From: Floccularia luteovirens
Taxonomy: Eukaryota; Basidiomycota; Agaricomycetes; Agaricales; Squamanitaceae
Direction of reading: 5' to 3'
DNA: 64,000 nucleotides
Assembly (NCBI GenBank): GCA_009739215.1
Contig: VSJF01000002.1
Location: forward strand, 1 to 64,000
Shown here: piece after piece, positions 1 through 64,000 of the stretch
Layout: every line of letters begins with the position of its first letter
How positions within the stretch are numbered: the stretch's first letter is position 1
Program-made: the position numbers and the translations under genes
The notes under the pieces: generated by a model
Database searches by the model: none
Told to the model about the DNA's origin: nothing
Seen by the model: only the letters and a program-made list of their open reading frames with translations

Positions 1-1161
1 AAGCAAAACCAGAAGTGAGAAGGCCACGGAGGTAGTTGAGGGTGGTGGTTGAATGAAAGTAAGCTCTGGGGTGTGGGTGAACAGGGTGCTTTTTGTTCAA
101 AGCCTGGACAAAAATGTACCTCAGGAGACGCTCTGGGTCTGGGGTGCGATCGTCGGGGTCAAGTCTATTTGGATTTTAAGAACACATCTGTCAGATAGTA
201 TAGCGGCTACTAAGGGGAGGACGGAGAAAAAGGCTCACCCGTTGACATTATCACCTCTGGAACGGAAAATTAGAAACTTTTGGGGGGACTATTCAGAACA
301 AAAAAGATACCTGAAACTCAGAACCTCGCGATCGCCAATTTTTTCCACGTTACTGCTTCGCGGTTTCGCATACTGACCTGCAATGCGACCAATGCGTACC
401 TACAAGAAAAAACAAATGCTTTCTCTTTCTTTTATTTCATGATAACTCACTACAGGTAAACGAGCACCCCATATAAGAATGAGGGAAAACGATAAGATGA
501 GGCCGATTTTCGAGGATATATTGTCCTGAATACGAAAAAGGACGTAAAAAAAAGGGAGAAAATTTCAGGTGTTCTTGAAGAGTAATATTGACGTACATGT
601 GTGCAAGCATCGAAGCTTTCTGCGCAATCTCCAGCATGCAAGAGGAAAGCCTCATTGCGCTGAACGAGGCCGAGCTGATAACGGAGGCGTTCGATCTGGT
701 GGTTGCAGATATATTATTAGTGTATGAGATCCGTGTAGCTTTTTTTTTTCCAGACCTCGGAGGGGGTTACCAAAGGAGGTAGTGCCTTTATTTTGGATAA
801 TACACTTCGAAGGGAGGCAAGTTAGTTGGAAAATATTTGCTGATGAAAATTAGTGATAGAATACCGACTTTGAAAGATGGACTTGGTCTGGATAGACAAC
901 GTCCTAGATCATCTTAGCTAGGAGAATGAGAGGGATAGATGAAGCTAACCTGTGCAATTGACTTTGATTTCCAAGACGACGGGGACCAGAGGCTATCGGA
1001 CATGATGAGATGAGTAGTAGATACGTTTATTTTAATATTTAATTTTTTAAATTTAGACCCCGCGGACGGAAGCATCGTAACTTATCTAGCCTTCTCACTC
1101 GCAATTCTATAAATCTCGTCCACTGTTCCAACAAAAATGTCCCCATACAACTACGCCCCAC
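1..1161. other. No recognisable gene
   Basis: Only short open frames without domain signatures are seen here, on both strands. The stretch contains small homopolymer runs (for example near 738-750 and 546-556) and an AT-rich patch just before the ICMT-like gene at about 1031-1056. The latter may belong to its promoter. Nothing else is supported. Confidence 0.5.
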
Positions 1162-1907
1162 ATGTCCATTGCTCGTGTCGCACTCATTATTGTCCAGGCT
1201 GTTTGCAACCAGCTGGCATGTACACCACCTAACCCTACTCCCTCCAAGGGTCGGTATCACACAAATGAAATGTATATTCTCCAGATCGCTCCCTTCATCT
1301 TCAAGGTATAACAAAGAATTTCTTCTAATATCATCATTCCTGACATTGCCATTAGTGCCACCAAATAATCACCTGGGGATGTGCAATATTCGAAATTCTT
1401 CACTACATCCGTGCAATATCTCCCATCACGTCACCGTTCCCAATTGCCACATCCCTCATCTGCAGTTCTCCGCAACAAAACGTTCGGCTCACTCCATTCT
1501 TCGTCATTGGTGTTCTCGCTGTTATTCTTGGGGCATACATCCGTTTGGACTGTTTCCGAGCACTGGGAAAGATGTTTACATTCGACCTCACGATTCACCC
1601 AGAACACAAGCTAGTCACTTCGAGGTTCTATGCCTATGTACGCCATCCAGCTTATACAGGATCCCTTCTCTTGGTGTTCGGACTCGCATTCTCACACCTT
1701 ACTCGTGGAAGTTGGATGACCGAATGCGGCCCGCTTCGCACACCAGGCAGTGCTATTGTTGTGTGGGCACTGTGGTGGCTATGGACTTTCTGTGTTGGGA
1801 TAAGCCGTGCAGATGCAGAAGACAAACAAATGCAAAAACTATTTAAAGACGAATGGGAAAACTACGCGGCAGTAGTGCATTGGTGGTTCTTCCCCGGATT
1901 AATCTAG
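1162..1907 (+). CDS. ICMT-like protein-S-isoprenylcysteine O-methyltransferase
   Basis: Likely a membrane methyltransferase of the isoprenylcysteine carboxyl methyltransferase (ICMT/PEMT-like) family, which methylates the C-terminal prenylcysteine of CaaX proteins in the ER membrane. Exon 1 (1162-1305) starts MSIARVALIIVQ and carries the TPPNP block common near the start of fungal homologues. It ends at a GT donor (GTATAA, 1306). The last exon reaches 1907 and holds a hydrophobic helix (FFVIGVLAVILGAYIRL), the family signature RHPAYTG with the preceding SRFYAYV, a second membrane segment (VVWALWWLWTF), and the diagnostic C-terminus DEWENYAAVVHWWFFPG. The acceptor of the last exon is probably the CAG at about 1473. 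I could not resolve one middle exon between 1306 and 1473, so the chain there is uncertain: it may hold a short exon or a small lesion. The catalytic C-terminal half looks undamaged. Confidence 0.75.
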
Positions 1908-2237
1908 CAAATCATTGTAACTTTGCCAGATATTTTTAGAACTACCATATACTCGAACATTTTCACACCAATTTATCAAAAACTCCAAATATACTTACGT
2001 CATTGATACCAATCAATATTCTGGAACTGTATAGCTAATGCCAAGCATCTCGCATGTTCAAATGTATTGAGTAACGTAAAGCGACGGTTCTATTATTCCA
2101 TGTAGTTACATGACTAATTAATTGGCAGAAACAGTCACAGGTTTTTGGGAATACGTAAAAAAAGTCTTGTCCAGTCCAAACATCTGTAGTCCACTAAACG
2201 AAACTATGGCTTAAAAAAGTCTCGAGAGTCACGTCAT
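1908..2237. other. Convergent intergenic spacer
   Basis: Short AT-rich spacer between the 3' ends of the ICMT-like gene (+) and the CFEM gene (-). It presumably holds both transcript ends. No gene is seen. Confidence 0.5.
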
Positions 2238-2984
2238 TTAGAGAAGGAAACCACCAAGGACTGCACCAATTGCAAGAGCACCACCAGCTGGGAAGGATGC
2301 TTTGAACGCAGAATTTCCAGAGGTCGGAGATGGGGATGTAGTGGCGCTGGTTGCGGCAGACGAGGATCCAGGAGTGGTAGAACTGGTCAAAGAGCGAGAT
2401 GGCGTCGGCACGACTGGGGAGAGAGCAGTCGAAGAGACGGGTACAGATACAGATGAGGAACCTGACGCTGTTGGGGTGACACTTGCGGTATCGGTTGCAT
2501 TCCCACTGCCTGAAGCAGACACTAGAGAAGGATAGGGTCAACAACTGTACTACAAATGGAACGAAGGGGTGTGGAAATGAAATACGCACCACCAGCACAC
2601 TCCTGAGCCTGGAGCTGGGTTGCAGCGGTTATTTCTTCAGCCGTACACGTACTCTGGAGACACTGGAGAGCAGCAGTTTGGAATGCCGTAGATGTACAAA
2701 TACAAGATACATCAGTTCTGTTTTATTTGAGAATAACATATACAATCTAGAATAAAGGAAACATACATTGATGTACATCCAGCAGCAGTAGCAGCAGGTG
2801 TGACACAACCCAAAATGCAAGGGGAAATACCAGCAGTTGAGGTTGGAGCGGCAGCAGATCCAGAGTCGGTAGCATCTGGCACAGTGGTGTCTGTATCTGT
2901 AGCACCTGCACTAGACTCTGTCTGGGCGTAGGCAACGGCGACAACGGCGAAGAGGGACAAGAACTTTTTGGTGGAGAACAACAT
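2238..2984 (-). CDS. CFEM-domain GPI-anchored cell-wall protein
   Basis: Three exons on the minus strand: 2984-2767, 2717-2590 and 2521-2238. They sum to 630 bases (209 residues) with phases that close exactly. The N-terminus is a signal peptide (MLFSTKKFLSLFAVVAVAYA). The CFEM domain has all eight expected cysteines: PC-x3-C and GC in exon 1, then DVSCIC, LQC-LQSTC and QEC in exon 2. The Asp before the CxC pair, which contributes to haem binding in characterised CFEM proteins, is present. A Ser/Thr/Pro-rich linker follows and the protein ends in a hydrophobic tail (ALAIGAVLGGFLL) preceded by small residues, as expected for GPI attachment. The introns are 49 and 68 bp with GT-AG ends. Known CFEM proteins act in haem/iron capture, cell-wall structure or host interaction; which applies here cannot be told. 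Confidence 0.93.
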
Positions 2985-3427
2985 TTTGTGAGGGAAAGTT
3001 CGTATGGGAAGAAAAGAACCGTGCGGAGAGATTGAATTGAGCAGCTCATTATATATGCCCTCCCTGCCGTGGGAATCAAAAGAAATGGGGTGCTCGCTTG
3101 TTAAGTCAGGGCTATGTACACTAGGCTATATCGTACTTAGCGCAACGCAGAATAACACTATGGTTGGATAGTTGGATCGTTATTAATCTTGCAGCCCTTA
3201 CCATATATTTGTTCAACTTTCAAATTTCAATATGTATGTAAGTACAAGGTTCAAAAAAGTGGGCCCACCCCACTTCAATACTTTTCGGTAATAACATGAG
3301 CGCCTTTTCCGATGTCCGCATTGGACCCCTTTCAATCAACACTTGCCCAGGGCAGATGATCCATGATCCCATGAGGATTTCACACTTCAATTTTTTTCTT
3401 TGTATAGCACAACCAGTATCATACCCC

Positions 3428-3934
3428 TCAATCACTCATGGTGAACACTGGACTCGATGCAAATACCATGTCAACGTTCCTATGTAACAACGGATATCAG
3501 CCGGTATTCTTGAACTTTTGAAAAAAAAAAATCTCTTACTCGGTGTGTACCGCGTGGAGTGCATAGTCGTCCCTGAATATGAATTATATTAATGGTAATG
3601 TTTCCTGTTCAGCGAAAAGCAATGCATTCTCACCCAGGTGAAACAACAGGCAGAATCGTCGTCAGTTTCCCAGGTGCCGGGTCAATAACGCCAAAGTCCT
3701 TGAATAACGAGAGGAATTGACTTTGGTTGACCATGAACAACGTCCAAGACGGGGGATCTCCAGGCGTCGTCACCCACAATATGTCAGTCACTGCACCCGA
3801 CTTTGGATTTGTTGGTGGAGAAAGTACGAGCCCGGATACTGCCACTGGCGCAAGCAAGAACAAGAAACTTTTATTTCACAATCCTGTGAATAAACTTGTT
3901 GACAACCAGAAGTTCACACATACCTTGGTATCAT
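3428..3934 (-). CDS. Kre9/Knh1-like N-terminal domain secreted protein
   Basis: Four exons: 3934-3924 (only 11 bases, encoding MIPS split), 3867-3634, 3572-3540 and 3479-3428. They total 330 bases and 109 residues, with all phases closing. The signal peptide is MIPSFLFLLAPVAVSG. The mature part has the fold signature of the Ser/Thr-rich GPI-anchored / Kre9-Knh1 N-terminal domain family: SPPTNPKSGAVTDILWVTTPGDP, where the ILW strand and the GDP turn are typical, then NQSQF and LPVVSPGDDYALHAVH, ending VFASSPVFTMSD, which matches the family's closing strand. Family members usually continue into a Ser/Thr tail with a GPI signal; this one stops right after the domain, so it is probably a small secreted wall or matrix protein. 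Function is inferred from the family only. Confidence 0.85.
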
Positions 3935-4334
3935 GAGTAAGTATGATCGTGTAGTTCGTTGGGGTGAGCCGTACATATTCTCAAGCTATTTGTACTTGAA
4001 TGTAATATAGATACTGCCAGCTGTCTATTGTCGTCATCGGAACTACCACAAGCCCTGCAAACGCAAAATATCAATACCCGTATATTCCAGCACATGGTGC
4101 TCGACACGATCCTAAACCGCTGTTGTCATTCAGCTATATGCGTATGTATTTTGTCCGAGTCGGAATATAGTCGCCGATGATTGATATCAACTTGGCGATT
4201 CCTCCGGAACACCGCAGTCAAACGCATCAGCACACCAATAAACAGATATTTCAACAGTAATCCGGTAATACAGGAACCAAAAACCAGCAAACATCCAAAC
4301 TATATGCGTATATACCAATTCCACTTTCGAGACG
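3935..4334. other. Intergenic region upstream of the Kre9-like gene
   Basis: Promoter side of the Kre9-like gene (-) and 3' side of the CCCH gene (-). No coding signature is seen on either strand, and no clear TATA element could be assigned. Confidence 0.45.
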
Positions 4335-5015
4335 TTAATTGGGGTTCAAAATCTGGCGAAGCAAGTATTTCAACAAATTCCCTGCATTCGCATTTTCCTT
4401 CGGGAAGAACTTCCCCATTTCCTTGGTGTACTCGCTCAATGCTTGGACTGTACGGAACCTTCTAACACGCCTCTTGTTCGATACTAGATCAACAAGATTC
4501 ACATGTGTACCTGATATTACCTAGATAAAATCTCATAAGTCAAGTAAATGTTCTGAGATATCAATGACTTGCCTTTCGACAACCCTTTATGTCATCAGGA
4601 ACAGGCACTATTCCTATCCTCGTACAAAGATTCTGCCAAGAGTCTAAATCATTAGCATCTGTCCCGTATGTTTCGTTGAACTGCATCGTTAGAACATCTT
4701 GAAATTCATCATACGCTTCTTCACGATCCGCATCACCTTTCTTCCACTGAAATCGTCGGCACATCTTGTTAAATTCGTGTGTCGCAGGTTCGGTCGGGTC
4801 ATAGTCATCGAACCCGTATTTTTCGAAGAATTCTAACAACTGCGCTGGGGCACTTGACCTCTAAAATAGGATACATCAACAAGCCATGAGCAAATTCATC
4901 AACGTGTGTACTGTACCAGTTTATCAAAGCGGTCCGACCCATTGTGCTGAAATTTACACTTTTTGCCATAAGGACATTTCTGGCCCTGCTTGATGTCCTT
5001 GCATTGTGCTGGCAT
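4335..5015 (-). CDS. CCCH zinc-finger protein with conserved fungal C-terminal domain
   Basis: Three exons: 5015-4917 (99), 4860-4573 (288) and 4520-4335 (186), giving 190 residues with all phases zero. The first 30 residues form one CCCH zinc finger with spacing C-x8-C-x5-C-x3-H (C of MPAQC, then KCPYGKKCKFQH), the RNA-binding type of finger. The remainder is a domain I recognise as widespread in fungi but unnamed: LLEFFEKYGFDDYDP, a central FNETYGTDANDLDSWQNLC block, and a basic C-terminus FRTVQALSEYTKEMGKFFPK followed by LLKYLLRQIL. The second intron uses a GC donor (AAAG|GCAAGT) with a TAG acceptor; the CRK|VISG junction it creates is exactly where family members continue. Likely a nuclear or cytoplasmic RNA- or DNA-binding protein, on motif grounds only. 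Confidence 0.85.
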
Positions 5016-5525
5016 AGTGGGCTTTTCCTAGTCCCTTGAAGTGTTCGAATGCCTCTTATACACAAATACACGTGTTGGAGCTTATGATCTAGCCTTGCTA
5101 TTCAATTTGCCTCGTTGAGCTCCCGCAGCGTCTTCCGCTGCTTCACAGAAATCACATCACGAAGAATGGAAGTATATATGCGCCACTCACAGACTATTCG
5201 AGAAATGTGAGGCCTAGAGTATGTTATAAGTTTAAGCCAAGTCAGCAGATGATGTATTCTGTGTGAAAGAAGTACTGAATATCCTCCCGTGACTGGCCAG
5301 TCGCATCCATATGCTGTTGTTATGGTGATGGAAGCACAACAGGTTTTGAACTCGTCCTCTCACAAGGCGTTTCTGCACTTATGATTCGTTTTTTCTATTC
5401 ACAATCAGAGTTTCAGTTGGGTGACTGTTGTATAGAAGCTACCCCGTGGATTAGGTGTGCGGAGAAAGTTCAGAAAAAAAGCGACACATAAAAGCAACTA
5501 CAGACCAGGAACAGGATTATGCCGT
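5016..5525. other. Intergenic region between CCCH gene and dead laccase
   Basis: Upstream region of the CCCH gene (-) and downstream region of the laccase pseudogene (-). No gene is seen. The right end near 5500-5525 resembles the laccase 3' intron and final exon but no intact terminal exon remains. Confidence 0.45.
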
Positions 5526-7240
5526 CATATACTATCGAAATCGTCAGCAAAGAAAACAGTCATACCACTGTTAAAAGAGAAGGAGTAGGTAAAAACTTGA
5601 CCAAATACAGGATCCGATATGACCCACAATTCCAGGTGGAAGTCCATGCGGCTGGTGTGCATTTTTGAGTATGCAGTGAGCAGTGATGACGAAATAAACT
5701 TACCAGTGCATGAACCAAGGTTCTGAATTGTCTGTGATAAACCTAATCGTCACGTTGCTTTCGGGGCCACCATTGTTTACTACGTCTCGCCTTACTGGAT
5801 CGATGTAATTATTTTCATAATCATTTCCCGCACTTTGGATCACACTAAATGAATGCTACGAACAATGTAAATTTCTTCGGAACGAACGAAAATATATAGA
5901 ACACTTACGCCGTGTAGGTGGAAGGGGTGCAGGGCCACTCCACAAGCTTGTCATCCCTACTCTACGTACCGGACTCGAAGTAATGAATGAAACTTCTATA
6001 ACCTCGTTCGGAGGAAGTACATATAATGAACCAGAAGGAATAAGATCTTGCGCAGCTTTTGCACCGCTCAGTGTTTGTAGGAGGACAGGAACAGGTGACG
6101 GGAGGTATGCAGCGCCATTGATCAAAAAGAGGCGATTGATGAAATCAACTGTTACTTCCAATTGAATATTGACATCCGCGCCACCGGAATATGGTTCGCC
6201 AGGAGCTCGAGGATTGTCAAGGGGGGGAAGGTCTGTTTTCTGTTTCTTTGAGTACCCTTCCTCCCTTCTCCGGTGGTTCACTGGTAGTATCACTGAGTGT
6301 CACCCCTCGTATCTAAGTATCGCCAAATTCGAATTATCTCCGTCTGCTTCAATTATGGTCATACTATGGCCGTCAATGGAGAATGTATATGATGGTTCGC
6401 ATGACATTGCTATGAGCCTGAAGCGATATCTCTTCCCAAACTGAACATACGATTGATAAATCTACCTTTGGCCGACCAGGATAGCGACCTTTACCATTGA
6501 TAGGAGTCGAATCTATCTCTGGGGAAATACCCACATGTGAAAATGGCACATGATACCTAGATAAGGTTTCCATAACTATCGATTGGACTGATAGTTTAAT
6601 ACATGCTGTTCTCCAAGGGTTATAACAGTCGTTTCTAAAAAATATTTAGTCAACTCGTCGGACATGGGGTGAGCTTCCTCTAACCATCGTCAACTATAAG
6701 CAAACGGATAGTTTAACATCAAGACCGTAGCACCTACCATCATAGAGGACCTTGTAAGGGTCCTCAGGACCGTAAATGACAAGGGGCCCCCTTAGACCAT
6801 CACAGTGTTGTGTACCATAAGACATAAGTTCGTAACTAAATAATATTAACACAGTGTTGAACGAGATGGAAAAGTGTAAGTACTTTACTTACTATGCTTG
6901 TACTATTCAACATCGTATCATTTATCAGCAACTTTGATTTTGAAGTCGTCGCCTTTGCGATTTGCATCAAGTCATGTTATATTCTGTCTGATCGGGGATC
7001 ATTACATAGATGAAAGGCTACCTTTTGCGCCGTTATCAATGAACCGGGAAACATGTCCTCGACTACAATCGTTCTACATTTTGTTGCTTAGTTCCCATGC
7101 AGGGTGATTTTTACACAAAAGCTCACAAGCGACTCATTCCATCAGGAGCTGTAACACTCAAAGTAGTACCTTTTACGTTGAATGGAGTACTACCAGCAGT
7201 AATTGTGCACAGACCCAGACTACAGAAGACAAGTAGTCCA
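5526..7240 (-). pseudogene. Laccase pseudogene A
   Basis: A laccase (multicopper oxidase) closest to laccase B, with the same intron positions but many lesions. In transcription order: the signal-peptide exon (about 7233-7140, STPFNVKGTTLSV) has no in-frame ATG; exon 3 (about 6957-6893) has a small deletion that shifts frame before DTMLNSTSI; the exon that should carry HWHG and HSH is absent, and the intron after exon 3 leads straight into [13 protein letters not shown] (about 6836-6765); a shift occurs near 6455 after KVDLSIV; and an internal deletion joins EADGDN directly to SNLAILRY (about 6330), removing about 50 codons plus an intron. A short duplication near 6230 restores frame before DLPPLDNP. 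The L3 exon still reads HPFHLHG and the following exon (HSFSVIQSAGNDYEN) is clean, but L4 is scrambled (DFHLE without HCH). Not functional. Confidence 0.9.
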
Positions 7241-7615
7241 TAATTTAGACTAGGCGTAAGAGATGTTAGTGGAGTGATACACACGATGAAAACCGAACAC
7301 CAATATATATTATGTAAGTACCAAAATATAATTTTATGGTATCTGCATGTTGTCGGCCGGCAAGGCAGTCAGCATTCATATTCATTCTCCGAAAACCACA
7401 TCAATCAACATTATTAAATAACGACGTGCTCACTTATGTAATTTACTATTAATAGCACATTGCACAAAATGAACGTTGACATTGACCATTCCGTCATAAC
7501 CAGTCGACAGAACAGTTTTGTTTGATTATTTGGTCATCGATCGTCGATCATCCTGCACTTACTGCAGAGCACAAGCCATGGCAAGTCGTTTGTTCCACTT
7601 TAATCTTGCTCCATA
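7241..7615. other. Divergent spacer between laccase pseudogene A and ADH
   Basis: Contains the upstream region of the dead laccase (-) and the promoter side of the alcohol dehydrogenase gene (+). No other gene is seen. Confidence 0.45.
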
Positions 7616-9337
7616 ATGTCTACACACATAAAATGGAAAGGTTATGCGTTCGCCTTCATTTACAGCCTGGTATTCATTCATGTTGCTAACCTCTCATTAA
7701 AACAGTATACATGATACAAACAAATGGGATGAGTTCAAACTCATTGATTTCGAACCGAAGCCTCAAAGCGACCATGATGTCGATATAAAAATCGAATATT
7801 GCGGTGTGTGCAAATCAGACGTTAGTTTGAATGCACTTCGATACCATTCCACCGTATTGATTAAAAATATAGGTGCATACAATCACCAATCAATGGGACA
7901 AATCTCATCTGGTATGTCATTAATTATATGCCCACCGGGTATATGCGGTTGAAAATACTCCAGCCAATCATACCAGGCAAGGAAATTGTGGGAACAGTTG
8001 CCCGCGTAGGACCAGCAGTCAAGAATTTCGAAATTGGTGATAGGGTGGGCGTGGGGTATATATCGAACTTTTTTCTATCTTGTTTGACTTAATTTCTATC
8101 TAGTGCTCAAATAGGCTCTTGTTTGCGATGCGATAATTGCAAACGCGATAGCGAGCAATAGTATGCATCACTTGTGTTTGAAAACAAAGATACCCAAGTT
8201 CTGTCACAGTTGTCCGAAACCTATCATGATATATAACGCCATATATCCACCTGTAAGTAAGATTTTTTTGTGATATCAGAAAACACAAAATATAGGACAA
8301 TATTACAGTCTACGACCTTTTGCCAGGGTGGGTATTCAACAGCTGTTCGTGCGCAAGAGCAGTTCGTATTCCACATACCAGACGGATTGAAGCTTATCGA
8401 AGCTGCACCCCTGTTATGTGATGGCCTAACTGTGTATTCTCCCCTCATTAGGAACGGTATTGGGTGAGCATCTTTAAACATTTCCTTATTGTCATTTTAT
8501 GAAATTGCTTGCAGTCGCAATAAATCTATCGGAATAGTAGGTGTTGGGGGCTTGGGGTAATCTGACTTCTCGCATTATTGTTATTATGTACTCACCACAG
8601 TGTCAGGCGTCTTGCTCTTCGATTTGCAAAGGCTCTAGGATATAAGAAAATAATTGCCTTCTCTGACAAACACGTATGGTATACTATGATATATTTGTCC
8701 CTACTAACACACAGATATTAGGATGATGCTAAAGAATTTGGGGCATCAGAAATCATATATACAGACACAGATAATGGACATTTTGCGTCGGGTCTAGAAG
8801 GTACCCTAGATCTGATTATGGTGGGTTTCAATTTTGTGGTCCCTTGAGAAATGTTTTGATGATTCATAGTCCACCACCGACATAATTTCAGACTCCCAGT
8901 TGGAACAATATTTGCGTACCCTATCAATTCATGGAAAGTTGATTGTGGTTGCAATTTCCAAAGAGAATTTACCCCTTAGTTCGCAAGGTAATTTACTAAG
9001 TTGAATAATTTGGAATATTTTTAAACCACTTGCCAGTTTTATCTGAGAACGGTGCTCTGATTGGAGCTAGTAGATTGTAGCTATCCTATGCTCCGATCTC
9101 GAACACTTCCTCATTATATATTACCAAGGGGGAGTACAAAGGAAGTTAATGAAATGCTGAAACTTGCAGTGGACATCAAAAGTATTCTTCCTCGCATCAA
9201 AGAGCTATCAAGTGCGTCTAAATATTGCCGATTTGCTTGGTCTTGACCTTCTGATCACCCCTGTAGTGAAAGACGCTGGGAAAGCAGTTCAAGCTGTGCA
9301 CAATGGTAATGATAAAGATTGGTATGTTTTGAGGTAA
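7616..9337 (+). CDS. Zinc-type alcohol dehydrogenase (cinnamyl-alcohol dehydrogenase / ADH6 type), GHE motif altered
   Basis: Medium-chain dehydrogenase that would reduce aldehydes or oxidise alcohols with NADP(H) in the cytosol. Fourteen exons: 7616-7647, 7706-7820, 7873-7911, 7964-8055, 8104-8160, 8210-8252, 8309-8463, 8515-8556, 8601-8673, 8722-8820, 8870-8987, 9037-9076, 9129-9211 and 9267-9337. They total 1059 bases (352 residues) with every phase closing. The GroES-like domain has EYCGVCKSDVHTIT (catalytic Cys) and the structural zinc lobe with all four cysteines (SCLRCDNCKRDSEQYC). The NAD(P) domain has GIVGVGGLG, and the third catalytic position is LLCDGLTVYSPL. The motif that should be GHE reads PGKEIVG, so the His ligand of the catalytic zinc is Lys. 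Two splice sites are weak (donor GTTCGC at 7648, acceptor AAG at 9128), but both give family-conserved joins. Otherwise no frame damage. Confidence 0.88.
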
Positions 9338-11424
9338 TAACGACTCCCATGATACTTTCTTCAGTATATTCATATTTCTTTCTTCGCCAGTATGGATATT
9401 GATTGATGCATTTCATATTCAATTGTAAGCTCATTTTGTCACTTTCTGTGGTTTTTCACCAAAACCTTTTCTGCAAAAGCTGCGCACTGGTCAGTAGTTT
9501 GGTAGTTTCTGTTTCTTCGTTAGCTGTATAAGGACCCTGTTGTACATTTTATAGATATGCAACACTATCATTATAGTATTTATACATGTCCAAATCCATG
9601 TTGACTGCAACGTTTTGTTAGCTATATTAGAAGAATGCCCATCCCACTCCCACACTGGCACGTAACCACTGTTATACTGCTTTATTATTCTCTGCCCATC
9701 AGTTGGTCAGTAATAGTCCTCTTCCAGTCTCCACTTGAAATTCTCCATAGCCTTTTCTGACTCACAGCATTGATTCGAAGTCATCATCCTCGTGATTGGA
9801 TGGAAAGCTGACTTTTACTTCGTTATCAACTGAGTAGGAACATGTCCTCGACTATAACAACGTTTCAAACTGTCGAAATATAAATACCTGAAGCGAAATG
9901 CGAAGGGGATGGGTGTAAGCGAAAAACGGGTTGATGAAAACAGTTGAGGGAAGGCGTGGAGATGTAATGACAAGTTCTCTGTGAAATAGGCTAGAATTAA
10001 TCAATCAAAAGTATTATTATTGGTAAAGTAAATAATTACCTCGTATCACAACTGCCAAAACGACGGAGTCACAGAGAATTCAAGGTAGAGGGTGGTCAAG
10101 TGCTGTTAATTGCTGTGAATTCCGAAATGATCTTTGATGGCATTGACTTGACATCGATATCAGGATAATCCGTGTGATCCGTCAATGTTACCGCGGGAAT
10201 GGGGTGGATAGTACAGGGAATGTTTCCTTGACCAGGTCGTATCCGCTTCCCATGTTGCACTTTCGAGTAGCTGTGAGTTCAGACTAACAAAGGATCCGTT
10301 TGAGACCCACTTGTAGCTGCTCTTACCAAGAGAACATTGCGAGGTATATCAAGGAATGAACACGAGCCATTGCATGTACATTGTACGAGTTTAACATCAT
10401 TGAACCACTCTCTCGGATGTTGTTTATGTAGGAAGCAATTGCCAAACAAACGCTCAATCACTCCATCATGTATTTATTTCAACACTCTTCAAAGCTGATT
10501 TCTTATGTGTATGGGTCACATCTCCTTTTACCTACGTGGCTTTACCTGACAGAAATAATTTTGTCGATTGGTGGGCAAACACCCTTGTCAAAATTGGCTC
10601 TTCTGGCCATATTCGGAATCGAACGTTGTCCAAAAGTTCGAAAACTACTCATGATATCTCTAGTCTGACATTATAACTTTGGAAAGGTGGATAAGTTGAA
10701 GTTATGCGGCGGGGCTTAAAGAGTTTGATCCTTGATCCTTGATGGTGAACATTTGAACACGGGAACTCAATTGTTTACTGTTCTGTGCTGGGGACTTGGA
10801 ATGTTAACTCATAGTTCCTTGGCAAGTGGGGGTGGAAAAACCAAAGCAAGTAAGAAATAAACGGGAAGATAAAGGGAATAAAGATGGTAGAGACGAAGAG
10901 GATGATGCCGAGATCTTCAACTGCGGAAGTAAAGGAAATACATTAGGTACGACGATATTACCCAGTATGATGCTTAATTTAATAAGTGGTTTCTACTTTC
11001 CTACAAATCTGGCATTACGCTACACCTATCTTACAGCAACAGACCCCGACAACTGTCCCATCTGCTCTCACCCATGTACCTTATGGCCTCTTCAAAGCGG
11101 TGACACCGACTAAATTGCCCTCTCTGCCAACTCGTGCATTCTTAATAACACACTACTCACCTAACTTTATTTGTCAACTACCTTCCTGACATGTTGACAT
11201 TTCTTCCGTACTCTCAGTTGCAAATTGCGGTCTTACTCCCACTGTGTCTAAATGTTGCTAGACCTTGTTGGTAGATTGATAGTGGGTATATATTAAGTTT
11301 GCAACATTTGAATACTTGACATATATGTATATTATGGTACTAAGATGGAGAACGAAAAGGATTTACCAGTCAGTTATCAGTTATTCAAAAAATGTGCGAT
11401 ATGTTATAAGATAATGTTTGCGCT
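9338..11424. other. Intergenic region with duplicated blocks
   Basis: No intact gene. Two blocks recur elsewhere in the window: about 10255-10400 resembles 23110-23265, and about 10600-10970 resembles 21555-21965 (for example the shared stretch TTGAAGTTATGCGG). These look like old segmental duplications accompanying the laccase copies. A small laccase exon relic lies at 9780-9870 (listed separately). Open frames here have no domain signature. Confidence 0.6.
9760..9872 (-). pseudogene. Relic of laccase exons 2-3
   Basis: On the minus strand the text TATAGTCGAGGACATGTT, then GTTGATAACGAAGTAAAAG, matches exon 2 of laccase pseudogene A (VVEDMF...LITAQK), followed by a GATGATGACTTCGAATC patch resembling the start of exon 3 (GDDFKI). 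Stops interrupt it and no other laccase exon is nearby. Probably the remnant of a further laccase copy; the similarity is short, so this is tentative. Confidence 0.45.
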
Positions 11425-13783
11425 CTAGTTGGGTGTTTGTGTAGGGGTGACACGACGCACGCTGGTAAGACTCGCAGGGAGTGCGTTGAAAGTGGGGCAG
11501 AGTTCCCTCCAAGTATCTGTTAAAAAAAGCTGTGAGGAACGACAAGAAAAGAGTTGTGCGGAATGAACAGACCGGGAACGGGATTGTGTTGGTGTATTTC
11601 ATCAAAATCTTCAACGAAAGCAACAGCCAACCCACTACATGTTGTGAATGATTATTACTGTTTAATCAAAATTCAGACTCCAGACGTACGCTTCCAGATG
11701 CCAGTCAATGTGACTGACGACGCGAGAAGGGATGTTAGGCAAATCATTATCATGACTTCGTCAGGTTGGGACCCACCAATGTAGGAACCAGGGACCAGCA
11801 TTGTCAGTAGTAAACCTTATCGTGACGTTACTCCCAGCATTACCAGTGCTGACGACGTCGCGTCTTACTGGGTCGATATAATTATTCTTGGTATCGTTCC
11901 CCGCGCTTCTGATGACACTAAACGAGTGCTGGGAGTATAGAGCTTGTATGAGTATCGATGAATTAATAGAGATATGTAGGAACTGACGCCATGCAAATGG
12001 AGAGGGTGCTTGAAACGAGAAGAACAAATAGTCCAAGTTAGAACAAGGATATTGAATGTTCGTGACTGTACTTACCGGAGTTGTAATATCGTCGGCAACA
12101 ACTGAGATTTCGACAGTTTTGTTAGGGGGAAGGGTGTACAAAGAACCTGAAGGGATAAGGTCCTGCGCAGCCTTTGCTCCACTCAAAATTTGCAATAGAA
12201 CTGGAACAGTTGGGGGCATGAAGGTTGCACCATTTACCAGGAAACGACGATTTACAAAGTCGACCGATATCACAAGCTGAATATTAACGTCTGCTCCACC
12301 AGGGTAAGGCTCACCATGTGCCTGAGGATTTTCTAATGGATGTAGGTCAGTTTCTTGAAGTAGTCTTACTCCCTTTTCTTGTTGGCTGTCCGGATCAACA
12401 GGGCTAGCACCCAGATAACGGAGAATAGCCATATTTGAGTTGTCAGGAAATCCAGAAGATATGTTTCTATTGCCAGAACTGGGTAGTGCTCGAATCCAAT
12501 AGTTGTCAATGGGTTGTATAGCATGCAATACAAATGAATATCGCTGTCCTGTTCCAAACAATTTCCGATTCAACGACATATAAAAAGGTGAAGTGAATTG
12601 TACCTGGGAATATTTGCAGAGTGTCGACAATAGTAGGTCTTGTATTCTCGCCATCCGCCTCTATCACGGTCATAGGATGCTTGTCAATGGAGAACATGTA
12701 ATTCGGTTCACATGATATCGATATAAGCCTGAAACGGTATCTCTTTCCATATTGGACGTTAATAACTGCTAAATCAATTTTCGGCCCTCCAGGGTAGCGG
12801 CCAATTCCATTGATAAGGGTCGAGTCTCCCATTGGCAGAAACTTGACAGATGCAAAGGGAGAATGATACCTGTAATAGTAAGTGTAAGTAAGGTTCAGGT
12901 TAACGCAACAGAACGTACCATTCTCCAATTGTTATGACAGTCGTCTCTGGATGTGATATTACCAGGTGTGCTACAGATAGAGGGTTCCATCACTAACCGT
13001 CATCCACTGTATATGCACGTTATCAGCAAATGCTACAACTCGGTTTACTTAGCTTACCATCATAGAGAAGTTTATGAGGGTCATCAGGGTTATATACAAT
13101 AAGAGGTCCTCGGAGTCCATCACAATATTGAGTTCCTTGTACGAGCATGAGCGGAATGAAAAAGTAAAATAAAAATGTTCACAAAATTACCGTAGTGAGA
13201 ATGATACCAGAAAGTACCGGCTTGATTTGGGACGGAGATTTCGTACTGGAACTCATGGCCCGGCGAGATCGGACACTGACTAACACCGACAGGGCCATCT
13301 GCCCACGCAGATCCACTTTGGAATAAGCCGTGCCAATGCTGTGAAACGTAAAACATGAGGCAAGACAGTATTTTGGAGAGTATGGAATCTGGGAAGGCTC
13401 ACTATGCTGGTACTCCTAAGCATCGTATCATCCGTTAGGCGATTCGATACGTTGACTCTAAAAGTGTCTCCCTTTTGTGATACGTTCATTTCGCATTTTT
13501 CTCCAGGGAGGACGAGCATAGTACACCACCTTCTGTGCTGTTATTAATGGTGCGGGGTATACACTGTTTGCGAGGACGGCACTGTAAATAAGACGATGGT
13601 CAGACTAACTCGTTTAGATTAGAATAAAGTGAAGACTCTTCACGAGCGGCTGAATCCATCGGGAGCAACTACTGCATTAGATATCGTTAAGCTTGCGTCC
13701 TTGCCATCGACTTGAATTCCATTGCTACGCGCAGCAGAGAAAAGTCGGAATATTATGCATACGAAGAAGTCGAGAGTGAACAT
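11425..13783 (-). CDS. Laccase B (multicopper oxidase)
   Basis: Secreted blue copper oxidase of phenols (EC 1.10.3.2 family). Fourteen exons in transcription order: 13783-13644, 13581-13530, 13471-13403, 13338-13191, 13135-13058, 13006-12998, 12946-12919, 12869-12604, 12548-12076, 12008-11988, 11928-11777, 11713-11690, 11634-11573 and 11516-11425. They total 1614 bases, 537 residues, phases consistent throughout. The start [20 protein letters not shown] is a signal peptide. All four copper motifs are complete: HWHGLFQ, WYHSHYGTQYCDG, HPLHLHGHSFSV and [11 protein letters not shown]. The Leu in HPLHLHG replaces the usual Phe and is not a ligand. One exon is only 9 bases (12998-13006), as in laccases C and D. 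The terminus ends TQTPN. Likely active. Confidence 0.95.
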
Positions 13784-15481
13784 ATGCATATGTGTATGCA
13801 CTACGAAGCATAAAACGGTCTATGATGAGAAGGTGAAAGAGTGTCGGAACCTAATTCAAGTCCAACTTATAACTAGACTATTTATGGATATAACCGACCC
13901 TACAAATAATTGTATAAGTATGTATTTCCATTCTCAAGGTTTGAATTAGTCCTTGCTCACTAGATATTTGATTGTAATACATACTTGATAGTAACTTGTC
14001 AACCTTTCCTGATCATGGCATTATTATCATTATTTCTCATACCGGAAAACTTTGGTTTGAAGTTGGTCCGCTCTATATAGTTCCTTGTTTACCGATGCTT
14101 GGCAACGGCTTCTTTCTTAAAGAATATCATACACTCCAGGGCAAACATGTTACAGCTTCCCGACATGGATGTAAACGCTGCAGCTGTATATCCTCAGTTA
14201 CTTGATACATATTACTTCTATAGCTATAACTGGTGTTCACACAAGTTTCAGCTGTTTCTCGCTGTTTTGACGCTTCTCTCATTGGTTTCAGGCATCATTC
14301 CCTTTGATACTTAAACACCTAGCCATAGTCACTCTGATGAATTCTTCGCTTTTCGTAATCCAGCGCTGGCCGCAGGATTAACGAATCTTTTCACCAATCC
14401 ATTTAAGAAATTCTTTTAACTCCAACTGGACTCTTACTTACGCTTCGCTGAAATGCTTACTCCAAGCCTCGATCTCGAAATTTTAGCTGACAGCCAAGGT
14501 TCTAAAGAAAATGGTTCCCCTCCAAAGGCTAGTGCAATGCAATTATTTTTCTATCTGTTTTTAAAGTTATTTTAGGATGACATTAACAAACACTTACATA
14601 AAACAAAAACTTATAGCAGGCGTACCCATGGTTTCTCCGACACTCTAAACCACATCAACGATACATCGAAACCACGAAGATGGAAGACAAATCAATCTCC
14701 TGAACGCCAGAGAAAGCCAAGACCTCACCGCAAAGTCCAAGCGCGAATTTCCTCCTACCTTGATAACAACGTCGACTCCATTACCCACGACGTACACAAT
14801 GATGTCACACACTTGGCTAACAAGAATCATTCTAGCCCTGCAAGAGAGCAAGTTGTGTCTAGGCCTCACACATTAGGCCTCTTGAGTAGGACAGGTGTTC
14901 CAGATGGCATGACTAAGCTAAAAGGCCCAATGAAATCCCAGAGGTGCGTGTTATCATTCTTGTCTGCGAGGGAGGGAGTTGGATAATAAAACTTATGACT
15001 TTTAGTTCAAAACGACAACATGGTGGGAAGAAAACGCGGCGCGACTGGCGTCAACAACAATGTATCACACATGTTGATTGTAATGGAAGATTCCGAAACA
15101 GTCAGCGTTGCCTTAGATTACCCTTTCCATTGGAATGTTACAATATACTTACAGGCAAGAACAAATCAACGCTACAATCTGCGGGGGTTAGCTCACTGTA
15201 CTCTATCACACATACATGCACTGATTCTATTTTATTTGTAGTGTTATTTTGATTATGACTTGGACTGAACTGAATGTGCTTATCCACTTTTCACCGAACA
15301 TGTAATCAAAATTGATAAATTTAATAAACAAAACCACATTTGTATTACTACTATTCACCCGAAATATAAAAGCTAGCATCTATACGAGTATTGTCAACTT
15401 GTCGAACAGATAACTATTGCAAATGAAATGGGAAACGAGAAGGATAATATTTAACAAATTTAATTTGTTCATCTATTAGGC
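13784..15481. other. Intergenic region; right part is a duplicated laccase 3' flank
   Basis: No intact gene. The stretch from about 14190 to 15481, downstream of laccase C, is clearly similar to 29205-30587, downstream of the laccase E fragment: for example GCAGGATTAACGAATCTTTT at both, and matching blocks around 15150-15240 and 30340-30420. A third partial copy of its left edge lies at 21270-21515. Several open frames occur but they are not conserved between the copies, so I do not call them genes. Confidence 0.6.
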
Positions 15482-17827
15482 TTAATTAGCCGTAGAGGTT
15501 GGTGCAAAGGAGATGGAGGTTTCAGAAGGAGGCAAAGCGTCATATATAGGGCACAGATCCCTCCAAGCGTCTGCGGGATTGTCATCAGCTTCGGATAAGT
15601 AGATAAAATGTGGATCAGACTCACCTGGAACTGGGTTGACAACTGCTGGAGTATCAGCAGGGTCTTCGGCAAACACGATGGCCAATCCCCTATAATCAAA
15701 ATGTTCATATTAAAAGGAAATTTCGCAAAATGGTGCTTTAAACACGTACATTTCCAAATGCCAGTCAATATGGCTTAAAATTAAAATACAATCAAAAAAT
15801 AGACCCTAATAATCATAAATAGGAACTACACTCACCAATGGAAGAACCAAGGGCCAGTGTTGTCGGTAACAAACCTGATAGTGACAATATCCGAATCTTG
15901 ACTTGCAGCTACCACATCCCTGCGAACCGGGTTGGCATAGTTAGGCGTTGAATTACTACCAGCACTTTTGATGACGCTGAATGCATGCTATAAATCGTTT
16001 AGTTATTGATATCTCGTTATGTATTTATCCTCGACTTACGCCATGCAAATGGAATGGGTGCTGATAAAAGGAGTTGTGTTATTTCATCCGGTTTCATGCG
16101 AATTGGATTCAGAACCACTCACCGGTCCACCAGTCAGTCCTCCGGGCATATTAATTTCGATGGTCTTATTCTTCGGCAAAGTAAACACCGATCCTTCCGG
16201 AAGAAGGTCTTGCGCATTCTGAGCTCCACTAAGAATCTGCAACAGTACCGGTACATCCGGGGAAACGAATGACTTGTTATTTATAAAGAACTTGAACGCA
16301 TCTTGATCAAATTGGAATGTGAGGTTGAATGTCAAGTCCGCGCCTCCAGGGAAAGGACCACCAGGTGCAGCAGGGTTTGTCAATGGTACAAGATCAGTTT
16401 CGGATAGAAGGTTCCCGGTTGTTTGGCTCGAAGTTGGGTCTTGTGCTGGAGCTCCACTGTACCGCAAAATTGCAGAATTCAATCCTCCTGCAAAGCCTGA
16501 CGGAAGGTCTCCATTCCCACTGTTTGGCAGTGCACGAACCCAGTAGTTATCAACTGCCTGGTCAGCATTAAGCACGAAAGAATAGCGTTGACCTGTGAGC
16601 AGTTAAATATTGACTAAAGATGTTAAAATAGGACTACGATACGTACCTGCGAAAATTTGGAGGCTATCTACTGCATGAGGAGTCACGAGTTCTCCATCCA
16701 CTTCGATGATTGTCAATTGATGTCCATCAATGGAGAAGATATAGTTAGGGTCGCAAGAGATTGATATGAGCCTAAAGCGGTATCTCTTTCCTTTCTGTAC
16801 ATTGACAACTGCCAGATCTACATTGGGTCCCCCTGAATAGCGGCCTTTGCCGTTGATCAACGTAGCGTCGGCAATAGCTATGGCTTGTTGAACTACTGGT
16901 GCAGGACGGTGGTACCTACAAATATGCATGTTAGCAAAAACACTTTATATACAACAATAGTTGTATTACTCACCATTCTCCTAAAGTAATGACCGTTGAT
17001 TCTAGATTTTTTAAATGATCAGTTGTGAGCCAAAAAACGTTACCAGGAACTGACCATCATCGACTACAGAAAAATATCAACATCAATCTGTGTTAAGTTA
17101 ACTGGCAGACATCAAATCTTACCATCATATAGGGATTTGTGCGGATCATTGGGATCATAAATGATCAAAGGTCCACGAAGTCCATCACAATACTGAGTAC
17201 CTATGGGCATGAATGCTTTTGTGTCAGAGAAAGGATGAAGATAAATTTTGTATTACACACCAAAGTGAGAGTGATACCAGTATGTCCCGGCTTGATCAGC
17301 TACAGAGAACTGGTACAAAAAGGAATGGTTTGGTGCAATGGGGCACTGGCTAACGCCTTCCACTCCATCTGCCCAGTTCGTTTTGTGTTGTAATATACCG
17401 TGCCAGTGCTAGAGTAGGTTCGAACTCAGAAACTATTTTGTATGATGAAGAAAAAAACTGACAATACTGGTGCTCCGAAGCATAGTGGGGTCGTTCAGAT
17501 TGTTGACTACGTTCAAACTGAACATGTCTCCCTATAATATTGTTTCATCAGATATAAGTATCTCATTAGTCATTATATCCTTCCCACCTTGTTTCCCGTA
17601 ATCAAAGGACCTGGGAAGGCGTCATTGGCGACAACAGATCTATGGTACAATAGATGAGGTCCGACGAACGAGACTAAGTATGGAGAATAAAATACTTACG
17701 ACCGATTGTAACCATCTGGTGAGATGACCTGATTCGAGATGGTCAATGTAGAGCTTGTACCAAGCAGAACAGGTGATGCCGACGCCAAGAGGCTACCAAA
17801 TGCAAGAGCTAAAGAGACACTCCTCAT
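15482..17827 (-). CDS. Laccase C (multicopper oxidase)
   Basis: Fourteen exons in transcription order: 17827-17700, 17639-17588, 17531-17463, 17408-17261, 17200-17123, 17063-17055, 17001-16974, 16915-16647, 16592-16123, 16060-16040, 15987-15836, 15773-15750, 15689-15625 and 15570-15482. They total 1602 bases and 533 residues, the usual laccase size. The signal peptide is [19 protein letters not shown]. The copper motifs are all intact: HWHGILQ, WYHSHFGTQYCDG, HPFHLHGHAFSV and [11 protein letters not shown]. The L4 exon uses an AAG acceptor. A TATA box sits 52 bases before the ATG. The gene is about as similar to laccase D as recent paralogues are, sharing exon lengths and the last 15 residues ([11 protein letters not shown] end). 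Expected to be secreted and active on phenolic substrates such as lignin-derived or pigment precursors. Confidence 0.95.
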
Positions 17828-17878
17828 GATGAGAGAGATAATGATACTATGAAGTATGTCTTTTCAAATCAAGAGGCC

Positions 17879-17885
17879 TTTTATA
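17879..17885 (-). promoter_or_regulatory. TATA box of laccase C
   Basis: TATAAAA on the minus strand inside GGTATAAAAGG, 52 bases upstream of the ATG. The surrounding promoter (GATTATTATCTTGAAA upstream, ACTTCATAGTATCATTATC before the start) is shared nearly word for word with laccase D, which supports its role. Confidence 0.75.
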
Positions 17886-19190
17886 CCTAATTCTCAATCG
17901 CATCGTATCTTAGCCTAACTTGTCCAGATACTCCGGACATTGACATTTTCTTTGTTTGTTTCAAGATAATAATCTCAGGTTGGGTCACAGAAAAAATGAG
18001 TCCTATACCATCGCTTGGTGAGCGTAAAATCTGACCTAACGCTTGACTCACATTCTGAGATGAAAGGTAACTTTTGAATAGATAATTTCTATGTTTAGGG
18101 ATGTGGTTTCCGATTGTTTCAGTTGTTGAAAACCCGCTTGGGGTAAACTTATCTCTGTCGTAACTTTTGCCGTGCGGGCGCCGCCGTCGGGGGTGCGATG
18201 AGCTCCCTCCTTCCCTGCATCGTATGCGTTTGTTCCTGGAAATGTAAAGAAAGAACGAAAAAACCTGCGTATGCGAGAGCAGAGTAGATTCTTATGATCT
18301 TATGAGAAAAGTTATCAACCGAGCTTCAGAGGAGTTGGAGACGAAAATCGATCTGTCAACCACAATTCCTTGTGCGAATAGTCGGATAGGCGCTAAAATC
18401 TTTGTTTGGAATGTTTATGTTACGAGTCACTTGATTTATCGGGAATTCTGGACTAAAAGCATCGGTATGTATGCAATGCTGCGCCAGCAATCCAGAAACC
18501 AGATAATCCGACAGAATCGAGACCCACAATGATCAATATAGCTTTGAGCGTTCAAGGTCGTCATTGTGCTACCTATACATTCTTCCGATCTTGCGACTAG
18601 GGTTGGTGGATGGGAATGACCTGCGTGCGAGTGTGGCAGGCTTCACGGAGAATGGATGCTCCATTTGATTGTTTGACAAATTCATGATGAATTGTTTTTG
18701 AATATAGATGGTATATCAGTGGATCCCATACAGAAATAGTCATCAAGTGTCCCGTCGCTATTGTATTCTATCAGTAAAACAATAGCATTTCGGGATGATT
18801 GCACATAACAGTACCTAAAATGCGATTTCTTCGGTCGCGTACCCTGCGTAGAGGACAAGAATACTCAAAGGCGTGACGTTTATCCATATTCATTTTTGAA
18901 TGTTGGAGCAAGTTGAATAAATTCAAACAATCCCAAGATTTACATAACCTGCTTGTACCCCCATGAGAAATTGAACGCTTAACTGTCGGATATATGGATA
19001 GGACAGCTTAGTCTTGGTATTTGAGCTAAGGTGCTGAGGGAAAGGGTTGACTTTTCGCTAAATAGTACGACGAGCGAAGGGTTGTAACATTGCAGCATTG
19101 CACGGAGCATTGTGAGAGAAACTTCCACCGACTATGATCGGAATCCTAAATAATCGGCAAACTCCACCAGACGAGTGTCTTGTTCCGTTC
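17886..19190. other. Upstream region of laccase C
   Basis: Promoter-side DNA of laccase C. The first about 110 bases are conserved with the laccase D promoter (23305-23447). Beyond that no gene is supported; the open frame at 18302-18532 has no recognisable features. Confidence 0.5.
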
Positions 19191-19862
19191 AAAGAAACTC
19201 GCCAGTTATAACTGAAAGTGGTTATTTCGACGTCGGATCTCCTTCTCGGGAGTCGGCTATAATGTATAAGCTAAGCTGTTGCGTTTTCTAGATAAGCAAG
19301 GGTTCGTACACGTTACCAACTGTCCAATTTTTTTTGGTTATATCAACCCGTATGTTTCAGGACCAGGGTAAAACTCGTTATTTTCACAGCTGAGTCAACC
19401 TTGTTCACGTTTCGTCAACAATGGAAGAACCCTTATTGCGCCGCTGCCCGCTACCGCTGCAAAAGGAATGTGATTTTGTCCGGGTGTACGCTGTTGAATT
19501 CATTTTTTACCATGGTTATTATTTTTTTTTCAATTTCATTTATCTATTACAGCCTTGGGCCTTGGGCAGACTTCGAAAAATCTCTTAGTAACGTTTTTAT
19601 ATGTATTCGGCCCGTTTTTCAAACGATGAATTATATAGAACTTGAGCTACAACAAAATGGAAAGCCAGGGTTTACAAGTTAACTTTCCTAACACTTGGCT
19701 AATGCAACGGTACAAAGTTCAGCTTGTCGGTAAACCTTGAAGTTGAATTGGGGCTGCTTCAGATTTGTTGGTGAGGAAAATCTGAGTGATACGACGTCTA
19801 TCCGAGGAGCTTGCACTGCTATCTTCTTTGATCCTGGATTGACCATTCGATTAGTACCTGTT

Positions 19863-20335
19863 TCACCACAACACAATGCGCAGAGTTGTGACGTACTTGA
19901 CACTGAATGTGTGGTAGTCATGAATCAATTCTGGGACGTCATGGATTAAAATCCTCAACCGCCTATCAACGACAAAGAATCCAGCAACAATGCCCTCCTA
20001 AATAAAAGGTTATATTAGTATTTTTTGGTCATAAACACAAGACATTTGGCTACTTTGGTGGATTTTTCTGAAGCAGGTATTTCCAATGTATCTTTCCAGA
20101 TAACGGTGGCTTCCCTAGTCAAAGACACCGAGCTGCTAATTTGATCCTTCAAACCGTCTCGTGAGAGTTTCTCGTGGTTGACAACTACGTCAACGTCATG
20201 TGAAAACGTAGCATCGAATTGAGCTTGGATATTGACAGGTTCGTTTGGTCCGGCGGGAACTGCCTGGAACAACAATTCGAAATGTTGTTTCACCCAGGCG
20301 GTCAAGGAATCTGCTGGAGTCTTGTCACTAGACAT
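19863..20335 (-). CDS. Conserved small fungal protein, copy 1
   Basis: Two exons: 20335-20054 (282 bases) and 19997-19863 (135 bases), joined by a 56-bp GT-AG intron (donor GTAGCC). Product is 138 residues. It starts MSSDKTPADSLTAWVKQHFE and contains an acidic/hydrophobic core (FDATFSHDVDVVVNHEKLSRD, EATVIWKDTLEIP) followed by EGIVAGFFVVDRRLRILIHD. I recognise this layout from other basidiomycete small proteins. The pattern of an N-terminal helix, a helix-strand core and a curved sheet would fit an NTF2/SnoaL-like fold, but that is a guess. No signal peptide or membrane segment. Paired with a second copy at 26442-26912, same strand and intron. Confidence 0.75.
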
Positions 20336-20674
20336 GATGGTATTTCAAAACTTTACTAGGTTGACGATGGTTGTTCGTAGGTGAGGATAGAGGAATGTGA
20401 TAATAAATCCAAGACTACGACGACCTCTTTTATACCTTTTCAATATGGAGAGAGCGATAAAGACGCTCCAAGGAGTTGCATAACATTACATGATGCCGTC
20501 AAAGGCTGTAGCAGGTTTAGATAGAGTTGCAATGATGTCCTACATATCCAACAACAGTTTGAAGCAGTGGTGCAGCTATAAATATGCACTGCGAGTTAGG
20601 GGAGCGCTACAGTAATGGACGTTTTTGCGCCCGCAAGATGACTAACCGAATTCCCAAATACAATGACGTTGTTG

Positions 20675-21245
20675 TTAGCAAGTTTGAGTTCCATGTAGAA
20701 GAGGGAATGGGCTTGGAGGAACTGGCATATCTGGAGGGCTGACTGATACTCCTAAATCTGACACTTTTCCGCTCACAAGATCATAAAGTAACCACTGCTA
20801 GCTCGGAAGCGCAGGGCCTTAGATCAGTAGCGTGACTGTGCTTAGTGCTAATGTGGGGACGATGTGAGAATTTAATCTATATCCAATCCATGTGGTGATG
20901 AGTAACATACAGTTCGAATGACTGCAGATTGTGCAAAATGCCGAACAATTAATTTGATATTCCCTTCAACCAGCGTCGGAAATGCAGTTAAACCGAATCG
21001 ATATCATACTCCATTATTGTGCTCCATATGTTTTGCACTTACCATCATGGTGTGGTGGAGGTTTCGAATGGCCGAATTTCCTGTGCGCTACAATCTCCGG
21101 TTTAAACAAGTTGGGCAGTACTGCGTTATTGACAGTTACTCCATATCTTTATAAAATCATGTAACCTTACCGAGTAGAGCTGACATAAAGTTCACGAGTT
21201 GGCTTGATCCAATTTTCCACTTGAAACGAAGGGTCGCCTATATGG
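20675..21245 (-). pseudogene. Truncated beta-carbonic anhydrase (3' half)
   Basis: Matches the last four exons of the intact carbonic anhydrase at 27235-28557: WIKPTRELYVSSTR, then PEIVAHRKFGHSKPPP, LVEGNIKLIVRHFAQSAVI and the end VSDLGVSVSPP...HGTQTC. The first half, including the CCDSR and GHYGCGG zinc motifs, is absent. A deletion inside the last exon shifts frame where the intact copy reads SKPAIVIHGLVYDL. It arose with the duplication of 19190-21250 and cannot encode an enzyme. Confidence 0.85.
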
Positions 21246-21250
21246 CCAAC

Positions 21251-23389
21251 TTTCCATTCGGAACTTACTAGATTACCGATGTTTGGCAACAACTTCTTTT
21301 CAAAATAACCGACCATATTGTAAGCACTCCAACGGCATATCTATACTAACTGGTGATCACACAGGTTTCAGCCGCTGCTTGCATGGCGCTGTTCCTCAAC
21401 TTGTTTCAGGCAGTATTCCCCTCATATACTCAAAGCTCTACCCATGATTACTCTGATGAACGAGTCTTCGTAATCCAGCGTTAGCTGCAGGATTAATGAA
21501 TCTTTTCAGCAGTTCATATAAAAAGTTGTTTGGTAGACGTCGAAGTTCGTCCTTCTGGCCATATTCGGAATCAAACTTCCTCTCCAAAGTTTGAAACCTA
21601 CTCAATGATATCCTCACTCTTGACAGTGAAACTTTGGAGGAAGTACTTAGTGGAGAAATTGAAGTTATGCGGGACTCAAAGAGTTCGATGAAACACGGTG
21701 TGATGAGCAGCGGGTCCGGGAACATCGACTCTCGATTGTTCACTGCTCTGTGCAGGGGTTTTGGAATATTGGCTGGTCCGATAGTACGCTTGTAGATTGT
21801 TCCTTGGCACGCGGAGGTAAAAAACCAAGGCCGAAATACAATAAGACACAAACGGGCATAGCGTAAGGTAAAGGAAATGAAGATGATAGAGATGAAAAGG
21901 ATGATGAACAAGATCATTATCCGCGCAACGTAAAGGAAACACAACAAGTACGAATTTATCACCTAGTCCACCCAAACCTGTCTACTTTCACCTTAAATCC
22001 CTCCAAATCTGGTACTATGCCACACTCATATAACGCTTCGGGATCCTGTTACCACTCCCCATCTTTATTTGCTGTACTATGAACCGAGTTGATCGTTGTA
22101 CTTGATATTGAGTTGATATGAGAAACCAATGAAGTGTTTTTGCAATGGTAAGATTCATAATGATGGTCCCCCTGCTTGACGCGAGAAGCAAAGCGAATGG
22201 TCCTGTGTAGATATACATAGAAAATAATCCCCGCTACGATAGTAGAGGGTCTTGTAGCATACTAATGTTCAGTACTCAGTTTTGACAGCGTTTTCGGTTG
22301 GTCCTCCATTTCTCGACACCAAATGGTTCGGGTAGTTCGTACCGGAGGGGCCCTCTGTGTGACACATTCATGAATCATTTTCGGTCTTGTACTTCTTCGC
22401 CCCGAATCTTGGTGATCTGTTTTGACTGCTGCACATGACATATATACGTATTGGTGTCTCTTCTTCAATATTCAATCCAATTATCAGTTTCTGTAATAAT
22501 CTTTTGTAACCAATACCATATATTCTTTCATCACTGTTGGTCAGCTAACAATCATCTACTTTTCATTGCTATCTTTATTTTTTTTCAGCGAAATCACTTA
22601 TCCGAGTGGCAATTCAAGCTCAAGTGTTTATTGGAAGGTTTGTCTATCAGTGTCTTCACTTCTAAACTTCTCCGAAGTTTGTTGTCTGTCCCTCCTATCC
22701 TTAATGTACTAGTATCCTAAAAAATTTCAAACATACTGTAACTACATCTCACGTTTACATTCCGTCTGTACAAAAAAAGTAGCGGATCTTCTGTGCTCAA
22801 AGCACGGCCTTACGGTCCTTATTACCTTGTGTACTGTGAACTTCGAAGTGGTCTGTAACGGCATTTCGATCGAATTGGTTGATGATAATACTGGTCATAT
22901 GATTCAGAGCATACAATCTGCTTCCCTGGTACAGGCGAGGACGCGAAGTTAGCAAAACGAGGCAAAAGTTCACATGGAAGAATGCGCGTTGATTCGACAA
23001 GAAAAATACATACGGTGGGTTTATGCAGGCATTTAGTAAATAGACGAAATGACGGTGAGAAACCGAGATTTGGGGCGCGCATGTGACTTGCCCGTCACAT
23101 TCCCATGCTGCACTTCCAAGTAGCTTTGAGCTCAGACTAACTAAGGACTGACTTAGGATTCGTTTGAGATTCACTTCTAGCGACGCTTACCGGGTGAAAA
23201 TTGAAACGTATGAAGGCTATTCATTCAATCTGCATTGTACGGGTCCAACACCTTTTCATCCTTGTGACATTTAACAGATATTCCATTGGCTACGATCTTC
23301 AATGGCAGCCTGAGATTATTATCTTGAAATAAACAAAGTTGTTAATGTCCTAGGGATGTGGATAACGTACAATGCGATTGGAAGTTGGA
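21251..23389. other. Intergenic region of mixed duplicated blocks
   Basis: No gene supported. About 21270-21515 is a copy of the block also seen at 14090-14400 and 29205-29420 (CAGGATTAATGAATCTTTTC here). About 21555-21965 matches 10600-10970. About 23110-23265 matches 10255-10400. The last 80 bases are the conserved laccase D promoter. The interleaving suggests repeated duplication and rearrangement between laccase copies. Confidence 0.6.
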
Positions 23390-23398
23390 TATAAAAGG
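23390..23398 (+). promoter_or_regulatory. TATA box of laccase D
   Basis: TATAAAAGG, 57 bases before the ATG at 23448, in a promoter conserved with laccase C from about 23305 onward. The presence of an undamaged promoter matters for judging whether the altered laccase D is expressed. Confidence 0.75.
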
Positions 23399-23447
23399 TC
23401 TCCTGACTTGAGAAGACATACTTCATAGTATCATTATCTCCCTCATC

Positions 23448-25811
23448 ATGAGGAGTGCCTCTTTAGCTCTTGCATTTGGTAGTCTTTTGGCATCAGCATC
23501 ACCCGTTCAGCTTGGTGCAAGCTCTACCTTGACTATCACGAACAAGGTCATCTCACCAGATGGTTTCAGTCGCTCGTAAGTATTCTATCCTTTATACTTA
23601 ACCTCGTTCATCGGATCTCACATACTGTACCATAGAGCTGTTGTCGTCAACGGCATCTTCCCAGGTCCTGTGGTTACAGGAAACAAGGTCCTAAAGATAT
23701 AAAGACAATGAGATACTTATATCTGAATAACAATATCACAGGGAGACACATTCAACTTGAACGTAGTCAACAATCTGAAAGACACTACTATGCTTCGAAG
23801 CACCAGTGTCGTTAGTTTTTTTTTTTCACACCATACGCGATTTATTTCTGACTTTCCAATTTACTCTAGCACTGGCAAAGTGTATACCAAGAGAGAACGG
23901 ATTGGGCGGATGGTGTGAATGGTGTTAGCCAGTGCCCCATTTCACCAGACCATTCCTTTATGTATCAGTTCACTGTAGCTGATCAGGCCGGGACGTTCTT
24001 GTATCGCTCTCACTTCGGTGTGTAATAAAAAAATTATAACTTCATCCTTGTTCTGACACATAGTGTTTCCTGATCCTGCTTATAGGTACTCAGTATTGTG
24101 ATGGACTTCGTGGGCCTATGGTTGTTTATGATCCTAATGATCCGCAGAAGTCTTTATATGACAGTAAGATTTGCTAGTTAAATTAACATAGAATGACGTT
24201 AACATTTTCCTGTAGTTGATGATGGTCAGTTGATCTAATGATTGTTTACTTCAAAGTCAATTTCCTGACCAAATTTTCTACATAGCATCAACGGTCATTA
24301 CTTTGGCAGACTGGTGAGTAACACAACTGTAGTTGTATATAAGATGGTTTGCTAATGTGCATATTTGTAGGTACCACCTTCCTGCACCAGTAGTTCAACA
24401 AGAAGCTGTAGCTCTTGCCGACGCTACGTTGATCAACGGGAAAGGCCGCTATGAAGGAGGTCCCAATGTAGATCTGGCAGTTGTCAATGTACAGAAGGGA
24501 AAGAGATACCGCTTTAGGCTCATGTCAATCTCTTGCGATTCTAACTTCATCTTCTCCATTGATGGTCACCAATTGACAATCATCGAAGCGGACTCAGAAG
24601 CCGTCATCCCTCATACGGTGGATAGCCTCTCAATTTTTGCAGGTATGTCTCATGGTCCTCTGTTAACATCTGTAGTCAATATCTAACTGCTCACAGGTCA
24701 ACGCTATTCTTTCGTGCTTAATGCTAATCAACCAGTTAATAATTACTGGGTTCGTGCACTGCCAAGCAGTGGAAAAGGAAATCTCCCCATAAGCTTTGCA
24801 GGAGGATTGAACTCTGCAATTTTGCGGTACAGAGGAGCTCCAGTACGAGATCCAACTTCAAGCCAAACAAATGGGAGCCTTTTGTCCGAATCTGACCTTG
24901 CACCATTGACAAACCCTGCCGCACCTGGTGGTCCTTTCCCTGGAGGCGCGGACTTGACATTCAACCTCACGCTCCGATTCGATGAGCTTGCGTCTAGGTA
25001 CTTTATTGGCGACAAGTCATGGGTTCCCCCAGATGCACCAGTACTGTTGCAGATTCTAAGTGGAGCTCAGAATGCGCAGGACCTTCTTCCGGAAGGATTG
25101 GTGATAACTTTGCCAAAGAATAAAGTTATCGAAGTCAATATGCCCGGAAAATGGTTCGGTGGACCGGTAAGTGGTTTTGAATCCAATTCAGAGTGGAACC
25201 GGATGAAATGACACGAACCTTTTCATTGTAGCACCCAATGCATTTGCACGGCGTAAGTCAGGGCTGAAGAGTTCATTATCACAACGAGATATTAATAATT
25301 AAAAAAATTCTCAGCATTCATTCAGCGTCATCAAAAGTGCCGGTATTAATTCAACGGTTAACTATGCCAACCCCGTTCGCAGGGATGTAGTAGCTACAAG
25401 CACAGAATCGGATACTGTCACTATCAGGTTTGTTACCGACAATACTGGCCCGTGGTTCTTCCATTGGTGAGTGTAGCTCCTGTTTATAATTATCAAGGTC
25501 TATTTTTTGAATATATTTTAATGTTAGTAATGTCGACTGGCATTTGACAAGGTACGTTTCAAAACACCATTTTGCAACATTTCTTTTTGAAACCAACTTT
25601 TGTGTTATAGGGGATTGGGCATCGTTTTTGCCGAAGACATTACGGGTACTCCAACTGTTCCAGTTCCAAGTAAGTCTGACTGAGTCGGACCGATGTTTTA
25701 TACGCTGATGACAACCGCGCAGATTCTTGGAAGGAACTTTGTCCTATATATGACTCTTTGCCTGCTTCTGAAACGTCTATCTCCTTCGCACCAACCTCTA
25801 CGGCTAATTAA
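23448..25811 (+). CDS. Laccase D: frame-intact laccase-like protein lacking three copper-ligand histidines
   Basis: Fourteen exons: 23448-23575, 23636-23687, 23742-23810, 23870-24017, 24086-24163, 24216-24224, 24286-24313, 24371-24642, 24697-25166, 25232-25252, 25315-25466, 25528-25551, 25611-25669 and 25723-25811. They total 1599 bases and 532 residues, no stop or shift, every splice site GT-AG and in the same place as in laccase C. The signal peptide is [19 protein letters not shown]. The copper motifs are changed: L1 is HWQSVYQ instead of HWHG, L2 is LYRSHFGTQYCDG instead of WYHSH, L3 is HPMHLHG (ligands kept), and L4 is HCNVDWHL instead of HCHIDWHL. The three lost residues correspond to the ligands of one type-3 copper, while the type-1 set and the remaining type-2/3 histidines stay. 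It cannot be a normal laccase. It may be a repurposed cupredoxin or a young pseudogene. Confidence 0.93.
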
Positions 25812-27845
25812 GCCTGACATATTAATAATTTAAAATAAGCATTTCCATTCGGAATCTCAAATGGTCAATGTCTTATTCCGTTCAAAGACAACTCGCCAGT
25901 TACTGAGATCGTCGTCGGCTACGATCTAAAAGATAGGCTGACGCATTTCTCGTTAAGCAAGGGTTCGCGCATGCTCCCAACTGTCCGACTACCTGTATAT
26001 TTCGAGACCGGGTATAACTTTTTTCTCACAGCTTAGTCCTTATTGCGCCGTTGAATCTATTCATATTACTTTTTTCATGTGTGTGATAATTGTAGTTGCA
26101 CTTTTGGTCAAAGTTTGAAAAATCTCTCTTAGGAACGCTTTTTTTTGTTCTCGGCCGGTTTTTCAAATGACGATTACATAGGATTCAAGCATACAAAGTA
26201 AGCTCCAATAAACTGGAAAGCCAAGGTGTACAAGTTAAATAAACATCGTCTTTCCAACGCTTGGCTGATTCAGCAACTCAAACTTTAGTTTGTCGGTAAA
26301 CCTTGAAAGTGAATTGGGGCCGCTTCAAATTTGGTGGTGAGGAAAATCTGGCTGATGCGACGCCCATCCGAGGAGTCGGCACTGCTATCTTCTTTGATCC
26401 TGGATTACCGTGCATTTGATTAGTAACAAGTTCAATCACTACTATACCATGCGCAGGGTTGTGACGTACTTGACGCTAAACGTGTTGTAATTATGAATCA
26501 ATTCTGGGGTATCACGAACTATGAACCTCAGCTGCCTATCAACGACGAAGAATCCAGCAACGATGCCCTCCTAAATAAATAAAAGGTTATATCAGTATTT
26601 TTCGGTCATAAGCTCAAGGCATTCGGCTACTCTGGTGGATTGTTCTGAAGCAGGTATTTCCAATGTATCTTTCCAGCTAACAGTGGCTTCTCTAACTCCA
26701 GACAGCGAGGTGCCAAGTTCATCCTTCAAACTGTCTCTTGAGATTGTTTCATGGTTGACGACTACATTAACGTCCTGTGAGAACGTATCGTCAAATTGAG
26801 ATTGGATATTGACAGGTTCGTTTGCTCCAGTGGGGACTGCTTGGAACAACGATTCGAAATGTTGTTTCACCCAGGCGGTCAAGGAATCTGCTGGAGTTTT
26901 GTCACTAGACATGATGGTATTTCAAAAATTTGATGGGACGAGAATAGGGGACAGTGAGGATGAATGCTAGACTACGACGACCTCTTTTATACTTTTTCTA
27001 TTTGGAGAGAGTGAACGAGATGCTCCAAGAAGTTGTGTAATGTTACATGATGCCGTCAAAGGCTGTAGCAGGTTTAGATAGAGTTACAATGATGTCCTAC
27101 ATGCTCAAGAACAGTTTGGTGTTGTGGTGTAGCTATAAATATGCACTCCGAGTTAGGGGAATGCTACAGTGCCGGCAACTGCGTTTCTGCGCCCGCAAAA
27201 TGCCTAACTGAATCCTCAACGCAAGAGATTGTTGTCAGCAAGATTGAGTTCCATGTAGAAGAGGGAATGGGCTTTGAGGAATAGGCATATTCGGGGGGCC
27301 AACTGATACTCCTAAATCGGATACTTTTCCGCTCTCAAGATCATAAACTAATCCGTGGATCACGATTGCTGGCTTGGAAGCGCCGGGCCCTAAGCCAGTT
27401 GCCGTGGCATTAGTAAAGTGCGTGTAGTGCTAGTGTGGGGACGATGTGAGAATGTGATCTATATCCAATTCATATGGTGATGTAGATGTAACATACATTT
27501 TGAATGACTGCAGATTGTGCAACATTCCGAACATTTGATTTGATATTCTCTTCAACCAGTGCTTGAAACGCAGCTAGCCCAAATCGACATCAGTACTCCA
27601 TTATCATATTCCAAATGTTTGCACTTACGATCATGGAGATGTGGAGGTTCCGAATGGCCGAATTTCCTGTGCGCTACAATCTCTGGTCTAAACAAGTTGG
27701 GCAGCACGTGACTGCGTTATTAACGGTCACTCCAAATGTAACCTTACCGAGTACAGTTGACATAAAGTTCACGAATTGGCTTGATCCAGTTCTGCAATGC
27801 AAAAGGAGCAACTGCTAGCGAAGGTTCGCCTGCAGGAATCATTGA
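25812..27845. repeat. Segmental duplication, copy 2 (pairs with 19190-21250)
   Basis: Collinear with 19190-21250, covering the small-protein gene copy 2 and most of the carbonic anhydrase gene. Here it lies directly downstream of laccase D on the plus strand; copy 1 lies upstream of laccase C, which is on the minus strand. The laccase therefore sits in opposite orientation relative to the duplicated block. Confidence 0.78.
26442..26912 (-). CDS. Conserved small fungal protein, copy 2
   Basis: Two exons: 26912-26631 (282 bases) and 26570-26442 (129 bases), joined by the same GTAGCC...TTTAG intron as copy 1. Product is 136 residues, starting MSSDKTPADSLTAWVKQHFE and ending FSVKYVTTLRMV. It differs from copy 1 at scattered positions (for example SQDVNVVVNHETISRD) and ends two residues earlier. 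Both copies stay open, which suggests both are used or the duplication is young. Function unknown; see copy 1 for the tentative fold. Confidence 0.75.
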
Positions 27846-28557
27846 TGCTGCGACACCTCCGCATCCATAATGTCCCATTATTATCACGTGTAAGATCCCC
27901 AAGATTTCGACTGCGAATGACAGCACCGCATTGCTTCAGTTGAAGGAAATTGTCAGTGCTAATTATGTATAACCCCGAGACCAGCCACTCACGAGGTAAG
28001 GTCGTCCTCGTGGAATTGGTTTGCTATGTTCCTTGTAGTGAACATTGTACCCGGTTTCGTCGCAAAAATTTCCTGCTCGTTGATCCTGTACATCTTTATG
28101 TCGGTAGGAATGGGACAAATATGGTGTACGAGCAGTCACCTGCTATCACAACAGCTTAAGATCATGAACTGGGGTTCTTGAAGAACATGTTAACAGAATT
28201 ATTGATTATTTAAAAAATTGATCACCCACTTTGACCTTCTAAAGCCAAGTTCTTGAGAAATTGACGGTTTGTCGCTGAGATATTCGCCAAGTGTGATTCA
28301 TAGCCTCTATACAACTCTTCTATCTCTGGAGCATATCTGTTGTACCCAGCTTTCGCAAAGAGGGCCGGGGAGGTGCGCTTAGGAACCCTGATTGATTGGG
28401 CCGAGACTGTGAGGCTAGAACAACCACGATTGTTATGGAGTGGTCTCGAACTGGGACCGAAATGATGTCTGCTCCTGCTATAAAAATCTGTAACGACTCT
28501 ATTTGATGATGGAAACAAAGATGACGAAAATGACGATGTGGGCAACTTGACCAACAT
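27235..28557 (-). CDS. Beta-carbonic anhydrase, probably mitochondrial
   Basis: Zinc enzyme interconverting CO2 and bicarbonate. Seven exons: 28557-28230, 28176-28140, 28085-27993, 27933-27748, 27687-27629, 27573-27497 and 27429-27235. They total 975 bases and 324 residues, phases closing. The zinc and catalytic residues are present: LSCCDSR (zinc Cys and the Asp-Arg dyad) and MGHYGCGGVAA (zinc His and Cys). Other family blocks are RNIANQF, WIKPIRELY, PEIVAHRKFGH, FQALVEENIKSNV, HGLVYDLESGK and VGPP at the end. The first 60-90 residues are rich in Ser, Arg and Phe without acidic residues (MLVKLPTSSFSSSLFPSS start), which fits a mitochondrial targeting sequence and makes the protein longer than the usual 220-240. 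The acceptor of the last intron could also lie slightly downstream. Confidence 0.92.
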
Positions 28558-29204
28558 GCTTGAGGGTGAGGGCGTAAAGGAAGTGGGGCAACACCCTCAA
28601 GGCCTCAGGGGATCCGCCTACTTAATATTTAATGTTTAATAATTTAATACTCAGCCTCATTGGTTTGCTGGAAATTTTTTCGGCCGGAGCTTGGCTTGGA
28701 TCCCGGCTCCTCCGGCTCACGTGGTTTCCTTAATACATCAACTTCCAAAGACAAAAAAACAGACACTCTCGGAAGTCTCACCGTTAACTAGTACTGGGTA
28801 TTGAGTACTGAGTAGTATACTGACTGGGCACCCCCCACTGGTGACCTATTCCAGAGTTTGAGATTGCCTTAACTTTGCTTCTATGAGGGCATTAACGAAG
28901 TTCATCGCGTCATGTGAGTGTTGGTAAATACTGTATTCTTCGTACATAATCTTGACCTGAGTGCTGATACCACACAACAGGTGTCCAGCCCGTCGAACAA
29001 ACTAAATTCACGTATATATCCTCTGCTCATGTCCAGCTCTTTTGAACTTCCTTGTTCATCATGTATTGATAGAAAGATTACCAAGACTCAGATCTGCGAT
29101 ACAGTTCAGTAACATGGGATGTCCTAATTTTGAGTTGCTTAACAAGAGGCATTTTATACTTGACATTGTTAAGCATTCTACACATGTCAGCGTAATGAGC
29201 TGTA
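28558..29204. other. Promoter side of carbonic anhydrase and spacer
   Basis: No gene is seen. Contains a GC-rich patch with inverted CGGCC/CTCCGG motifs near 28680-28710 and a short direct repeat GAGTACTGAGTAG near 28801-28815. Function unknown. Confidence 0.4.
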
Positions 29205-30587
29205 TATCCTTAATTACCTGATATACATTATTTGTATAGATATAACCGGTGATCACAACTTTCAGCTGTTCCTCGCTGTTTTGACACTTCTCCTGAGCGC
29301 TGGGTTCAGGCCGCATTCCCTTCATATACTTAAAGCCCTGGCCATAGTTACTCTGATGAACCATTCGCTTTTCATAATCCAGCGCTGGCTGCAGGATTAA
29401 CGAATCTTTTCACCGCAACCAACACCTACACTTCGCTTAAATGCTTACTACAAGTCCGCATCTCGAAATTTTAACTAACAGCCATGGTTCTCAAAAAATG
29501 GCACCCCTCTAAAGGCCAATGCAGTTATTTCAGGATGACATTAGCCGTAACTTACACAAAGCAAGAACTTATTGCGGGCCTTATCCATGATTTCCCCGAC
29601 ACTCAAAACAATACCAACCACATCACACTGAAACCACGAAGACGCAACCTTCGGAACTCCAGGAAAAGCCACCGCAAAATTCAGGTGCAAGTTTCCTCCT
29701 CCCTTCCCACCTTAATAGCAATACCAGTTGCAACATTACCAACAACGTACACAATGATGTCACATACTTCGCTCAACAAAAATCTTTCTAGTCCTGCAAG
29801 GACGCAGCATGTTGTGTCTAGACATCATACCTTATTTTGAATGAGGTGCAGTTGGAGGGAAGCTAACAGATAAAACGAATGTAATAATCATATAGACTAC
29901 GCGTTATGTAGCTACTTAAATACTAATGAATGTTATAGCTTTTTGGCTGTTCTAATAAATATAATACCCAAGCACTGATAAGCAGTGTTAGGCGCTACAT
30001 AAGGATGCGCTATGCAAGGCGCTACATGGGGCGCAGCCTTTGAGTAAGGCTGCGCGTTGCTATCTACTGCGCGTTACTACCTACAACACCTTAGGCCTTA
30101 GGCCTAACAGGATAGGTGTTCCGAATGGTATACTAACTAAGCTGAAAAGCACCCCGAAACATCAAAGGTTCATGTGATTGATGAGAGAACCGGTTGAATA
30201 ATAAATTTAAGGCTTTTAGTCCAAAATAACGACATGATTGAAGGAACATAGGGCGTAAACGGCGTCAACGGCAATGCATCACACATGTTGATTGTAATGG
30301 CTCCGAAACGACGTCGGGTTAGATTGCCCTTTCCAGGTGTGGATTGCTACGATATACTTCCGGACAAGAATAGATCAACGCTATAATCTGCGGCGTTAAC
30401 TCATTGTATTCTATTTGTAGCGTTATTTTGATTATGGCTATGTGCTTATCCACTTTTCACCATGTGACCCCCTAATCAGAGTTGATAAAATTAATAAACA
30501 AAACAGCAAATTCATTGCTACTATTCACCCAACAAAAAAAATAGAAATGAGAAGAATGAAAAATTTTAATTTGTTCATGTGTTAGGC
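29205..30587. repeat. Duplicated laccase 3' flank (pairs with 14190-15481)
   Basis: Downstream flank of the laccase E fragment, collinear with the flank downstream of laccase C. Inside it, 29985-30110 has a local low-order repeat of TGCGC-containing words (GCGCTACATAAGG, GCGCTATGCAAGG and similar) that the partner lacks. No gene is called; the open frame at 29484-29840 is not kept in the partner copy. Confidence 0.65.
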
Positions 30588-31228
30588 TTAATTAGCTGTA
30601 GAGGTTGGTGCGAAGGAGATGGACATTTCAGAAGGGGGCAAAGAATCATATATAGGGCAAAGTGCCTCCCAAGAAAATGTGCGATTGTCATTAGCATATA
30701 AAACATCAGTCCGACTTGGTCAGACTTACCTGGAATTGGAATAGCTGGAGTATCCAGAATGTCTTTGGCAAACATCAGAGCCAATCCCCTATAACCAAAA
30801 TGTTCATTTCAAGAAAAAATTCACAAATTGACATTTTGAAAATGTACATTTGTAAATGCCAGTCAATATGGCTAAAATATAATTAAAAATTAGACCTTAA
30901 TAATTATAATAGGAACTACACTCACCAATGGAAGAACCATGGGCCAATGTTGTCAGTGACAAACCTGATAGTGATATTGTCTGAAGAATCTGCACTTAAA
31001 GCTACCACATTCCTGCAAATGAGGTTGACATAGTCAACTTTTGAATTAATACCAGCACTTTTGACAATGCTGAAAGTATGCTATTAATTGTTTAGTTATT
31101 GTGATAATGAACTCTGGTTTATTCCTGACTTATGCCATGCAAATGGAATGTGTGCTAAAAAAAAAAAGCTTTATGCTATTTCATCCAGTTCCATTCTGAA
31201 TTGGATTCAAAACCACTCACCAGTCCAC
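30588..31228 (-). pseudogene. Laccase E, 3' fragment cut by an LTR
   Basis: Keeps the last five exons of a laccase close to C and D: the L3 exon reads HTFHLHG, then HTFSIVKSAGINSKV, then L4 CHIDWHLQM, GLALMFAKDILDTP and the end [15 protein letters not shown] with the same stop. Upstream, the sequence stops at 31228, eight bases into the large exon, where a Ty3-family LTR begins. The 5' four-fifths of the gene is nowhere on the far side. The donor after HLHG is ATAAGT instead of GTAAGT, so it was already damaged or decayed later. Confidence 0.9.
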
Positions 31229-31834
31229 TGTTACCGTTTGGGGTTATAGCATCATCGTTTACTGGTCTCATCATAGGTATGTCCTGGATTAGGGAACAGT
31301 TGGGTTTTGCTAGTCAGATTTCCCTAGCATGATGGTAGGTTACGCTACCACACAGGTTACAAACCACCTGTTGGGGTCTCTCTGAGGTCAGTTACAGAGG
31401 TGGGGACAGCCAGGCATTTCAGGCTGTACGGTGTCGTCCGTGCTATTATTTACAATGATCTTGCTGTCCTAGACAAGGGAGGGAGAGTCTCTTAGTTGTC
31501 ACTAAGATAACAGAGTAATCGCTCATATTAGGAGGTACTCAAAACTAAGATCAAGCTGAGGCTTGACTGTAGTTTTGCGCTACTTAAATACAAGTATGCT
31601 ACTTCTAATAATAGCTAAACACGTGTCTGCTTAGTAAGCTAAGAGTCAGTGCAGAGTCATACAGAAGTATCTATAAGTCATTTAGAAGCAGACACAAGTC
31701 ACTACGAGTTAATAGAAGCAGAATGCGAGTCAAATACAGAACGTATATGGGAAACAAGTAAACGAGGCAGGAACGCATTGCGCACTCGTTCTAAAGTCCA
31801 GAGAGATAGCGCGTATCCGGATAAGGTCATAACA
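31229..31834 (-). mobile_element. Solo LTR, Ty3 chromovirus family
   Basis: Runs TGTTACCGTTTGGGG to GGATAAGGTCATAACA on the plus strand, 606 bp, in the orientation opposite to the element at 35905. Several further copies in the window share these ends. Its flanks (TCCAC left, TGGAG right) do not form a target-site duplication, so the two sides probably come from a recombination that also removed the front of laccase E. Confidence 0.88.
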
Positions 31835-31965
31835 TGGAGCACTCCATAGTGCTCCATAGTGCCATAGTGCCCATAGTGCCCATAGCATAGGGTTCCCAAC
31901 TCCAGAGCACTCCATAGCACTCCTGTAGCACTATGGAGCACTATGGAATGCTCCATAGTACTACT
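31835..31965. repeat. CTCCATAGTGC short repeats
   Basis: A cluster of GCACTCCATAGTGC-like words in both orientations, so partly palindromic, abutting the LTR end. Low-complexity; no coding meaning. Confidence 0.75.
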
Positions 31966-32055
31966 ATAATAATATATATACTTTATTGAATTATTCATTT
32001 TGTTATATTCATTTTATTTTTACTACTACAATTACTACATACTACTATATAATAC

Positions 32056-32575
32056 TACATAGAAGAAATAAAAAAAAGACAAAAAAAGTCGGACAAAAAA
32101 ACATAAAAAGTTAGAAAAAAACACATAAAAAGTCGAAAAAAAAAACATAAAAAAGTTGGAAAAAAAAACATAAAAAAACATAAAAAAAGTTGAAAAAAAA
32201 ACATAGAAAAAAACATAGAAAGTCGGAGAAAAAAACATAAAAAAAACATACCAAGTTGGAAAAAAAACATATCAAGTCGGAAAACATAACTAAAAAGACA
32301 GAAGAAGTCAGAAACATAACAAAAAAGAGAAAGGTTGGAAACATACCAAAAAAGGCAAAAAAAGTCGGAAACATATAGAAAGAAAGAAAAAAGTTTAAAA
32401 TATATGAAAAAACAAGGAAAAAAGTTGGAAACATATAAAACAAGAGAAGGGGAATTGAAAACATAACTAGAAAGAGAGGAAATATATAAAAAAAGAAGGA
32501 AAAAGTCGGACATACAAGGGAAAAAGTTGAAAACATAAAAAAAAAGAGGAAAAAAGCGGACACAAAACATACCAA
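32056..32575. repeat. A-rich minisatellite
   Basis: About 520 bp of imperfect units of roughly 18-25 bp built on AAGTCGGAAAAAACATAAAAA-type text, with almost no T. The reverse strand therefore looks like a Phe/Tyr-rich open frame, which is an artefact of composition. Confidence 0.88.
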
Positions 32576-32929
32576 ATGCCCAAGCTATCATATCTTCTCA
32601 ACTCCTTCCATCCCTAGGTCCTGACAACAAGTAGATATGGCAAAGATGTATGACAATGGAATGAATCTAGGAAAAGAATGTCAGTAAAAGAAAAGGAGGA
32701 AAGAATGACTTACAAAGATGAAGGTTGAAAACTTCGAAGCAAAAAAAAAAGTTGAAGTTCGAAGTATGCCACGTCAGCCACAGGTCACATGACTTTGCTG
32801 AAGTCGAAATTTGAACTTCAAAAAATGTTTTTTTTCTAAGTCCAAAAATCTTTCTAAGTCCAAGTCCGATGTTTTGCTTATCTAATCCAAAAAGCGGAAT
32901 AGTACTCTAAGTCAAAATACTACAGATTA

Positions 32930-33395
32930 CTATACATCATTATACAAATTTATATAGCATCTATAGAATACTATAGAAATGATTAATATCTATAGACTAC
33001 TATGAGTTACTATGGAATACTATGGATCACTATGGAATACTATGGATACTATGGATTACTATGGAATACTATGGAATACTATGGATTACTATGGATTACT
33101 ATGGGTTACTATGGGTTACTATGGAAATGATTGACATCTATGGGCCACTATGAGTCACTATAGAAAATAGCTAAAATCTATGAGATACTATGGAAAATAA
33201 CCAACATTTATGGACTACTATGGGTCACTATGGGTTGCTATAGAAAATGACTGAAATCTATGGACTACTATGGGTTACTATGGAAAATAGCCAAAATCTA
33301 TAGGTCACTATGGGTCACTATGGAAAATGACCAAAATCTATGGATTACTATGGGTTACTATAGATCACTACAGGTGCTATGGCTTACTATGGCTC
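32930..33395. repeat. ACTATGG tandem repeat, copy 1
   Basis: Short tandem units such as GGATTACTATGG and GGTCACTATGGAAAATGACC, with a longer higher-order period of about 50-60 bp toward the right. The same type recurs at 60480-61060. Confidence 0.85.
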
Positions 33396-33426
33396 AAGTC
33401 AGACTAAAACCAGGATTTGCTGATGA

Positions 33427-33708
33427 ACTAAGATCAAGCTGAGGCTTATCTGTAGTTTTGTGCTACTTAAATACAAGTATGTTACTTCTAATAATAAACT
33501 ATTGTGTGCTTGATCAGTAAGCTACAAGTCAGCACAGAGTCATACAGAAGTATCTACTAGTCATTTAGAAGCTTGTACAAGTCATTACAAGTTAGAAGAA
33601 GCAGAAATGCAAGTCATATACAAAGAAGTAGTTAAACAAGGCAAGAACACATTGTGCATGCATTCTAAAGTCCAGAGAGATAGCACATATCCAGATAAGG
33701 TCATAACA
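33427..33708 (-). mobile_element. Partial LTR, Ty3 chromovirus family (3' part on plus strand)
   Basis: Only the right-hand 282 bp of the LTR as read on the plus strand, starting at AACTAAGATCAAGCTGAGGC and ending GGTCATAACA. It begins close to the segment proposed as the RNA start, then merges into the tandem repeat on its left. Confidence 0.8.
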
Positions 33709-33892
33709 GTAGATGTCCATAGATGAACCAGTATTTGCTGATGTAAGTTGTGTAGTTGGTGTTATATGAGATAAAAGGGCTGCTGTTATGTTCACAGTGT
33801 GTTTTTCAGGTACATTGAGCTCATGATCACTTTCATTAGAGTGTTTAAAACTAGGATCACAAAGGTCAATCCAATGTAGGAAGGCTGCATAG

Positions 33893-34797
33893 TGTCAGGA
33901 ACCTGACATCTCCACATGTCACAGAGTACACAGACATGTTACCATGGACTCCAATCATAGACATAAATGGATGTTAATGGACTTCATTCTATTTTAACCT
34001 TTAAGTTGTGTTTAACTCATGTTAATTCCCCCTTTAAATTCCCTTTGTCCTATTATTGTTATCTCCCTTATGTTCTATCCTTCATGTGAAGATAACAAAT
34101 ATCATTGTATTTAAGCTACATATATTGTAATTATTCTGTAGCTTGAATATCGAATAAGACTTATAATCACTCTATTCTCTGTCCCTTCTCATCCGTCTCT
34201 CTTCCTCCACTTCTCTACAATAAGACACAGAAGTCAGCAGGGCACAACAGACATCATTAAAGCTATGTGTCAGGAATCTGACATCTTCGCACCTCACGGA
34301 GCACACGGACATATCACCACGGACTTCATTCAACGGACATAAACGGATGTTACAGACTTCTTCTATTTTAACCTTTAAGTCGTGTCTAACTCATGTCAAT
34401 TCCCCTTTTAAATTCCCTTTATCCTATTATTGTTATCTCCCTCATGTTCTATCCTCCATGTGGAGATAACAAACATTTATTGTATTTAAGCTACATATAT
34501 TGTAATTGTTCTGTAGCTTGAATATCGAATAAGACTCGTAATTGCTCCGTTCTCTGTTCTTCTCGTCCGCCTCTCTTCCTCCGTCCCGTACAGGACATTT
34601 TCCTCCGTTACTACAAGTAAGACACGGAAGTCGGCAGGGCGCAACGGACATCATTGAAGCCATGTCTTAACTCCGTTCTACGAGCACCTCCGCGTTCATG
34701 GAGATCGTATAGAAGTCAGCTCTTGACACTATGTCTTAGCTCTGCCCTACAAGTATCTCTGTGTTCACAGAGATTGTATAGAAGTCAGATCTTGACA
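33893..34797. mobile_element. LTR of TGTCAGG family, outer copy, with nested insertion
   Basis: Starts TGTCAGGAACCTGACATC and resumes after the inner copy to end AGTCAGATCTTGACA. Its flanks CATAG and CACAG match in four of five bases and are probably an aged target-site duplication. Contains a polyadenylation/TATA-like region (ATTTAAGCTACATA). No matching internal region is present, so it is a solo LTR. Confidence 0.82.
34268..34728. mobile_element. LTR of TGTCAGG family, inner copy
   Basis: 461 bp, TGTCAGGAATCTGAC to CTCTTGACA, inserted into the outer copy with a perfect CTATG target-site duplication (34263-34267 and 34729-34733). The inner copy is about as long as the outer copy without it. 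Confidence 0.9.
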
Positions 34798-35904
34798 CAC
34801 AGCCTTGCCTCAGAAATCACCATTTTCTTGCTATTGGTTGCTATCCACAACTTTAGTGATCTAATTAGTGAGTGACTGATAAGCCTACTGCACATTCTCC
34901 TGATTCCATGTTATATTAACTCCAATCCAGAAGCTACAGAAACCTTGGATATGTCTATTTGAATATACCACACAATTCCCCTTACTTTCTTCTTTTGCTC
35001 CTCTAGCCCAGCAACCGATCAATCTGTAGGACGTGACACATGTCACATGTCACAGTCACATTAAGTCGTAGCAAACTGCAACTTCATTTGTAGACTTAAC
35101 AACAACAACAACACCATAACATAAAAACCATTAATTATAACTACCTTACTATATTCTAATAAACATTCCCCAATCATATATTTAACCCTCTTCATTCAAT
35201 TCCTGTCTAGTTGCTATACAATCCCCTGCACATTCTCTCTTAATCTCCATACTCTGTGACATTACATGCGACTTCTTCTGACCAACTCACTCTCTGCTTA
35301 ATAGCTACTGAGATAACCAGATCATGGGATCATCCTTCCTATCTTAACAATTGCACTATCTGATCACTTGGCACTCTTGTCCACCCCTGTGCCATCTGGT
35401 TATCTCATATGCAACTCCAAAAATAGCAAGGTATGCTCCAGACTTCTGTGATCATATGCAATGCCAGCATTGCACACTTGCTTGCTGGCCTGTTGACTAT
35501 ACCAAACTCTTCATAACTACTTCATTTTCTCTCCTACCCTTTCGCTTATTAGAGATTGGATTCTCCCACACTCTTTAAACTATTTCTCTGTTTATCTCAT
35601 TTTTCTCACTGTCTTACAAACAGTAAAATTAAAAATACTTTGCTAGCTACTTGCAAATATTCTCTCTCTGTAGAAAGAACAAAAACTTGTACAGTAGTTA
35701 GAAAAATTCAGTTTCCCTTTCCCCTCTCCTCAGAGAATATTCAGAAGCAGAGAAAACCAGCTCACTCTAAGTTTCTTCACTCTCCTGACTGATTTCACTG
35801 CTTTCACTCACTATAAGTTATCTAACTTGTCAAATATTGTCCTTTGCACTCTTCTGTTGGCATATTTGGACCCTTTAGTATAATAACTCACTCATCCAAG
35901 TGAG
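34798..35904. other. TE-interspersed unique sequence
   Basis: Apart from the short LTR at 35025-35218, I see no domain or gene here. Composition is AT-rich with pyrimidine runs. It may be decayed element sequence. Confidence 0.4.
35025..35218 (+). mobile_element. Short solo LTR (TG...TA family), reference copy
   Basis: 194 bp, TGTAGGACGTGACACATG to GTCTAGTTGCTATA, bounded by a perfect CAATC target-site duplication (35020-35024 and 35219-35223). This and the copy at 61388 fix the family termini as TG...TA rather than TG...CA. Confidence 0.9.
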
Positions 35905-36503
35905 TGTTATGACCTTATCCAGACTCCGCATATATCACTGGACTTTAGGCTACATGCATAATGCATTCCTGCCTCATTTATTACTTTCCCATACATGTTT
36001 TGTATATGACTTGTGTTTTGGTTCTTTTAACTTGTAGTGACTTGTACAAGCTTCTAAATGACTAGTAGATACTTCTGTATAACTCTGTGCTGACTCGTAG
36101 CTTACTGAGCAAGCATGCAATAGTTTATTATTAGAAGTAGTATACTTGTATTTAAGTAGCACAAAACTACAGACAAGCCTTAGCTTGATCTTAGTTTTGA
36201 GTACTTGCAATACAATTGCTTATTACTCTGTTACCTCTGGTTAATCTCCCTCCCCTGTCTAGGACAGCAGGACAAGTTGTAATAACGGCACAGGTGACAT
36301 CATACATGCTGAAAGGCCTGCATGTTCTTCCTCTGTAACTGACCTCAGAGAGACTCCGACGAGTGGTTTGTAACTCATGTAGTGGAGTAACCCCACTATT
36401 GTGCCAGGGAAATCTGACTGGCAAAACCGTCAACTGTTCTCTTACCTGGATGGCCAAACGACGAGACAGTAAATGACAATGTACAAAACCCCTAATGGTA
36501 ACA
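35905..36503 (+). mobile_element. 5' LTR of chromodomain Ty3 element
   Basis: 599 bp from TGTTATGACCTTATCC to CCCCTAATGGTAACA. A TATA-like TTTAAG lies at 36151-36156 and an AGCTTGATCTT word about 30 bases downstream, the proposed RNA start. The internal region of the element follows directly. Confidence 0.85.
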
Positions 36504-36504
36504 A

Positions 36505-36515
36505 AAGATCAAGCT
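36505..36515 (+). promoter_or_regulatory. Putative self-priming primer-binding site
   Basis: AAGATCAAGCT, one base after the LTR end. It is the exact reverse complement of 36182-36192 in the LTR. There is no TGG start as in tRNA-primed elements. See the finding on self-priming. Confidence 0.6.
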
Positions 36516-36569
36516 GATTGATTGTAACTTCCTCAAGTTTGACAACCCCCAACACCCTTTAACCACCAT

Positions 36570-37717
36570 GCTCTTTTATAAGCAAAACCCCCATCTCTAA
36601 TTTCAGATCTATCTCCTCCTCTTACAACCTCCCAGGAATATACTCTGCACAGTCCCCATCCCCACCACCTCAACAGCAATCCAGTGCATTTGCCAGACTT
36701 CATACCAGACTCACAGAACAAGCAGCCAAGCAACAAATAAGAGACCCTTGGGTTAGACCAGCCAAATCACCCAATACACTGCAGCAACCACCCCCGCTCC
36801 AAATAACCAATGAGCCACAAGAACACTACAAAGAAGAACAAGAAGTAGAACAACAGTTTTATGAAGAAGCTCAACAAATGCCACCACACATCACTTACAA
36901 CTCAGATGTTGAAATGTCCAGCAATGCAAAAGAAATTAATGTCAGCAGACCAATACCATTTAATGGCAAGAAAGAACATGCACAACCATTCTTACAAGAT
37001 GTCCAAATATATTTGGACATGAATGAAGAAATTTATAACAGTGATAAGAAGAAAATCTTATTCACACTTTCATTTATGAAAGAAGGAACAGCAGCTATCT
37101 ACTACTCAAACATTATAGAAACTGCCAACGGAAACTACGGAACATGGTCTCAATTTAAGAAAGCATTCCTAGAAGCATTCCAAGCACAGAATGTAGCTAT
37201 GCAAGCAAGAACTAACCTCGCCAACCTACAGATATCTGGCAATAATATTACCAAGTACATCTCAGAATTTAAAATCCTATCATCACAAGCAGGGATACAC
37301 AAAGACACATCACTCATAGATATATTCATGAGAGGATTAAATGACAAACTAGTCGAATGTTTCTACAAACTAGACAACTTCCTGACCACCATGGAACAAG
37401 TCTACAAATATGCATTCCAGTTCGCAGATAGACTATAATGAATGAAAGACTTCCTATAGTCCAGAAAGAAACTATTCGCAAGACCAAACTTATTCCCAGC
37501 AAGAACAACAGGAAGAGACCCCAATGCAATGGAAATTGACCGTATCAACATTGAGGAACCTGTCTTAGACATGGAAGAACTAGAAGAAATAAATAGAATG
37601 TCGTTCGAAGAACAGAACAATCATTTCCTAAATGGGCTATGCTTCATATGCCATCAGAAAGGACATCAATCTAAAGATTGCCCCAAAAGGAAAACCCTGA
37701 AAAGAAGAAACACCTCA
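36570..37717 (+). pseudogene. Ty3 gag (capsid and CCHC knuckle), with stops
   Basis: Capsid-like region of about 300 codons: the clean part 36878-37438 contains FNGKKEHAQPFLQDVQIYLD and a retrotrans-gag type helix block (FKKAFLEAFQAQNVAMQART, IDIFMRGLN). The frame is open upstream to about 36570 but without an ATG, so the true N-terminus is uncertain. After in-frame stops at 37436-37441 the next piece carries the zinc knuckle CFICHQKGHQSKDC (C-x2-C-x4-H-x4-C) near 37640-37682. The gene packages element RNA in the cytoplasm; this copy is inactive. Confidence 0.85.
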
Positions 37718-37854
37718 TGATACAACTTCCAAAAACCTAAAACAGTTAAAGAATTATCCACTGCAGTAAGAGCACTATTAACAGAATTATCTGATGAAGA
37801 ACAAGAAGAATTCTTCAAAGAATTAGAAAAAGAGGATTTTTCACCCAATCAATA

Positions 37855-38391
37855 GTGACCATGGCTATTGATTATCCAATCAGAGTGGTAGTCCCTACCC
37901 TTATGACACAAGACTCCCTATACATTCCACTTTGTTTCGAAGTAGGAAACAACTCCTTGGGAAAAGAAATAGTCATTACTAAAGCATTAGTTGACTCTGG
38001 AGCTACCAAAAGCTTCATACATTCAGACTTTGTACCAAAACTTAAAAGAAGACAAAGACCTATATTAGGGAAAAAAATAAATGTCACAAATGCAGATGGA
38101 TCCCCAAATGGACAAGTTACCCATTATATCAAAACCCCTCTCATACTTAAAAGAGAAGCAAATCATCAAGTTATCCTATATATTGCAAACATAGGATGCC
38201 AAGATATTATCTTAGGAATGGATTGGCTTAAATGCCTAAATCCCATAATCAATTGGAAAAATGGAACTCTTGATGTTCCAAACAATTCTCCACTTGTGCA
38301 AATAACCACAGAAGAAGCAATACTCCAAATCATACAGGAGGATCATAACAAAGAACCCCTTGACCCTGATGGGATCAAACACTACCTATAA
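37855..38391 (+). pseudogene. Ty3 pol: aspartic protease
   Basis: Open for 178 codons. Contains the active-site block KALVDSGATKSFIHSDFV with DSGA and the conserved ILGMDWLKCLNPIINW block. The stop at 38389-38391 separates it from the reverse transcriptase; intact relatives read through. Confidence 0.85.
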
Positions 38392-38436
38392 GATTCTGGT
38401 TCTGAAACTGAAGAAGAATATCTGATCCAAGTCAAA

Positions 38437-39306
38437 ATGACTCAGGCCCAAACAATGGCAGCAAATGCCACACCAAAAGAAGTAACAACAATAGAAGAAA
38501 AACTCCCGAAAGAGTTTCATCTATTTAAAGATGTATTCAATAAACAAAAATCTGATAGAATGCTGGCAAGATGCCCCTGGGATCACAAAATTGATCTCAA
38601 ACCCAATTTTAAGAATAAAGATAGTAAAATCTATCCCCTCAACTCTATTGAAGATCAGAAGATGCAAGAATTCATCAAAGAAAACCTCGCAAAAGGGTAC
38701 ATCCGACCCTCTGAGTCAGAAATGGCTTCTCCATTCTTCTTTGTCACAAAGAAAGATAGAAGCTTAAGACCCTGCCAAGACTATCATTACCTAAATGAAG
38801 GAACAATTAAGAAACCATACTCTCTACCCTTAATCTTGGAACTCTTAACCAAACTAAGAGATGGCAAGATCTTTACAAAACTCAACATCCGATGGGGATA
38901 CAATAATGTTAGAATTTGAGAAGGCGACGAGCCTAAAGCAGCATTCAAAACCAAAATGGGACTCTTTGAGCCCACAGTTATGTTTTTCGGAATGTGCAAC
39001 TCCCCTGCAACCTTCCAAAACATGATGGATGACATATTCAGAGATATGATCGATGAAGGATGGGTCACAATCTACATGGATGACATCCTGATATTTTCAG
39101 AAACACCAGAACAACAAACCAAAAGAACCCTGAAAGTCCTAAAAAGGGTTAAGGAACATAACCTCTATCTAAAAATAGAGAAATGCAAATTTAACAAAGA
39201 ACACATAGAATACCTGGAACTCATCATTTCAGAGAACAAGATCTTGATGGATCCAATTAAACTAAAAGGAATTGAAGACTGGCCATCACCACAAAAAGTC
39301 AAATAA
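38437..39306 (+). pseudogene. Ty3 pol: reverse transcriptase
   Basis: Two open pieces separated by one TGA at 38917-38919. Motifs seen in order: SPFFFVTKKDRSLRPCQDYHYLNE, KLNIRWGYNNVRI (usual D replaced), MFFGMCNSPATFQNMMDDIF and the catalytic YMDDILIFSE at about 39073. Family: Metaviridae chromovirus group. Inactive because of stops. Confidence 0.9.
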
Positions 39307-39900
39307 ATCAGAAGTTTCCTAGGATTCGGAAACTTTTACAGAAAATTCATACACAGGTTTTCAGACTTAGCACAACTGCTAAACGAACTCCTCAAAAAGA
39401 ACACCAAGTTTATATGGTCAAATGAATATCAAACATCATTCGAAAAACTCAAAAAAGCATTTACCACTACTCCGGTCCTACAAATGCCAGACTTTAAGAA
39501 ACAATTTCTACTAGAAACAGATGCATCAAAATATGCATCAGGAGCAGTCCTGAAACAAAAAGACATAAATGGGCTATGACACCCATGTGGATTCATCTCC
39601 AAATCATTCACAGAAACAGAAAGAAATTATGAGATCTATGATCAAGAACTTTTCACAGTAATCTGAGCTCTCACAGAATGGAGACATTTCCTCCTCAGAT
39701 CTCCATTCCTAGTCATCATGACTTGCGACCACAAGAACCTTACCTATTACAGGAATCCCCAGAAACTAAATAGAAGACAGGCCTGATGGAGCCTATTCTT
39801 TTCAGAATTCAACATCGTGTTAATACACACACCCAGATCCCAAATGGTGCAAAGCGATGCACTGTTAAGAAGACCAGACTATATCCCAAAAGAGGATCAT
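39307..39900 (+). pseudogene. Ty3 pol: RNase H
   Basis: After a stop at 39304-39306 the frame reads IRSFLGFGNFYRKFI, then the RNase H block LLETDASKYASGAVLKQKD, [12 protein letters not shown] and [11 protein letters not shown] stops interrupt at 39576, 39664 and 39784, each where arginine or a similar residue is expected. Confidence 0.85.
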
Positions 39901-41600
39901 GATAACAAGGACATCACCATGCTCCCTAAACAAATGTTTATCTGAGTCATCGACACAGAAACTAAGCAACAAATCCTCAATTCTCACAAGAAAAAACCAA
40001 TGATGCAAGAAGCAATTGACACTATAAAGAACTTCCAAACAACAAAAGCTGCACTACCAGACTGGAAAATAGAAAATGGACTTCTCTTCTATCAGAATAA
40101 AAGTTATATTCCAATGAACAAAAATCTAAGAAGACAACTATTACAGAAATACCACGACTCCACCCCTATGGGACACCCTGGAATACTCTGCACCCTAGAA
40201 CTTCTAAAACAAGACTATTGGTGGCCTGGTGTTACCATTTGGGGGTTATATGTTGTCGTTAACTGGTCTTCATTGTTAGGGTATCTGGGTTAGGGAATGT
40301 TGATTGTTTGCCAGTCAGATTTCCCTAGTGCAATAGTAGGTTACACTACTACACAGGTTACAAACCACCTGTTGGAGTCTCTCTGAGGTCAGTTACAGAG
40401 GAGGGGATAGCCAGGTGTTTTAGGCTATACGGTGTTGTCCGTGCCGCTATATACAATGATCCTGCCATCCTAGACAGGGGAGGGAGTGTTACTTATGTTG
40501 TTAATGAGGTAACTGAGTAATCGCCTATATTAGAGGGTACTCGAAACTAAGATCAAGCTGAGGCTTGTCTGTAGTTTCATGCTACTTAAATACAAGTATG
40601 CTACTTCTAATTATAACCTATTGTGCAATTGCTCAGTAACCTACGAGTCAATGCAGAGTTATACAGAAGTATCTACAAGTCATTTAGAAGCTTATACAAG
40701 TCATTACGAGTTAATAGAAGTAAAGTGCAAGTCATATACAAAACATGTATAAGAAAGTAATAAACAAGGCGGGAATGCATTGCACATGCATTCTAAAGTC
40801 CAGGGAGATAGCACGTATCTGGATAAGGTCATAACACCTGGTATCCACACATTCACAAAGAACTATGTCTGAGGCTGCATCATCTGCCAACAGACAAAAA
40901 TAAACAGACATCCAACAACACCACCCTATAATCCAATAGGCACCCCAGAAAACAATAGACCATTCACACAAACATCTGTAGATTTTATCACAGATCTACC
41001 CAAATCAGATAGCTATGATAGTATCATGGTCGTAGTAGACCATGGGCTTATAAAGGGGGTAATTCTAATTCCTTGTCATAAGACAATAGATGCAATCCAG
41101 ACCGCCCAACTCCTGATCAATCATGTGTATAAATGCTTTGGTCTTCCAGACAAAATCATATCCAATAGAGGACCACAATTTGCCTCTAAAGTGTTTCAAG
41201 AATTTGGGAAACTTCTAGGCATCAAACTAGCCATGAGTACCACCTACCACCCTCAAACAGATGGAGGCACAGAACATGCAAATCAAGAAATAGAAGCATA
41301 CCTCGCTATCTTCTGCACAAACAACCCCGAAACATGGAACTCCTACCTCCCACTTTTAGAATTCTCTTACAATCAGAAACCCCACACACTTCAAGACAAA
41401 TCCCCATTCTATATAATGATGGGATATGACTCACAACCATTCCCAACAGCCTATAACAAAAGCAATGTGCCATCTATCAAAGAAAGATTGAAATCAATCC
41501 AAGAAGCATAAGACGAAGCAAATGCAGCACATGAACTTGCATGTCAAACAATGATAAGTTGAGTCAAGAACAAGTTTACACCCTTTAAGAAGAACGACTA
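39901..41600 (+). pseudogene. Ty3 pol: integrase, split by a solo LTR
   Basis: Zinc-binding HHCC begins KYHDSTPMGHPGILCTLELL...WWPG, is interrupted by the LTR at 40230-40836, and resumes IHTFTKNYV-stop-GCIICQQ. The catalytic core has DFITDLPKSDSYDSIMVVVD. The second catalytic Asp is Asn (ISNRGPQFAS instead of ISDRGPQF), a G to A change, and the Glu region HPQTDGGTEHANQE is present. Loss of the Asp alone would abolish integration. Confidence 0.9.
40230..40836 (-). mobile_element. Solo LTR inserted in the Ty3 integrase
   Basis: 607 bp, same family as the host element but in opposite orientation, with a perfect CCTGG target-site duplication (40225-40229 and 40837-40841). The integrase frame continues across it when it and one duplicate are ignored. 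Confidence 0.95.
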
Positions 41601-42033
41601 AGTATAGCTAGAGTCAAAGCATTTAAAACTTAGATATCAGAAAAGGAAACTAGCACCTAAACGGGAAGGACCATTTCCTATTACGGAAGTCCTTAGCACC
41701 CTTACCTACTGATTGAAACTCCCAACATCATGGAGAATACACCCCATTTTCCATGCCTCACTCCTCACCTCTTATCAAGAAATAGAAGTCCACAGACCTA
41801 ATTATACAAAACCACCCCCAGATCTTATTGATAACACCAAGGAATACGAAGTAGAAGATATTGTAATGCACCAAAACAATGGAAGAAGAATCCATTACCT
41901 AGTCAAATGGAAAGGCTATCCCTTCTCAAATAACTCATGGGAACCTGAATCCCATTTAAAGAACTCCCTAGAAATCCTAAATGCTTATAAAGTGATACAC
42001 AGAATACTACTCCCCATTCCCTTCAACATATAG
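41601..42033 (+). pseudogene. Ty3 pol: integrase C-terminus with chromodomain
   Basis: After a stop-containing linker (near 41600-41712) the open piece has the GPFPI-type module then LPTSWRIHPIFHASLL, and ends with a chromodomain: EYEVEDIVMHQNNGRRIHYLVKWKGYP...NNSWEPESHLKN. Chromodomains of this kind steer integration toward histone-marked chromatin. Confidence 0.9.
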
Positions 42034-42035
42034 AA

Positions 42036-42870
42036 ATGACTTCTAACAAAGAAACCTCCCTAGCACTAGTAGCAACAACCCCAGAACCCATTCCTCAAAG
42101 CCCAGCTTATATTCAGTCTGCCCCAACAACCCCTATTCACAGAGAACAATCTATATTTATCCAACCATCAGAAATATCTGTACTACCACCAGTATCCCCC
42201 CTTGTGCTGCCAACCACATTTGTACCACCATCTGCATTATCCCCAGCATCCCCACCAGCACCAGCACCATCCCCTGTTTTGCCCTTGATTAAACTCCCAT
42301 CCTCAGCACCCATCTCTCCACCTCCATTGCATGTCCACATTCAGACCCCCATCATTCCCATCTCCTCAGAATCCGACAGCTCAACCTCTACAGATCCACC
42401 CTGTCCTAGAGTATCCTCTGAGATCAACTATCTCCACCTTTCAGATATTAAAAGGCTATTTAGAGAAGAAGACAAGAGACTCTTCATCAATGACTGGCTT
42501 GACAAAATCGCCCCTAAGAACACCCCTAAATTTAGAGAACTATACACTTCATTTGAAGTCCATAAGAAATTACAACAACTCACAACCAAGGTCATTGAGC
42601 TTAGCACCCTCCAACTTGACTCTCTCAATCGCAAAGGTCTCACAGACCAATTGTCTATATATCTCAAATCAGAAGCAAGGACGATCACTCCTTGTCTGCT
42701 ACTCCCTCTTTACACTCCACAATGTACAGAATGTAACATAGGCAGACCAAGAACATCTCCTCCACCACAATCACAGAAACCCACCCCTATCACCCTCAGA
42801 GCCATCAACAACAAATGTTTCTAGTGTGGATCGATATACCACTGGGCAATGGATTGCCCCAAATACAGTG
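42036..42870 (+). pseudogene. Extra ORF downstream of Ty3 pol (ORF3) with CCHC knuckle
   Basis: Begins just after the pol stop. The first 120 codons are Pro/Ser/Thr-rich (SPASPPAPAPSPVLPL and similar), then a compact helical part (DIKRLFREEDKRLFINDWLDK, YTSFEVHKKLQQLTTKVIEL), ending at 42822-42824. The TAG there stands inside a zinc knuckle C-F-x-C-GSIY-H-WAMD-C. An intact version would therefore be a Pro-rich, helical, CCHC protein resembling a second nucleocapsid-like product. Function unknown. Confidence 0.7.
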
Positions 42871-43240
42871 CACCTACTGCAGGAAATACAAGCCCAGTCA
42901 CTACTCTGGCAATTGGGTAGAATAGAAGGGAAAGGAAGAATGGGTTCTAGTTGGAAACCAGTGGTCTTATATAGATACCAGAGGTGCTTCTATCAGAGTT
43001 GCCTACAAGTACTCAGAGTAGACTAGAAGCACTCAGGGTAGTCTAGAAGCACTAGTACCATAGCAACAGAAATAGACTAGAAGCTGTCAGGGTAAGCTAG
43101 AAGCACTACCCTGAGCAGTCTAGAATAGTAGTCTAGGCCTTTCTGAATTATATATAAGGAGGCCTCTGTAGCATACTTTCCTCCAACTGAATAAACACTA
43201 TTCACACTCTAACACTACTGGCCAGCATTGCATCAAGGCA
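42871..43240. other. LTR-like remnant with CTAGAAGCACT repeats
   Basis: Contains several tandem-like TAGACTAGAAGCACTC words (43020-43120), a TATATATAAGGAGG element near 43151 and AATAAACACT near 43191, an order typical of an LTR promoter-terminator. I could not find a second copy in the window to fix its ends. The 3' LTR expected for the Ty3 element is not seen. Confidence 0.4.
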
Positions 43241-44201
43241 TCACCTGTCACAATGGCAACCTACAAGGAACTTGGTGATAACTTCCAGCATGAGTGTCAA
43301 ACTGCTATAATAATAATTTCCATGCTAAGTGCCATTGAAGAAACCACCTTGAAACTTAGAACTTTATATATGAAAAGCTGCTGAAGTACACCTCAACACT
43401 ATTCATTGGCTATTCTGGCACAACTAGCCATTGTTAGACCTATCTAAATTCCTCACACTGGAGCCACTTCACCACTGGCACAAGATGTTTTGGGACCATA
43501 ATACTAAATGGTGCATCAATTGTTACCGTTAGGGGTTTGCATCATTGTTTATCTGTCTCGTCATTTGGCCAGTCTGGGTTAGGGTGCAGTTGAATGCTTG
43601 TTGGATTTCCCAAGTATAGTAAAGGGAGATACCTTTACACAGGTTTTTAACTGCTGTTATGACCTTATCTGGATATGCACTATCTCCCTGGACTTTAGAA
43701 TGCATGTGCAACACATTCCCACCTCATTTATTACTTTCTTATACATATTTTGTATATGACTTGCGCTTTACTTCTATTAACTCATAATGACTTGTATAAG
43801 CTTCTAAATGACTTGTAGATACTTCTGTATAACTCTGCGTTGACTCGTAGGTTACTGAGCAATTGCACAATAGGTTATAATTAGAAGTAGCATACTTGTA
43901 TTTAAGTAGCATGAAACTACAGACAAGCCTCAGCTTGATCTTAGTTTTGAGTACCCTCTAATACAGGCAATTACTCAGTTACCTCGTTAATAACCTAAGT
44001 GACACTCCCTCCCCTGTCTAGGATGGCAGGATTGTTGTATATAGTGGCACAGATGACACCATATAGCCTGAAATGCCTGGCTGTCCCCTCTCTGTAACTG
44101 ACCTCAGAGAGACCCTGACAGGTGGTTTGTAACCTGTGTAGTAGTGTAACCTACTATTGCACCAGGGAAATGTTGAGCAGCCATGTGTGCAAGACACAGT
44201 G

Positions 44202-44770
44202 TGTTATGACCTTATCCGGACTTACGATATCTCCCTGGACTTTAGTACATGCGTCTTCAACGCGCTTTCCTGATGTTTCCTATCTTTAGTATACTGACTC
44301 TTATGTTTCGTGTTTTGACTCGTACGTGCATCTATTTGACTCAATGTGCCTTCCTATGACTGGTACCGCTTCTATATGACTTACAAGCTTAGCGATACGC
44401 CTTGTTGTAGTCTATTATTAGTAGTACATTTTATGTATTTAAGATAGCGCAAAACTGTAGGCAAGCCTTAGCTTGACCTTAGTTTTGGATACTGCCTAAC
44501 ATGCTTGATTATCCTGCTACCTCTGTGTGCGACTGAGCAATTCCTCCCTCCCTAGTCTAGGACGGCTAGCAAGTTGTAAATAATGGCATGCAAGACAGCA
44601 TACAGCCTGAAACGCCTGGCTGTCTCCTCCGTCGTAACTGACCTCAACGAGGCCTCCTACTGGTGGCTAAAGTAACTAGTTCAAGGACTCTACCCCTTGA
44701 CACACTAGGGAAATGTGACTAGCATTCAACTCTACCTCTGCAACAAACAATATCACACATAGCGGTAACA
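44202..44770 (+). mobile_element. Level-4 insertion: Ty3-family LTR inside the C2 LTR
   Basis: 569 bp, TGTTATGACC to GCGGTAACA, with a perfect CAGTG target-site duplication (44197-44201 and 44771-44775). More diverged than the other copies of its family in its middle part. Confidence 0.93.
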
Positions 44771-45049
44771 CAGTGGAGGAACTCAAAGATCTTACCTTGT
44801 GCTTACTTAGTTCACACCTTATGGTTAGCGTTACTACTACTACCTATAGAATAGGACAAGGTATCTATTCACATAAGAGTGTCCTTATATACAGTTCTAG
44901 CTGTATGTACATATTTATATAAGGGTCCATGACATGATGCATAGGGCATAGGGCATGGGGCATATGTGAGTGTAGTCATGTGACATATCACCTGACTCAT
45001 CACCTGATGAATTATGTAATCCATCATGTGATCATGCTGACGCAATACA

Positions 45050-48000
45050 CCCCTTCACTTAGTACACTATGTGATGAGATAACTCAAATCATTTAGGTTC
45101 TAAGTGGATAATATGAAAATATTAAGTCAGCAACCAGATCACCTAAGCTTAGTGCTATGAGTCTGCGATTGAATCAGCAAGATGAGCATATACGAGCATT
45201 CGGATATTTCGAAGTGCAACTGGGTAAAAGGATGCAAGCCAAGTCTGCAAATATTCAAGCAAGGTGCTAAGTATTTCAGCAACCTGCGAATGTAGCTTCA
45301 AGCAGAGCTGCTTTGTGTTTTATCAAGCAAGTGCGATCAAATCAGCAGTGTGATAGTCCAGGGAGCAGTAAGTGGCACTTTACTCTTAGAGAAAAGATAA
45401 ATAAGACAATGGAAGCGATCTAATCAGCTTAATCCACTGAATTGAAACTCAATACCAAGTTTGTGATTTCTACGACTGAGTCAAGCAAGAATTCAAGCAA
45501 GTCAGCACCTGTTTGGGTGACCTTAGTAGAGAATCAGGGGTGCACTTTTTATTTCTGTCAGCAGATGCGCTCAAAGCAGCAATCACGACTTCATGTTGAA
45601 AGGCTAAAACACATTGGGAATGAGGCTTACAAGGATTATGGACCTCCAATGCCCAGTATGGTTTGATACGTTTCTGAAAATCTGCAGCTAGATTTGACCC
45701 TAGTATTATCAGGTGTTATCTCGAGTATTGACTAGATTTCAACTTGTTGGTTTATAGTCTTTAGCACTGATTTGCTATATTGTTTTTAAAGTCTTTCCAG
45801 ATTGGATATAGCTTTTACCAATAAGACTTGATTTCAAGATTTTCTAAGGTGGTCTAGAGAGACGAGATAAATCTCAAACAATTAAGTGAGCCATTCAACA
45901 CCACTGATGGTGGAGACAGAGTAACGTCATCGGCATCAATCTCAATCTAGGTCTTATAGATCTTTACTTTCTGATTCTCTTAACTTCTTATTTATGAGTC
46001 TAGGAGAAGACCCGATGTCTGGACAATTAAGTCATAGTCAACAACCTCTCACGGGCAACAAGACAGACATGTTTGTACTAGATTATGAGAGTCAAGATCT
46101 CTTCAAAATCTATCAAGTATTTCTTTTGCACTTTATAGTAATGAGCTGCATAAAGATTTACTTCCTTTGTGTCCTTGACATTATATCTTTTGATTTCTTC
46201 TAGCATATCTTAGAAGTTTAGTAGCTTCTTCAAAGTGCGAGATATCTGGTGATAGAGTCATGCATTTATTATAACTATTGGACATAGTCACTTGCATCAT
46301 TCGTTCTTCTTATCATCCTCAACCTTGGTGTAGGTATCTTATCCAGTAAACATTTCATTCGAGCAAGTATAGAGTAGTGTGAATTTCTCTATCTGCATCA
46401 AGAACTAATGACTTAGATTTGCATAAAAATGGTGTGAACCAAATGGTGGAAATATTGACAATGCAAAGCTTTAATTATCATGCTCAGAGCTGCGAGTGCA
46501 AAGTCTGTTCACCCCTCATCCTGAGCTAGTAGGCTCATTATGGATACAAAATCCATCTCCTAGTGATATTATCAGGGAGTCAACATTTAGTATGAGCAAG
46601 GTTGGCTGGAAAGGACAGGATGCCATTTCTTTGCCTATTTCCAGAGTGGTTTGCTGGAAATTCCTTGTCAATGGACTCTGAAACCTGAATCCAGTAATTA
46701 AACCAGAGGTTTTATGCGACCATATCATAAATCACTTTTGTGACTAGGGAGCTTTTTTTTTATGTCTCAACTGGATTACTCTAGCAAGGTGTGAAATATT
46801 TCAATGACCTGCGAATTATATCCATATCTGCAGCTTGGTATAGCGCTGATATTCCTGTTGGGAGACTAAAGTGGATAGGAGTCTCGTCAGACTCTCCTAT
46901 GGATTAGGATGTTGGTGTTCTTGGGACGAATTGGGAGAATTTTTTGTGACAAGTAATACTTTAGTCAGCAATCAACTAAGTTCTCAACCAATTGTCTTAG
47001 GTATTTCCCTAAGTTTAATGTTTGGATATTGGATTCAATAGAAAATCAAATGTTTGTGAGAGGGCGAGATAACTCAAAGCCATCACAGATGGATCTTATC
47101 TTATGATGTAAATTTGCTCATTTCAGATTTGGATTTTTTTAAAGTGAGAGTTATTGTTGTGGATTTGCTTTTTAGGGCAATAGTCCATATCTCCATTTCT
47201 GAGTGTTCAAAAAATCGTCATCAACTCCTTGGAGTGATTAAATCATCTGCAATTAACAGAGAGACAATAGTTGAATCCACTTCAATAAAATTTGAGGTAG
47301 AAAGAATTTCCAATCTTAACCATTTAGATTTAGATCATTTAAAGTTGCTTTTGACTTCCATCAGTATTTGGATATGAAGTATGGGTGATATGCTAGGACA
47401 CTTAAGTCTTCTGGTCAATTTATACACTGCCAAAATTGTGCAAGAAATGCAGCAATCCAGTGATACTGTGTCATGCGAGTTATGCATCAAATGGTGGTCA
47501 CCCCTTTCACTGATCAGCAAAGTATTGGTTCATTTTGTAATACACCCCTTCAAGTAGATGAATGCATAGACAGCTTGGTATAGTGCCACAAGCATGAGAC
47601 TAATTGTAGTCATCAAGGGAGAGATCCTACTTTGATACTTGCAATAATGAAATCTGCATAAATGTCGGTATAGTTGACCAATGCAGAAGCTGTGTTTCAA
47701 GCTTGGGAAGGAAAGTCTTACGCATTTAGCTTTCCTCAGAGCAATACTGTGACAAAATGGATAATCTGTTCCAATTCTAAAGGTGTGGATTTTCATCTGT
47801 GCTCAAATACTCTCGGAGTCTCTATGGTAGAGAATCCAATCGTCTATGATAGAGTCATCAACCATAATAATGGGAGACAATCTCAACTATATAATATAGG
47901 AGATATCAATGAGCAATGGAATGTTTGCACTTAAAGCAGCATCACCATTATGAATTTCACCAATGTTAGATAAAGAAAGCATACTTTTATATTTCTGCGA

Positions 48001-48430
48001 CTATGTCAAGCAAGAAAGAGACATGCCATGTCATCATTGATATACTCTCATCTTTCGACAGAGAGAACTCTTTGAGAGCAAGTAGCAGCTCAATCATTGA
48101 GTAGAAAAGGATCTCCTTGGAGATCAACTCTCCTTTATCACTACGCTTATTCAGTGGTATAACTACTTGTGACGAGTCAGTCTGGATAATAGTTCTCAAG
48201 CAAGTTTTTGGATAAAACTGCGATAACTATTAGGTACTTCGGAGCTAGTGTTATGCTTCAATGAAGTCCAAATTATTCATTTATGTGACTTAATCTAAAA
48301 AGATCTCTAACGATTATATGAATTGGAGCTTCAAAGTAGTGCTCAAGCTATGATCCTCGTACCAAGCAACTAACCAAGTCCACAAAGCACAACTAGAGGT
48401 ACAGCCGTCACGAGCGGCAAGCCAATTTAG
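45050..48430. other. Interior of copia C2, no recognisable genes
   Basis: About 3.4 kb of AT-rich sequence where no protease, integrase or reverse transcriptase motif was found on either strand. Short open frames such as 45442-45666 have no family signature. Probably non-autonomous or heavily decayed interior. Confidence 0.55.
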
Positions 48431-48431
48431 C

Positions 48432-48695
48432 TCAGGGGATAATCTCAACTTTATATTCCCCCTCGGCATCGTTCTTGTCATCCCATGTCTGCTGCAGCAG
48501 GATCATCGTCTCAGAGACATTGTGTGGATCCTGTGGTGATGGATGACAGCGAGTTCCAAACACCACTGACCATACAGCTGCATGTTGCAGGTAGGTCGTC
48601 ATGGCGCTTTTCCACTCAAGCCAGCATGCTCTAGCAAATACAAAGGAAACAGCTTGGAATACAGTGTGTTGCATGTTGATCTTGATAAAAGTTGT
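48432..48695 (-). pseudogene. Copia gag remnant (C2)
   Basis: Minus-strand reading VSFVFARACWLEWKSAMTTYLQ...AVWSVVFGTRC...WDDKND matches the start of basidiomycete copia gag proteins (W-x-WK-x-M-x-x-YL and W-x-x-K-D/N). It lies about 250 bases inside the proposed primer-binding site, as expected for gag. Truncated by stops. Confidence 0.7.
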
Positions 48696-48950
48696 TTTGT
48701 TGGCGAGCTACAAATTAATGTTGCATCAGCACAACGTTCAACTCAGTATAGAGACACTATCAAGACTACATAAGGCTTGCATAGATTTATTGTCATGAAC
48801 AACGTTCAGACTCAATCACTTGTAGAGTGGACAAGCCACCAATGCTTCTACCAATCAAGGGAGCATGGGGAAGTCACTTCACAAGAGGTAAGAGCTTTAA
48901 GTCACTGTCATCATAGGCAGTGATGAACGCACCATTGAGACTGACAACTG

Positions 48951-48962
48951 GGGCCCATAACC
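48951..48962 (-). promoter_or_regulatory. Primer-binding-like site of copia C2
   Basis: GGTTATGGGCCC on the minus strand, next to the (rearranged) LTR. It resembles the complement of the anticodon loop of initiator tRNA-Met (GGTTATGAGCCC) used as a half-tRNA primer by copia and Ty5. The same 12 bases adjoin the C1 LTR. Confidence 0.55.
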
Positions 48963-50057
48963 TGTTAAGCACAAGGTAAGATCTTTGAGTTCCTCCACTG
49001 TGTCTTGCACACATGGCTGCTCAACAGGAAATCTGACTGGCAAACAACCAACGTTCCCTAACCTGGACACCCTAATAACGAAGACCAGTTAACAACAACG
49101 TATAACCCCCAAACAGTAACAACTGCCACCTGTTGGGGCCTCATGGAGGTCAGTTACCATGGAAAACTAGTCAGGCATTTCAGACTAGATGGTGTTGCCC
49201 ATGCTATTATATACAACAATCCTGCCATCCTAGACAGGGGAGGGAGAGTCACTTAGTTGTCACTAAGGTAACAGAGTAATCATCTGTATTAGAGGGTACT
49301 TGAAACTAAGATCAAGCTGAAGCTTGTCTATAGTTTTGCACTACTTAAATACAAGTATGCTAGTTCTAATAATAACTAAATGCGTGCTTGCTCAGTAAGC
49401 TACAAGTCAGTATCTAGTCATATGAAGCTACTACCAGTCATTTAGAAGACTATCTAAGTCATAAGAAGCAAAATGCAAGTCAAATACAAAACATGTATGA
49501 GAAAGTAGTAAACAAGGCAGGAATGCATTATATATGTGGCCTAAAGTCCAGGGATATATGTGGAGTCTGGATAAGGTCATAACATCAATGCCCTTGAAGA
49601 TCCCAAGATCAATTTCCTAATTCTTGATGCTATATCCTCATACTGGTTTCTGACACTTTCATGAGGGAATCTTGAAACTAAAGCAGGTGACAGGCCACAA
49701 GCATTGTGATATATAGCATTACATTGTGCCCATCATTGCTAGAAATGTCACAAAGTCTTTTCTTATTGTGGTGTGTGCTCTAGTGGATTTCTGTTATTTG
49801 GCACAAGCAACTGAAATAGATAGCAAAACTTGTGACAAAATCAATAATGCATTGAAAGAGTTTCACTGACACAAGAAGGCAATCATCACTGCTGGCACAT
49901 ACACTGGAAAGGGTAATAATGTAATTGAAAATTGGTACATTCCTAAGCTTGAGTTTTTACAGAGTGTTACATCAAATATCTATGATAATGGCATCACAAT
50001 ATAGTAGTCTGCTGACATTACCAAGCATGCACATATAACTGAAATCAAGGATCCATC

Positions 50058-50333
50058 TGTTGGCATCACGACCTCATGATTACACAATCGTCACACCATT
50101 AGATTACCAATCACGAATTCCATATATAAGTCTCGTCACAGCATACAATGCACCTTAGTTTATTCTCTCGTAAACTAAGGTGTAAGTACATACTTCATAT
50201 TACAACAAATATACTATAGACTAATTCTTTTACTTAGCTTACCTTTCCATTAATAGGTATAGCTCAAATAAAGTTTATTCTCTCGTAAACTAAGGTCTTA
50301 CCTTTCCATTAATAGAACTGTCTAATTGCTAGA
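50058..50333. mobile_element. 276-bp LTR-like insertion in the transposase
   Basis: Begins TGTTGGCATCACGACCTC, ends TCTAATTGCTAGA, flanked by CCATC on both sides (50053-50057 and 50334-50338). The transposase frame continues when it is skipped. It contains a TATATAAG element and a perfect 12-bp-stem hairpin, CACCTTAGTTTA / TAAACTAAGGTG with an 8-base loop, half of which recurs about 115 bases downstream. Its 3' terminus does not end CA. Confidence 0.75.
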
Positions 50334-50679
50334 CCATCACAGTCAACTAACAACCAGGATTATGAATCACAGATCTGCTGTTACCTTGACCATATGGATA
50401 AGTGCCAAAGATTTGATCTTGCAACTACAATTCAAGAGGCTCAGTGAAGAGAGATGAAGTGCGAAGTAGGTTCAGAAACCTATGGGACACAGTGCTTCTG
50501 TTTGTGTATCTAAAATGTCTTCTAGAGATAGATAAGAAAGAGGTTGTATGAAGTTATAGATAAATGCAATATTGAGAGTGAATAAAGAGAGCAAATGCAG
50601 GACAAGGTCAAGAGAATAAGTGAAGATGAGAGACATCCAAGCAAAGTGAGAGAGAACAAAGTGACAGCGAGGTCCTCAC

Positions 50680-51281
50680 TATTACCATTAGGGGTTTTGT
50701 ATGTCATTGTTTACTGTCTTGTCATTTGGCTATCCAGGTAAGGGAATAGTTGATAGTTTTGCTAGTCAGATTTCTCTGGCATGATAGTGGGGTTACTCCA
50801 CTACACAAGTTACAAACCACTTGTCAGGGATCTCTCTAAGGTCAGTTACAGAGGAAGAACACACAGGCCTTTCAGCATGTATGATGTCACCCTGTGCCAT
50901 TATTACAACTTGTCCTACTATCCTAGACAGGGGAGGGAGATTAACCAGAGGTAACAGAGTATAAAGCAAGTATATTGTGAGTACTCAAAACTAAGATCAA
51001 GCTGAGGCTTGTCTGTAGTTTCACACTACTTAAATACAAGTACGTTACTTCTAATAATAAACTATTGCATGCTTGATCAGTAAGCTACGAGTCAGCACAG
51101 AGTCATACAGAAGTATCTACTAGTCATTTAGAAGCTTGTACAAGTCACTATGAGTTAAAAGAACCAAAACACAAGTCATATACAAAACGTGTATGGGAAA
51201 GTAATAAACGAGGCAGGAAACGCGTTATGCATATGGCCTAAAGTCCAGGGATATACATGGAGTCTGGATAAGGTTATAACA
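50680..51281 (-). mobile_element. Solo LTR, Ty3 chromovirus family
   Basis: 602 bp with mutated first bases (TATTACC instead of TGTTACC), ending GGTTATAACA. Flanks CTCAC and TTACC do not match, so an internal exchange or decay of the duplication is likely. Confidence 0.85.
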
Positions 51282-52069
51282 TTACCCCATTTGTACATTA
51301 GAAGTCCCAGTACTTCTAATATTCATACAAGAATTTCTTCATGCCCGTTTATTAATAGTGGGGCTCACCAGACACATTGCTCATTGCAACATTGTCCCAT
51401 TCATGATAGTCATAGTCAGGAGAGTGAGGGCAGTCAGAAGGGGCCCTGATTTAGTTCTATAGTTTCATGAACAAGTTAATTTTCAAGTATGCCATAAGTT
51501 TTTCAGTCATTGTGGACAAATATAGAGATAGGCAAGAGAGTGAGAAGAAGGAAAACATGATTTGATGCTTTCATTCAAAAGCTCATATCTATGTTTATAA
51601 TGCTAATGAGAAGAGGGTGTGCAACACATCCTCCTATCATTGTGGAGATATTCATCTTGTCCAATGATAGCATGGTTCCTACCAGTGTTGCACCTGGTAG
51701 AAGCTGTTGCTAATATATATGTTAGTTGATTAGTTGATTAAGACTAAGAAGTCATATCTGCATTAACCATGCAACATCTCCTATAAGCCATTCATTGTAT
51801 ATGTGCATCAGTTTTGTTGCCATTTTGAATATTTGTAATGGCATAAAATGAATCCAGTCCTTAACAAGCAGGTTATGAAGAATAGACTATACATACTCTA
51901 GGGAATTCCAGTAAAAAAGATGGGTTTGACATTTTGTAGGGTAATTCATTGTCCACAGTTTGCAATTCCATTCAGGTCCTCTAGGGAGTGCTTCAGTGCG
52001 GTTTCAGAGCTGCTAGGCATTACAGAAAAATAAGCCAAGTAGATGTTCATAGATACTCATAGATATTCA
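51282..52069. other. Unassigned sequence left of copia C1
   Basis: AT-rich and without a clear gene. Short readable pieces on the plus strand (RRGCATHPP, SNDSMVPTSVAPG near 51620-51700) suggest decayed transposase-like coding sequence, but I cannot name a family. Confidence 0.35.
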
Positions 52070-52491
52070 TGTTGAGCAGTGCCTGTCACATACAGTAATA
52101 GGAAACTACCTTACCTGGAGTTCTTACTATTGCTTAGAGGGTGCTACTACTAACTACTACCAAGGTAATTGGACAAGGTATATTGACATTACTACCTGTA
52201 CTTATATACATTATAGTCATGGCTGTGTAATACCTAATGTAGTTACCAGTGTGTACATGAAACACCTTGTGTCTACTCCAGGTAGGACATGAGTCATACA
52301 CATTCCATAACATAAGTCATACGCATGTACACAGTAAGCTCTAGAATGCTCTAGATTGTGTATGTCATTACATCTTAGTCATTATACTGGTGTAACCTTA
52401 TCTTATCTTATCAGGTCTACAACACATGACTGATGAGCACATGACTAATCACATGACTACTAATTGATCATGTGGAGTTGCTGTTGCAACA
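52070..52491 (-). mobile_element. 3' LTR of copia C1
   Basis: 422 bp, plus strand TGTTGAGCAGTGCC to GCTGTTGCAACA, the same length and nearly the same sequence as 60036-60457. CACTCCCTC just inside it is a purine tract (GAGGGAGTG) on the element's sense strand. Confidence 0.92.
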
Positions 52492-53182
52492 CACTCCCTC
52501 ACTAAGTGCAGCTATTTCAAGTATGCTTGATGGACCATCTAAGTGAGAAACTCAAGCTTTAGATTAGTATAGCATTTAACAAAGAGTTTGTGAGATAGAG
52601 GCTTTGTCAGCATATCTGCAGGGTTGTTAACCCCTTCAACGAAATAAACCTCGACCTTCTGGTTTTTAATACACTCTCATATATAGTGATACTAGATGTT
52701 GATATGCTTTGTGCATCTCTCGGTGACAGGATTACTGGCTATAAAATTTGTGCCTTGGTTATCCATGTAGATGGGTATTGGTTTTATGAAGGGTAAACCC
52801 ATCTCATCAAAGACATTTATCATCCACATTAGCTAGTAGCAATAATCAGAGCCTGCTATGTATTCTGCTTCTGTGGAGCTTAAGGCAACAGTTTTTTGTT
52901 GATGGCTTTGCCATGTAATGACACCCTGTGCTAGCATCATGTAAAATCCTGTATGGGACTTACAGGATGTTTCATCACTGGCCCAATCAGAATCTGTGTA
53001 TGTGAATAACCCTTCACTGGACTTGCCTTTGTAGACAGTTTTGTAGTCCTGGGTACCAACCAAGTACCTCACTATATGCTTTGCTTTATTAACATAATCT
53101 TGTGTTGGGTTTGTGGAGAAAGTGCTAAGACAGATTACACTATATGCGATATCCAGTCAAGTTCCAATCATTAGGTATAGCA

Positions 53183-53492
53183 TGTTGCAACAGCATGATC
53201 ACATGATGGATTACATAATTCGTCAGGTGATAAGTCACACGTGATATGTCACATGATGTGTCACATGACTACACTCACATATGCCCTATGCCCTATGCCT
53301 TATGCACGGACCATCATATGTAAATATGTACATACAGTTAGAACTGTATATAAGGACACTCTTATGCAGAATAGATCCCTTGTCCTATTCTATAGGTAGT
53401 AGCTAGTAACTAACCATAAGGTGTGATCTAAGTAAGCACAAGGTAAGACTTTGAGTTCCTCCACTGTGTCTTGCACACATGGCTGCTCAACA
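53183..53492 (-). mobile_element. Solo copia LTR (C2 subfamily) in C1 pol
   Basis: 310 bp, plus strand TGTTGCAACAGCATGATC to ATGGCTGCTCAACA, with a perfect TAGCA target-site duplication (53178-53182 and 53493-53497). Same subfamily as the C2 LTR. Confidence 0.93.
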
Positions 53493-53500
53493 TAGCAAAC

Positions 53501-53984
53501 TGTCAGGATCCGAACACCTCTAATACCTCAGACATCTAAACTGTACCTCGGACATATTTTCTCACATCTTGGACTTCTTTTAATCACCCTTTATCTTTTC
53601 TCCCTTTCCTGGACATATATCCTCCATATTACATAACATTTGTAACAAACACTTTTCCTATTTCTGTCATTCCTTTGTCCCCTTTAAATGTACCTCCCTG
53701 CATTACTATTCTTGGGGATATTCACACATTGTTACTAGTACTTAAACTACAGAGATGTACACAGTTCTGTAGTTTGAATATCAACTAAGACTCATAATCT
53801 TGTTCCTCTCTAAGTTTCATCCTCTTCCCACAACAACTCCAGTCTTCAGGACACAAACCTCGGCATTCATAAATTAGACATCGGAAGTTGGCAGGGCATA
53901 ACGGACATCATTGAAGCTGTGTCTAACATCCGATGGGAGTTAACTCCAAGTTCATGGAGTTGACCCCAAAGTTAGTTCTTGACA
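53501..53984. mobile_element. Solo LTR, TGTCAGG family, in C1 pol
   Basis: 484 bp, TGTCAGGATCCGAACACC to TAGTTCTTGACA, with a perfect CAAAC target-site duplication (53496-53500 and 53985-53989). It sits only eight bases from the neighbouring copia LTR; its duplication overlaps the other's by two bases. Confidence 0.92.
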
Positions 53985-55364
53985 CAAACTCCCAATGATT
54001 TGTTGAAACACAGAGCACAGCTGTGGAGTACACAGACATTCATTTGGAAGGAGCTTATAGCCTGCTGGTAGAGGAGTATCAGCATGTCGTGCATTCTCCA
54101 TTCCGAAATGCTGCAATACCTTTTTCAGGTAGCTTACTTGGTCAATCTTAATGGTTTGACTATTCCACTCAATGCACATTTCTAGGAATTCTTTAAGATT
54201 TCCCAAATCATGACATTCCCAGCACTTCATAAATTCCCTCTTCTTCTGGTTTACAAGTCCAGGGTTAGACCTGGTCCTATATTGCATCATCTACATAGAC
54301 AACAGCAATAACACAATCGCATTGGTCTTTAGACCAATGGACAAATATGCCTGAGTCGGCATGGCATTTAGAGAAGCCCAGTTCTTTCATAGATGCCACA
54401 AGTTCATAATACCAAGAGTTAGCAGCTTGTTTTAATCTGTATAGCACTCTCTGGAGTCATATCACTTTCTTTTCTTGTCCTTTAACTATGAAGCCTTCAG
54501 GTTGAATCATATAGATTTCTTCTTCAAGTTTGCCATAGAGAAAGGCAGACTTGACATCCAGACTAGTAATGATCCAATTTCTCAAAGCCACTAAGGTGAG
54601 AAGGATGCGCACAGTTTCAAACCTTACTACTGGCAAGAAGATCTCCTCAAAGTCTAACCCTTTGATTTGGGAGAAACCTTTTGCAACAAGTCATGCTTTT
54701 TTATGTCCATCGGACTTGATGTTAAACACCCATCTGTTTTTGACAGCTTATTGACCTTGGGGTAGGTCTACTAAACCTGAGAATACTTCATGTTTGCAGA
54801 GAGCCTCCATCTCTTCCACACACATTACTTTCCATTCCTTTTGAGCAGCAGAATTTAACTGTGCGATGTCTTTAAATTGGGTGGGAACTTCATTCACAGC
54901 TCTAGCACCTTTGGCAAGCAGATAAGCCATGAATTCTACACCCCCTTCTTGTGCCAGTTCATTGACATAAATGTCATCATCATCGACTTCCATGTAGTCT
55001 TTGACCCATGCATTTCCATGTGCCATCTAGTTCTCTCTACTAGGTTTGCTAGTGGTAGTAGGAAGAGGTGCACTTGAACTAGGTACAGGAACCTGTTCTT
55101 GGCGTTGAGTTCTACTAGGGTAGAAAGGCTCAACATTCTCTTTCCAAAAGCAATTTGAATCCTGGTTACAGATGTGCAGCACTTTCCTCTCTCTATATGA
55201 GCATCTCAGTTCAACAGGAGCCGATATAGTGATATGCTCCCAAGATGCTATTGTAGGTAGCAGCACTACTAGGGGACCTAGGTAGGACTGTTTAGGATAG
55301 TCTTGTACCCACTGTCTTCTGTGGAGTTCCTCATAGTCCTGTTCTCTAGGCATAAACAGATTGC

Positions 55365-55551
55365 TATAGCAGATAGACAGAAAGAGTATTGGAGATTAAA
55401 TATATGATTGGGGAATGTTTATTAGACCATGAGGTAGTTATAGTTAATGGTTTTTATTGTGGTGTTGTTATTGTTGTTAAGTCTACAAATGAAGTTGCAG
55501 TTTGCTATGATTTAATGCGACTGTGACATGTGACATGTGTCATGTCCTACA
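55365..55551 (-). mobile_element. Short LTR (TG...TA family) at left inversion junction
   Basis: 187 bp in reverse orientation. Left flank ATTGC and right flank GACCA do not match each other, but each matches a flank of the copy at 59713-59902. See the inversion finding. Confidence 0.93.
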
Positions 55552-57090
55552 GACCACTCTACTATCATTGGCAGAACTATGTATTGAGATGATGTCTCTA
55601 TGCTACACCTTATGTCTTGATCATTGATATGAACATTGAGCTGATGCTGTCTTTTACAGCTCTCAACTTCAAACAAAACTTTTAAGCATGTCAACTTCAT
55701 TCGTCATCACTGCTGTCTCCTTTATCTTTACTGGCAACAAATGGTTTGACTGGAAATCTCAGATGCAGGTATTCATAATGACCTCTGGTCTTTGGATGTA
55801 TATGTTGCAACAGCAACTATCACGTGAAGGATCACATGATTCATGTAACATGATATGTCATATGACCTAGTCATGTGACTCACTCATCATATGCTTTATA
55901 TGTTACATGCATTATGACTAAGCATGTTCTTTGATGTTCTACAAACATTCTATAAGGAATATGTGACTTATGGAACTATCTAGCATAGACCACTATTTAC
56001 AAATATGCATATACAGGTTTACTGTATATAAGAACCTTGTATTTCGTACTATGCCTCTTGTCCAATTACATTGGTAGTAGTTAGTATTAGCCTGTAAGCA
56101 CAACAAGTAAGCTCTAAGGTAAGGTAGTTTCACTCCACTATGTGTAACATAGAGCATTGCTCAACAGTATGTGTCAGGAACCAGACTCTTTCCTTCTGGA
56201 AACCCTAATAGCTTTAATGAGTTTAAAATGAAGCTGGCCCTAGAATTCGAAGAGAAGAACATAATGGCCCTGGAATATTTGAGAATATAGATCTCCTCTA
56301 ACATTTGGGCCCTGGTGAAAGACATGACAACTGCTAAGGAAGTATGGGATTTCCTCATCACACAATATGAGAAAAAGGAATTAGGGACGATTTTTGAATT
56401 GTACAAAAAAACTAAAGAACTTTAAAATATCCAGAGGTAATCCCAAAACTGATATTCTCAGACTTAGAGAAATTTGCAGCCGCATGACTGAAAATGATTG
56501 TGCTATCCCCGAGTTACTCCAGGCATTGATCGCCTTGACAGCTATTCCAGACAAATGGAATGTGGTTATTACTACACTGCTGCAAAACCAAGATGTGTAG
56601 ACCCTCCACCTAAGCAATATAGCCAATGCCACACAGCATCAGTATACTGATGCTAATATTCAGAAAGCTACCTCAAGTAGCACTGCAGGCAAGGCAAATA
56701 AGATGTCAAATGTCAAAAGTAAGATGCAGAATCCCCAATATAAAGACCAGACCCAAAAACAAAAAGAAGACTCTTTTAAAGACAGTCAGAGGAAGAAGTG
56801 CACCAGAGGCAGTCATGGGAGAGAAAAGGGTAAACAAGAAGAGAAGAAAAATAACACAAAAACACCAGATGAGCCAAGTGAAAATACGGCTCACTCACAT
56901 ATAGCATCCCTGGCTATGCCAGGTCTATCACGCATCTCCTTGGAAGAGCGACTCTCCAAAGAGCCTCCGCCACCCTTTCTCTGGGAAAACACCCACAAAC
57001 ATTATACTCCTCCTATTGCTAGTACTTTTACTGGCATGGGTGCCAAGAAACACCCTCAGACTCCATACCTGTAAGGGGAACCCCAAGTTC
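55552..57090 (+). pseudogene. Copia C1 gag, inside the inverted segment
   Basis: Starts MSTSFVITAVSFIFTGNKWF at 55688 (W-x-WKSQMQ block), is interrupted by the LTR at 55803-56166, then continues GTRLFPSGNPNSFNEFKMKL, VKDMTTAKEVWDFLITQYEKK and IALTAIPDKWNVVITTLLQ. The downstream Lys-rich stretch (about 56700-56900) is in the usual place of a nucleic-acid-binding tail. Stops interrupt it (56289, 56421, 56599). Confidence 0.82.
55803..56166. mobile_element. Solo copia-type LTR in C1 gag
   Basis: 364 bp, TGTTGCAACAGCAACTATC to GAGCATTGCTCAACA, between GTATA (55798-55802) and GTATG (56167-56171), which match in four of five bases. Diverged from the C1 LTRs, so another copia subfamily. Confidence 0.88.
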
Positions 57091-57933
57091 AATCTTTCGA
57101 ACCCTTCGAAACTACTCAGCAATATCTCAACACCACTTCCCACTACTCTCAATACAACTTCAACATGCTTACTATCAGGGAGTTATATATTTAGATACAG
57201 TTACTAAGGTTGCCACCCATCTAAGATGGTAACCCTCCTTCAATACCTCTTCTATTTTTATTCACATATATAGCAACACCCCTAGACAGAAATCCTTAGA
57301 CTTTTTTCTTCAGATTTCCTGTCCAGGTGAGTAGATAGAATATGTCTACTTTACAATATAATAACTTCGGATTTTCTGTCCAGTTTGATGCACTTTCTGT
57401 TTCACAGCCTGTTGCAATACTTCAAAACATGCACTGCACAAACTGCCCAGTTGCCCTTACAATACCCATAAGTACGTCATAGTCAAGAGTTGGTAGACCA
57501 GGCTGGTTTTCCCCACACTCCTCAGTTCTTAAAGACCTTTGAGGAACTAGCACCAGTCTGGGATAGAGTTGAGGAGCCCTCGACCTCTAGAATAGAGAAA
57601 GTACTGGAGGAGGTAAGTGAGCATCCAGCAAAACATCTCAGATCTTCTGATCCAGAGCTAGTTCATTACCTGGCTTGGTCTGATTCAGGTAATAGTATAT
57701 CTCTCAGATCTTCAGAGGATAACAGAGACTATCCATGTTCCACTAATGGCTGGACAGAGATGGATGTTGACATGGAGATTGCAGATGCTGCAGGGATTGA
57801 AAGAGTCAATGCAGCTTTAGCTGTAGACACTAGATATCAGAGTGAGAGGCAAGTACCTACTTTTTCTAGAAGCAAAAGCACACAAGCTGACTCAGATACA
57901 TAGCAGCCTCTTCTTAGAGTAAAAGCCAACAGT
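57091..57933 (+). other. Region between copia gag and protease
   Basis: Contains an open stretch (57490-57903) with Asp/Glu-Ser-rich text (LEEVSEHPAKHLRSSDPELVHYLAW) that may be part of a long gag linker. No domain motif is recognised. Confidence 0.4.
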
Positions 57934-59712
57934 GTGAGCCCTGGTAGTTCTGGACTTTTTAGTACCATGTCATTTGTATTGCTTCGCCCTGCACAGGGGC
58001 AAATAAATAATCATTTTGCCATTTGCTTGAAATGTAAGGGAAAAGCAAAGAATCCTAATCATACTTCATGGATTATGGATTCTGGAGCATCAATGCACTT
58101 TACACATGACAGACAGGACTTCATTGAATACGAATGTCTTGATCACCCAATACCCATCCAGACTACCTCTAAACAGGTAGTAAATGTCAAGGGGGTGGGA
58201 ACTATCTTAGTGAGCCATGAAGTAGTTATACCACTATCTAGAAACAGAAAGAAAAGGACTTGAAAGACCACAAGGATTAATCTAGTCTATTATATCTCTG
58301 GATTGAGTGGTTGTTTGCTCTCTATGGGAGAGTTTCTCTTGAAAAAGAGAACTCGAGTCAAAGGTGAACAGTCCCTCATTAATATTGTTGATGATAAAAA
58401 CAACCCAATTCTCTCCTGTGAAACCCACATAAAAGGTGACACTATCTATTGGTGTGATGCTCAAATTATTTGCAAGCCCAATGCTAAGGCCTCTGTCATG
58501 GTTTACAAAGCTAACTATGATATATAGCATAAGCATCTTGGATACCCTTCTAAGAAGGTACTCCAGAGAGCCCCTGAGAATACAGTAGGCTTCCCAGTAT
58601 CATTAGAGATACCAAGAGAGACTCCCATTTGTCCAGGCTATCTGAAAGGAAAGCAATATTCTAAGTCTTTCTCTCAAAGCTTTTCTCAAGCTTCTGCACT
58701 ATTTGAGTTGGTTCATTCTGACTTAAAGCAGTATCCAATCACATCCTACCATAAATATTGCTACATAATAACCTTCCTTGACAACTTTTCGTCTCATGCA
58801 TGGACCATGAACTTGTGCCACAAGGACAATTCAAAGGCTACAATGCAAAGGTTCATAGCATTCACCAAAATGCAATACAACTACTCAATCAAGCAGTGGC
58901 ATTTTGATGGAGGGGGTGAATTCTAGCAGATGGAGGTATTGCTGAAGGATATGGGTCTCTTCACAGAGAAATCAGCGCCCTATATAGCACAGCAGAATGG
59001 TCGCACAGAGCATTTTAACTGCATCTTAATGGATAAAGTGAAAGCTATGCATCACAACTCATGTCTGCCTAATAGCTGATGGGAATTTAGCATGGAACAT
59101 GTAGTATATGTCTATAATCATTCCCCAATGGCATACCTGAAATGGTGCACTCCATATGAAGTACTGAACATAGAAAAACTAGAAGTTTCATATCTAAGGG
59201 TATTTTGCTGTGGAGCCTATATCTATCTCCCCAAAGAAAAATGGGTGAATAAACTTGCTCCTAATTCAGAGCTGATGGTATTCATTGGACATCCTGAAGG
59301 AGTAAAGGGTTATTGCTTCATGCAACTCCACAACAATAGCATCTTTATTGGCACTACTGCCATATTTGATGAGCTCCTCTTTCTCAAATGTCCAGATCAT
59401 AACAAAAGAGATATAACTGAAGTAGGAAAGAATCCCTCAGTTAATGCTGAAGATAGCAAAGACTCTGAAGTCAGTGATGATGGTGAAGAAATGGTACCAC
59501 TACCAGATCTCCCTCTCACTGCACCATTTGATGATGATAGTTTCTATCCTGAGTACATTCCTGAGGAATGTGAAGAGGAGTCTAATCCTCCTCCACCAAC
59601 CCCACTTGACCATGAAAGGGAAGATGTGCATGATGGTGCTGTAGATATCCCACCTTGATCTCAAACAGGTAGTCCTATCACACCTCCTGGCATGGATATT
59701 GTACCATGCAAT
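57934..59712 (+). pseudogene. Copia C1 pol: protease and integrase, inverted
   Basis: Protease active site WIMDSGASMHFTHDRQDF near 58072. The pre-integrase zinc region has HKHLGYPSKKVL and CPGYLKGKQY. The core has VHSDLKQYPITSYHKYCYIITFLDNFSSHAW, HFDGGGEF, SAPYIAQQNGRTEHFN (Glu of DDE) and the C-terminal HVVYVYNHSP...TPYEVL and VFCCGAYIYLPKEKWVNKLA. The frame ends at ...MDIVPCN exactly where the short LTR starts. Stops near 58261, 58525, 58924, 59080 and 59656. Confidence 0.9.
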
Positions 59713-59902
59713 TGTAGGATGTGACACATGTCACATGTCACAGTCACATTAAGTCGTAGCAAACTGCAACTTCATTTGTAGACTTAACAATAATAACAAC
59801 ACCACAATAAAAACCAATAACCATAACTACCTCACTATATTCTAATAAACATTCCCTAATCATATTTAATATTCTCCATTCAATTCCTGCCTACTTGCTA
59901 TA
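59713..59902 (+). mobile_element. Short LTR (TG...TA family) at right inversion junction
   Basis: 190 bp, TGTAGGATGTGACACATG to CTACTTGCTATA. Left flank GCAAT (59708-59712), right flank TGGTC (59903-59907), unmatched locally but paired with the flanks of the copy at 55365-55551. Confidence 0.93.
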
Positions 59903-60023
59903 TGGTCAATAATACAAGCTCAACACTGTGCAGAGCAAGTACCAGAGACACTTAACCATCCAGGTAGAGCTTAGTTCCAAGTCATCTTAGGCAGCAACAA
60001 ATGCACCATAGAGACTGGCACCA

Positions 60024-60035
60024 GGGCCCATAACC
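60024..60035 (-). promoter_or_regulatory. Primer-binding site of copia C1
   Basis: GGTTATGGGCCC on the minus strand, immediately after the LTR end. Eleven of twelve bases agree with the complement of an initiator tRNA-Met anticodon loop, the half-tRNA primer used by copia-type elements. It marks 60036-60457 as the 5' LTR and the minus strand as the sense strand. Confidence 0.65.
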
Positions 60036-60457
60036 TGTTGAGCAGTGCCTGTTATACACAGTAATAGGGAACTACCTTATCTGGGGTTCTTACTGTTGCT
60101 TAGAGAGTGCTACTACCAACTACTACCAAGGTAATTGGACAAGGTATATTGACATTACTACCTGTACTTATATACATTATAGTCATGGCTATGTAATATC
60201 TAATGTAGTTACCAGTGTATACATGAAACACCTTGTGTCTACTCCAGATAGGACATGAGTCATACACGTTCCATAACATAAGTCATATGTATGTACACAG
60301 TAAGCTCTAGAATACTCTAGACTGTGTGTGTCATTACATCTTAGTCATTATACTGGTGTAACCTTATCTTATCTTATCAGGTCCACAACACATGACTAAC
60401 AAGCACATGACTAATCACATGACTACTAATCGATCATGTGGAGTTGCTGTCACAACA
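60036..60457 (-). mobile_element. 5' LTR of copia C1
   Basis: 422 bp, same as the LTR at 52070-52491 but with scattered substitutions (for example GCTGTCACAACA at the end). The outer flanks of the pair (ATTCA at 52065, AAAAA at 60458) do not match, so one outer border was altered after insertion. Confidence 0.9.
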
Positions 60458-60479
60458 AAAAATTGAAAACTTGAACCAT

Positions 60480-61060
60480 ATAAAATTATAGGAGATACTA
60501 TAGTGAACTATAGAAAGTGTGAAAATCTATAGAACACTACAGGCCACTATGGATTTAGCCTCACATCTATAGGATACTATAGAACACTACAAATACTATG
60601 GCAGTCTATAGAAAAGTGAAAATACTATGAAAGTCTATGACTACTACAGATCAAAATGATTTACTAATGCACTATAGGTCACTATGGAAAATAGCCCATA
60701 TCTATGAGTCACTATAGATCACTATGGAAAATAACCTATATCTATGGCTCACTACAGGTTACTATGAAAAATGGCCTATATCTATGGATCACTACAGGTC
60801 ACTATAGAAAATGGCTCATATCTATGGGTCACTATAGATCACTATGAAAAATGGCCTATATCTATGAGTCACTACAGGTCACTATGGAAAATGGCACATA
60901 TCTATGACTCACTATGGGTTACTATGAGTTACTATAGAAAATGGCCTATATCTATGAGTCACTATAGGTCACTACAGGTTACTATGGAAAAAGGCTTATA
61001 TCTATGGCTCTCTATAGGATACTATAGGACACTATAGATACTATGGCCACTATAGACCAA
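60480..61060. repeat. ACTATGG tandem repeat, copy 2
   Basis: Units of about 55-60 bp built from TCTATGGATCACTACAGG and CACTATGGAAAATGGCC-type words, with a shorter 15-20 bp sub-period. Same kind as 32930-33395. Both arrays abut Ty3 or copia LTRs. Confidence 0.85.
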
Positions 61061-61387
61061 AACAGTGTTTGCTGATGATTGCAGAAACATGACAATCAAT
61101 GGCAGTATATCAACTTGAAGAAGTGAGATCATATTCTGTTGAGGTTGAGCAGATTGAAGATGAAGATAGTCCACACAATGTAGCTGTGAGGAATGCGAGG
61201 ATCCCAATTGTAGTATTACATACATTTATTGTTGTACTATTAGTATTTAGAACCTCATAATTAATGACAATATTAGTATTATTTTGCAACATCTTCTATG
61301 TCTTTATTGTGTCTTTGCAAAGAAAATGATGTCTTTCAAAGAAAATGGACCTAGCTTTCCAAAGACAATCATCTTTGACGCTTTAGG

Positions 61388-61573
61388 TGTAGGACGTGAC
61401 ACGCGTCACATGTCACGGTCACATTAAGTCGCAGCAAACAGTAACTTCATGTAGACTTAACAACAACAATAACAACATCACAATAAAACATTAATCATAA
61501 CTACCTCATGTTCTAATAAACATTCCCTAATCATATTTAATATTCTCCATTCAATTCCTGTCTAGTTGCTATA
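61388..61573 (+). mobile_element. Short solo LTR (TG...TA family)
   Basis: 186 bp, TGTAGGACGTGACACGCG to GTCTAGTTGCTATA, with a perfect TTAGG target-site duplication (61383-61387 and 61574-61578). Confidence 0.93.
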
Positions 61574-62557
61574 TTAGGCTCTTTATATGTCTTTTTACAT
61601 CTTTTTTGTCTTTGGAAAGACGAAAAAGACATGTTCAAAGTCCGTGCATTTTTGCTGATGGATTCATGCTCTTGCCCGCAAAATACTATGATCGTATACT
61701 CGAACTGGTATGGCTCTTTCTCTATAGTTACTCCCATTTGCAGGCCTTACTAACAGAATAGCTGTGCTGTCATTTAAAATCTGTGATTAGGGATGGCCTC
61801 TCTGAGTTGTTCCACAAGTTCAGTGCGTCAGGTGTGTGGTATTTAGTATGACTCGGTGTTTGTGTTATCACGGGTGTAGCCAGAATCACTGTACCCCATG
61901 TGTCGCCTGTTACGCAGCATGCACAGAGATTTATGGATTCAATAACATTCATATTTAGCATTTTGAAAGAACCAAATGTACAAGATCCTCGGATTGAGCC
62001 CATGTGAACGACGGCCAAACTGTTGTCACGTTGAACAAAGCGCTTAATGTCTTCTTCTTGACAATGTGTTGTTGCTTCACATGGTGCTCAAGCGCTGAGG
62101 TGTCAGGAAACCGGCCAACCACCTGTCCGAGTGCTGCCATACAAGTAAATCTTCACCAGTATCACTGACACGTGTTGACCCTATCATTTAACTATCGTTC
62201 CATCTAAGCTTCACAGCACTGCCTGAACTTTGCCTTTACAGGATCAGTCTCTTGCTGTGTGTCCGCATTTCTCCCTGGCCTGAACCATTCCTTGTGCAAC
62301 CTCACTAACCTGCTTTCTGACTTCCAACGTGTAAACCCACCCAGCTTTGAGCACGACGCTAATACCACACCCTTGTTTTCAAGTTGTCGCCATCGATCGT
62401 CAAATCAGCAATGAACCCAGTATCCTCGATGCAAGTTGTAAAATAGCAAGTCCACTTCATTAACTTCTATTCTCTTCACTAACTCATATATATAGCACCC
62501 CGAGAACCCATTTCGTCTTGGCAGGTCAGTCACGATGTAGTTCTCTGTTCATGTATC
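61574..62557. other. Spacer before the receptor gene
   Basis: No assigned gene. Minus-strand frames at 61770-62140 (for example MAALGQVVGRFPDTSALEHH) are open but unrecognised. The last 100 bases include TATATATAGCACCCC near 62487, a possible TATA region for the gene that follows. Confidence 0.4.
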
Positions 62558-64000
62558 TTGCCTCAATACTCACTATTCTTGACAGTAACCAACCTGAGAG
62601 GCAAGAACCTGCCAAACATACACAGAATCACGAGCCCAGCCTATTATGTTGTTGTCAAGGTCGATGACACGGAGATAAAAACGACAGTTTCAACAAAAAG
62701 AAATAAATCACCATCATGGGAGAAAGTGTTTAAATTGTATGTGCTACCCGCATTATATGATGAATATGAGTGATGACATTTGATACAGCGCTGCGACTAA
62801 CTCCTCCATCCTCAGAATCAAAGTGTATTGTGCACATGTCGAGAATTCTGGGGAAGATCACGTTGTCTGCGAGACTAAGGAAGCTTTGCAGATTGGAGAA
62901 AGTTTATCTCGTAATGAAGGTAATGACTTACTTTGCTCTCCCCCGAGATACCATTAACATAAACTCGTTCAGATGTCGTGTGTACCCTCGATGTAGTTCA
63001 CCCAAGATCGCGGGAGAAAGATCGCACAATAACGTTACGACTCAGGGTTGATAGCCTCACCATTCCATCGTCCACCGACGTTGGGTCATTGTCCGACAGT
63101 ACTGTCGCTAAAGAAGTTCCGATACCTGACCAAGAATACCAAATAATCAGTGAAAGATGGAAGCGTTTGTTGACTTCCCTCGAGTCGTTCTGCTTGATTG
63201 CCAAAGACATTGCCGAGGTACGTGATACAGACTTTCACTGTCGTATTCATCATCCTCATAGATGCACTCAGATTGACCCAAAGGCAAAAGTGGCAGTGGC
63301 CGCAGTCTCAGTCGTTTTGAAGGTATTTATTCCAATTTCGAAAACTTCTATGATATTGAGCACCTATCTATACAAGGTCATCACCGATCAGATTAAACTT
63401 GATGAGAAGATCGACGACCTGGTTTCTTTGCTAGCAGACCTATATAACTGGTTACAAGATGGAAAATCATTGAGGAAGATAAGGTCTTTTGAAGAGACTG
63501 TTATAAAGCTTTTGAAACACACATCTGAATGTGCCTATTTCATCCGCAAATATTACGAGACATATTCCTTTCGTTCGTACATTTTTCAATGTCCTTGTTT
63601 TCCGCTAATGCGACCTTGTCTTCCAGTGCGACGTGCCATCGAGAATATAGGGTCTGAGGTTAATGCAAAGATCACCCAGTATCAATCGTTATTCGACATG
63701 TTGAGGATCGAGCTTATATTGGGTACAAGCTTACAAACGACATTGCTCTCAGTCGAAATATTCAAGAAAGTCACAAACATTGGTAAGAATAACGGATCTT
63801 CAAGCAACACAGTTTAATTATTTTTGTTTCACAGAAATTCAAACATATCTCAATCGCTTCCCATGTCTGGAGCGGACAGCTTTCGATCCAAAATATGCCG
63901 CAATGCGAGGCACTCATCTTGACACGTCTATCGATCCCATCCTGGATTGGGTAGCTGGGGCAGATAAAACTGAGAAACCCGTCTTTCTTTTGCTTGGAGC
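62558..64000 (+). CDS. C2-NACHT (NLR-like) STAND receptor, 5' part
   Basis: Exons inferred: up to 62736, 62789-62919, 62973-63217, 63272-63322, 63377-63782 and 63835 onward, all phase-consistent. The first about 100 residues form a C2-like domain (LFLTVTNLRGKNLP, YYVVVKVDDTEI, SPSWEKVFKF, ILRIKVYCAHVEN). Next comes an all-alpha region (WKRLLTSLESFCLIAKDIAE, IDDLVSLLADLYNWLQD, FEETVIKLLKHTSECAYFIRKYYE), then the pre-NTPase linker typical of basidiomycete NACHT proteins (RFPCLERTAFDPKYAAMRGTHL...ILDWV) and PVFLLLGA, just before the expected Walker A loop, where the window ends. The start is uncertain: no in-frame ATG precedes LPQYSLFLTV, so a short first exon may lie upstream. Such proteins act in non-self recognition and programmed cell death in fungi. 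Confidence 0.8.

Follow-up and report, generated by a model that had tools for sequence, protein, structure and literature searches.

A laccase-fold gene of Floccularia luteovirens in which the three histidine ligands of one type-3 copper are replaced

Laccase gene D of Floccularia luteovirens raises the question of how a multicopper oxidase gene came to exchange exactly the three histidines holding one type-3 (T3) copper—as an enzyme remodelled at a single metal and kept in that form, or as a gene on its way to being lost. The gene lies in the window, i.e. the whole stretch of DNA analysed, which covers 64 kb at the start of a contig of 3.14 Mb in a genome of 27 Mb, and all four laccase genes of that window—the decayed A together with B, C and D—are found inside its first 26 kb (Table 1). 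The alignment of laccase A contains six frameshifts as well as HCRMD in the place where HCHID is expected, and the L1/L2 motif, looked for in the same alignment, was not found. Elsewhere in the genome there are three further laccases with canonical ligands, two of them (L001 and L005) located on one contig (C3), ~4 kb apart, and the third one (L003) on a different contig. L001 and L005 form a second recent laccase pair, with all ligands intact and a dS of 0.29 vs 0.32 for the pair C–D; being of similar age, they served as the control for the latter. The weaker multicopper oxidase matches on the contigs C17, C18 and C20 were left out of the ligand analysis, as was the distant L007, which was aligned only.

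With regard to gene structure, a sequence-only reading of the locus had described D as 14 exons closing into 532 residues with no stop, and the spliced alignment agrees, revealing no frameshift either; the 13 introns are all of the GT..AG type and their positions match those of laccase C. The count of pseudogene signs (stops, frameshifts and lost splice sites) is zero in D, A being the copy with frameshifts. All three Pfam domains are recognised well above their cut-offs of 20–21 bits, i.e. Cu-oxidase_3 with 115, Cu-oxidase with 163 and Cu-oxidase_2 with 121 bits. The promoter match to C, also claimed in that reading, extends over ~150 bp upstream (identity of 92% in 23400–23447 and 78% in 23300–23399), the TATAAAAG box occurring upstream of C as well as D; beyond this stretch it is lost, the identity being 43% or less.

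The three motif changes pointed out previously—HWHG to HWQS, YHSH to YRSH and HCHID to HCNVD—are all seen in the alignment. At codon 86 (23876–23878) D has CAA vs CAC in C, giving Gln86, at codon 129 (24005–24007) CGC vs CAC, giving Arg129, and at codon 477 (25529–25531) AAT vs CAT, giving Asn477. The placing of the corresponding Trametes histidines—H66, H109 and H454—on one and the same T3 copper agrees with the grouping given in the available text of two sources: in Trametes-type laccases one T3 copper is bound by H66 (via ND1), H109 and H454, and the other by H111, H400 and H452 (PMC4303304), the grouping in the laccase from Lentinus tigrinus being identical (PMC2064922). The names T3α and T3β are used here according to the ND1 definition of a review, the available part of which reserves the name T3α for the T3 copper that has a single histidine bound through ND1 (PMC10107611); in the corresponding parts of two other sources, the names α and β (PMC4203857) or (a) and (b) (PMC2064922) are swapped. 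From this definition and the grouping of H66, it follows that D is without the T3α ligands, those of T2 and T3β being kept.

The ligand string of D thus reads HQRHHHHHCNH (in the order T2, T3α, T3α, T3β, T1, T2, T3β, T3β, T1, T3α, T1); compared with the ten histidines and one cysteine required of a four-copper laccase, three of the ten histidines are replaced, all of them belonging to T3α. The T1 set, the T2 pair and the other T3 trio had been reported as kept, and this is what was found, the L3 motif HPMHLHG and the T1 ligands being intact; in addition, all five cysteines and both relay aspartates are conserved. D97 is taken here to be the equivalent of the T2 aspartate D77 of Trametes, and D479 presumably occupies the T3 Asp/Glu position. 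The codon of C476 is split by an intron, its last base being at 25528.

Table 1 Features of the laccase cluster and of gene D, with positions in the window
Feature	Position	Strand	Basis
Laccase A, decayed copy	5533..7156 (region 5100-7400)	-	Spliced alignment
Laccase B with canonical ligands and an uncertain first exon	11428..13710	-	Spliced alignment, ligand check
Laccase C, 533 aa, canonical sister of D, 14 exons as in D	15482..17827	-	Spliced alignment
Proximal promoter of D, TATAAAAG box at 23390-23397	23385..23447	+	Read from sequence
Gene D, laccase-fold, 14 exons, 532 aa, without T3α ligands	23448..25811 (stop included)	+	Spliced alignment, Pfam
Q86 and S87, in place of His (T3α, H66 in Trametes) and Gly of HWHG	23876..23881	+	Alignment, column analysis
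D97, T2 Asp equivalent, kept	23909..23911	+	Homologue alignment
L127, Y128, R129; Trp and T3α His (H109) of WYHSH replaced	23999..24007	+	Alignment, column analysis
H131, T3β ligand (H111), kept	24011..24013	+	Ligand check
Exon 10, L3 HPMHLHG, T1/T2/T3β His kept	25232..25252	+	Alignment, ligand check
H475 (T3β) with codon positions 1 and 2 of C476 (T1), kept	25462..25466	+	Alignment, ligand check
N477, in place of T3α His (H454)	25529..25531	+	Alignment, ligand check
D479 (T3 Asp/Glu equivalent), W480, H481 (T1 ligand), kept	25535..25543	+	Ligand check, homologue alignment

The ligands are canonical in C, B, L001, L005 and L003 as well as in 119 of the 120 best public homologues listed, out of 3019 full-length hits obtained by scoring the 7999 candidates that shared most words. 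The 120th homologue (P0051) exhibits a gap over L4—probably a gap of the gene model—and was counted neither way. With two further searches directed at the regions changed in D, the canonical count reached 131 of 132 homologues, including P0131 and P0132 that read HCHNIWH and have their ligands intact. An orthologue with the Q/R/N triplet was found neither in the best 120 of the 3019 hits nor in the 2 + 12 hits of the targeted searches. The homologues among the matches listed originate from Crucibulum, Cyathus, Cyclocybe and others, placing the genome among the mushroom-forming basidiomycetes, and the nearest public proteins among them are only 61–64% identical to D, indicating that the species and its close kin may be missing from the public set.

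In the protein tree of 62 rows, D is positioned inside a clade of five laccases from the same genome (support 100/100), its pairing with C being supported by 99/40, the second value of which is weak; the introns of the two genes align. Over 506 aligned columns, the proteins of D and C are 78.7% identical (NG86 dN 0.121, dS 0.315), and the nucleotide identity of the two genes amounts to 85.7% in exons and 77.0% in introns. The idea that the changes had spared 530 other codons has to be abandoned, since D differs from C at 108 of the 506 aligned residues. The protein tree sets L003 beside C and D, whereas the codon likelihood under the same model favours L001/L005 in that position (lnL −7134.5 vs −7153.6 with L003 there); the results for the D branch are similar under both topologies and in a four-gene tree. 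As judged from the sequences compared, the loss of the whole T3α trio is an event that followed the C/D split. Recent gene conversion from C as a process keeping D intact was rejected, the differences at four-fold sites (37 of 206) being spread along the gene at 0.10–0.30 per 40-residue bin, with no near-identical bin. It is also highly improbable that the Q/R/N triplet is an artefact of assembly or sequencing: although each histidine change corresponds to a single base relative to C, the changes occupy three segments of two exons and have derived bases alongside, and the divergence of D from C amounts to 14% for the exons and 23% for the introns, with the frame of D open throughout.

The distribution of the changes was evaluated over 119 alignment columns conserved at a level of at least 97% in the 120 listed homologues. 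D violates five of these columns (H86Q, G87S, W127L, H129R and H477N), each of the five being a T3α ligand or lying at most two residues from one, and the Gly and Trp neighbours altered in D are invariant in all 120 listed homologues. In the same columns, there is no violation in C, L001, L005 and L003, and B exhibits five, scattered, none of them being a copper ligand. With looser cut-offs, the violations in D, B and C number 8, 8 and 2, respectively (at least 95%; 151 columns), or 11, 12 and 3 (at least 90%; 186 columns). Some of those added in D are common to the genome's other copies in the clade (the N-terminal gap and G454S), the ones unique to D being N366G (at least 95%) and P228S, I478V and A487G (at least 90%), of which I478V adjoins a ligand. 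It should be noted that, in view of substitutions like N366G, P228S and A487G at these looser cut-offs, not all the changes in D sit at T3α.

For five violations placed at random, the probability of covering all three T3α ligands is 3.7e-5, that of striking the complete set of some three-ligand copper while sparing the remaining ligands 9.5e-5, and that of the observed neighbourhood pattern 5e-8, all of these values being post hoc. The earlier argument that random decay would not strike the ligands of only one metal is supported by these post hoc probabilities. They also bear on the rather unlikely possibility that D is a recently dying gene, in which one ligand mutation ended the activity and which has since been drifting towards the state of A, a decayed laccase in the very same cluster; neutral violations would be expected to scatter, and all five in D are at T3α. 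Neutral simulations, performed with C as a stand-in ancestor and with insertions and deletions excluded, used a D branch of 0.10–0.157 per site, i.e. half of the C–D distances from four-fold sites, introns and dS. They yielded a mean of 24–34 violations (1–99% range 14–46), and for each length none of the 1500 runs left the gene intact, so that longer neutral periods speak against a dying D by both the number of violations and the broken frames; a shorter neutral period, sufficient for five violations, would leave them scattered.

The polarised changes are more numerous in D than in C (65 vs 25; 18 ambiguous), as a dying gene would have it, but the canonical pair L001/L005 is similarly lopsided (53 vs 24; 17 ambiguous). 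The D-derived changes affect 13 of the 31 codons around L1, L2 and L4—a pocket picked after inspection of the data—compared with 52 of the 475 codons elsewhere (Fisher p 2.6e-5), the C-derived ones being 1 in the 31 pocket codons and 24 elsewhere.

Codon models with separate rates for the recent tips gave an omega for D of 0.51–0.61 over the whole gene and 0.43–0.58 outside the pocket, the non-pocket value of ~0.45 showing no difference from the ~0.4 of the other recent duplicates (p = 0.93 and p = 0.65). With a single omega for all the other recent tips, omega = 1 on D is rejected (p 0.004–0.02), but not with every tip free (p 0.21 and 0.22). The result least favourable to constraint comes from the model in which D alone differs, with an omega of 0.89 and omega = 1 fitting equally; this model was not relied on here, because old, saturated branches and recent tips are combined in its background. 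Both this estimate and the free-tip test (p 0.21) are in favour of a dying gene. The dN/dS along the D branch, proposed earlier as a check, is in line with constraint outside the pocket, the rejection of omega = 1 being dependent on the model. The violations confined to T3α, the omega outside the pocket and the neutral expectation given above jointly argue for a site-specific loss under retained constraint, and the pattern suggests an enzyme rebuilt at one metal rather than a gene falling apart. The branch-site test for positive selection on the D branch was not significant (p 0.12 and 0.13 for the two topologies), despite the enrichment in the pocket.

As far as known systems are concerned, D resembles the canonical basidiomycete laccases (Trametes, Coprinopsis and laccase C) in its fold, the T1, T2 and T3β ligands, the T2 and T3 aspartates and the cysteines, its exon structure being common to the sister gene C; it differs from them by being without the three T3α ligands and their neighbours Gly and Trp. 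From Fet3p, single T3 variants (H126Q and H483Q) are known, for which disturbing T3α, unlike T3β, reportedly leaves the O2 reaction. These are laboratory mutants in a single ligand, affecting one T3 copper each, whereas D is natural and has the whole trio gone. Fungal laccases without some T2/T3 ligands are already published, as evidenced by the available parts of the reports on Lelcc8, 9, 13 and 14 from Lentinula (PMC6947313), CuLac3 and CuLac18 from Cerrena (PMC10466755) and AaLac4, 5 and 7 from Auricularia (PMC11546694). The T1 histidines of the Lentinula proteins are, in the part available, said to be kept, as they are in D (PMC6947313). In a comparison by description, the accessible portions of these three reports name no loss of the full set for one copper and mention no test of constraint. 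Among the entries listed in a literature search outside most subscription journals, no laccase was found in which exactly one T3 copper had lost its full ligand set.

More distant multicopper oxidase relatives with missing ligands have retained roles, according to the available text of the sources: the insect MCORP, reported to have no detectable oxidase activity, is essential (PMC4203857), and the plant SKU5 is without the T1 and T3 ligands (PMC4203857, PMC10315306). They serve as precedents for a rather unlikely explanation of D as a copper-free structural pseudoenzyme, the fold of which would be kept for binding, a scaffold or a regulatory role, or only since a misfolded secreted protein costs the cell, with the ligands drifting freely. 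The ligands of D that are gone while the fold positions stay would fit such a protein, but all eight T1, T2 and T3β ligands and both relay aspartates are present, and three random losses among 11 ligands can be drawn in 165 ways, of which only 3 make up the complete set of a three-ligand copper (~0.02, post hoc). D does not fit the MCORP/SKU5 type of loss either; in these relatives, as described in the text at hand, the T1 and T3 ligands are lost and the T2 pair is kept, whereas D, a recent duplicate, has its T1, T2 and T3β ligands. An incomplete copper set, as predicted for D, is also found, in the available descriptions, in the plant LPR1, active though without T1 (PMC10315306), and in fungal laccases of the "white" kind, which contain less than the four coppers and for which activity is reported (PMC4203857); LPR1, however, misses T1 and not T3α, and that text gives no ligand sequences of the white laccases.

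The explanation preferred here, held with a confidence somewhat short of even, is that D represents a selectively retained, secreted paralogue that has lost T3α and kept the ligands of T1, T2 and T3β. In terms of function, D is most likely a secreted copper protein that would be unable to perform the normal four-electron reduction of O2, candidate functions put forward in the sequence-only reading being electron transfer, metal binding or a regulatory job. Such a protein would fold and carry fewer than four coppers, and Arg129, opposite Gln86 and Asn477, may occupy the cation hole of T3α. Provided that the coppers load, the substrate electrons would enter at T1 and travel via Cys476–His475 to T3β and T2; the four-electron reduction of O2 to water would be crippled, and D could act as a modified oxidase—with a partial, peroxide-level reduction of O2—or as an electron/phenol sink, not as a laccase.

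According to the available part of the review, T2 and T3β are oxidised in the peroxide intermediate and the T2 aspartate favours the T2/T3β edge, although calculations in which all three coppers participate are also cited there (PMC10107611); one proposed mechanism, as described in the text at hand, has the T3α copper donating an electron for the O–O cleavage. The T2/T3β edge, to which the initial two-electron step with O2 is attributed, does not include the T3α lost in D; with that edge kept and T3α gone, peroxide-level reduction is predicted to be a reasonable outcome. The most specific form of this prediction—a natural three-copper laccase with Arg replacing the T3α copper and a two-electron, H2O2-forming reaction—seems distinctly doubtful; if true, the peroxide of D could supply peroxidases or Fenton chemistry in the decay of wood and litter. 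Partial removal of copper need not destabilise multicopper oxidases, and in Fet3p the full copper set is said to add stability, both statements coming from the available text of one source (PMC5796215). The loading of T2 and T3β in D without T3α may fail.

The division of labour between the two unequal T3 coppers in the trinuclear cluster has so far been studied on proteins that were engineered or depleted of copper. D would offer the loss of exactly one T3 copper as it occurred in nature, with its canonical twin C ~6 kb away as a control, and the two together would make the labour split of the T3 coppers testable in proteins shaped by selection. The laccase counts in fungal genomes, moreover, include paralogues probably incapable of normal laccase chemistry.

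Apart from the copper ligands, the loop before L3 in D (codons 413–415; 25149–25157) reads KWF vs GLT in C, none of K, W and F ranking among the top five residues of its position in the 132 homologues. The loop is presumably near T1, and substrate handling there may differ as a consequence of this replacement. The number of N-glycosylation sequons is three in D, compared with six in C and L001, five in L003 and B, and four in L005; together with the KWF loop, the fewer sequons point to a shift beyond the copper site alone. Downstream of D by ~11 kb, an open reading frame on the forward strand (36878–37438) with the Retrotrans_gag and Ty3_capsid domains is probably a part of a Ty3-like element, and is followed by several long open reading frames up to ~42.8 kb.
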